Below, piece by piece: positions 1 to 35,306 of a stretch of 35,306 nt of DNA. The stretch spans positions 1 to 35,306 of IMG/VR virus record IMGVR_UViG_3300005253_000660; one strand, written 5' to 3'. Both the position numbers and the translations under genes were made by a program. The DNA comes from a virus. Positions within the stretch are counted from its first letter, which is position 1. Each line of letters starts with the position of its first letter. The notes beneath the pieces were generated by a model. It had not been told where the DNA came from. It was given only the letters and a program-made list of their open reading frames with translations, and made no database searches.

Positions 1-1
1 G

Positions 2-400
2 GACAGATGGGCTGAGGTCTGTTGCCACTGTCATGGGACAAGAAAAGCACCCAACCGAGCCTACGATGGGCTGCGGGAGGTGGTCAGGGAGAGATGCACG
101 TTCCATAGCTTAGTGGAGAATATTGAGTGCATCTGCATTGGTGGACATGTCTCTATGGATGGACAGGTTCACTACCCGTGTCAGGCTTGCGGAGGCACCG
201 GCTACTCCCCCCGCTCCTGGGAAGGGAAACTGGATGGAGAGCTCGAGGGGGCCTTGATTAAGGCCGTCGGTAAAATGGTAGAGTATCCAGCCTACATGCC
301 TGGCATGGTTGAACTGTTCAGCACACTTTTACAACTGATCGCCCAGGAAGGTGACACCAGTGAGGCCGCTGTCCAGGCGGTGCTGGAGGCGCTGAGGTGA
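2..400 (+). CDS. Cys-rich zinc-finger protein, 5' partial
   Basis: The frame is open to the left edge of the window, so the true start lies upstream; the GTG at 80 is only the first internal start codon. The protein has two metal-site-like clusters: a CCHCHG string near the window edge and CQACGGTGY about 45 residues later. Both resemble the CxxCxGxG repeats of DnaJ-type zinc fingers. The rest is an acidic helical tail of about 70 residues. Paired CxxCxGxG motifs usually fold as a zinc-binding module, so a small zinc-binding phage protein is likely; I cannot assign a function. It overlaps the next gene by four bases (GTGA), which indicates an operon. Confidence 0.6.
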   Translation, partial: DRWAEVCCHCHGTRKAPNRAYDGLREVVRERCTFHSLVENIECICIGGHVSMDGQVHYPCQACGGTGYSPRSWEGKLDGELEGALIKAVGKMVEYPAYMPGMVELFSTLLQLIAQEGDTSEAAVQAVLEALR

Positions 401-651
401 GACTGGACTACGACCGGCTGTACATCATCGGCTCTTCCGTGAAGGACATGACGCACCTGGCCTACAAGGGTAAGTGGTCTGACTGTATCTCTCAGGTGTG
501 CCTACCGAACATCCCCGTCATGGCAGTTCATTCCTGTGAAGCTCAGATGGGTGATGAAGGCTACCCGGCGGGTAGGCGAGACGCCGAGTTCTGGGACGAG
601 CACTACAACGAGGTCATCTGCCCCACCTGTCTAAAGAGGGCGGCTGGGTGA
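397..651 (+). CDS. Small hypothetical protein with C-terminal CxxC
   Basis: This 84-residue protein starts at a GTG that overlaps the upstream stop and ends overlapping the methyltransferase start (GTGA), so it is translationally coupled on both sides. The C-terminal half has several cysteines, ending in ICPTCLKRAAG, which may form a small metal site with an earlier cysteine. No family is recognised. Its position between a zinc-finger protein and a DNA methyltransferase suggests a nucleic-acid-related accessory role, but that is inference only. Confidence 0.6.
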   Translation: MRLDYDRLYIIGSSVKDMTHLAYKGKWSDCISQVCLPNIPVMAVHSCEAQMGDEGYPAGRRDAEFWDEHYNEVICPTCLKRAAG

Positions 652-1598
652 ACGAACTGTCCCTATTCTCCGGCTACGGCGGTTTCAGCCTCGGCCTACG
701 GCTTGCCGGGCTGGATGTGCGCACCGTAGGCTACGTGGAGATTGACCCCTACTGCCAAGATGTTCTGAAAGCGAGGATACAGGATGGGCACCTTGACAAC
801 GCCCCAATCTGGCCCGATATATCTGCCTTCAACGGTTATCAGTGCCGTGGACTGGTGGATATCATTACGGCCGGATTTCCCTGTCAGCCCCACAGCACCG
901 CTGGCAAGCGGCAAGGTGAGTCTGACCCCCGCAACCTCTGGCCGGATACCCTCCGAGTCATACGGGAGGTGGGACCCCGATGGGTGCTGCTGGAGAATGT
1001 CCCAGGCATCCTTGCTAACGGGTATGGAGGAACCGTGGTCGGACAGCTTTCTGAGTTCGGGTATGACTGTAGGTGGGGCCTTGTATCGGCTGCCTCCATT
1101 GGTGCCCCACACCTGCGTTGGAGATGGTGGTGTCTTGCCTACGCCCCAGACTACAGACTCGGACAAAGCCGGTGGGCCACCGAACAAGAGGGCGAATACC
1201 AAGAGATGGGGAGGGGTGAACAGTCTGGGGAGAATGGCGGTAACGGGGATGTGGCCTACACCCACAGGTTCACAGGCACGTTCCGAGGGGATGATAAAGC
1301 AGATGCGAACTCTCGTGGACGAAGGAAAGATAACAAGGAAGGAAGCGGAAGAATACATCCAAGGGAGTCTCACGCCACCGAGGATGGCACCTTGGCCCAC
1401 CCCCAGGGCACAGGATGGCCCACACGGCCCAGCGAGGGGGAGTCAGGGGGATTTGGTGAGGTGGCCGACCCCACGGTGCGGAGAGAGAGGACTCTATCTG
1501 GGAGCACCAGGGGACAGGGACAGAGCACGATTCGAGGAGCATGTGGCGAGGGCGGAAGGGACAACGACTGGTGGGCAGCTATTTCCAGGCTGGGTTGA
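648..1598 (+). CDS. C5-cytosine DNA methyltransferase, catalytic part
   Basis: This enzyme type moves a methyl group from AdoMet to C5 of cytosine in DNA. Motif I is LSLFSGYGGFSLG (residues 4-16), the catalytic PCQ is at 78-80 (nucleophile C79), ENV (motif VI) is at 116-118, and the HLRWRWW motif VIII region is at 155-161. After that the frame keeps C5-methyltransferase-like pieces (VAYTHR, LAHPQG, VADPTV, DWWAAI) but stops at 1598 without motifs IX and X. Those lie further on in the +1 frame (next entry). The start is a GTG overlapping the upstream stop. Either a +1 frameshift near 1130 joins the two parts, or this is a truncated enzyme. The catalytic identity is secure; activity is not. Confidence 0.85.
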   Translation: MNELSLFSGYGGFSLGLRLAGLDVRTVGYVEIDPYCQDVLKARIQDGHLDNAPIWPDISAFNGYQCRGLVDIITAGFPCQPHSTAGKRQGESDPRNLWPDTLRVIREVGPRWVLLENVPGILANGYGGTVVGQLSEFGYDCRWGLVSAASIGAPHLRWRWWCLAYAPDYRLGQSRWATEQEGEYQEMGRGEQSGENGGNGDVAYTHRFTGTFRGDDKADANSRGRRKDNKEGSGRIHPRESHATEDGTLAHPQGTGWPTRPSEGESGGFGEVADPTVRRERTLSGSTRGQGQSTIRGACGEGGRDNDWWAAISRLG

Positions 1599-2169
1599 AC
1601 TTCTGATGGGCTTACCACTGGACTGGACATCCCTTGACCCCATGAGCCATATAGAGTATGATATATGGGTAAGGGGGTTTGGTGATGACGAAGGTGAAGG
1701 AGATACCACTTCGGGTATGCAGGACATGCGACAAGCCTCTGGAGAGGAAGCGGTACGACCAACGCTTGGAGGACTTCGGAACATTCAAGAGACGGAAGTA
1801 TTGCAATCTCCACTGTGCGAACACAAGGAAGACCCTGACAAAACACGGCTACAGTTGGAGAGCACGGAAGCACCTCAAGGCAGCTTGCGAAGCCTGCGGA
1901 GAGACTCGGAGGCGGATAGCCCACCACATAGACCAGGACATCACGAACTGCCAACCGGAGAACATTCAGACCCTCTGCAAATGGTGCCACGACTTCTTCC
2001 ACAGTATGGCAGACAGGCGTGGTCTAATGGTAGCTGGGAAGATGGTGTGCCTCGTGTCGCAAAGGGAGTAGCTGACCGAGTAAACAGGCTCAGGGCTATC
2101 GGTAATGGGATTGTTCCCTCATGCGTTGCAGAGTTTCTACGGAGGATAGCCCTGGCTGGGAGCCATTAG
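1132..2169 (+). CDS. C5-methyltransferase target-recognition and motif X part, +1 frame
   Basis: This frame (+1 relative to the catalytic part) is open from before 784 to 2169. From about 1132 it shows the repeated PTP motifs I associate with C-terminal halves of phage cytosine methylases: LPTP at 1135, WPTP at 1252, 1393 and 1462, then GGQLFPGWVELLMGLPLDW at 1570-1626. Motif X follows at 2044-2118 (VPRVAKGVADRVNRLRAIGN). There is no own start near 1132, so it would need a ribosomal +1 shift, an indel in an ancestral gene, or a sequencing error. The stretch between the WT..L motif and motif X carries the nested HNH gene and does not look like methyltransferase sequence. Confidence 0.6.
   Translation, partial: VLPTPQTTDSDKAGGPPNKRANTKRWGGVNSLGRMAVTGMWPTPTGSQARSEGMIKQMRTLVDEGKITRKEAEEYIQGSLTPPRMAPWPTPRAQDGPHGPARGSQGDLVRWPTPRCGERGLYLGAPGDRDRARFEEHVARAEGTTTGGQLFPGWVELLMGLPLDWTSLDPMSHIEYDIWVRGFGDDEGEGDTTSGMQDMRQASGEEAVRPTLGGLRNIQETEVLQSPLCEHKEDPDKTRLQLESTEAPQGSLRSLRRDSEADSPPHRPGHHELPTGEHSDPLQMVPRLLPQYGRQAWSNGSWEDGVPRVAKGVADRVNRLRAIGNGIVPSCVAEFLRRIALAGSH
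1685..2071 (+). CDS. HNH endonuclease nested in methyltransferase gene
   Basis: This is a 128-residue HNH-family nuclease. The N-terminus has a zinc-knuckle-like CRTC (C12, C15) and YCNLHC (C40, C44). The core has CEAC (C68, C71), the HH of the HNH motif at 80-81, N93 in ENIQTLC, and CKWCH (C98, C101, H102). ATG 1685 is preferred because AAGGGGG lies seven bases upstream; TTG 1679 and GTG 1682 are alternatives. The gene sits wholly inside the methyltransferase region in the third frame, between its WT..L motif and motif X, as a free-standing homing endonuclease would. The frame and metal-binding residues are intact, so it is probably functional. Confidence 0.85.
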   Translation: MTKVKEIPLRVCRTCDKPLERKRYDQRLEDFGTFKRRKYCNLHCANTRKTLTKHGYSWRARKHLKAACEACGETRRRIAHHIDQDITNCQPENIQTLCKWCHDFFHSMADRRGLMVAGKMVCLVSQRE

Positions 2170-2185
2170 AGATGATTGGGGGATT

Positions 2186-3043
2186 GTGAAGGCCTACTAC
2201 CAGAACCCGCAGGCTACCCTCATCAGGGTGTTCCCACGCCGCACATCTTATACGCCAACAGATGAGTATGCCTTTGTTGGCGATCCCCCGTTAATTAGAC
2301 CGGATGGATTGACGGTTCACGTGTCCGTCGTGTTTACATGGGATCAAGAGGAGGGTGAGAGGCTGGCGACAGCCTGGGCGCAGTATTATCCGTCTGTTCA
2401 ACTGGGCGGGCCCGCCTTTGGCAATGGCGGCAATAATTTCGTCCCAGGCAGATACGTAGTAAATGGCGTCACCTTCACAAGCCGGGGGTGTAATCGGAAA
2501 TGCCCCTGGTGCTTGGTGCCAGAGCGCGAGGGAAGGCTGAGCCTGCTTTCCATAGCGAGTGGTAATATCATCCAGGACAATAACCTCCTGGCGTGTCCGC
2601 GGGCTCACATCAGCGCTGTGTTTGAAATGCTGAAGCGCCAGCGTAGGTCCGCTATCTTCGCCGGTGGTCTGGATGCTTCTCTCGTTGATGACTGGGTAGC
2701 CCAAGAGATGGCTGGGTTGCGGATCGGGTCCGTGTTCTTAGCCGCCGATACACGAGCAGCGGTAGCCCCACTGAGGGAGGCAACCCGCAGGCTGTCCTTT
2801 CTTAGCAGGCGGAAGCTAAGATGCTATGTGCTCATAGGTTTCGGCGGGGAGAGTATCGCAGCAGCCCGAGAGCGGTTAGAAGCTGTATGGGAAGCGGGTT
2901 GCCTACCCTTTGCCCAACTCTATCAGCCGCCGGATCAGCACATATACTACGATGCCGCCTGGAGAGCCTTGGCAAGGGAATGGTCAAGGCCAGCAGCGAT
3001 GTTTGCAAATCACAGGTCGGAGGTGCTGAAGAGTGAACGCTAA
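2186..3043 (+). CDS. Radical SAM protein
   Basis: This 285-residue protein has the radical SAM cluster motif in GCNRKCPWC (C102, C106, C109), which binds a 4Fe-4S cluster and cleaves AdoMet to a 5'-deoxyadenosyl radical. The preceding 100 residues include an N-terminal segment reminiscent of cobalamin-binding radical SAM proteins but without a visible DxHxxG. Later strands such as LRCYVLIGFGGES fit a TIM-barrel core. The substrate is unknown. It starts at GTG after GGGGGATT and overlaps the next methyltransferase, so two methyltransferases flank it in one operon. I infer a role in nucleic-acid modification, with RNA or protein modification as alternatives. Confidence 0.8.
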   Translation: MKAYYQNPQATLIRVFPRRTSYTPTDEYAFVGDPPLIRPDGLTVHVSVVFTWDQEEGERLATAWAQYYPSVQLGGPAFGNGGNNFVPGRYVVNGVTFTSRGCNRKCPWCLVPEREGRLSLLSIASGNIIQDNNLLACPRAHISAVFEMLKRQRRSAIFAGGLDASLVDDWVAQEMAGLRIGSVFLAADTRAAVAPLREATRRLSFLSRRKLRCYVLIGFGGESIAAARERLEAVWEAGCLPFAQLYQPPDQHIYYDAAWRALAREWSRPAAMFANHRSEVLKSER

Positions 3044-4421
3044 CTGCGGTCATCCCCAAGACTGGTTTCAATGCTACGCAGGCAGCCATGACCTGTGGGT
3101 CCCGGAGGCCTACGCACATCCGGCTAAAATGTCACCCGCCCTCTGCCAACGGATACTCACTCACCTCAAGGAACTGGGGTTGCTCACCGCTGAGGACACC
3201 ATACTGGACTTCATGTGCGGCATTGGCACCACCGTCCTCCTGGGGGCCTTAGCGGGCAATCCTGCGGTAGGGGTAGAGCTGGAGCCGAAGTTCGTAGACC
3301 TCTGTGTGTCCTACTGGTGCCTGGGGATTCCAAAGGTCACGGTCACCAAGGTAATCCTACCGCCCGATGATGGTGGATGGCGCACTGAGAAGGTAACGGG
3401 GAAGAATTACAGCCGTCTCTACTATGTGCGGCCCGTGATGGAGCGTATCCGTTGGAAAGTGAGCAACCAGTGTCGCTGCGGGAAACTTGATTGGCACCCC
3501 GTCCATTGGGTGGTGGGGAACATAGAGTATGTCAGCAAGAAGGTGGGCCGGGAGCTACCGGTGACCATCATCCGGGGGGATGCCCGCCACCTGAGCGACC
3601 TGCTGTGCGGTGGGCTGGACAAGGGCTTAATCGCCATCACCAGCCCGCCGTACGGTGATGCCCTCGGAGACTGGAAGAACAAGGATAGCAACATGCCCGG
3701 GCAGTTCTACTCAGAGGGTTTTCAGAACATCGAGAACCTGCCAGAGACTCTTGACCCGGGTCAACGCACGAAAGCGGACTGGTGGCGTAAGAAAGCATTG
3801 GAGGGCTGCAAAGAGTCCTACCTGGATGCCATGCGCCAGGTCTATGCCGAAGCCTTCAAGGTCTGTGATGTGCTGGCCGTGGTCACGAAGAACCCCACCA
3901 GAAATGGGAAATTACGGGACTTGGCAGGGGACACTCGCCGCCTCTTAGAGGAGGTCGGCTTTACCATCCACTGTGTCCACCGGGCCATTCTGTTTGAAGA
4001 GCTTGAGGGTGGTCATATGTTTGAGGGCAGCCAGAAGAAGGTGAAGGGTCGTCTCAGTTTCTTCAAGCGCCTGTCCTACCAGAAGGGAAGCCCGGTGGCG
4101 CAGTGGGAGGATGTGGTCATAGCCGTGCGGGATGGTGGGGGACTGAAGGGGATTACGAGTCCGCCCTACCAAGGGAACGTCTCGGATAGTGCCAATGACC
4201 CCTACCCTGAGAGGCAGGAAGGCACACCCGCCGGCAGACACTACGGCCAAAGTCCGGGCCAGATAGGCAACCTCAAAGACCGCCCTCATATGTGTGGGAT
4301 AGTGAGTCCGCCTTACGGCACGGGAGAGGGTTTAGGACATGCCGAGAGTCAACCATCGGCTACAGAGAAATATGCTGGCACCCGCTACGGCCAGACCGAT
4401 GGCCAGATAGGGAACCTTTGA
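3033..4421 (+). CDS. DNA amino-methyltransferase (SPPY type) with extra SPPY copies
   Basis: This 462-residue AdoMet-dependent amino-methyltransferase has motif I DFMCGIGTT (59-67) and catalytic motif ITSPPYGDA with SPPY at 204-207. TSPPY is typical of N4-cytosine enzymes and also occurs in N6-adenine ones. An inserted CRCG patch lies near 147-150. The domain seems to finish at WEDVVIAVR (358-366). Beyond it are two further SPPY segments (376-379 and 425-428), followed by near-repeats RHYGQSPGQIGNL and TRYGQTDGQIGNL, the latter at the C-terminus. The GTG start at 3033 has GGAGGTG upstream and overlaps the radical SAM gene. The extra SPPY copies may be a tandem duplication with no catalytic role. 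Confidence 0.8.
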   Translation: MNANCGHPQDWFQCYAGSHDLWVPEAYAHPAKMSPALCQRILTHLKELGLLTAEDTILDFMCGIGTTVLLGALAGNPAVGVELEPKFVDLCVSYWCLGIPKVTVTKVILPPDDGGWRTEKVTGKNYSRLYYVRPVMERIRWKVSNQCRCGKLDWHPVHWVVGNIEYVSKKVGRELPVTIIRGDARHLSDLLCGGLDKGLIAITSPPYGDALGDWKNKDSNMPGQFYSEGFQNIENLPETLDPGQRTKADWWRKKALEGCKESYLDAMRQVYAEAFKVCDVLAVVTKNPTRNGKLRDLAGDTRRLLEEVGFTIHCVHRAILFEELEGGHMFEGSQKKVKGRLSFFKRLSYQKGSPVAQWEDVVIAVRDGGGLKGITSPPYQGNVSDSANDPYPERQEGTPAGRHYGQSPGQIGNLKDRPHMCGIVSPPYGTGEGLGHAESQPSATEKYAGTRYGQTDGQIGNL

Positions 4422-4448
4422 CCCCAGGCGGGATGATAGGAGGAACAG

Positions 4449-4646
4449 ATGGACTTCATGCTGAGTGATACGGAGATAGCTGCTGCTGTGGGGTTCCCCC
4501 ATGCCTATGGGCCGAGCGGTAGAGCCATCCGTGATGCCCAGGCCCGCAAGATACGGGAGTGGCTGGCGGGGACGTGCCCGCACTTACCCTTCACTTGGAG
4601 ACGGCAATGCGACAAATGCTGGGCCGAGTTCTCCAAAGGGGGTTGA
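4449..4646 (+). CDS. Small protein with CxxC
   Basis: A 65-residue protein with a strong AGGAGG site eleven bases before its ATG. The N-terminus is helical, and the C-terminus carries CPHLPFTWRRQCDKCW, whose cysteines and histidine could bind zinc. No family is recognised. It begins the replication-side cluster after the methyltransferases. Confidence 0.6.
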   Translation: MDFMLSDTEIAAAVGFPHAYGPSGRAIRDAQARKIREWLAGTCPHLPFTWRRQCDKCWAEFSKGG

Positions 4647-4675
4647 CTAATGCTTGTCACTGGTAGATAATCAGG

Positions 4676-4828
4676 ATGATGGAACAAGCAACTACGGTAG
4701 TCGCAATTATAGCTTATGACCACATCTGCCAGAAGTGCCACCACGAATGGCAGACCCGTTCTCAGCATCCCCGGCAGTGCCCCACCTGTGGGACACGGCG
4801 CTGGGATGGCCCCAAGAACTCAGCTTAG
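4676..4828 (+). CDS. Tiny zinc-ribbon protein
   Basis: This is a 50-residue ORF. Residues 18-44 form a four-cysteine zinc ribbon: CQKCHHEWQTR, then PRQCPTCGTRRW. The C-x2-C-x-H-x-W ... P-x-x-C-P-x-C pattern recurs in the protein at 34584 and at the end of the HNH protein at 34724, which supports real coding. The ribosome site is weak (AATCAGG) and an alternative ATG follows directly. It lies just before the primase gene. Nucleic-acid binding is likely by analogy with other zinc ribbons. Confidence 0.65.
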   Translation: MMEQATTVVAIIAYDHICQKCHHEWQTRSQHPRQCPTCGTRRWDGPKNSA

Positions 4829-4837
4829 GGAGGCCCC

Positions 4838-5401
4838 GTGACAACCGAGACTGAAGGCTGGGCCAGTCTTATTCTGGAGGACATGCGCCGCCTCACCGAC
4901 CCTGAACTGGCGGCCGAGTTGGTGTACTGGGAGCGGGAGAAGGTGGAACACGGCAGCCCGGTAGACCAGCGGTGCGTGGAGATGCTGCGGTCTGAGGTCA
5001 GCCGGCGGGAGCGATTGGCCACAATGGGATCGCCACAGTACCGGGGTGACCCGGTACGCCTTCAGGAGCGCATAGACCGGGTGAAGGAGTGTATAGACAT
5101 CCTTGCTGTAGCGGACCTGCTGGGCATCGGCTACCCCGACCACCAAGTGGGGCAGCAGGTGCGGTACTCCTGCCCGGTGCATGGGGATGGGACAGACCGC
5201 AACCCCAGCGGGGTGCTACACCTGGATACAAACCGCTGGCACTGCTTCGGCTGCAACTCTGGGGGCAGCATGTTTGACCTCTTGATAGCCTTCGGGAAGG
5301 CACCCCATTTCCTGGCTGCCCTGCATTGGTTGGAGGCCCATTGTGGGATAGCACCCCCGAAGGTGGAGAGCCGAAAGCATAGCGGCGGCTACCCTCTTTG
5401 A
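4838..5401 (+). CDS. CHC2-type primase zinc-binding protein
   Basis: This 187-residue protein has the CHC2 zinc finger of bacterial and phage primases: CPVH (C112, H115) and WHCFGCNSGG (C136, C139), followed by the usual FDLL helix. This domain reads template DNA during primer synthesis. The first 90 residues are helical and charged. There is no TOPRIM or polymerase domain, so it is the zinc-binding half of a primase system or a stand-alone regulator. GTG 4838 has GGGAGG four bases upstream. It overlaps the following ATPase gene (TGATG), the common phage pairing of primase zinc domain with helicase. Confidence 0.82.
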   Translation: MTTETEGWASLILEDMRRLTDPELAAELVYWEREKVEHGSPVDQRCVEMLRSEVSRRERLATMGSPQYRGDPVRLQERIDRVKECIDILAVADLLGIGYPDHQVGQQVRYSCPVHGDGTDRNPSGVLHLDTNRWHCFGCNSGGSMFDLLIAFGKAPHFLAALHWLEAHCGIAPPKVESRKHSGGYPL

Positions 5402-6678
5402 TGCCCATTGAGGTCAAGCCTACCGGCGCCGGTTTCTCTATTGCTTGGCCCGAGCACGGTATATTGGGGCAGTTCCGCCGGCTACGGGAGGAGAAGGGCC
5501 AGCTCAAGGGACATATCTCGTTATGGCGCAAGGTGGGGGAGCAGCGCCTCGACCTCTACGATGACACGTTCAATGTAGACTCGGCCCGATCAAGGGCTGG
5601 GGCTATCCGTGTCCTATCGGCCTTCGGTGAGGATGGGTGGCAGCCGGACTGGCCCATCCTGATTGAGTCCATACGCAAGCGGATACAGGAGCAGTACCGC
5701 CAGGGCTCACCCATGGTTATGCTGGTGGGGGACCGGGATGATTACCCGGTTGAATTACGGTATGTGCTCAAGCCTCTATTGTTTGAGGGGGAACCAACAA
5801 TAGTATTTGCGGAGGGTGGGAGCGGGAAGGGGTGGGTGTCGGTCTACTTGGCGATGTTGATGGCAGAAGGGGTGTCGAGCTACGATCTGACCGTGGCGGG
5901 CCCAGGCAATGTTTTATATCTGGACTGGGAGCAGTCCGAAGGTGAGATTAACCGCAGGATCCACCTCTTGAAGCAGGGAGGTTTGGCCCCAGATGCAACG
6001 ATAGCGTATCGGCGGTGCTCCAAGTCGCTGGCAGATGACATTGAGGACATCGCAGACATGGTGCAGGGGCTACCGGCATCGGCCCTCATCATTGACAGTC
6101 TGCTGGGTGCGTGTGGAGGGGAGGACCTGGAGAAGTCACAGACAGCAAGCCGCTTCTTCCTTGCGTACCGCACCCTGAAGGTGGCGGCGTGGATTATCAC
6201 GCACACATCGAAGGGTGGCGCAGGACAGAAGACGGCCTTTGGCTCCGGCTACTGGGCATACCAGGCCCGGTCAGTGTGGCAGGCGGTGCCCACCATGGAG
6301 CCGGGCGCCGATGCCTTCAGTGTGGGCCTGGTGCACACGAAGGTGAACATGGGGCGGCTCCAGAAGCCGATGGCCTTCAAGTTTAGCTTCTCCCGGGAGG
6401 CTGTAGACCAAGAGGACACATCTGTTGAGGTGATGTCGGATGACCCAGCTTCCATTGAGGGAGTGCTCCGCAGGTTCGGGGTGAGGCAGCAGATACTGAA
6501 GCAACTACAGGATGGGTCATTGCCTGTGGCTGATATACTCGATGCCTTTCCAAAGGGTAAACATGCCGAGGTGCGTAGCCGTCTCTCAGACCTGAAGAAG
6601 GCTGGCGTTATCGTGCTCTCACCTGACAAAAGGTGGGCTTTAGCTTTTGACCGTGAGGGTGATGACTCATTATTGTAA
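5401..6678 (+). CDS. RepA/RecA-like replication ATPase (AAA_25 type)
   Basis: This 425-residue P-loop ATPase has Walker A in AEGGSGKGW (137-145), a strand LYLDWE (172-177), Walker B in LIIDSL (229-234) and a downstream HTSKGG. That order matches RepA-type helicases and RecA-fold loaders, where the Walker B Asp is followed by Ser. The C-terminal 100 residues look like a winged helix. I chose ATG 5401, which overlaps the primase stop as TGATG; a TTG at 5398 is possible. Being coupled to the CHC2 protein and next to the repeat-rich gap fits replication initiation or unwinding. A DNA-repair RecA-like role is less likely. Confidence 0.8.
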   Translation: MPIEVKPTGAGFSIAWPEHGILGQFRRLREEKGQLKGHISLWRKVGEQRLDLYDDTFNVDSARSRAGAIRVLSAFGEDGWQPDWPILIESIRKRIQEQYRQGSPMVMLVGDRDDYPVELRYVLKPLLFEGEPTIVFAEGGSGKGWVSVYLAMLMAEGVSSYDLTVAGPGNVLYLDWEQSEGEINRRIHLLKQGGLAPDATIAYRRCSKSLADDIEDIADMVQGLPASALIIDSLLGACGGEDLEKSQTASRFFLAYRTLKVAAWIITHTSKGGAGQKTAFGSGYWAYQARSVWQAVPTMEPGADAFSVGLVHTKVNMGRLQKPMAFKFSFSREAVDQEDTSVEVMSDDPASIEGVLRRFGVRQQILKQLQDGSLPVADILDAFPKGKHAEVRSRLSDLKKAGVIVLSPDKRWALAFDREGDDSLL

Positions 6679-6779
6679 AGTTGCAGGTTCAATACCGCAG
6701 AAAATGAGCCAAAAGTATCAACCCCCTCAGATACAGCCTATATCTGCGATCCGTGGCGCTCGTTGTACAATACACTAAA

Positions 6780-6801
6780 GTGGGGGTACTCAAACCCCCA
6801 C
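6780..6801. repeat. 8-bp perfect inverted repeat
   Basis: GTGGGGGT at 6780-6787 pairs perfectly with ACCCCCAC at 6794-6801 around a six-base loop. There is no following T-run, so it is not a canonical intrinsic terminator. It may stop transcription of the replication genes weakly or be part of an origin structure. Confidence 0.7.
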
Positions 6802-6830
6802 CACACAGGGTGTAATATTAAGACCCGCCC

Positions 6831-6877
6831 CCTGGGATATTACTCTTTCAGCTTTGGGCTACGAGTAATATCCCAGG
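6831..6877. repeat. 15-bp perfect inverted repeat
   Basis: CCTGGGATATTACTC (6831-6845) is the exact reverse complement of GAGTAATATCCCAGG (6863-6877), with a 17-base loop. The inner ends contain the same ATATTAC motif that recurs at 6925-6958. It could be a cruciform at an origin, a protein-binding site or a two-way transcription barrier. Confidence 0.8.
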
Positions 6878-6924
6878 CCCCACCTCGCACCAGATGTTAC
6901 TAAATGTCTCAGGCATGTTACTCA

Positions 6925-6958
6925 GTAATATTACAACCCAATATTACTGTAATATTAC
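6925..6958. repeat. AATATT palindrome cluster
   Basis: GTAATATTAC occurs perfectly at 6925-6934 and 6949-6958, with AATATTAC between them at 6940-6947. The AATATT centres are 13 and 11 bases apart, close to one helical turn, as for iterons bound on one DNA face. Related copies are GTAATATTA at 6812-6820 and the arms of the inverted repeat at 6831-6877. GTAATA also recurs at 6961 and 6973. Confidence 0.7.
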
Positions 6959-7020
6959 AAGTAATAAGAATAGTAATACCCTGAAGCAGTGACGCTGATT
7001 ACCCGGCCCTACGGGGTGGG

Positions 7021-7218
7021 TTACTTCCAGGATAGAGGGACACCTTCTGGGTCCCACAGTTCTGGGCTCCCCTTGTGGGCCATGCGGTCGTAGACAGTAA
7101 CCTTCATGCTTCTCTCAGCCCAACGGGTGGCTAACTCAAGAGCTTTCTGTCGGGTGGAACGGTAGCCAATCACACCGTTGGCCGGACCACCTATTTCATA
7201 CCGCTCTTCGAAGCCCAT
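7021..7218 (-). CDS. Small hypothetical protein, leftward operon gene 4
   Basis: This 65-residue protein is the last gene of the leftward operon. Its ATG (7218) overlaps the upstream stop as TGATG, with GGGGGAG just upstream; GTG 7221 is an alternative start. A helix STRQKALELATRWAE resembles the TQKKAIEIALCHAE helix of the first gene of the operon, so the two may be distant relatives. No cysteines and no recognised family. Confidence 0.65.
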   Translation of the reverse strand: MGFEERYEIGGPANGVIGYRSTRQKALELATRWAERSMKVTVYDRMAHKGSPELWDPEGVPLSWK

Positions 7219-7352
7219 CACTCCCCCTTCCTGGGCTTATCCTTGGGCCTGGGCCAGCGGTGGCCGCAGTTGCGGCAGTAAAGGGTATCGTCTCGCTGCC
7301 GGTGCAATAGCATACCTGTCTTGCCACATTCGGGGCACTGGGGCTTGGTCAT
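7218..7352 (-). CDS. Tiny four-Cys zinc-ribbon protein, leftward operon gene 3
   Basis: A 44-residue protein beginning MTKPQCPECGKTG. Two CxxCG knuckles (C6/C9 and C26/C29) flank a short hairpin, the classic zinc-ribbon pattern, followed by a basic tail. A GGAGGT site lies six bases before the ATG, which favours this start over the longer upstream-open frame. It overlaps both neighbours by ATGA/TGATG. Nucleic-acid binding or adaptor function is likely from the fold; the target is unknown. Confidence 0.75.
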   Translation of the reverse strand: MTKPQCPECGKTGMLLHRQRDDTLYCRNCGHRWPRPKDKPRKGE

Positions 7353-7480
7353 GGTGATACCTCCAATGGGGGCTCCACTTCCTGCTTTGTGCTGGCTGGG
7401 GGCTTGCATTCGTGCTGCGCCCATGGGGGGAGCAAGCTTGATAGCAACTTGCCGCAAATGGGGCAGAGGTAAGCTGTCAT
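7349..7480 (-). CDS. Tiny zinc-finger-like protein, leftward operon gene 2
   Basis: This is a 43-residue ORF. It starts MTAYLCPICGKLL and has HEC at residues 23-25, so C6, C9, H23 and C25 could form one zinc site; the tail is Pro/Glu-rich. ATG 7480 overlaps the previous stop (ATGA) and its own stop overlaps the next ATG (ATGA). AGGAGA lies seven bases upstream. Perfect coupling on both sides supports it as a real gene. Confidence 0.7.
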   Translation of the reverse strand: MTAYLCPICGKLLSSLLPPWAQHECKPPASTKQEVEPPLEVSP

Positions 7481-7644
7481 AACTTGCTCTCCTGGGTGGG
7501 GTTTGTGTTGTGCCATTCAGCATGGCATAGAGCAATCTCTATGGCTTTCTTCTGTGTGTAGCCAAATTCAACCACCCGACCTGTGCACTTGTCGCAGCGC
7601 ACTTCGAAAATCCTCTCAACCGTGATTTCCTCCGTAACCCTCAT
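7477..7644 (-). CDS. Small CxxC protein, leftward operon gene 1
   Basis: A 55-residue protein starting MRVTEEITVERIF, with one CDKC pair and a C-terminal helix. The start is fixed by AGGAGGTGA, a near-perfect ribosome site, a few bases upstream; the frame continues further up but over the promoter. It is the first gene after the promoter at 7669-7697. Function unknown; a small early regulatory or host-interaction protein is only a guess. Confidence 0.7.
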   Translation of the reverse strand: MRVTEEITVERIFEVRCDKCTGRVVEFGYTQKKAIEIALCHAEWHNTNPTQESKL

Positions 7645-7668
7645 TCCGTCACCTCCTAACCTGCACCC

Positions 7669-7697
7669 ATCATACACCCACACTCACACACTGTCAA
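7669..7697 (-). promoter_or_regulatory. Sigma-70-type promoter for the leftward operon
   Basis: On the minus strand TTGACA (7697-7692) is followed after exactly 17 bases by TATGAT (7674-7669). This is a perfect -35 and a five-of-six -10. It lies about 25 bases before the first ribosome site of the leftward operon. I see no comparable promoter for the divergent rightward gene. Confidence 0.8.
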
Positions 7698-7749
7698 TAT
7701 AGTTTGTTTGTTCGCATCCCCGGCGTAGACACCCGTGGTAGAATGGGGT

Positions 7750-8229
7750 ATGGCGATTGAACTCGCTCCGCCGACCTTTACCAACGGTGCTCCTACCAAA
7801 CTCACCAACGAGCTCGCCGAGAAGATCTGCGGCTATATTGCTCAAGGGAACTATGCTTCTGTTGCTTGTCATGCTGTGGGGATTTCTCCTGACACGATGA
7901 TGCTTTGGAAGCGCAACGCGGAGCAAGGGGTGGAGCCCTACCTTAGTTTCCTTCTCGCTCTAAAGGATGCCGAGGCGCAGGCAGAGGTCCGCTTGGTGGG
8001 CCTGGTGGGCGAAATAGCTACGTCGGAGAAACAGTGGGCCGCTGCCATGACCCTCCTGGAACGCCGCCACCCGCAGCGCTGGGGCCGCCACGACCGGGTG
8101 GACCACGAGCTGAGCCAGCAGGGCATGGAGTTGCTGCAACGCCTCCGGGAGATAGGGGAGAGGCCTGCGGTAGAGGGGCCGGTGATTGAGGGAGCGGTCC
8201 GGGAAATTGAGGGGGAAGCTAATGATTGA
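7750..8229 (+). CDS. Probable terminase small subunit
   Basis: This 159-residue protein opens with a helix-turn-helix (LTNELAEKICGYIAQG ... AVGISPDTMMLWKR), continues with the YLSFLLALKDAEAQAEVR helix and ends in the region with LLERRHPQRWGRHD. This order is typical of phage small terminase subunits, which bind the packaging site and load the large subunit. ATG 7750 is chosen over GTG 7735 because the MAIELAPPTF start gives a usual length and has a GGGG stretch upstream. It is 2.7 kb from the large subunit rather than adjacent. A generic DNA-binding protein is the alternative. Confidence 0.7.
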   Translation: MAIELAPPTFTNGAPTKLTNELAEKICGYIAQGNYASVACHAVGISPDTMMLWKRNAEQGVEPYLSFLLALKDAEAQAEVRLVGLVGEIATSEKQWAAAMTLLERRHPQRWGRHDRVDHELSQQGMELLQRLREIGERPAVEGPVIEGAVREIEGEAND

Positions 8230-8522
8230 CCGGGATAAGAAAATCACCACCTTTCGGCCCATACTATCTTTAACCCGCCTACTAACATCACTACCAACAC
8301 GGCGAAGACTACGACTGAGAGTATGTTTTCCATTTCCTCACCTCCTATACCAACACCATATACCCTCAGGGGGACATGCCATACCCCCGTTTGGGGTATA
8401 TTCCTACCTGGGCCTGGCCTGGGCCATGGCGGTGGTGTGGCTGTGGGGCTGAGGCACAGGTTGCTGCGTCTACTGCGGAGGGACAGGAGTATCTATACCC
8501 TCCGGCATCGCCCCCGGCCAGA

Positions 8523-8714
8523 ATGGGCCTTCTACACCAACAGTTATTCTGTGCGATACGCCTGGTCGTGGCGATGGTGGCCTTGGGGATTACACGAGGG
8601 GCCGAGGTGACCACCCTATCTGACTTAGGAAGGTTGTTGGACTATTCCAAGACCCGGTTCTATGCAGATAGGGAGATAGGTCGCACTACCTATATAGTGC
8701 GGCGTCGCAGATAG
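8523..8714 (+). CDS. Possible small membrane protein
   Basis: A 63-residue candidate with a hydrophobic stretch (FCAIRLVVAMVALGI) followed by a polar, basic tail ending IVRRRR. The tail TLSDLGRLLDYSKTRF looks like real protein. The frame is open upstream to an ATG at 8376 with CAGGGGG before it, but the intervening residues are Trp/Pro/Gly-rich and unconvincing. The ribosome site for 8523 is poor. Keep as tentative. Confidence 0.3.
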   Translation: MGLLHQQLFCAIRLVVAMVALGITRGAEVTTLSDLGRLLDYSKTRFYADREIGRTTYIVRRRR

Positions 8715-8778
8715 GAGAGCTATGGGCTGGCTGGTGTCACCACAAACATCGGGGCGTTGGGAAAAGGCCGCCTGACAG

Positions 8779-9021
8779 GTGCGAGGTTATGCCCCGAGCC
8801 ATCCAGTCCATGCCCCGCTACTGACCGCATTGCCCCCTGGTTTGGCGCTGGCGGGGGTTGTGGGGCCAGAGCGGGCCTTGGGGGGGAGGGGCGGTGCCCA
8901 CCAACCCCCATGGCAGCGAGAGGCCCCCAGGGGGGGGGGGGGGGAGGGGGTGACCCGTGTAGGCGCTCTTATAGTACTGGAAGATACCCTCCCAGATAAT
9001 TTTAAAACAAAAGGGGGATGA
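8779..9021 (+). CDS. Doubtful ORF crossing the G-run
   Basis: The frame ends in a plausible tail (GALIVLEDTLPDNF) and its stop overlaps the next ATG as ATGATG, hinting at a coupled gene. The first 50 residues are Pro/Gly/Ala-rich and cross the 15-G tract, where any slip changes frame. A gain or loss of one G could join this tail to another frame. No family is recognised. Confidence 0.2.
   Translation: MRGYAPSHPVHAPLLTALPPGLALAGVVGPERALGGRGGAHQPPWQREAPRGGGGEGVTRVGALIVLEDTLPDNFKTKGG
8930..8944 (+). repeat. Run of 15 G residues
   Basis: Fifteen consecutive Gs, then A and five more Gs, about 45 bases downstream of another G-rich patch (seven Gs, A, four Gs near 8880). Such tracts slip during replication and sequencing and can form G-quadruplexes. 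Confidence 0.9.
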
Positions 9022-9239
9022 TGGAGTTCCTGACCGTTAAGGGGGTGGTGTTGCGGGAGCACTTTGAGAGACAGATAACGGTAGAGAATATGCGGGTAGC
9101 GGAGGCGGAGGGGAAAATAAGGGAGATTTGCGATAAGAAGGAGAAGAGGTGGACAGCCTTTGATTACCAGCGTATTCGGTGTGGGATTATAAAAGCGCTC
9201 TTGGAAAGAGGCAGGTGGCCTATTTCGGATTGCTGCTGA
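9021..9239 (+). CDS. Small charged helical protein
   Basis: A 72-residue, strongly charged helical protein. AAGGGGG ends three bases before ATG 9021; ATG 9018 is an equally possible start. Its last residues (RGRWPISDCC) look out of character, whereas a following ORF in another frame (9215-9319) reads smoothly on from its helix. The natural protein may therefore be the fusion of both. No family recognised. Confidence 0.5.
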   Translation: MEFLTVKGVVLREHFERQITVENMRVAEAEGKIREICDKKEKRWTAFDYQRIRCGIIKALLERGRWPISDCC

Positions 9240-9319
9240 GGCATCTGGAGGATGGGAAGGAATACGGGCTGACGCCGGAGGACATAGAAAAGATGGGGCT
9301 GGAAGAAGGGGAAGGATAG
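9215..9319 (+). CDS. 34-residue ORF, possible frameshifted tail
   Basis: A GTG-started ORF, helical and acidic: VAYFGLLLRHLEDGKEYGL, then TPEDIEKMGLEEGEG. It overlaps the end of the preceding gene in another frame. It is either a coupled mini-gene or the true C-terminus of the preceding gene separated by one frameshift near 9213. Coding character is better than for the 3' end of the preceding gene. Confidence 0.4.
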   Translation: MAYFGLLLRHLEDGKEYGLTPEDIEKMGLEEGEG

Positions 9320-9325
9320 GGGAGA

Positions 9326-9775
9326 ATGAGAATCCTGAAACTGGCCATTCTTCTTGTGGTGGTGCTACTACTGGCGCAGGGGGTATGGGCGCAGGGGCAT
9401 TACGTCAAGGTTTCTATAGAGGTTCCCGTGGATGCTGGTGTGGGGTCCGATCTTGTAGCTGCGCCAGACCCAGATAGGGGGATTGACATATGCCCTGACC
9501 CAAGCATGGGAGACATCTGCCTTACTGCCGAGGCCCTGCCACCGGGGGGTCAGGCAGGCTACGACATAACGATACAAAACATGAGCATGAAGACCTGCAA
9601 GGACGTCTTCCCTTCACAGGTTAGCATGTCCCCGGGCCTGTTCCTCCAGACATGGCCGGTAGAGGACCTTGTATCTCAGGAGAGTGCGGTCGTGAGGGTG
9701 ATTATCACCGTGTCGGAGGAAGCTGAGGACATGACCACGTTGAGTATGGGGCTGGGGTTGATTTGCGTGAGATGA
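9326..9775 (+). CDS. Secreted protein with signal peptide
   Basis: A 149-residue protein with a classical signal peptide: positive MRILK, hydrophobic LAILLVVVLLL, and a probable cleavage after GVWA (residue 22). The mature part is beta-rich with about five cysteines and includes GGQAGYDITIQNMS, reminiscent of extracellular beta-sandwich domains. It would be exported by the host Sec system to periplasm or medium. A GGGGAG ribosome site is close to the ATG. The stop overlaps the next gene (ATGA), a LuxR-type regulator. Export is unusual for a phage gene between terminase subunits. Function unknown. Confidence 0.7.
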   Translation: MRILKLAILLVVVLLLAQGVWAQGHYVKVSIEVPVDAGVGSDLVAAPDPDRGIDICPDPSMGDICLTAEALPPGGQAGYDITIQNMSMKTCKDVFPSQVSMSPGLFLQTWPVEDLVSQESAVVRVIITVSEEAEDMTTLSMGLGLICVR

Positions 9776-9966
9776 CAGACCTATCGCCAAGGACGATTTT
9801 AATCTTGAGGCTCTGTGCGGAGGGCTTGGAGGAGAAGCAGATAGCTGAGCGTATCGGTAAGAGTCACCATACGGTTCATGGCGAGAAGGCCTATATCTTT
9901 GAAAAGCTGGGGGCGGCTAACATAGCCCACGCCGTCCACTTGGCCCACCAGAGGGGGTTGTTATGA
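9772..9966 (+). CDS. Stand-alone LuxR/GerE-type HTH protein
   Basis: This 64-residue protein is essentially one LuxR-type DNA-binding domain: LSPRTILILRLCAEGLEEKQ, then IAERIGKSHHTV as recognition region and FEKLGAANIAHAV. Full LuxR regulators carry an extra sensing domain, missing here, so it resembles single-domain GerE-like regulators. ATG 9772 overlaps the stop of the secreted-protein gene. It probably regulates phage or host transcription; the target is unknown. Confidence 0.8.
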   Translation: MTDLSPRTILILRLCAEGLEEKQIAERIGKSHHTVHGEKAYIFEKLGAANIAHAVHLAHQRGLL

Positions 9967-10046
9967 GCGATAACGGCGGAGGGAAGGCCCCGGAGCAGGT
10001 GGGGTGGCCGGACGGTGCGGGTAAATTGAGGAGGAAACAATGCTGA
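9963..10046 (+). CDS. Possible 27-residue peptide
   Basis: An ATG overlapping the regulator's stop opens MSDNGGGKAPEQVGW and runs 27 codons to a TGA that overlaps the next gene's ATG region. Coupling on both sides is the only support; composition is simple. It may be a leader peptide or chance. Confidence 0.3.
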   Translation: MSDNGGGKAPEQVGWPDGAGKLRRKQC

Positions 10047-10189
10047 CAAAGTTCCTGTGCTGGCTGGGGCTCCATGCGTGGATGTATGCACCACTGATTC
10101 ACTTGCAGCCACAGAATGAGACGCCTCGCCGATGTTTCAGATGTGAGCGTTATGAGAATCCGTGGGAGGGACAGATTGGGCAGGCGTAA
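10040..10189 (+). CDS. Tiny CxxGxHxW...CxxC protein
   Basis: A 49-residue ORF with a textbook GAGGAGG site nine bases before its ATG. Residues 7-14 are CWLGLHAW and 32-35 are CFRC, giving a C/H/C/C set for one zinc ion. The same pattern occurs in the protein at 10809 and, partly, at 14433. Function unknown; probably a small zinc-binding virulence-type protein. Confidence 0.7.
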   Translation: MLTKFLCWLGLHAWMYAPLIHLQPQNETPRRCFRCERYENPWEGQIGQA

Positions 10190-10349
10190 CCGAGAACGGA
10201 TAGAGGCTATCCGGGAGGGGCGGGAGAGGCCGATAGCCCCTGAAAGGGGTGAAAAGAGGCGGGTATCCGTGGTTTTGCCCCCCGTGCTGAGCCTCCAGAG
10301 CCTGGGGTTGGCGGGGCCGGGGCCTGTGGGAAGGCGGAAAGGAGTCTAA
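10152..10349 (+). CDS. Small arginine-rich protein
   Basis: A 65-residue, very basic protein (MRIRGRDRLGRRNRERIEAI) with a hydrophobic, Pro-rich tail. It overlaps the previous gene in another frame, and its stop TAA overlaps the next ATG (TAATG). The start is uncertain; the frame opens at 10116. The basic N-terminus suggests nucleic-acid binding, but coding is only moderately supported. Confidence 0.4.
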   Translation: MRIRGRDRLGRRNRERIEAIREGRERPIAPERGEKRRVSVVLPPVLSLQSLGLAGPGPVGRRKGV

Positions 10350-10642
10350 TGGCGCCGAAACTGGCTGAGTTGTTGGAACTGGAGAACCCCTTTTTGAGGC
10401 CGAGGCAAGGTTTCAGCCATTCTCACCCAGAGGATTGCCTCTGCTGGGTCTGTCACCAACTCAGGGCCTACGACCGGGCCTTGGAGGATATGGGGAAGAG
10501 GATAGATATGAAATTCTATGCCCCTCGTGATGTCGTAAATATAGTTGTGAGTGTGCCCGGCTACTTGGCGTGGATACCGATAACGGCACCGGAGGAGCAT
10601 GCTGTTGGAAGCGCCCGTTCTGTGGGAGTAGCCTGCGTATGA
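10349..10642 (+). CDS. Small protein with CxCxxCH
   Basis: A 97-residue protein with AAGGAG five bases before the ATG. Residues near 30-36 read CLCWVCH and a histidine pair lies just before, so a metal site is plausible. The C-terminal half has a hydrophobic IVVSVPGYLAWIPI stretch. It is coupled to both neighbours. No family recognised. Confidence 0.6.
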   Translation: MAPKLAELLELENPFLRPRQGFSHSHPEDCLCWVCHQLRAYDRALEDMGKRIDMKFYAPRDVVNIVVSVPGYLAWIPITAPEEHAVGSARSVGVACV

Positions 10643-10809
10643 AGCCTGAGCAGCAGGTCAAGCAGTCTCCGGGGGTCTGCGCTGTATGCGGTCACTGCCA
10701 GGACGATCACGACATGGCCAGCACCACGGCCTGTGCCGAGAGGCTGCAAAGAATAGAAGGAATTATTAGAGACAAACTCTGCGACTGCGGCCGCTACAAG
10801 GTGGAGTGA
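10639..10809 (+). CDS. Small Cys-rich protein
   Basis: A 56-residue protein starting at ATG 10639, which overlaps the upstream stop (ATGA), and ending in TGATG with the next gene. It has CAVCGHC in the first third and CDCG near the end, so one or two zinc sites are plausible. The frame is open back to 10570 but the coupled start is preferred. Function unknown. Confidence 0.65.
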   Translation: MKPEQQVKQSPGVCAVCGHCQDDHDMASTTACAERLQRIEGIIRDKLCDCGRYKVE

Positions 10810-10970
10810 TGTTCCGTTGGTTTAGGTGCCTACTGGGTTTCCACCAGTGGATTTACAATGATTCGAGTCTAAAACTAACCACTATCCGTGAGTGTCGCTA
10901 TTGCTACAGGCGGGAAAGTCCTTGCTATGACATGGCCTACGGTTGCACCTACTGGTATAAAATTAGATAA
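10809..10970 (+). CDS. Tiny CxxGxHxW...CxxC protein, second copy
   Basis: A 53-residue ORF, coupled to both neighbours (TGATG before, TAATG into the terminase gene). It has CLLGFHQW at residues 7-14 and CRYC at 29-32, plus two later cysteines. This matches the 10040 protein in pattern and spacing, so the two are probably paralogues. It lies directly upstream of TerL. Confidence 0.7.
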   Translation: MFRWFRCLLGFHQWIYNDSSLKLTTIRECRYCYRRESPCYDMAYGCTYWYKIR

Positions 10971-12340
10971 TGACCACCATCACCGAAGAAAAGAAGGCGG
11001 AGGAATACCGCAAGAGGTCCAAAGAGGCCCGGTGGGAGATATTCAAACGCCTCAAGTATGAGCCTTCCCCGGAGCAGGAGGTCATCCACTTCGCCGACCT
11101 GGAGCATCTCTGGCTCCTCATAAAGCTGGTCACCGGAGGGGAGCGGGCCGGGAAGAGCCTCAGCGCTGCGCGGGAGGTAATGAGCCGCTTCTGGGAGGGC
11201 AAGCTCTACTGGCTCGGAGGCCAGGACTACGAGGAGGCCCGCCCCGAGTTCGGATACTGCCTCCAGGACGCCCAGACGCTTGGCCTGCTGGAAAACTATT
11301 CCTTTCCCAAAGAGGGTCCCTGCTCCCTGACTCTCACTGGCGGCGTCGTAATCAAGACCCGCTCATTCAAAGACATCCAGAAAATCGGCATGGAGGCCCC
11401 CGATGGCATAGTCATCTGCGAGGCCGCTCAGGTGACCTGGGATGTCGTGGAGAGGTGCCGGACAAGGGTCTCGGCCTCCAAAGGCTGGCTTCTTCTGGAG
11501 GGCACCATGGAGGGCTCCATCGGCTACTACGCCGAGCTCTCCAAGGAGTGGGCCGGACCGAATAACTACCGGGCCAAATCGTTCTCGCTGCCGTCCTGGT
11601 CCAACCATGTCCACTACCCCGGTGGCCGCGACGACCCCCAGATTAAGTTCATGGAGGCCACCCTGCCCGAGGACGTGTTCCTGGAGAGATACGCCGGGGT
11701 GCCGTGTCCCATATCGCAGATGGTCATAAAGGACTTCAGGAACGATATTCACCTGGGCGACTTCCCGTTTGATCCCAACCTGGCCGTTGAACTGTGCATT
11801 GACCCCGGCTGGGCCGGGGCATATACCGTCATCGCCTGCCAGTGGAGGGGAGAGACCGTCTACCTTATTGACGAGGTGTATCTACAGGGCTACACCACCG
11901 AGGAAATCATCTCCATCTGCCAGGTGAGGCCCTGGTTCAAGAATGTGCGGGGCGGCACGATAGACATCATGGCGCCGGACGAACACAAGATATGGGAGGA
12001 GAAAACCCAGCTCATACTGGCGAAAAAACTACTAATAAGGAAGAACAAGGTCGAGATAGAGGCCGGAATCAACCGGCTTCGGACTTATCTGAAGCCCCAC
12101 CCCGTCACCGGGAAGCCCCTGCTTTACGTGGACAAGAAATGCCGTGGTATAATCAGTGAGTGGGGCGGCGGCCGTAGCCCCGTTGTCGGCGGAGGTGCCT
12201 GGCTGAGAGACAAGAATACCAACCGGCCCCTGAAAAAGAACGATCACGCGAGCAAGGCCACCTATTATATGTTGGTCGATAAAATGGGCTATGTTACTGT
12301 GGCACAGCCTGTTGAGGGGATTCCGGTGTGGGTGTATTGA
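10970..12340 (+). CDS. terL: Terminase large subunit (TerL)
   Basis: This 456-residue packaging motor cuts and pumps phage DNA into proheads. The ATPase domain has Walker A GGERAGKS (56-63) and a Walker B-like IVICEAAQ (147-154) with catalytic Glu151. The RNase H-like nuclease domain begins at LCIDPGWAG (metal-binding Asp278), with later acidic positions near IDIMAPDEHK. Length is normal. The ATG at 10970 overlaps the previous stop (TAATG). The portal gene follows after one small ORF, in the usual packaging order. Confidence 0.92.
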   Translation: MTTITEEKKAEEYRKRSKEARWEIFKRLKYEPSPEQEVIHFADLEHLWLLIKLVTGGERAGKSLSAAREVMSRFWEGKLYWLGGQDYEEARPEFGYCLQDAQTLGLLENYSFPKEGPCSLTLTGGVVIKTRSFKDIQKIGMEAPDGIVICEAAQVTWDVVERCRTRVSASKGWLLLEGTMEGSIGYYAELSKEWAGPNNYRAKSFSLPSWSNHVHYPGGRDDPQIKFMEATLPEDVFLERYAGVPCPISQMVIKDFRNDIHLGDFPFDPNLAVELCIDPGWAGAYTVIACQWRGETVYLIDEVYLQGYTTEEIISICQVRPWFKNVRGGTIDIMAPDEHKIWEEKTQLILAKKLLIRKNKVEIEAGINRLRTYLKPHPVTGKPLLYVDKKCRGIISEWGGGRSPVVGGGAWLRDKNTNRPLKKNDHASKATYYMLVDKMGYVTVAQPVEGIPVWVY

Positions 12341-12341
12341 A

Positions 12342-12674
12342 TTGAATAGGCTTGAAGCGAGGTTCCGGTACCAGATGTGGCGTCTTGATTGGTGGCTCTC
12401 ATACAGGCGGGGTAAAGCCAGTGACCCCCTCAAATGGATGCCGAAGGGAAGGCACCACCACCATATTTATGATTGGCGGCCTCTATGGTGCCCCCGATGG
12501 GCAAAACACTTGGTTCTATGGTTTAGAGGCCCCTATGCCCACCGCTGCGATTTCACTGACCCTGAATCAGGGCTACTACACGGAGGAGTACCAGAGGGCA
12601 CGATGACGGCGGGCTTTGACCTGTGGGCGAGGTCTTTGGGGGATGAGGATGAAGACTCAAAAGCGTTTACTTGA
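12342..12674 (+). CDS. Small Trp/His-rich protein between TerL and portal
   Basis: About 110 residues, rich in Trp, Arg and His, including GRHHHHIYDW and LWCPRW. The start is uncertain: TTG 12342 just after the TerL stop, or ATG 12375. The acidic C-terminus ends DEDEDSKAF. No family is recognised. Position suggests a packaging or head accessory protein, but that is only inference. Confidence 0.45.
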   Translation: MNRLEARFRYQMWRLDWWLSYRRGKASDPLKWMPKGRHHHHIYDWRPLWCPRWAKHLVLWFRGPYAHRCDFTDPESGLLHGGVPEGTMTAGFDLWARSLGDEDEDSKAFT

Positions 12675-12701
12675 CCCATCGGCAGTGTAGGAGCAACCAT
12701 A

Positions 12702-14411
12702 ATGGCTGAAAGAGACAACGACCTCCAGATGATTAGGGACCGGGAGGGCCTCCTCGGAGCACTATTCCGGCGTATGGACACGGACCGCAAGCTGTACCTC
12801 CTGGAGGAGTTCCTACTGGTGGACGACCTTGGCAAGCCCCTCGGCAATGTGGCCAACGAAACCATGAATGATGCCAAAACCTTCGCCGTCCGGTTCATCT
12901 CCGACCTGGTATCCGCGGGTATGCAGATAGAAATTGAGGGCATCAAAAGCGGCAAGCCGATGACCGATACGGAGACCCACTACATTGAGGACTTCTTGCG
13001 GGATATACTTATCGCCGTAGACGAGTACCTCACCAACCGGGATATACCCGACCTCAGAAGCTACTGGGGGGAGCAGGATTCTCTCCGGGGCAGGATGGCG
13101 GCCCGGTGTCTCATAAGGATGAAGGACGGGGAGTTCATCCCCGATGTCCTGCCGTGGGATACCCGGCATTTGCTCTACGACACCGGCCCCAACGGCCTGC
13201 TGTGGGTGGCCCCAAAGACATTCCGCACCGCCCAGCAAATCAAGGCCGAGTATGGTGAGAACGCCACGAAAGCAAGGGGAACTCGGTTGGAGGTCTTAGA
13301 TCTCTGGAAGCCAACCACGAATACGGTTTGGGTGAGCAAGGGGAAAATTGCAAGGCCCCAGGAACAGGAAAACCACAACATCGGGTATGTCCCGTGGGTC
13401 ATCCAGACGCAGGGCGCACACACCATGTTGGACATCGGTTACGAGGAATTCAGGGGCGAGAGCATCTACGAGGCTACACGGAAACTCTTTACGAGCAAGA
13501 GCGAGTTCGCCAGCATCCTCAAGACGCTCACCACGGGTTCCTTCTTCGGTGCTCTCCAGTACGAATCCGAGGCGGGCACAGGGGCCCAGAAGCCGCAGCG
13601 CCCTCCCTTCGCCCTCCGTGCCGTGGTCCCGGTGGAGAAGGGGGCGGGCTTCAAGCCCATGCCCATCAACGACATCCACAATGCTGCCCGGCTTTATTAC
13701 TCCATCCTGGAAGCAGCCATACAGCGGGGTTCGAGGCCCTCTGTGGACTACGGCAACCTCCAGTTCCCCCTGTCTGCCGTGGCCATATCCAGGCTCACCG
13801 AGGCCAGCAACGATATGCTGCTGCCCCGGCTCCAGGCTTTGTCTCTGGCCTACCTCAAACTGTGCCGGATGATACTGCTCCAGTATACCGCTGGGAATAT
13901 CAAGGCAAAGGTGGGGCAGGAAGGCGCCAAGACCCTCTATGACCCGGAGAGACTCACGGGCGAGTTCTCCATCAAGTTCCGGTTCATCTCCACATCCCCG
14001 GAGCAGAACATCGCTAACATGGCCATCGCTGCGGCTGCGGAGCCCTTCTTCTCCAAGGATACCATCCGTAGGGAAATACTCCACCAGGAAAACCCGACCG
14101 AGGAACGAGACAAGATGACGGTAGAGGGTGCTGTTGAGGAGCACACTGAGCTCCGGTGGATACACCAGGCCCTTACCCTGGCTGAAATGGGCAGGGAGGA
14201 TGAGGCGAAGGTCATAGCCCATAAGTTGGGGTTTTCACTGAGGCAGCTCAAGGCGGGCGTGGTGACGCCGCCAGCCGAGCGGAAGCAAGAACCATCCCGA
14301 CGCCAAGTGGTGCCTTTAGGAGTGGGAGGCGGGCGGACAGCCGGCAGAGAGACCCCGGCACGCTCCGCAGCGGAATCGGCGGAGACACAAGCACAATCGG
14401 AAGCGGAGTAG
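12702..14411 (+). CDS. Portal protein
   Basis: This 569-residue protein follows the terminase and precedes the head genes. Features fit a portal: a helical N-terminus, a beta-rich wing with LDLWKPTTNTVWV, the long stem/crown helix around LTEASNDMLLPRLQALSLAY, and an Ala/Gln/Arg-rich low-complexity C-terminus. Portals form the dodecameric vertex through which DNA enters. An AGGAG site precedes the ATG. Identity rests on position, size and overall pattern; I see no single diagnostic motif. Confidence 0.85.
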   Translation: MAERDNDLQMIRDREGLLGALFRRMDTDRKLYLLEEFLLVDDLGKPLGNVANETMNDAKTFAVRFISDLVSAGMQIEIEGIKSGKPMTDTETHYIEDFLRDILIAVDEYLTNRDIPDLRSYWGEQDSLRGRMAARCLIRMKDGEFIPDVLPWDTRHLLYDTGPNGLLWVAPKTFRTAQQIKAEYGENATKARGTRLEVLDLWKPTTNTVWVSKGKIARPQEQENHNIGYVPWVIQTQGAHTMLDIGYEEFRGESIYEATRKLFTSKSEFASILKTLTTGSFFGALQYESEAGTGAQKPQRPPFALRAVVPVEKGAGFKPMPINDIHNAARLYYSILEAAIQRGSRPSVDYGNLQFPLSAVAISRLTEASNDMLLPRLQALSLAYLKLCRMILLQYTAGNIKAKVGQEGAKTLYDPERLTGEFSIKFRFISTSPEQNIANMAIAAAAEPFFSKDTIRREILHQENPTEERDKMTVEGAVEEHTELRWIHQALTLAEMGREDEAKVIAHKLGFSLRQLKAGVVTPPAERKQEPSRRQVVPLGVGGGRTAGRETPARSAAESAETQAQSEAE

Positions 14412-14432
14412 AGCAATAAAAGGGAGGGACTA

Positions 14433-14789
14433 ATGGTTAAGCAGTATTCAGGTGGAAAGGGATTCCTTTGCAGACAGGGGCTTCACTACCCGCACAAACC
14501 ATTCAAGCACATACCCCTCCTGAGAAACCATATAGTATGCAAGAGATGTGGCTATGGATTCACCAACCTTGGCAATCGTAAGTTTGAAGTCCATCCTAAG
14601 CATCTGGCAGAATACTACACCCCAGAATATCCGACAAAACTGGCTAAGAGTGCTGCCTTTGCTGCACTACCCAATAGGTTGCCATATCCGCAGCAGGTCA
14701 AGATAGTAGGGAATATGGGCCATGATGTTACCAAAGAGATGGAGGATGTGGAGAGGATTGAGGAGGCACTAAAGGGCCTCCCGTTGTAA
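14433..14789 (+). CDS. Small zinc-site protein
   Basis: A 118-residue protein with GGGAGGG eight bases before its ATG. The N-terminus has FLCRQGLHYP and then VCKRCGYGF, a C/H/C/C set related to the 10040 and 10809 proteins. The rest is helical. It lies between the portal and the giant protein. Probably zinc-binding; role unknown. Confidence 0.65.
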   Translation: MVKQYSGGKGFLCRQGLHYPHKPFKHIPLLRNHIVCKRCGYGFTNLGNRKFEVHPKHLAEYYTPEYPTKLAKSAAFAALPNRLPYPQQVKIVGNMGHDVTKEMEDVERIEEALKGLPL

Positions 14790-14801
14790 GGAGATAGGGC
14801 A

Positions 14802-14987
14802 ATGGCTTTCAAAGAAGACCTGTTCACCATGATTAACGGAATACTGGATGCGCCTGAGCCTGGTGTGAATGAGCAGACCAGGGCGCAGGGGCGGCGGATT
14901 AACCTCCAGCGTTTCCTGGGTGGTAGGCGGCGACTCAGGCCGGAGGCCGTTCAGCCTGTGGACATATCTCCGAGACCGCCGCAGTGA
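14802..14987 (+). CDS. Small basic hypothetical protein
   Basis: A 61-residue protein with an AGGAGATAGG ribosome site. The N-terminal helix (FKEDLFTMINGILDAPEPG) is followed by an Arg-rich, Pro-containing tail. Its TGA overlaps a following ATG. No family recognised; a small virion or assembly factor is possible from position. Confidence 0.55.
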   Translation: MAFKEDLFTMINGILDAPEPGVNEQTRAQGRRINLQRFLGGRRRLRPEAVQPVDISPRPPQ

Positions 14988-15001
14988 TGGAGGGCTATAG
15001 T

Positions 15002-15163
15002 ATGAGAGCACAACCTGACCACAACTTTGAAATGGAGATGGGAGATGAAGGGCAAGTGAAGTGGTGCTACTCTGTCAAGAAATCCATTAGCAACCGCATA
15101 AAATACTGGCTGTTCTGCAAGTTTTTCCCCTTCAAGATAATCCGGTGGGATGCTGACAAGTGA
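15002..15163 (+). CDS. Small hypothetical protein before the giant gene
   Basis: A 53-residue ORF. GGAGGG lies seven bases before ATG 15002; an in-frame ATG at 14987 overlaps the previous stop and could add five residues. The sequence has an acidic N-terminus and a basic aromatic C-terminus (YWLFCKFFPFKIIRW). The stop overlaps the GTG start of the giant protein. Function unknown. Confidence 0.6.
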   Translation: MRAQPDHNFEMEMGDEGQVKWCYSVKKSISNRIKYWLFCKFFPFKIIRWDADK

Positions 15164-18100
15164 TTGACCAGCGCCGCCGCCGCATCCTCAGTAGGCAACA
15201 AGCCGAAGAGGAGTTCGGGGATGCTCTCCAGCAAGCCCTGACAGAAGCCGGGGTTACCTTCGGCGAAAGACAGGTGCTTGAACTTGAGGAGGACGACCAG
15301 GGGGAACTGACCGCCCGGTTGCGCTCCGTTGGGGAACCCCTACCCGAGGTGACGGAGATTCCTCCCCCGCCGGAAGCCTTCGAGCCTTTTGAGGCCCCGG
15401 AGATTGGCCGACCTCCCCTTGCGCCAAGGGAACCTGTTCCACTAACTCCCGGAGCCGCCCAGGTTCAGGCGGAGGTAGAGGCCGAGGTAATCGGGCTACA
15501 GGAGCAGCAGCAGCGGTTTCTGGAGCAGGCCCGTGATGTAACCGAGAGGCTCTTTCCACAACTAATAAGGAAGAGAGAGTTCCGGGGTCCAAGAATACGG
15601 GGCCTTGAAGTGGTTGAGCCGGGGAGAGAAGTCGTCGGCCCCGAGGCGGTGGAGGAGCTTGAGAACCTTATAGAGGAAGACCCCGAGGCTTTCCTGGAGG
15701 ACATCCGCACCAGGGGGCCGAGCCCAGATACCGAGTTTGTGCTGAGGGAGTTCTTTCGGGCCAGCCCCCAGGCGATTGAGGAGTTCTTCGCCCCGCCCTC
15801 GATACCGGAGATACCCGAGGAGGGCCTGCCCATAACCCTGACCGGGGCAGAAGGGGAAGCGATAGAGGCCACAGTCCAGCAGAACTTCAGCGTGTGGGTT
15901 GACGACGCCCATGTTGGCTCAATCAACCCGGAAACCGGGGTACTCAGCCCCCTTACCCAAATGGAGCAGGCCAAGGTAGCCCTGGCCGACGCTTGGGAGG
16001 GCTACTATGAGGCCCCACGGAAAGACTACGATCGCCAAGACACCCTGAAGAAGATAGGCCATGTTCTTCTCCAGACCGCGCTCGTTGGCGGCACTTACAT
16101 TGAGAAATATGTGGGTCGCCCCTTCAAGGTGGCAACCCTTGAGGCCAACACATTCTTCTACGCCAAGCAGGACTTCTTCCCCGGTGCAGACCTCGCCCGG
16201 GACACGCAGAGGACACTCAATGAGGCCAGGGCTAAGTTCGGGTGGGCCATGGTCGTCTCGGAGGAGGTTGACCAGGCCTGGGAGACCTATCTTGAACGTT
16301 CCAGTGGCCTGACAAGGTTCTCCCTCCAAGCCAGCGAGTGGTTCAACCCGGTCTATTTCGTGCCTATAGGGGGCACATTCGGCCTGGCGGCCAAGTTTAC
16401 CTCTAAGATCCCCGTTATCGGTAGGATAACACGCCTTACCGCAGCAGGTGTCCTGGCGACTGAATCAGCGGTGGCTCTGCCGATTACCCTGCCGCTTCGT
16501 GGTGGGGTTCGTGCCATGGAGACGGTGGGGAGGAGATTGGGAGAGAAGGCTGCCAACGACTTCATAAAGAAGGCTGCTCACCTCACCACGCTGGAGGACA
16601 TAGCCCTCCAGTCCACCGATGATGTCATAAAAGACCTGCTGCAACCGAACTGGCAGCGGTCCCTGATCCAGAAGATGACAACGGTGCCTGTTGCGGGGAC
16701 TGTTTTCAAGAAGGGCTTTGAGAAGGGTCTGGGATGGCGCATCCTGGTGCGGCGTGAGGGACAGGCAATTGAGGACATCATGGGAAAGGGGGCGGTGGTC
16801 CACTCCTACTTCGAGAGGATGGGGGTGGATGCCGCCAATGTGAAGCTGCTGAGACTCCGGGGCTTGGTGAGCGACCCGGTGGGGCTATACGGGTTCAACA
16901 GGGAGGCCATCTCCGAGCGGATGTTTGACCGGCTGCTGCCGGAGTTCCGGGGCACGGCGGAGGAGAAATTCGCCGGGACCCTGGAGCATGTCTTCACCAA
17001 GCCCGAGATGTACAACTTCAATGGCTTGGGTAAGTGGTTGCCTGAACAAAAAGTGTGGTCAGGCCAGGCCTATGTCTCCGAAGTCCATGAGGTCAACACC
17101 GAGGTCTTGAAGTTCCTCCGGGCCGAGGGCGTGGCCCCGGAGCATCTGACCGAGGACTGGTGGCTGCACCGGGTCGTACTGGGCAAGCTGGACGAAAACG
17201 CAGAACTGTTGGCGGTGCGCGGTCGTCCGGGGCAAAGGGGCGCCGCTATCGGTGCCCGGAGGTCCTATGAGTTGAGGCGCAAGCACGTCACCATGGCCGA
17301 GGGGATAACCGAGCGGGTGCGCTACAGCGCCAACCCAGAGGACGCCGTGAGAACCTACATCCAGGAGGCCTTCAAGAAGGTGGCCGATGCCCGGTCTCTG
17401 AGTTATATAGACAAAAATCTCACTGGATTCGGGATTACCCCGGCAGAGAGACTGGCGGGAAAGTTCCCCCAGGTTGTGGCACGGGCTACGCTCACCAAGC
17501 AGGAGGCGGAGGATGTCAACAAACTGGTAGCCATCATCAACCGGGCTATCCGGGGAGAGGCGATACCAGAGCAGACCTTGAGGGCGATGGAGCGCAGGTT
17601 CCCGGAGATGGGGGCGAGGCTAAGGCAGACGGTGACAGGAAAGGAATCGCCCGCTGCCTTTGGCTCCGTAGAGGACGACATATTCGGCTATCCCATGCCG
17701 GAGCGTTTTGAAGGGATAACGGCGGAAGCTATCCGGCCCACCGTGGAGGGTATCAAGGGACTTGAGGCAGTCCCGGTAGCCCCCAGAATAATAGTAGAGA
17801 AGGTGCAGCCCAACCTTGAGGGCATCAACCGCATCGTGGAAGGGTTGGAGGGCGTTTCAGGCGTCACTGCCGAGGTCCGTAGTGTGCTGCAAGATGGTGT
17901 AAAGGCAATAACTGAGGCAGTCAAACCTGGCATCACCGTGGCGGAGAGAGAGGCATTGGGAGGAAGGCTGACAGATACCTGGGGCAAGCTATTGGGTCTC
18001 ACTGAGAAGGCGAGGGCTGCTGGCAATGCCGAATTGGTTCGTGTGCTGGAGGATGCGGCGAGTTTTGTAGGCAAAACAGGAACGGCTGTCGAGCCGCTGT

Positions 18101-21100
18101 TGGCGGAGTTGAAGTCCGTTACCTTCCCAGTTAAGGGGAAGCAGGCCCAGTTGACAGACCTCCGGGCAGAAGTCAATGAGCTAAAGATAGGGCGTAGACA
18201 GGCAGCAGCCCTCGCAAGAGAGCAGCGTAAGGTTCGCTTGGAGCAGATGCGACAGCCCGAAATTGGGGAAGGCTACATCATGCAGCCCTTCGCCGGGGGC
18301 AAGATTTACAACCAGGAGTTCATTGACAATTTCAACCGCTTCTTCGGCTACGACCCCGGCTCCAAGATTCTGAGGACAACAGCGGATGTAGCTGGCATCC
18401 TACGGATTACCAAGGCGGCAGGGGACTTTTCCTTTATGGCTATTCAGGGACTACCATCCTTTGGCTTGTCCCATGCCTACATGATTCAGAACCCGAAGAT
18501 AGGCGTCAAGATGATGGGGTCGTGGTACAATGCGCTCTTCCAGTCTGTAGCTTCATTCTTCAGCCCAGATGTGTTCGCACGGTGGATGGCCAAGAACGAG
18601 GAGGCTGTTTTGGGGAGGGTGGCTAACGGCGGGAGCGTAAGGGCAGTTGACTTATTCACCACGCTGGAGGCACGGACAGGACTCGCAAACATCGCTCAGA
18701 AGGGCATGAGGGCTATTCCCCTCAAGCCTTACCACCGATTTGAGCTTGCCTTCCTCGCCAGCGGTGAGTATATCCGTGACACCTTCTGGAAAATACTGGG
18801 TCCGAAGTATGCCGCCCGTGGCGAATCAAGAGAACTGGCTCGCTACCTTGACCGGATTACGGGCATCACCGACTCTCAGGCCCTTGGTATTCCGACCACA
18901 GTGCGGCAGTTTGAGCAGAGCTTCATGTGGTTTGCCCCCAACTACACCCGTGCATCCCTGACGGTGGTGGCCGATGTGTTCCGTGGTGGCATGACGGGAG
19001 CGGAATCACGGAAGGCCCTTGGTGGGTTGATAGCGGCTGGTGCCATCTACTTCATGGGCACCCAACTGGCTATCTCGGCAGCCAAGGGGGAGCCGGAGGA
19101 GGAGGCCTGGGAGCGCATCAGGACGGGCTTCGGTATCCAGATAGACCCCATCACCAACGAGACCACCTGGAGTCCCGATGCCCGCTTTATGAGCATCCAG
19201 ATTGGAGACCGGTTCTTCGGCATCGGCGGCTTCTGGTATGGGCTGGTGCGCCTTGCGGGCAATATGAAGAATACTTGGGATGAAGAGGGAGACCGGGAGC
19301 GTATTGACTTCATCAAGATAATCAAGAACGGGAGCTTGAACAGGCGGGACAACCCCTTCATATACTGGTGGTTCAGCCGGGCATCCCCACTGGTAGGGGC
19401 TGGTTTTGAGTTTGCCACCGGGCGAGAATACATGGGCCACGGGATAAGTCCTGAAGGCCTACCGATATTTGAAGACCCCGCATCTTACGCCCTGTGGACT
19501 GTGAAACGGTTTGAGCCCATCTGGGCGGAGCAGGGCCTCAACTGGATGGTGCCCGGCTTGGCCAGGGACAACGAGATACCGGAAACCACCCTGCAAAAGG
19601 TACTGGTGCCGGTGACCGAACTGTTCGGCGTCAGGCAATGGCCGGAGGGGAGCTGGTCTGATTTCTACGAGAGGGCCAGTGAACTCATTGCCGCCATGGA
19701 CCCCACGACGCTGGACGAAAAACAGAGAGCGGCCTGGGAAGCTGGGAAACTGGGGTGGGGGGAGCTGACGCCGCTGCAACAGACGGGGCTACGCAGCCAG
19801 TACGCAGACCTCCAGGCCGACTATGAGAAAGCCCAGGAGGACAGCGCCGCCCGAGCCTCCGGGCCGTACCAGGACTATTACGACCGGGTGCGCAACGAGA
19901 AGGAGAACTACTATGGCCTCGGCTTCACGGGCAACCTGGAGAGACCCGGCGTGGTGGACGAGCTACTGGCTGGCGACCTCGACACACGGGAGATGCGGGA
20001 GAAGTGGGGCGATAAGGGCATGGTCTACGGCGGCATCCTCGACTCCATACGGCGGGAGCCGCGGTATGCCCCGGCGATGGAGCACCAGGCCAAGATAGAG
20101 GACGAGCGGGGCGAGATATACGGTTTCCAGGACGAGGTGGCGCTGGCCAAATACATCACCATAATCTACTCCGAGCACCTGAAGCCCAACGGTGATCCCG
20201 ACTGGGACCGGATAGACCGGGACGTGGACGAACTGATAGAGGAAATCGGCGAGGACACCTACCAGCGCATCCTCAAGATGTATTCCCAGAAGAAACTACT
20301 CGACGGCCTCCACCCAATTCTTATCAGGCTGAGCGACGACAAGCAGGTCCTCAGCCGGGACTACTGGCGGCTTCCCTACAAGGAGTTCCAGGACATGACT
20401 GAGGAGGACATCCTTAAAGGGAATGTCCTTGCTGAGAATGTGTCCATGGTGCGGGGCTTCCTGGCGGCTGAGACCGATGAGGAGCGGGAGGCGCTGATAG
20501 AGGCGCAGCCCCTGCTGGCAAGGGACTGGCGGGGTGACTGGCGTCGGGCTAACCCGGAGGACGATGCCCGTCTCACGCTCTGGGGCTACGGTGGCAAGAT
20601 TCAGAGCATGGAGGCCTACAACCTTGTGACGCAGTGGTCTCAGGAGCTGGGGATACCCCTGGAGCAGATAGGCATGGGCCTGCCCCCGCGGAGCCTGATA
20701 CCCCACCAGTTTGAGCAGAACAAGATTGTCGCTGAGACAAGCCCCAGTAGCTGGGAGACCAAGCTCTACAACCTGGAGAACCCGGAGTGGCTGGGGTGGC
20801 AGATAGAGCAGGGCATCAAGACGGACGACCTATCGGATGAGAGCATAGATGCGCTGAGGCTCAAAGTTCAGCACCGCCCCGATATAGAGACCTACGAGTC
20901 CTACGGAAACCGGAAGTCGGACGCCTACATTGAGAGCGACGAGGAGCGGCGCACGACACGGGAGGCTTATCTGGAGGCCCACCCTGAGTTCCGGGACAAC
21001 CGGCGCCGGGTAGATATGTATGAGCTGGGAGCCACTGACCTAACCCTGATTGAGGTGGATGTCCAGTATGGGCAGGTCACTGACGAGCACGGGGCTGGTA

Positions 21101-22143
21101 GTGCGGAGGCCATGCTGTTCCGGGTGGACAATCCTCCTCTGAATACCTTTGGGCAGGACGAGGACACCTTCGGCTGGGCACCCATAGACGAGAGCCGTAT
21201 CCCCATCTGGCGCATTGATGTGAAATACCCGGTTGAGGACGATACCTATGATGTGGAGATACCGGAGAGGTTCGCCAGCATAGCCGATAAGTCGGAACGG
21301 GATGCGGCCGTCCGGGATGCCAGGGCAACATTCCTGGAGGAGGACGAGCCCTACCGGAAAGACCGGAGGCGGCGTCAAGGGTATGAGATTGATGTCCCGA
21401 CAGGTCTGATAGAGAAGCATGTGGCTATCAACGAACTGACGGCCAAGGGCTTCCGGCAAGAAAGATACCTCCGTGATAACCAGGACTATTACGAGCAGGT
21501 GTGGCTGAACAAAGACGTGCTGGACAATGCGGCCGTTGACTTCTCTAAAATACCCGACGAGAGATACGATGACCTGCGGGACAAGTGGGCGGAGCAGTTC
21601 GATCAGTATGAGACGGAGTTGCCTGAGCAGGTCAAGCACATTGCCGACGATACAGAGCGGGCTGAGGCGCTACAGGCTCTGAGGGATAAACTGTTCGCCG
21701 CCAGTCCGGGCTTCTTCGATGATCGCCTGCGGGCGGATGCTTTCGCCCGGTTAGTGCCCGGCGGCCTCACCTCAGCCTATGTTGATTACTACGGCGTGCT
21801 GTACCGGGGCAAGCCGGAAGGCTGGGAGAAATGGTGGGCGGATGACCGGGTGCTGATGGAGAACCCAGGTTTCTTCAATTTCGCCAAGGCCACATGGGAC
21901 TGGTCGGACAGGGACTTCTCCCTGGTGGGCACCGTGGACTTTGAGCGGAAATACAACGAGGAGTATATCAATCTCAGGCTCCCGGATGGCAAGGCGGATG
22001 CAGATGCACGGAAACTCTACCGATTCAAAGACCGGGAGTTTGACATTGAGGGTGCCCGGATTGGCGTCTGGAAGACCCTGATAGAGGTGGAACGGGGTAA
22101 GCGTGTCCGGGGCATACGTGGCTTTGTTGAGAGGTTCAAGTGA
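15160..22143 (+). CDS. Giant virion-associated or polyvalent protein (2327 aa)
   Basis: A single 2327-residue protein, by far the largest here, starting at a GTG coupled to the preceding stop. Residues 1-230 are acidic, Glu/Pro-rich and partly coiled. A middle part (about 1050-1420) has hydrophobic stretches such as ALGGLIAAGAIYFMGTQ (about 1286-1302) and resembles domains of large polyvalent proteins. The C-terminal 400 residues hold three or four degenerate repeats of about 115-120 residues starting near 1928, 2046, 2166 and 2277, with a recurring Arg-rich motif (FRDNRRRVDMYE, YRKDRRRRQGYE, FFDDRLRADAFA). Between portal and scaffold genes, an injected internal virion protein is most likely. 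No enzyme motif was recognised. Confidence 0.7.
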   Translation: MIDQRRRRILSRQQAEEEFGDALQQALTEAGVTFGERQVLELEEDDQGELTARLRSVGEPLPEVTEIPPPPEAFEPFEAPEIGRPPLAPREPVPLTPGAAQVQAEVEAEVIGLQEQQQRFLEQARDVTERLFPQLIRKREFRGPRIRGLEVVEPGREVVGPEAVEELENLIEEDPEAFLEDIRTRGPSPDTEFVLREFFRASPQAIEEFFAPPSIPEIPEEGLPITLTGAEGEAIEATVQQNFSVWVDDAHVGSINPETGVLSPLTQMEQAKVALADAWEGYYEAPRKDYDRQDTLKKIGHVLLQTALVGGTYIEKYVGRPFKVATLEANTFFYAKQDFFPGADLARDTQRTLNEARAKFGWAMVVSEEVDQAWETYLERSSGLTRFSLQASEWFNPVYFVPIGGTFGLAAKFTSKIPVIGRITRLTAAGVLATESAVALPITLPLRGGVRAMETVGRRLGEKAANDFIKKAAHLTTLEDIALQSTDDVIKDLLQPNWQRSLIQKMTTVPVAGTVFKKGFEKGLGWRILVRREGQAIEDIMGKGAVVHSYFERMGVDAANVKLLRLRGLVSDPVGLYGFNREAISERMFDRLLPEFRGTAEEKFAGTLEHVFTKPEMYNFNGLGKWLPEQKVWSGQAYVSEVHEVNTEVLKFLRAEGVAPEHLTEDWWLHRVVLGKLDENAELLAVRGRPGQRGAAIGARRSYELRRKHVTMAEGITERVRYSANPEDAVRTYIQEAFKKVADARSLSYIDKNLTGFGITPAERLAGKFPQVVARATLTKQEAEDVNKLVAIINRAIRGEAIPEQTLRAMERRFPEMGARLRQTVTGKESPAAFGSVEDDIFGYPMPERFEGITAEAIRPTVEGIKGLEAVPVAPRIIVEKVQPNLEGINRIVEGLEGVSGVTAEVRSVLQDGVKAITEAVKPGITVAEREALGGRLTDTWGKLLGLTEKARAAGNAELVRVLEDAASFVGKTGTAVEPLLAELKSVTFPVKGKQAQLTDLRAEVNELKIGRRQAAALAREQRKVRLEQMRQPEIGEGYIMQPFAGGKIYNQEFIDNFNRFFGYDPGSKILRTTADVAGILRITKAAGDFSFMAIQGLPSFGLSHAYMIQNPKIGVKMMGSWYNALFQSVASFFSPDVFARWMAKNEEAVLGRVANGGSVRAVDLFTTLEARTGLANIAQKGMRAIPLKPYHRFELAFLASGEYIRDTFWKILGPKYAARGESRELARYLDRITGITDSQALGIPTTVRQFEQSFMWFAPNYTRASLTVVADVFRGGMTGAESRKALGGLIAAGAIYFMGTQLAISAAKGEPEEEAWERIRTGFGIQIDPITNETTWSPDARFMSIQIGDRFFGIGGFWYGLVRLAGNMKNTWDEEGDRERIDFIKIIKNGSLNRRDNPFIYWWFSRASPLVGAGFEFATGREYMGHGISPEGLPIFEDPASYALWTVKRFEPIWAEQGLNWMVPGLARDNEIPETTLQKVLVPVTELFGVRQWPEGSWSDFYERASELIAAMDPTTLDEKQRAAWEAGKLGWGELTPLQQTGLRSQYADLQADYEKAQEDSAARASGPYQDYYDRVRNEKENYYGLGFTGNLERPGVVDELLAGDLDTREMREKWGDKGMVYGGILDSIRREPRYAPAMEHQAKIEDERGEIYGFQDEVALAKYITIIYSEHLKPNGDPDWDRIDRDVDELIEEIGEDTYQRILKMYSQKKLLDGLHPILIRLSDDKQVLSRDYWRLPYKEFQDMTEEDILKGNVLAENVSMVRGFLAAETDEEREALIEAQPLLARDWRGDWRRANPEDDARLTLWGYGGKIQSMEAYNLVTQWSQELGIPLEQIGMGLPPRSLIPHQFEQNKIVAETSPSSWETKLYNLENPEWLGWQIEQGIKTDDLSDESIDALRLKVQHRPDIETYESYGNRKSDAYIESDEERRTTREAYLEAHPEFRDNRRRVDMYELGATDLTLIEVDVQYGQVTDEHGAGSAEAMLFRVDNPPLNTFGQDEDTFGWAPIDESRIPIWRIDVKYPVEDDTYDVEIPERFASIADKSERDAAVRDARATFLEEDEPYRKDRRRRQGYEIDVPTGLIEKHVAINELTAKGFRQERYLRDNQDYYEQVWLNKDVLDNAAVDFSKIPDERYDDLRDKWAEQFDQYETELPEQVKHIADDTERAEALQALRDKLFAASPGFFDDRLRADAFARLVPGGLTSAYVDYYGVLYRGKPEGWEKWWADDRVLMENPGFFNFAKATWDWSDRDFSLVGTVDFERKYNEEYINLRLPDGKADADARKLYRFKDREFDIEGARIGVWKTLIEVERGKRVRGIRGFVERFK

Positions 22144-22325
22144 GCACCAGCCCGCAACTTGACGACTGTGGTATTCTTAGGGTTGAGGAGTTACGGCCTG
22201 CCGACCTGAAGTTTCTTGCCTTTTGCAGGAAACTTGGGTGGGGCAAATTCGAGTTGGAGGTTAAGAACGGTGAGCCGGTGATGGCTCACTGCCCAGTAGA
22301 GGACAGGAAGTTCTCTGACAGATAA
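22140..22325 (+). CDS. Small hypothetical protein
   Basis: A 61-residue protein whose GTG overlaps the giant gene's stop (GTGA). It contains a short helix LKFLAFCRKLGWG and a beta hairpin. It is the last gene before the strong terminator at 22355, so it ends the packaging/portal transcription unit. No family recognised. Confidence 0.55.
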   Translation: MSTSPQLDDCGILRVEELRPADLKFLAFCRKLGWGKFELEVKNGEPVMAHCPVEDRKFSDR

Positions 22326-22354
22326 CTAAATAAAGCACGGTAAACCGTAGACGG

Positions 22355-22397
22355 TAGCCGACTTTCAGCCTTTCGGGGCTGGGTCGGCTATTTTTTT
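22355..22397 (+). terminator. Rho-independent terminator
   Basis: TAGCCGAC (22355-22362) pairs with GTCGGCTA (22383-22390) and the inner CAGCC with GGCTG, closing a tetraloop-like TTTCGG region, followed immediately by seven Ts. It separates the giant-protein operon from the scaffold/capsid genes. A smaller ACGGT-AA-ACCGT hairpin lies just upstream at 22337-22348. Confidence 0.9.
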
Positions 22398-22425
22398 ATG
22401 CAAAAACAGGAGGACACAAAACAAT

Positions 22426-23121
22426 ATGACAGTACCGGGAGTAACTGCAAAGAAGGGCGAACCAAACCCCGGAGGTTCTGGACCAAGTCTTCAGAACCCA
22501 CCCGGCGGCGCTCCGCCTGCTGGACAGCCAAACCCGGCGGATACCCCCACGAGTTTCACGGAGGAGCAGGTAAATCAGAGAGTCCAGGATGCGCTTGCTG
22601 AGGCGGGGCGGACTGAGCTTTCACGCCAACAGTTAGAAACCAACATAGAGGCCCACAATCAGCGCGTAACCGACCAGGATACCCGAGAGACCGAATGGCA
22701 GAACCAGCAGGATGCCCGGCGAACCGAGGCGGCCCGAGACAACCCGGAAGCCCTGAACCTTATTCAGGAGGGGAGGATTCTCCGGGAGCAGAGGTTTGCC
22801 CACACAACGGAGGTTCGCCAGTTTGAGGCTGTTAAGGCAACTCAGGCAGACCGCCTTGCCAACGCTGACCGGGTGGAGATACGCCAGATAGCCATAGACA
22901 AGGGCGTCAGCCCGGAGATTCTGCTCAGTACCAGCGGCGGCAATGTGGAGCAGGCCAAGAAGCTGGGCGACGTGCTGCCGAAACTCTCGGGAGGGAACGG
23001 CGGTGGCCTACCCGGCCCCGGTGGCGTCCCATCCGGTATAAAACCAGACTCCGCTGTGACACTTGGGGGTGAGGGGTCAACCATTCGGTCCTTGATTGAC
23101 AGGGCCAAGGGCGTGAAGTAA
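22426..23121 (+). CDS. Scaffolding protein
   Basis: A 231-residue protein with a Gly/Pro/Asn-rich N-terminus, a long charged, Gln/Arg/Glu-rich coiled-coil-like centre (about 45-155) and a short basic C-terminus (TIRSLIDRAKGVK) suited to bind the capsid. This makeup and the position directly before the major capsid gene are typical of phage scaffolds that guide prohead assembly and then leave. The AGGAGG site is 12 bases before the ATG. A capsid-assembly protease is less likely, since no catalytic motif is seen. Confidence 0.82.
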   Translation: MTVPGVTAKKGEPNPGGSGPSLQNPPGGAPPAGQPNPADTPTSFTEEQVNQRVQDALAEAGRTELSRQQLETNIEAHNQRVTDQDTRETEWQNQQDARRTEAARDNPEALNLIQEGRILREQRFAHTTEVRQFEAVKATQADRLANADRVEIRQIAIDKGVSPEILLSTSGGNVEQAKKLGDVLPKLSGGNGGGLPGPGGVPSGIKPDSAVTLGGEGSTIRSLIDRAKGVK

Positions 23122-23139
23122 CAACGGAGGTAAGTAGAT

Positions 23140-24189
23140 ATGGCACTCTCGGGAGGCCATTGGGACACCCTGGCAGAGGTGCTCAAACTCACCCTGCCTA
23201 CCCTGATACCGGGCACGGTGGACGAGGATGTAAAGCGGGGCAACCCCGTTGACATCCTGCCATTCGCACAGGCCAACCACACCGGAGAGCTAATCCGGTG
23301 GCTGCGTGAGTCCACGACCGCTGAAAGCGATGTTACCAACATCGGCATCGGTGGCCAGACCGCCTTCTCCGAGGGCGTGACTTACGATGTCAAAGAGGCC
23401 ACCCTGCGGATCAAATACATCATGCGGAAACTGGACAAGTACGTGCCCTCCATCCATGGCACCATGAACGACTACGAGGAAATCCTGTTCAAGGAAATAA
23501 TGCGGGGCATGACCAAGGCGCTGGGCAACGACATCATCTACGACGACTTCACCTACGACGGCTCCGGCCTCCAGATGGATGGGCTCCATGCCACCGCCGC
23601 CCTCAATGCCGGAGAGGCCTGGGACATAGACATGGGCGAGGCTGCGCTGAGCCTGGAGCAGATGCGGATAATGTCCGATGAACTCAAGCACGGTTACGAC
23701 TTCTGGCTGATGCCGTTCGCAATAGCCCGGAAGATTGATGCCGCCTACATGGAGAAGGGCCTCGTTGGTCTGAAGGCCGACACCGCCGGCACCATGGGCC
23801 TGATTGAGTTCACGAAAAACGAAGCTGGTGCGCGTATGACCTTGTTCGACGGCAAGCCCATCATCCGTTCCGACTTCATGGTGGCCGAGCAGGCCAACAC
23901 CGGCGTCGGCTCCGATGCCCGTGCGAAGTACACCTCCGGCGTTAAGCAGTACTCCGTCTTCGCCATACTACGTGGGCAGGCTTCCCTGGCGGAGGAGGAC
24001 CCCGGCCTCAAGGTAGCCTTCGGCAACACGGAGACGGAAGGCGGGTTCTTCAACCTGGAGATGTTCGACAAGCTGGAGAACTACATCGGCAAGGCCATGC
24101 GGATGGCGTCCTACACCGAGCTGGTGCCGGGCAGCAAGTATTGTGTTGGGAGGATTTTCGATATCACAAATGTCGCCGTCCTCGTATAG
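23140..24189 (+). CDS. Major capsid protein (HK97 fold)
   Basis: A 349-residue protein of the right size and location for the major head subunit. It has an N-arm, an E-loop-like region, the long helix around SLEQMRIMSDELKHGYDFW, and the later GVKQYSVFAILRG strand seen in many HK97-fold capsids. ACGGAGGT lies nine bases before the ATG. It builds the icosahedral shell. The fold call is inferred from recalled family pattern and synteny, not computed. Confidence 0.85.
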   Translation: MALSGGHWDTLAEVLKLTLPTLIPGTVDEDVKRGNPVDILPFAQANHTGELIRWLRESTTAESDVTNIGIGGQTAFSEGVTYDVKEATLRIKYIMRKLDKYVPSIHGTMNDYEEILFKEIMRGMTKALGNDIIYDDFTYDGSGLQMDGLHATAALNAGEAWDIDMGEAALSLEQMRIMSDELKHGYDFWLMPFAIARKIDAAYMEKGLVGLKADTAGTMGLIEFTKNEAGARMTLFDGKPIIRSDFMVAEQANTGVGSDARAKYTSGVKQYSVFAILRGQASLAEEDPGLKVAFGNTETEGGFFNLEMFDKLENYIGKAMRMASYTELVPGSKYCVGRIFDITNVAVLV

Positions 24190-24213
24190 GGGAAATAAAG
24201 AGGAGGAAGTGCA

Positions 24214-25086
24214 ATGCCAAGAAACGAATATGGTTTAGAGGTGAGGAACGGCCAAACCCTTACCCTACCCCCGTACGAACCTGGGCAGGAAAAGTACCAG
24301 AACCTCGCCATACCGGATGTCTACGCCATTGGCTCAAGCCAGCTATACCCCACAGGCAGCATCTTCAGGAAGGGAATAAGAACTTTCATCTACACGAAGA
24401 TTGTCGCTGGGGTCACGGTGGTTGGCGCTGGCTACTGCATGGAGTCAACTGCCGAGGTGAAGGATGTCACCAATGGGGTTATCTCAGGGGCGGCAGGTGC
24501 CAACACCCTGATAGTGAACATGGGTGGGGCTGTTGCCGTCAATGCCTACGCAGGTGGGTTCATCGGCATCAAGATGGGCACCGGAAGTGGCACTACCGTT
24601 GGCCGGTATAGCACCTACCAGATTATCTCCAACACCGTCCAGGACGCCAACAACCGGGTGACCTTTACCATTGACGGCACCCTGGTTCTGGCCTTGACCA
24701 CTGCCGACGATGTGGTCATCACAGAGAACCCCTATGCCGAGGTAAGAACCACACTCAATCTCTACGGCATGTGCGTAGGCATCAACCTTCAGACCCTTGT
24801 GGCAAGCCAATACTGCTGGCTGCAAACTGGTGGCCCCAACAACATGCTCTCACAGCTTATAGCTCTTGAGGGCGACACGGTAAACTCAATCGCCGTGTAC
24901 AATGTCGCTGGTGTGCCCCAGGTAGTCGCAGGTGGCGCTGCCGGTGCAAGCACTCTGGGCGGCATCGAGGTTGCCATGTTACAGCGGATCGGGTATGTCT
25001 ACGCCTCCACCGACATTGGAGGGCCGGGCGGAACCCCAGCCGACATCACCGTCTCCCCGCCAGTGTTCCTGAGCATCTTCAATTAG
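24214..25086 (+). CDS. Structural protein, probable capsid decoration or minor head protein
   Basis: A 290-residue protein directly after the capsid gene, with AGGAGG nine bases before its ATG. It is rich in Gly, Ala, Val and Thr, with repeated beta strands (TLIVNMGGAVAVNAYAGGFI) and no charged coiled coil, as in head decoration or stabilising proteins. No catalytic motif. Identity is inferred from position and composition. Confidence 0.65.
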   Translation: MPRNEYGLEVRNGQTLTLPPYEPGQEKYQNLAIPDVYAIGSSQLYPTGSIFRKGIRTFIYTKIVAGVTVVGAGYCMESTAEVKDVTNGVISGAAGANTLIVNMGGAVAVNAYAGGFIGIKMGTGSGTTVGRYSTYQIISNTVQDANNRVTFTIDGTLVLALTTADDVVITENPYAEVRTTLNLYGMCVGINLQTLVASQYCWLQTGGPNNMLSQLIALEGDTVNSIAVYNVAGVPQVVAGGAAGASTLGGIEVAMLQRIGYVYASTDIGGPGGTPADITVSPPVFLSIFN

Positions 25087-25096
25087 GAGGAGCGAA

Positions 25097-25234
25097 GTGC
25101 CATCAAACCTGGCCGACCTGGACATGAGAGAGCTACAGGACAAGTGCCGAGACAGGGGCATACCCTGGAGGGGCGTCAAAACCGCAGAGGAGCTCAGGGA
25201 GGCACTGACGAACCCCACCCCTGGCGAAGAGTAG
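25097..25234 (+). CDS. Small HeH/SAP-like protein
   Basis: A 45-residue ORF with TAGGAGG seven bases before its GTG. LADLDMRELQDKCRDRGIPW followed by KTAEELREAL matches the helix-extension-helix (HeH/LEM/SAP-like) motif found in many short phage proteins near capsid genes, often binding DNA. It probably has a head-related or DNA-binding role. Confidence 0.7.
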   Translation: MPSNLADLDMRELQDKCRDRGIPWRGVKTAEELREALTNPTPGEE

Positions 25235-25247
25235 CGCCATAGGCTTT

Positions 25248-25273
25248 GCCGGTTGTGCCTCAAAACAACCGGC
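25248..25273 (+). repeat. 9-bp perfect hairpin
   Basis: GCCGGTTGT (25248-25256) pairs exactly with ACAACCGGC (25265-25273), with an eight-base loop. There is no T-tract. It lies 13 bases before the next start codon, close to the AGAGGAGG ribosome site, so it may act as an mRNA stability or partial terminator element that adjusts expression after the capsid genes. Confidence 0.7.
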
Positions 25274-25286
25274 TTAGAGGAGGCGC

Positions 25287-25706
25287 ATGGCTGAAATCGC
25301 AGTAGCCAACCCGGTCGAGAAAAAGAAGTGGCCACCGATTGAGGAGGTCACCTTAGAGTTCCCTCTCAGGGAGTGCGAGAACTGCGGCTGGAGCCTCTTG
25401 GATGCCCCGGCCAAGGCCACGGAGAAGGGCTTCAACAGTGACCGTAAGATGGTCTACACCGACTTCTGCCCCCGCTGCGGCCGTGGCTACGTCGTCTGGA
25501 CGGAGTCTGTTCAGGCGGTGCCAACTCCGGCACCGGTGCCAGAGACCGGGGCCCCTAAACGGGTCTACGATGTTCCCGATAATCTTGCTCCTCCAGAGAG
25601 ACCTGCCCCGTTCAAGGGAGCCTACTACTGCCCCAAGTGCAACAAGAACCACATGGAGAAGTCCAAACTGGGCAAGACCCATCTGAAGCACAAGGAAGGG
25701 AACTGA
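25287..25706 (+). CDS. Multi zinc-knuckle protein in the head operon
   Basis: A 139-residue protein with three CxxC units: CENCGW, CPRCGRG and CPKCNKNH. The last is followed by an H-x(9)-H spacing (HMEKSKLGKTHLKH) like a C2H2 zinc finger. The first two could form one zinc ribbon. A Pro-rich linker (VPTPAPVPETGAP) joins the halves. The start has AGAGGAGG upstream. Nucleic-acid binding is likely; its place in the structural operon is unusual. Confidence 0.7.
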   Translation: MAEIAVANPVEKKKWPPIEEVTLEFPLRECENCGWSLLDAPAKATEKGFNSDRKMVYTDFCPRCGRGYVVWTESVQAVPTPAPVPETGAPKRVYDVPDNLAPPERPAPFKGAYYCPKCNKNHMEKSKLGKTHLKHKEGN

Positions 25707-25707
25707 A

Positions 25708-26190
25708 ATGAGAGTCGTCAGTGTTACCAAGGCGATAGCTGCTGCTGGAAACTATGACGCCGAGGATGTTCTGTCCGAGTCAGCGTCGGCTGGGACTGCC
25801 TGGCAGTTCTCAGATATCGCAAGGAAAGGTTCCAGGGGATACATAACTAACGCCCGGGTTGCCTGCGAGACCACGGGATTGAAACACCGCCTGACACTAT
25901 ACTTGTTCAAGGCCACGCCAGCTTCGGAACTGGACGATAATAAGGCCAACACCGCCCTGCTCCATGCTGACCTCGCCAACTATCAGGGGAAGATAGATTT
26001 CCCCGGATTGGAAGACCTGGGCGGGGATTCCGAGGCCGTGGCCACGCCGTCCACCGTAGGGAACTTGCCCTTGGCTTTTGAGTGTGCTCCTGATGATGGC
26101 GACCTATTTGGCATCCTGGTGACAAGGGACGCCATCACGGGCGAGACAGCCACAGACGACTACACCGTAACACTAACAGCGGAGGATTAG
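25708..26190 (+). CDS. Structural protein, head accessory candidate
   Basis: A 160-residue beta-rich protein with segments such as KHRLTLYLFKATP and GDLFGILVTRD and an ending TVTLTAED. It starts one base after the previous stop and is followed after 2 bases by the LamG gene. I recall similar sequences in phage virion operons without an assigned function. A head-fibre or decoration role is inferred. Confidence 0.55.
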   Translation: MRVVSVTKAIAAAGNYDAEDVLSESASAGTAWQFSDIARKGSRGYITNARVACETTGLKHRLTLYLFKATPASELDDNKANTALLHADLANYQGKIDFPGLEDLGGDSEAVATPSTVGNLPLAFECAPDDGDLFGILVTRDAITGETATDDYTVTLTAED

Positions 26191-26192
26191 CC

Positions 26193-26888
26193 GTGGTCAT
26201 GGCCAGGTCTCCGGCCTTACGCTTTCCCAGAGCCTCTTATTTTCCAAAGTATGTCCCTACAGCAGATTGTGTCCTTTACCTGCCAGGCCAGGACGACCAA
26301 CAGAGTGCCGTCATTAGGGACCGGAGCGGGAAAGGGAACAACGGTGCCAGCACCGGCTCATCGTGGGTAAAGCTGCCCAGTGGCCTGTGGGTCATTAGTA
26401 TGGCAGGCAGTGGTGAGATAGAGTTTGGCAATGACTCCAGTCTTGATTTTACAACTGCGCTTACGGTTGACATGTGGATTAACACCACCAGAGTAGGTGA
26501 CGACCTCTTACACAAATATGAACTTGCAGGAGATAGAGCGTGGGCTGTTTGGATAACGGCAACCGGCAAGGTTTCTTTTAACATAGATAATTCCCCTGTT
26601 TCTGTTGGGGCTGATACTGCGATTACCGATGGGATATGGCACCGTCTTACTTTCGTTTACAACAGTGTAGATATGCGGATTTATCTGGATGGAGTTCTTG
26701 ACTGCACTCCTGCAGCACATACAGCAGGCATCAGCGTGGAGGCAGCAACTTTGCAGTTTGGTTCCAACCAACTTGTAGGTGCTTTTACTGGGAGACTGGG
26801 CTTTCCTTTTGCACTTTTCAATATTGCTAAAACTGCCGCTCGGATAGCATGGGACCACAGGGCTGAGCGGCACCTATTTGGAGTTTAG
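26193..26888 (+). CDS. LamG/concanavalin-like lectin-fold protein
   Basis: A 231-residue protein with a laminin-G/concanavalin-type fold pattern: CVLYLPGQDD, IRDRSGKGNNG, the core LTVDMWINT, the DGIWHRLTFVYN strand, and MRIYLDGVLD. These motifs are typical of the LamG_3 family and bind carbohydrate or act as structural domains. GGAGG lies six bases before GTG 26193 (ATG 26199 is an alternative). In this operon it is probably a virion-surface protein contacting host glycans. Confidence 0.8.
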   Translation: MVMARSPALRFPRASYFPKYVPTADCVLYLPGQDDQQSAVIRDRSGKGNNGASTGSSWVKLPSGLWVISMAGSGEIEFGNDSSLDFTTALTVDMWINTTRVGDDLLHKYELAGDRAWAVWITATGKVSFNIDNSPVSVGADTAITDGIWHRLTFVYNSVDMRIYLDGVLDCTPAAHTAGISVEAATLQFGSNQLVGAFTGRLGFPFALFNIAKTAARIAWDHRAERHLFGV

Positions 26889-26900
26889 GGGGTATCAGTA

Positions 26901-27002
26901 ATGCTTAAAAGATTCCGGGAAGATTGTGGCCATGATGAGACACCTCCTACCGGCTGTGTAGTGACTGAGCGGTGGGAAGTCGGCAAGGGCCAGGTAATCT
27001 AA
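26901..27002 (+). CDS. Possible 33-residue protein
   Basis: ATG 26901, with AGGGGG nine bases upstream, opens MLKRFREDCGHDETPP and runs 33 codons to a TAA overlapping the next ATG (TAATG). It has two cysteines and a histidine. It is short but has a good ribosome site and coupling. Function unknown. Confidence 0.45.
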   Translation: MLKRFREDCGHDETPPTGCVVTERWEVGKGQVI

Positions 27003-27049
27003 TGGGCAAACACGGGCACAAAGACGATAAGAAACCCAAGGGGAAATAG
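27002..27049 (+). CDS. Possible 15-residue Lys-rich peptide
   Basis: MGKHGHKDDKKPKGK follows in TAATG overlap and ends just before the TTG start of the next gene. It may only serve to carry ribosomes into that gene. Weak evidence. Confidence 0.25.
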   Translation: MGKHGHKDDKKPKGK

Positions 27050-28117
27050 TTGGCCAAGCGCACCTACACCGAACTGACCGACCGGGTGGAGGAGTTCCTC
27101 CAGGACTCTACTAATGTCGTGTTCTCTGCCACTGAGATCCAGTCCATGTTCACGGACGTTCTCTACCGGATCGCCAGCTACAAGCTGGTAATCACAAGGC
27201 ACTCCCTGACCACCATCGCCTCGAAGGAACTCCAGATAGCCACCATAGCCGACCTCATTGACCCCCTGTATGCCGAGTACACCGTGGACAAAAATCCCCG
27301 CAACTTCCGCAACATCATACGCCGGGGCAACACCGTGGAACTGGACATAAATATCATACCCACTGCCGCTGAGACGGTCTACCTCTACTGCAAGAAGCCG
27401 CACCGCATAAACCAGATGACGGACCTGGCGGGGGCCATAGACCTCCCCGGAGACACCTATGCCGCTGGGGATACCACGATTCATGTTGACGGCCTCCAGG
27501 CTACCGCTACCATCCCGGTGGACACCGAGTTCACCATCGCTGGTATCCAAGGGGTCTACAGGTTGACGACCGCTGCTACCATAGCCAGCAGCGAAGGCGA
27601 CCTGACCTTCTTCCCAGGCCTACTTGAAGCTGTGGCCGATGGTGTCGCGGTTACCTTTGAGCAGTCCACCCTGGACCCCATCCTGGAAGACCTGTTCATA
27701 AACTATGTGGCGGCCCGGGTGGCTGTGAGCAAGTCCGCCAAGTATCTCCAGCAGATTAACACCGCGCTCACCGCCATGACGGCGACGACCACGGCTCTGG
27801 GTAAGGTGACGGCTGAGGTGGCGCAGGCCATCGCAGACCTGGACTCCGGCCGGTCTCTCATAAATGCTGTCAACGTGGGCGGGAAGCCCCAGACGGAGTA
27901 CGTCAACTATGCCGTCGCTGGCGTGGGCAATGCCCAGGGCTACATCAGCGAAGCCAACGGCTTCATAAACGAAGTGGTGGCGGAACTCAACCTGGCCCGG
28001 TCCGGCTCCAGGACCACGCTGGAATGGGGCAAGGCCCTGGAGCGGGAAACGATATCCGAACTCAAGAAACTCCAGGAGCAACCGGAGCACTTCTGGCAGG
28101 AATACCCCAAGGATTAG
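27050..28117 (+). CDS. Structural protein, neck/connector candidate
   Basis: A 355-residue protein starting at TTG 27050 with AAGGGGAAATAG upstream. The N-terminus (AKRTYTELTDRVEEFLQD) is helical, like phage head-completion proteins. The centre is beta-rich with carbohydrate-binding-like patterns (TIHVDGLQATA). The C-terminal third is helical (ALTAMTATTTALGKVTAEVA ... LERETISELKKLQEQPEHF). It lies between LamG and the giant fibre gene, so neck or fibre-attachment protein is a fair inference. No specific family is recognised. Confidence 0.5.
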   Translation: MAKRTYTELTDRVEEFLQDSTNVVFSATEIQSMFTDVLYRIASYKLVITRHSLTTIASKELQIATIADLIDPLYAEYTVDKNPRNFRNIIRRGNTVELDINIIPTAAETVYLYCKKPHRINQMTDLAGAIDLPGDTYAAGDTTIHVDGLQATATIPVDTEFTIAGIQGVYRLTTAATIASSEGDLTFFPGLLEAVADGVAVTFEQSTLDPILEDLFINYVAARVAVSKSAKYLQQINTALTAMTATTTALGKVTAEVAQAIADLDSGRSLINAVNVGGKPQTEYVNYAVAGVGNAQGYISEANGFINEVVAELNLARSGSRTTLEWGKALERETISELKKLQEQPEHFWQEYPKD

Positions 28118-28120
28118 TCG

Positions 28121-31100
28121 GTGCGAAGCCTGAGCGCCGACCTCACCAGCAAACAAAAATCGGCCAGCATACCCGTACTGGTCAAGATTCAACTCACCCA
28201 GGGTGGCAACGACGATACCTATGAGCAAGACCGGATACTCAAGATAGTCCAGCCCGAGAAGCCCTACAGCCAGAAAGCCCTGGTGGTCCTCAACAACTCC
28301 GACAAAGCCATCACCGCCAACTACAAGGGCTACAAAGGGATAATCTCCAAGGGGATGACCACGGATTCTGGGGCCGAGTATTCTCCCTCGCCGCCCCTGT
28401 GGGTTGTGGGCCAGGAGTACCATTCCTCAGAGGGCAAACTCACTGTCGCGCTGGAGCTCCAGGGCACCCCGGACTTCCTGGAGAGCGACAAGGCAAGCAC
28501 GGAGCACGAGCCCGAACAAATAGAAATCAAGACCATCAAAAACGTCATAGACGAGTTGCTGGCGGGCATCTCCGTATGGGTTCAAAACACAGCCTATAGC
28601 GTGGGTGACCTCGCAAAGCCCACCAGCTCCAACGGCTTTGTCTTCAAATGCACCACTGCGGGCACCTCGGGCGGCTCGGAGCCTACCTGGGACACCGATA
28701 TTCAGGACACCACGGCAGACAACACCGTGGTCTGGACCAACGTGGGCAAGGAAATCACCTCCTACTCCCACTGCTTGAACTACACCGTCACATGGGACTC
28801 CGAGGACACCGTGGTAGACGTGCTGTTCATCGGCGATTTCTACCGCATTGCGTTGAACGATTCCAGGCTGGACAAGATAAGGTTCCTGCTCCAGTACACC
28901 AAAATGAGGTTCCGGGTTGAGGATGACGAGGAGATACATTTCTTCGTGCCTACAATTATTGGGAACACTTGGGTCGCGGATACAGTCTACAACCTGAATG
29001 ACTACGTGCAGCCCACATCGCCGAACAACAACTTCACCTACAAAGCTACAGCGGTGGCGGGCGACCAGAAATCAGGGGCATCCGAACCCTCCTGGCCCAC
29101 CACGGCAGGCAATACCGTGGTGGACGACCAGGTAACCTGGACCGCTATCGGTTTTGACTACGAGTATTCCCTGGCGTCCGGGGAGCACGACTTCTTTGCC
29201 AAGACCTACCGGAACCGCCTCGTCATCCCCAACGAGGTTACCGTCAAGACTCCGCCTGATTACGCCACGGCCTACACCGGGACGGCCACCTACAGCACGG
29301 ACAAAGACCTCATAGACAAACGGGTATATGAGTACCTGCGGCTAACCAGCAATGCTCAGGGTGCGTCTGTAGCTGGCTTCGTACTTGATAGAGCAAGGCT
29401 GGATGCCCAGTCGGGCTCCGGGTCGGCACCCATGAATGTCGGCGCCGAACCCTTTGACTTCGTTAAGATGACGGATAGCCGGGAGAACCAGGACAGGCTC
29501 GGCACCATAGGCTACCTGGAGTTCAACTATGAGCCGGGTCAATACTGGTTCCGCTTCGGCCTGGGGGAGCCGAGGCTTGGCGGCTTGTGGAGCCTCCTTG
29601 CCTCGCCGGCGGAGCAGCCAGTAGGAGAGCTACGGGCCGTGACGCTTGAGGGGTTGAATGAAGCGTTGCAGACCCTCGCCGGGCAAGTAAACGAAGCCTT
29701 TGGCAAAAGCGGTGCCCAAGTAAATTCAGCCCTGGGCGATGTTGACGATGAAGTAAAAGACATCTGGACCGCCATCGAGAAATTGCAGAGCCGGGACTTC
29801 ACCAACCAGATATCTGGGCCCTCGACTTCTGGCCGCACCTGGCAGCAGGTGGTCATAGTAGCCAAGGCCTTCGGGGACTTCGAGGCCATTCAGGATGCCA
29901 TAGACGACATCACGGACGCTGCTTCGGACAAACGCTACGCGGTGCTGGTCATGCCAGGGGTGTTCGATGAAGACATCACCATGAAGGCATACGTGGATGT
30001 GGTGGGGGTGGACAAGGGTGGGTGCGTCTATAAGCCCACCAGCACTAATCAATGGGACATGGCCAACGACTGCGTGTGGCGCAACTTCACTATAGAACCT
30101 GCGACCACCAGCCAAGATTCTGTCCGCATCGCCAATGGGGATGACAATGCACTAATCCAGGACATTATTCTTGCTGCGTTCATGTCTACCAACTCTACTT
30201 TCTCTCTGGGCTCCGGGAAACTCCTCAATGTGACTAATGACCTCGTCGCAGGGGATTGTGGCAACGCCATTGGAATCCTTGGCACAAGCACCAAAACCAT
30301 CATTGAGAATGTCAACCTACGGAGTAATCGCAGTAGCGCTCGGCCCGTAACTGTCCAGTCCGGGGGCATAGTGGATGGGCGCAACTGCCATTTGGTACAA
30401 GGCAAAGCAAGCCTCTCCGCCCTCCTCTCAACTGCCAAGAGCAGGTGGACGGGCTGCACTTTTGAGGCAGTGGGCTTCACAGGGGACACCCGAAACGGTG
30501 TGGTTGAGGGGGGTGGCATATTCACGGGATGCCATGGGTATGCCCTTGGCGTCAGTGGCGCTGTGGGGGTTACCTCCTACCTTATAAGTGCCACAGCAGA
30601 CCTGTCGTGGGTGGGTGGCAGTATGGACGCCAACTGGTCACTTGGCACACCCCGAGGGGTAAAAATAGCGGCTTCTGTTGACCTGCACTTCCATGGGGTG
30701 CACTTTAAAGAGGCCTCAACCAATTTCATATGGTTCCAGTTCACGGGAAATAATGCGACTTGCGCAGTATCTGGTTGCGGATTTGAGGGCCTGGGGAGTG
30801 GTGGTGGAATCGTGACCTCCGATGGAGGCTTGACAGGTTGTACCCTCCACTGGGGAGAAGGTAATGCCCTTGATGCCAAGGGAGTAGGTGACCCATCCGA
30901 TGTTACTGTGGTTGGGCCCATACAGCGCTTCTACTCGGCACCCGAACTGACAATCTCCGGCGGGGCCATAACCAAAACTGGTTCGAGCCATGTAGTGGAT
31001 ACGCAGGGGGATACAAGCACGGATAACCTGGACACCATCAGCGGGGGCACTTACCTTGGTGAAATCCTGCTCCTCCGGGCTGTCCACACTGACCGTACGA

Positions 31101-33535
31101 TTGTGGTTCGCCACGGAGTAGACAACATCCACATGATGGGAGAGGCGAATGTGTCTCTGGATACTACCGAGAAGCTGCTGCTGCTCTTCTACGATGGTTC
31201 CAACTGGTTGGGGTTTGGTGCGGATATCAGTTTACCTATTCTGGGCACCGATGTTGAGGTCTCCGAGTTAGGCGCCGCCACCTACGATGATGTTCAGGAC
31301 TATATCAACTTCTTCGGGGACAGGACGCTGTTATCGGGTGGCGGAATTACCGACAATGGGGACGGTAGTGCTACCGTAGCTGCTGGAACTGCATGGGCTA
31401 AGGCCACTGACTCCGATGCTGCGCTGGGTAAGTTCTTTGACTTCTCCGCAGATGCTAATGTGGCGCTAACTAACCTGGCAACAAACTATGTGTATCTGGA
31501 TTATAACGCTGGCACCCCTCAAATAGTTGTCTCAACTGACATCCTGACGCACGGATTCAAGCAAGACCATATTCATATAGCGACGATATTCCGTAACGGA
31601 ACAACCCTGCACTTCCATGAGGAAGATACCATAGGGATAGGAAGAATCAATAGAGCGGATATGCGCTTGCTGGAACTGCGTGATGCTGAGCGTGCCTCTG
31701 GGTTAGTGACTTCAGACGGTGGTTCATTAGCGCTCTCAATCACATCAGGTGTAATCTACGAAGGGCTTAACAGGCACACTACATCTGTTGACGGCTCCAC
31801 ATGGTCCACCTGGCACTACAACTTTGGCACCTCCGCCTGGGTGGAGACGACTGGACAATCCGCCATAGATAACGCCAGGTACAACCCCACTGGTAGCGGG
31901 ACTGGCTTGGCTAACCTGACCGCTAACAGATTCGCCGTTCACTGGGTCTATGTAGATATTGACGGGGAGAACCTCTTTATAGTTTATGGGCAGGGGGATT
32001 ACAAAGCCAACGAGGCGGAAGAAGCGGAAGTTCCCTCCCTACTGCCCGACATAGCATTAAAGTATGGTGTTCTGATAGCCAAGATTATCGTCCAGCAGGG
32101 TCAGACCGCACTGACCATCACGTATCCCTGGACGACACACTTCACATCCTCATTCGCTACAGACCACGGCTCCTTGGCTGGATTGGGCGATGATGACCAC
32201 ACCCAATATCTAAGACACGCCCTTGCTACCGCAGTCAACGACTTCCTTGTTGCTTCCGGCTCTGGAGCTTATGTAAAGAAAACACTGGCTGAGACTTTGG
32301 CAATTCTTACGCATACAGTAGCCTCTCATTCAGATACCAGTGCTACTGGGTCAGAGTTAAATACCCTGACAGATAATTCTATGGCTGATACCCTACACAG
32401 ACATTCAGAGTTAAGTGCAAGTGATGGAAGTCCTGATGCTGTTTTAAGTCTTAATAGTGGTGGAAATGCACTGTTTCTTAAAGTAGACCCAGTATTTACA
32501 CTTCAAAATGCAAATGCCACAGGATTTGAATATTTTGAATTCGGAAAGACTGTTACCAGTAGTTTTGTCAGGAGTGGATATGTTGGAGAAGGTAGTTCAG
32601 GGAATGAGAATATATATTTAGCTGCTGATATTGCAGATGTAATATTGATAGCTGCTGGCGATATTATTCTCTCTCCAACAGGAAATGTAGGCATAGGTGT
32701 AGCAGACCCGGATACAAAACTTGAAGTATTCAATGCAGGTAATCAATTAAAACTATCTTTTGATGGAACAGATAATGCTATTTTTGCAGTAGATACTGAT
32801 GGCGTTTTGACCATAACTCCAAGTGGGGCTGCGGTTGATTTTGCTTCCAAAGCTATAATTAATGTCTTAGATTTAGACCTTGGTTCTGCGTCCGCCGCGG
32901 GCACCCTCTGGGCTATGTTAACCGCTGCAAATGCTGGCACAGCTTTGGTCATTAAGTCAAGGGACAGCATCGATATCCATAGAGCAAGATTAGGCTTGAG
33001 CGGCGGTGTTGATACTGCTGTGTGGACATATACCAACAGCACTATCGCAGGCATGGTGCTGAGTGGTGCTCTGGATGTAGCAGGGCAATACATCACCTTC
33101 CTGGAAAGAGCGGCTCCAGGTGCAGGGGCGGCTAATGAAATAAGGATGTATGGCATAGTGGATGGAGGCTCTCTGTCCGACATGGCCTGCGTATTCCAGG
33201 ACGGCACGGTGGACATCTTCGCTCAGGAAGTAACCCCTCTGGACTCCCCCATTTTCCGCTATCCATCCAACACTGTGGGGCAGCTTCGCATGAGGAAGCC
33301 ACACCCGGGCAGCCAGATATTTGAGATGGTGTTTCCTGACGGCTCTGTCTTTACACTGAAGGAACTGGAGCACCACGACTTTGACAAGATAGCAGCCGAC
33401 CAGGGCAGTGAGGGGCCATTACCTGCGGACTGGCTTGTGGAGACTGCGGCTCAGAGAGTGGCCCGTAATGAGGCAGAGCGAGAGGCCAAGCGGTTGGCAG
33501 TTGAAGAGGCAAATAGGATTGTGGAGGTAGCATGA
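28121..33535 (+). CDS. Giant modular tail fibre or spike (1804 aa)
   Basis: An 1804-residue adsorption protein. The N-terminal part is a virion-binding beta domain carrying two copies of a carbohydrate-binding-like module: WVQNTAYSVGDLAKP (from residue 153) and WVADTVYNLNDYVQP (from 284), each ending in a TWT/VWT.. G strand. A right-handed beta-helix starts about residue 585 (FEAIQDAIDDITDAASDKRY). Near the end, NVGIGVADPDTKLEV resembles the repeat preceding S74 chaperone domains, but no complete S74 peptidase is evident. DNA for residues about 1387-1587 is distinctly AT-rich, suggesting a swapped receptor-binding module. Start GTG 28121 has AAGGA upstream. Confidence 0.8.
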   Translation: MRSLSADLTSKQKSASIPVLVKIQLTQGGNDDTYEQDRILKIVQPEKPYSQKALVVLNNSDKAITANYKGYKGIISKGMTTDSGAEYSPSPPLWVVGQEYHSSEGKLTVALELQGTPDFLESDKASTEHEPEQIEIKTIKNVIDELLAGISVWVQNTAYSVGDLAKPTSSNGFVFKCTTAGTSGGSEPTWDTDIQDTTADNTVVWTNVGKEITSYSHCLNYTVTWDSEDTVVDVLFIGDFYRIALNDSRLDKIRFLLQYTKMRFRVEDDEEIHFFVPTIIGNTWVADTVYNLNDYVQPTSPNNNFTYKATAVAGDQKSGASEPSWPTTAGNTVVDDQVTWTAIGFDYEYSLASGEHDFFAKTYRNRLVIPNEVTVKTPPDYATAYTGTATYSTDKDLIDKRVYEYLRLTSNAQGASVAGFVLDRARLDAQSGSGSAPMNVGAEPFDFVKMTDSRENQDRLGTIGYLEFNYEPGQYWFRFGLGEPRLGGLWSLLASPAEQPVGELRAVTLEGLNEALQTLAGQVNEAFGKSGAQVNSALGDVDDEVKDIWTAIEKLQSRDFTNQISGPSTSGRTWQQVVIVAKAFGDFEAIQDAIDDITDAASDKRYAVLVMPGVFDEDITMKAYVDVVGVDKGGCVYKPTSTNQWDMANDCVWRNFTIEPATTSQDSVRIANGDDNALIQDIILAAFMSTNSTFSLGSGKLLNVTNDLVAGDCGNAIGILGTSTKTIIENVNLRSNRSSARPVTVQSGGIVDGRNCHLVQGKASLSALLSTAKSRWTGCTFEAVGFTGDTRNGVVEGGGIFTGCHGYALGVSGAVGVTSYLISATADLSWVGGSMDANWSLGTPRGVKIAASVDLHFHGVHFKEASTNFIWFQFTGNNATCAVSGCGFEGLGSGGGIVTSDGGLTGCTLHWGEGNALDAKGVGDPSDVTVVGPIQRFYSAPELTISGGAITKTGSSHVVDTQGDTSTDNLDTISGGTYLGEILLLRAVHTDRTIVVRHGVDNIHMMGEANVSLDTTEKLLLLFYDGSNWLGFGADISLPILGTDVEVSELGAATYDDVQDYINFFGDRTLLSGGGITDNGDGSATVAAGTAWAKATDSDAALGKFFDFSADANVALTNLATNYVYLDYNAGTPQIVVSTDILTHGFKQDHIHIATIFRNGTTLHFHEEDTIGIGRINRADMRLLELRDAERASGLVTSDGGSLALSITSGVIYEGLNRHTTSVDGSTWSTWHYNFGTSAWVETTGQSAIDNARYNPTGSGTGLANLTANRFAVHWVYVDIDGENLFIVYGQGDYKANEAEEAEVPSLLPDIALKYGVLIAKIIVQQGQTALTITYPWTTHFTSSFATDHGSLAGLGDDDHTQYLRHALATAVNDFLVASGSGAYVKKTLAETLAILTHTVASHSDTSATGSELNTLTDNSMADTLHRHSELSASDGSPDAVLSLNSGGNALFLKVDPVFTLQNANATGFEYFEFGKTVTSSFVRSGYVGEGSSGNENIYLAADIADVILIAAGDIILSPTGNVGIGVADPDTKLEVFNAGNQLKLSFDGTDNAIFAVDTDGVLTITPSGAAVDFASKAIINVLDLDLGSASAAGTLWAMLTAANAGTALVIKSRDSIDIHRARLGLSGGVDTAVWTYTNSTIAGMVLSGALDVAGQYITFLERAAPGAGAANEIRMYGIVDGGSLSDMACVFQDGTVDIFAQEVTPLDSPIFRYPSNTVGQLRMRKPHPGSQIFEMVFPDGSVFTLKELEHHDFDKIAADQGSEGPLPADWLVETAAQRVARNEAEREAKRLAVEEANRIVEVA

Positions 33536-33903
33536 GCAAGGTATTCAAGAACATAGTCCTGAAAGGTTACAACGGAGAGTCCATGAGGATGGGGGTGAGG
33601 GAAAATGAAGGCGACCCAATAGAGTTAAAGGAAGCAAAGCTGGACTCCGTTATGCGGGTCATCCTCAACAATGCCCCACTCCAGACCCAGCAGGACTCCA
33701 TAAACGGCATGAGGCTGGCCCAGGCCCTTGATAAGGTCAAGAACGGGGCTGAGCCCATTGAGTTGGAGGACGGGGTGCATGACTGGTTCAAACCAGTGGC
33801 GGAGAAGCTGACCCCGTCCATATTCAGGGTCAACGGCAATCTTGTCTACAAGCACATCTGCGAGGGGTTTGAGAAGGTCCACCCTGGAAAGGAAAAGGAG
33901 TAA
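33532..33903 (+). CDS. Small structural or assembly protein
   Basis: A 123-residue protein whose ATG overlaps the fibre stop (ATGA). The N-terminus is beta-like; a helical middle (LNNAPLQTQQDSINGMRLAQ) follows. No family is recognised. Position just after the fibre suggests a fibre-related or assembly protein. Confidence 0.5.
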   Translation: MSKVFKNIVLKGYNGESMRMGVRENEGDPIELKEAKLDSVMRVILNNAPLQTQQDSINGMRLAQALDKVKNGAEPIELEDGVHDWFKPVAEKLTPSIFRVNGNLVYKHICEGFEKVHPGKEKE

Positions 33904-33907
33904 ACCA

Positions 33908-34078
33908 ATGAGTGACGAGGCTTTCCAGCAAGAGGTCTTGCAGCGCCTGACCGCTGTAGAAACCGAACTGAAGTTGATGCGGCGCAACGGCTGGGGCAAG
34001 CTCGCAGGGTCAGGTGGGACGGGTGGCGGTGTTGCTGTTGCTCTGATTGTCGCAGCTCGTATGCTCGGCCTCCTATGA
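33908..34078 (+). CDS. Small membrane protein, holin-like
   Basis: A 56-residue protein: a coiled N-terminal helix (FQQEVLQRLTAVETELKLM) and one C-terminal membrane segment (GGVAVALIVAARMLGLL). This order resembles XhlA-type phage hemolysin/holin proteins. AAAAGGAG lies about eight bases before ATG 33908. No endolysin is visible nearby, so the lysis role is tentative; it could be a membrane anchor. Confidence 0.5.
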   Translation: MSDEAFQQEVLQRLTAVETELKLMRRNGWGKLAGSGGTGGGVAVALIVAARMLGLL

Positions 34079-34093
34079 AGGAGACGGACTTAA

Positions 34094-34471
34094 GTGGCAG
34101 TCCTGCTAATAGGTGGCGTAGCCCATCGCAACCTTGAGGTCATGCACGGCAGGGAAGCCCTGGAGAAATGGCTACCGGAACTATGCACCCTGATTGGCAT
34201 GAAGCCGGTGGGCAAGGTTCATGTGGAACTTTACGCCCACTGGCCCGATGGTGCTCCATCGGCGGTACTATTCATCGAGGAGAGCGCCATCCTTGTCCAC
34301 ACGTATCCCGAGAGATGGTACATTGAAATCCTGCTCCATAGCTGCAAGCCTATCCCCGGTGAAGATGAAGACGGTGGCCCAGTGACCGATGCCATCGTAG
34401 CGCAACTGTCCCTGGATGTGCGGGAGCGCCACTACCTGGGCACCTTCAACTGGAGAACTTTGTCTACGTAG
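34094..34471 (+). CDS. S-adenosylmethionine decarboxylase-like pyruvoyl protein
   Basis: A 125-residue protein of the bacterial class 1B AdoMet decarboxylase (SpeD) type. LFIEESAILVHTYPE contains the Glu-Ser cleavage site (S64, which would become the pyruvoyl group) and H69; C84 lies in LHSCK. The S, H(+5), C(+20) spacing equals that of Thermotoga maritima SpeD (S63, H68, C83) as I recall it. SpeD makes decarboxylated AdoMet for spermidine; some relatives have become ornithine or arginine decarboxylases. ESA replaces the usual ESH, so substrate change is possible. GTG start with AAGGAG ten bases upstream. Confidence 0.82.
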   Translation: MAVLLIGGVAHRNLEVMHGREALEKWLPELCTLIGMKPVGKVHVELYAHWPDGAPSAVLFIEESAILVHTYPERWYIEILLHSCKPIPGEDEDGGPVTDAIVAQLSLDVRERHYLGTFNWRTLST

Positions 34472-34548
34472 CCCACTCTCACCTCTTTCCTAAGCTGCCC
34501 GGTTAGCGGCTCTCCCCCTTGCTGCTGCCGGGCGGCTGCTTTCCCCCC

Positions 34549-34576
34549 TTGACAACCACTGAAAAAGTGGTAAGAT
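34549..34576 (+). promoter_or_regulatory. Promoter with palindromic spacer, probably leaderless
   Basis: TTGACA (34549-34554) and TAAGAT (34571-34576) are 16 bases apart. Between them ACCACT-GAAAA-AGTGGT (34555-34571) is a perfect inverted repeat, an operator candidate. The expected start site (about 34583) abuts the ATG at 34584, so the message would have almost no leader. A GC-rich, imperfect stem (34494-34502 with 34528-34536) just upstream may end the previous unit. Confidence 0.7.
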
Positions 34577-34583
34577 AGTAACC

Positions 34584-34724
34584 ATGAAACACACCACTAC
34601 TCAGAGACCAATGAGGGCCATTTGCACCTGTTTGAAGTGTAATCATGTCTGGGTAAGCAGGGCAGATGGACTGCCACCCCGGTGCCCAAGTTGCCACACG
34701 AGACGCTGGATGGTGAAGGCTTAA
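34584..34724 (+). CDS. Tiny zinc-ribbon protein
   Basis: A 46-residue ORF with a four-cysteine ribbon: CTCLKCNHVWVSR then PPRCPSCHTRRW. It matches the 4676 protein and the C-terminus of the following HNH protein. There is no ribosome site, consistent with leaderless translation from the promoter above. The stop overlaps the next ATG (TAATG). Confidence 0.75.
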   Translation: MKHTTTQRPMRAICTCLKCNHVWVSRADGLPPRCPSCHTRRWMVKA

Positions 34725-35155
34725 TGGTTAGCAACAAAGACCCATATTTTGCTCGCTATCCTGAGAGGCGCAAAACCCAGGGGCAGGTGGCAAATGCTAT
34801 CCAGTCTGGCAAGCTTATCAAGCTTGGCTATTGCGAAGTGTGTGGCGTAAAAGGTGAGCGCTTAGAAGGTCACCACGCTGACTATAGCAAGCCCTTAGAG
34901 GTCACATGGCTTTGTAACCTTTGCCATAAGGCAATAAACCATTCTACTCCAAGGGCGGAACATAACCCTAACCCCATTAAGGCAATGGGCAATAAGCAAT
35001 GTAGAGGCATGGCTAAAGCGAGAATAGGTCAACTTCACACCTGCAAGAGGTGCGGCCATGAATGGCATGGCCGCCAAGAGTCAACGCCAATCAGGTGCCC
35101 CAACAAGGCGTGTCTGAGCCCCTACTGGCAGAGGGATAGGAAGGGGGAGCAGTGA
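34724..35155 (+). CDS. HNH endonuclease fused to a zinc ribbon
   Basis: A 143-residue protein. YCEVCGVKGERLEGHHADY (C37, C40, HH at 50-51) and LCNLCHK (C64, C67, H68) form a phage HNH/endonuclease VII-like core. A second zinc ribbon at the end (CKRCGHEWHGR ... CPNKAC; C107, C110, C125, C130) resembles the stand-alone ribbons in this window. ATG 34724 overlaps the previous stop, so it is preferred over GTG 34682. Nuclease activity on DNA is likely; role may be packaging, recombination or homing. Confidence 0.8.
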   Translation: MVSNKDPYFARYPERRKTQGQVANAIQSGKLIKLGYCEVCGVKGERLEGHHADYSKPLEVTWLCNLCHKAINHSTPRAEHNPNPIKAMGNKQCRGMAKARIGQLHTCKRCGHEWHGRQESTPIRCPNKACLSPYWQRDRKGEQ

Positions 35156-35306
35156 TTGAATTCAGAGGAATCCGCACCACAAAAGGCCCCGTGGTCATGT
35201 ATCAGATCGGGGGAGAGGGCAGCAATGGTAAACCGACAGTCCTGGACCCCGGGCCGTCTCTACTGCTGGCCAACCACTCACCCACGGGTTTTGAGTGGGG
35301 CTACCT
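35152..35306 (+). CDS. Hypothetical phage protein, 3' partial (DUF6166-like)
   Basis: A GTG overlapping the HNH stop opens a frame that runs off the right edge. The visible 51 residues include LDPGPSLLLANHSPTGFEWG, a pattern I associate with a conserved phage family of unknown function (DUF6166-like). Its identity rests on memory of that motif only. Confidence 0.55.
   Translation, partial: MIEFRGIRTTKGPVVMYQIGGEGSNGKPTVLDPGPSLLLANHSPTGFEWGY

Follow-up and report, generated by a model that had tools for sequence, protein, structure and literature searches.

How can a single stretch of phage DNA carry the pieces of a C5-cytosine DNA methyltransferase (C5-MTase) in two reading frames? The question is raised by the window, the whole 35,306-nt stretch of viral DNA analysed here (IMG/VR record IMGVR_UViG_3300005253_000660), in which an original prediction had noticed two methyltransferase-like frames in the same bases at 1132–1598. 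Three explanations had been offered: a +1 frameshift fusion, an overlapping (overprinted) gene, or two families that are frame-shifted descendants of one gene. M.EcoHK31I (YGGCCR) has a small chain encoded inside the large one in another frame, and in M.AquI the overlap of the alpha and beta genes is shorter. Both are known natural two-polypeptide C5-MTases (PMC3404938). From the sequences of the window and its relatives, we consider it likely that this locus encodes one C5-MTase as two polypeptides from overlapping frames, assembling as alpha plus beta.

Two reading frames in one methyltransferase locus

The alpha gene occupies frame A at 648..1598 on the + strand and encodes 316 aa with a C5-cytosine methyltransferase catalytic core (PF00145, 1.4e-38; phrog_363, 1.9e-58). 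As originally read, this frame carries PCQ (879–887), ENV (993–1001) and the motif VIII sequence GAPHLRWR (1101–1124), and then VAYTHR, LAHPQG, VADPTV and DWWAAI. Motifs I, IV (PCQ), VI (ENV) and VIII follow in the order that marks a C5-MTase alpha chain. Motifs I–VIII extend up to ~1124, followed by a tail without motifs IX and X, and the match to M.HhaI is confined to residues 15–177, i.e. as far as motif VIII. A single-chain C5-MTase has IX and X on the chain of I–VIII; here frame A stops at 1598, and it is frame B that carries both IX and X. The frame A tail in 1132–1578 (VAY/LAH/VAD) is mainly a shadow of frame B.

The beta gene lies in frame B, +1 to alpha on the same strand, and runs from ATG 784 to 2169 (461 aa; phrog_1008, 1.3e-24). 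Its layout comprises a core-overlapping N-terminus, the WPTP region, motif IX, a linker overlapping an HNH gene, and motif X; beta thus overlaps alpha across ~270 codons and is then itself overlapped by the HNH gene. The phrog_1008 match spans window positions ~868–1636, taking in bases that code for catalytic motifs of A. Beyond the WPTP repeat region (1132..1578, +), a putative target-recognition domain, come motif IX, LFPGWVELLMGLPLDW (1579..1626, +), which aligns to the conserved LNPxWVEWLMGFPxGW, and a motif X module, GVPRVAKGVADRVNRLRAIGNGIVPSC... (2044..2166, +). The latter corresponds to the end of phrog_363 that holds motif X (C-terminal positions 256–313), and its frame relation is shared by the class II relatives, which are defined below. 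LPTP/WPTP repeats, GWVELLMGLPLDW (motif IX, 1579–1626) and RLRAIGNGIVP (motif X, 2086–2118) all lie in the one open +1 frame 784–2169, and the WPTP and VAY/LAH/VAD codons are indeed identical bases (TGGCCnACnCC). The original observation is real, but its extent of 1132–1598 was too short: the double coding begins at 784 in the catalytic core, and B reaches 2169 through the HNH gene.

Double coding, chance and selection

Frame B could be a mere shadow, an unexpressed by-product of the A protein and its codon usage, in which case phrog_1008 would consist of mis-called ORFs. Gene callers do disagree over which frame to call, and synonymous shuffles of A still gave a mean of 27 bits with the B N-terminal profile; their maximum was 51.2 bits and the window itself scored 68.2. 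The B C-terminal profile was weak in the window (5.7 vs a shuffle maximum of 8.3). B stayed open over 784–1595 in 2 of 5000 synonymous shuffles of A, and A stayed open over 1138–1595 in 6 of 5000 synonymous shuffles of B. When module 1276–1389 of the window's WPTP region was compared with its counterparts in L002 and L004, identity was 24–25/38 in B and 7–9/38 in A, and the differences were concentrated at the third codon position of B (B1/B2/B3, 11–13/10–11/23–25). These identities speak against a shadow, as do the codon rates given below, which put the fastest change in the WPTP and IX regions at B3, and the location of motif IX, required in C5-MTases, only in B. Accordingly, we regard a mere shadow as very improbable.

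The codon-level comparison proposed in the original prediction was made with pairwise substitution rates per A codon position (A1/A2/A3) and found selection on A in the core (.19/.14/.48), on B in the WPTP region (.34/.12/.21) and motif IX (.23/.08/.12), and again on A in the X tail (.17/.10/.50); the rates for the ENV–VIII segment were.26/.15/.40. Both frames are conserved as proteins, and the selected frame switches from A to B and back to A along related genes. The low rate at A2 (= B1) throughout indicates that A remains constrained across the WPTP region, though B dominates there. A was open through this region in 84 of 84 loci vs 7 expected, an openness that A requires if it is to reach X. 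Within the window's core (784–1137), A3 was undamped (.63 vs.62) and fastest on both sides of 784; selection on the N-terminal part of B is thus not visible there for the window's family.

Recurrence of the frame relation

Hundreds of loci from phages, bacteria and archaea show the identical A/B frame relation. All search patterns and profiles were derived from one lineage, so that the counts refer to this lineage and not to all phage C5-MTases; canonical single-frame C5-MTases also exist (e.g. L256). The A motif VAHGVPxRVDRL, written as a DNA pattern that permits every synonymous codon, was searched for in IMG/VR. Nearly all of the 121 matches also coded WVEWLMG[FY]Px[GE]WT at +1, despite the free wobble positions of A, and the reverse search with a B pattern returned mainly genes with a complete A. 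Among 157 dereplicated phage genes chosen by motif patterns, B had no stop between ENV and motif IX in 151 (~12 expected), whereas frame C (+2) was open in none. A third sample, of the PCQD subtype, was chosen by the core motif GGFPCQD alone and excluded loci already obtained by the first two patterns; both B profiles lay at +1 in 86 of 94 usable loci among the matches listed. In bacterial and archaeal genomes chosen by motif IX, B was found at +1 of a core in 76/80 loci. Both frames are also present in a prophage gene of E. coli PT62, of which RefSeq annotates A only.

A single-base indel near 1130 introduced during sequencing or assembly, raised in the original prediction as a possible artefact, would split one ordinary gene and could produce such a picture in one contig. 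This explanation is excluded for practical purposes by the frame relation in the 157 dereplicated viral genes, in the PCQD sample and in the 76/80 genome loci, and by the fact that both frames are open far past any single junction.

Database searches with both frame translations, a check that had been suggested, placed A in phrog_363 and B in phrog_1008 for the window, L010, L008, L012 and L349. PHROG lists these as separate families, both 'DNA methyltransferase', though they are two frames of one DNA. The suspicion that two known C-termini are frames of one DNA stretch was thereby supported, as VGRVAHGVPxRVDRL and WVEWLMGFPxGWTDL share bases and the two families coincide at shared loci.

Several loci deviate from the common pattern. 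Candidates for stand-alone B genes (L002–L004) did not establish a case, L003 carrying a complete A, and L070, whose core and IX share a frame, has the look of a local indel and was left out. The prophage copy in L448 (E. coli PCP07014, 1222–1983) is annotated as a pseudogene and has one stop position common to both frames. C5-MTases of Gordonia and Mycobacterium phages (L007, L009 and L011) have B-type N-terminal and LPTP sequences at +1, with motif IX located either in frame A or in another gene, and represent a separate layout.

Motifs IX and X

On sequence grounds, the LNPxWVEWLMGFPxGWT segment of B is identified as C5-MTase motif IX. In L305, where IX is fused in frame to the core, IX–X align with M.HhaI 270–318, weakly, but collinearly and in order. 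This locus (105–1154, – strand) has IX and X back in the core frame with the WPTP modules still at +1, an apparent local re-fusion. Most relatives have X in frame A, overlapping IX on shared DNA; frame B carries it in the window, in L179 and L198, and in window-like loci.

B could instead be a separate protein with another role, such as an inhibitor or regulator, leaving A alone as the methyltransferase. Its long N-terminal part lacks a C5-MTase counterpart, and B alone had no Pfam match and no match in a PDB profile search; 46 B proteins searched against Pfam gave a single weak TPR match and nothing else. However, A lacks IX in the window and its relatives while B carries it, in the window together with X; the WPTP-region frame is less conserved in A than in B; and L305 fuses the same IX in frame with a core, collinear with M.HhaI. 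We therefore judge a separate role improbable and retain B as a chain of the methyltransferase. AlphaFold modelled full-length B with low confidence (mean pLDDT 53); for a core+B fusion of the relative L204, values were >90 for most of the core and 30–48 in the B part.

Predicted initiation of beta

Programmed +1 frameshifting near 1130 would join the core of A to the WPTP–IX–X part of B in one polypeptide. One such shift would link the core motifs to IX–X, and A plus B together give the canonical motif order. However, B is open upstream of the supposed junction: from motif IV on (IV–VIII), 5 B stops were seen vs 168.5 expected, and in the control region upstream of motif IV there were 162 vs 194.6 expected. 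B also has its own Shine–Dalgarno sequence and start. Strong Shine–Dalgarno sequences with a start inside the core occurred in frames A/B/C in 1/49/10 loci of 157, compared with 3.7/11.5/11.3 in shuffles. Moreover, since X is in frame A in most relatives, two opposite shifts would be required. A frameshift fusion near 1130 is thus unsupported and unlikely. As B is open from motif IV on and has an internal start with its own Shine–Dalgarno sequence, independent internal initiation, as predicted from sequence, fits better than frameshifting. With B open in 151/157 genes, the codon rates, and an internal Shine–Dalgarno sequence and start, the overlapping gene is the one of the three original alternatives that is strongly supported.

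The candidate Shine–Dalgarno sequence for beta in the window, GAGGA (773..777, +), lies 6 nt before ATG 784 and is weak, with a 4-nt match (AGGA); relatives have strong ones at the equivalent place. In class II relatives the ATG of B is usually 4 nt past the GTG of A (GTGAATG), with a ribosome-binding site shared with A. The window has GTGAACG in place of this sequence, so that B opens later and ATG 784 is the best start. An Rfam search of window positions 1–4500 gave no match.

An HNH gene between motifs IX and X

A putative HNH endonuclease ORF lies in the third frame (B+1) between IX and X (1679..2071, +; phrog_8048, 8.5e-4; HNH_5, 0.005, below cutoff), and frame B runs open through it. A search with this HNH protein yielded 32 loci, all in C5-MTase-type genes. 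The X-carrying frame was open through the HNH ORF in 32/32 and a core was detected upstream in 27/32; across 28 dereplicated loci there were 0 stops in the host frame vs 126.5 expected. Within the insert the HNH frame is the more strongly selected one (rates.25/.22/.45). Class II comprises the window and 17 further loci, of which one is a near-duplicate; here A stops short of the HNH gene and B carries IX and X. In class I (10 loci) the core and X of A form one ORF. Remnants of a dual IX/X segment flank the HNH gene in L025 and L234. In L025 the two codings are naturally separated, motif IX of B being kept in one copy and the X module of A in the other; an earlier reading of L025 as a locus with a broken B was rejected in favour of an HNH insertion with one copy per frame.

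There are earlier descriptions of phage methylases with out-of-frame HNH insertions (PMC11855218). As in the ShiLan type described there, the window has an out-of-frame HNH gene within a phage methylase gene whose host frame is open through it. The ShiLan-type inserts lie in mycobacteriophages, whereas ours occupy other loci, within a two-frame C5-MTase and between its motifs IX and X, and the ShiLan description is not known to include A/B double coding. A second HNH-like ORF (CEVCG...HHADYSKP) is present at 34682–35155 of the window.

A proposed two-chain phage methyltransferase

We propose that alpha (648–1598) would supply the cofactor-binding and catalytic domain with motifs I–VIII, and that beta, initiated independently at an internal ribosome-binding site (start ~784), would contribute motif IX together with the WPTP target-recognition region, and in the window motif X as well. 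The two would assemble into an active enzyme, as in M.EcoHK31I and M.AquI, and an HNH homing-endonuclease gene, in the third frame, would have entered between IX and X, with frame B left open. We infer that both proteins are made and bind each other, and that the complex methylates DNA.

Among known enzymes, M.EcoHK31I is one C5-MTase of two polypeptides with IX on the small chain; the window also has IX on a second predicted polypeptide, but this B, with 461 aa, exceeds the 316 aa of A. M.EcoHK31I has X on the large chain, with the recognition domain predicted there too (PMC3404938). Frame B carries X in the window, although most relatives have it in A, and the WPTP region evolves as frame B; with these two differences, we do not class the window as a member. 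The overlap of its two genes does resemble that of M.EcoHK31I, and the window pair nevertheless very probably works like this enzyme. M.AquI has I–VIII on alpha and the variable region with IX–X on beta, its small chain (PMC3404938), a division found in the window and also in L179 and L198, but here beta overlaps alpha by ~270 codons and is in turn overlapped by the HNH gene. Searches of open-licence PMC papers turned up no account of this phage family as an enzyme coded in two frames.

For bacteria and phages, there are few documented cases of long same-strand overlaps in which both frames are conserved as proteins. The overlap described here is common, being carried by the phage of the window, by several reference phages and by a prophage of E. 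coli, and the arrangement is widespread in phages and generally annotated as a single gene. Because one-frame annotation is usual, methyltransferase predictions miss the chain with motif IX and probably the recognition domain. More tentatively, overlapping two-chain coding may be how a major lineage of phage C5-methyltransferases is normally built, and not the oddity of one restriction system. The X-adjacent VGRVAHGVPxRVDRL of alpha might then have arisen by overprinting motif IX, and nearly all of window-class beta would be coded by DNA that also serves two other genes, alpha and a homing endonuclease. The locus offers a directly testable system for the origin, initiation and upkeep of overlapping genes, and for swapping second-frame recognition domains.

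A second DNA methyltransferase (3033–4421; N6_N4_Mtase, 1.5e-07), whose C-terminus repeats 'SPPYG...' segments, lies just downstream. The ORF between the two methyltransferases (2186–3043) resembles radical SAM proteins only weakly (E 0.03, below cutoff), and further along the window one ORF of 2327 aa occupies 15160–22143.
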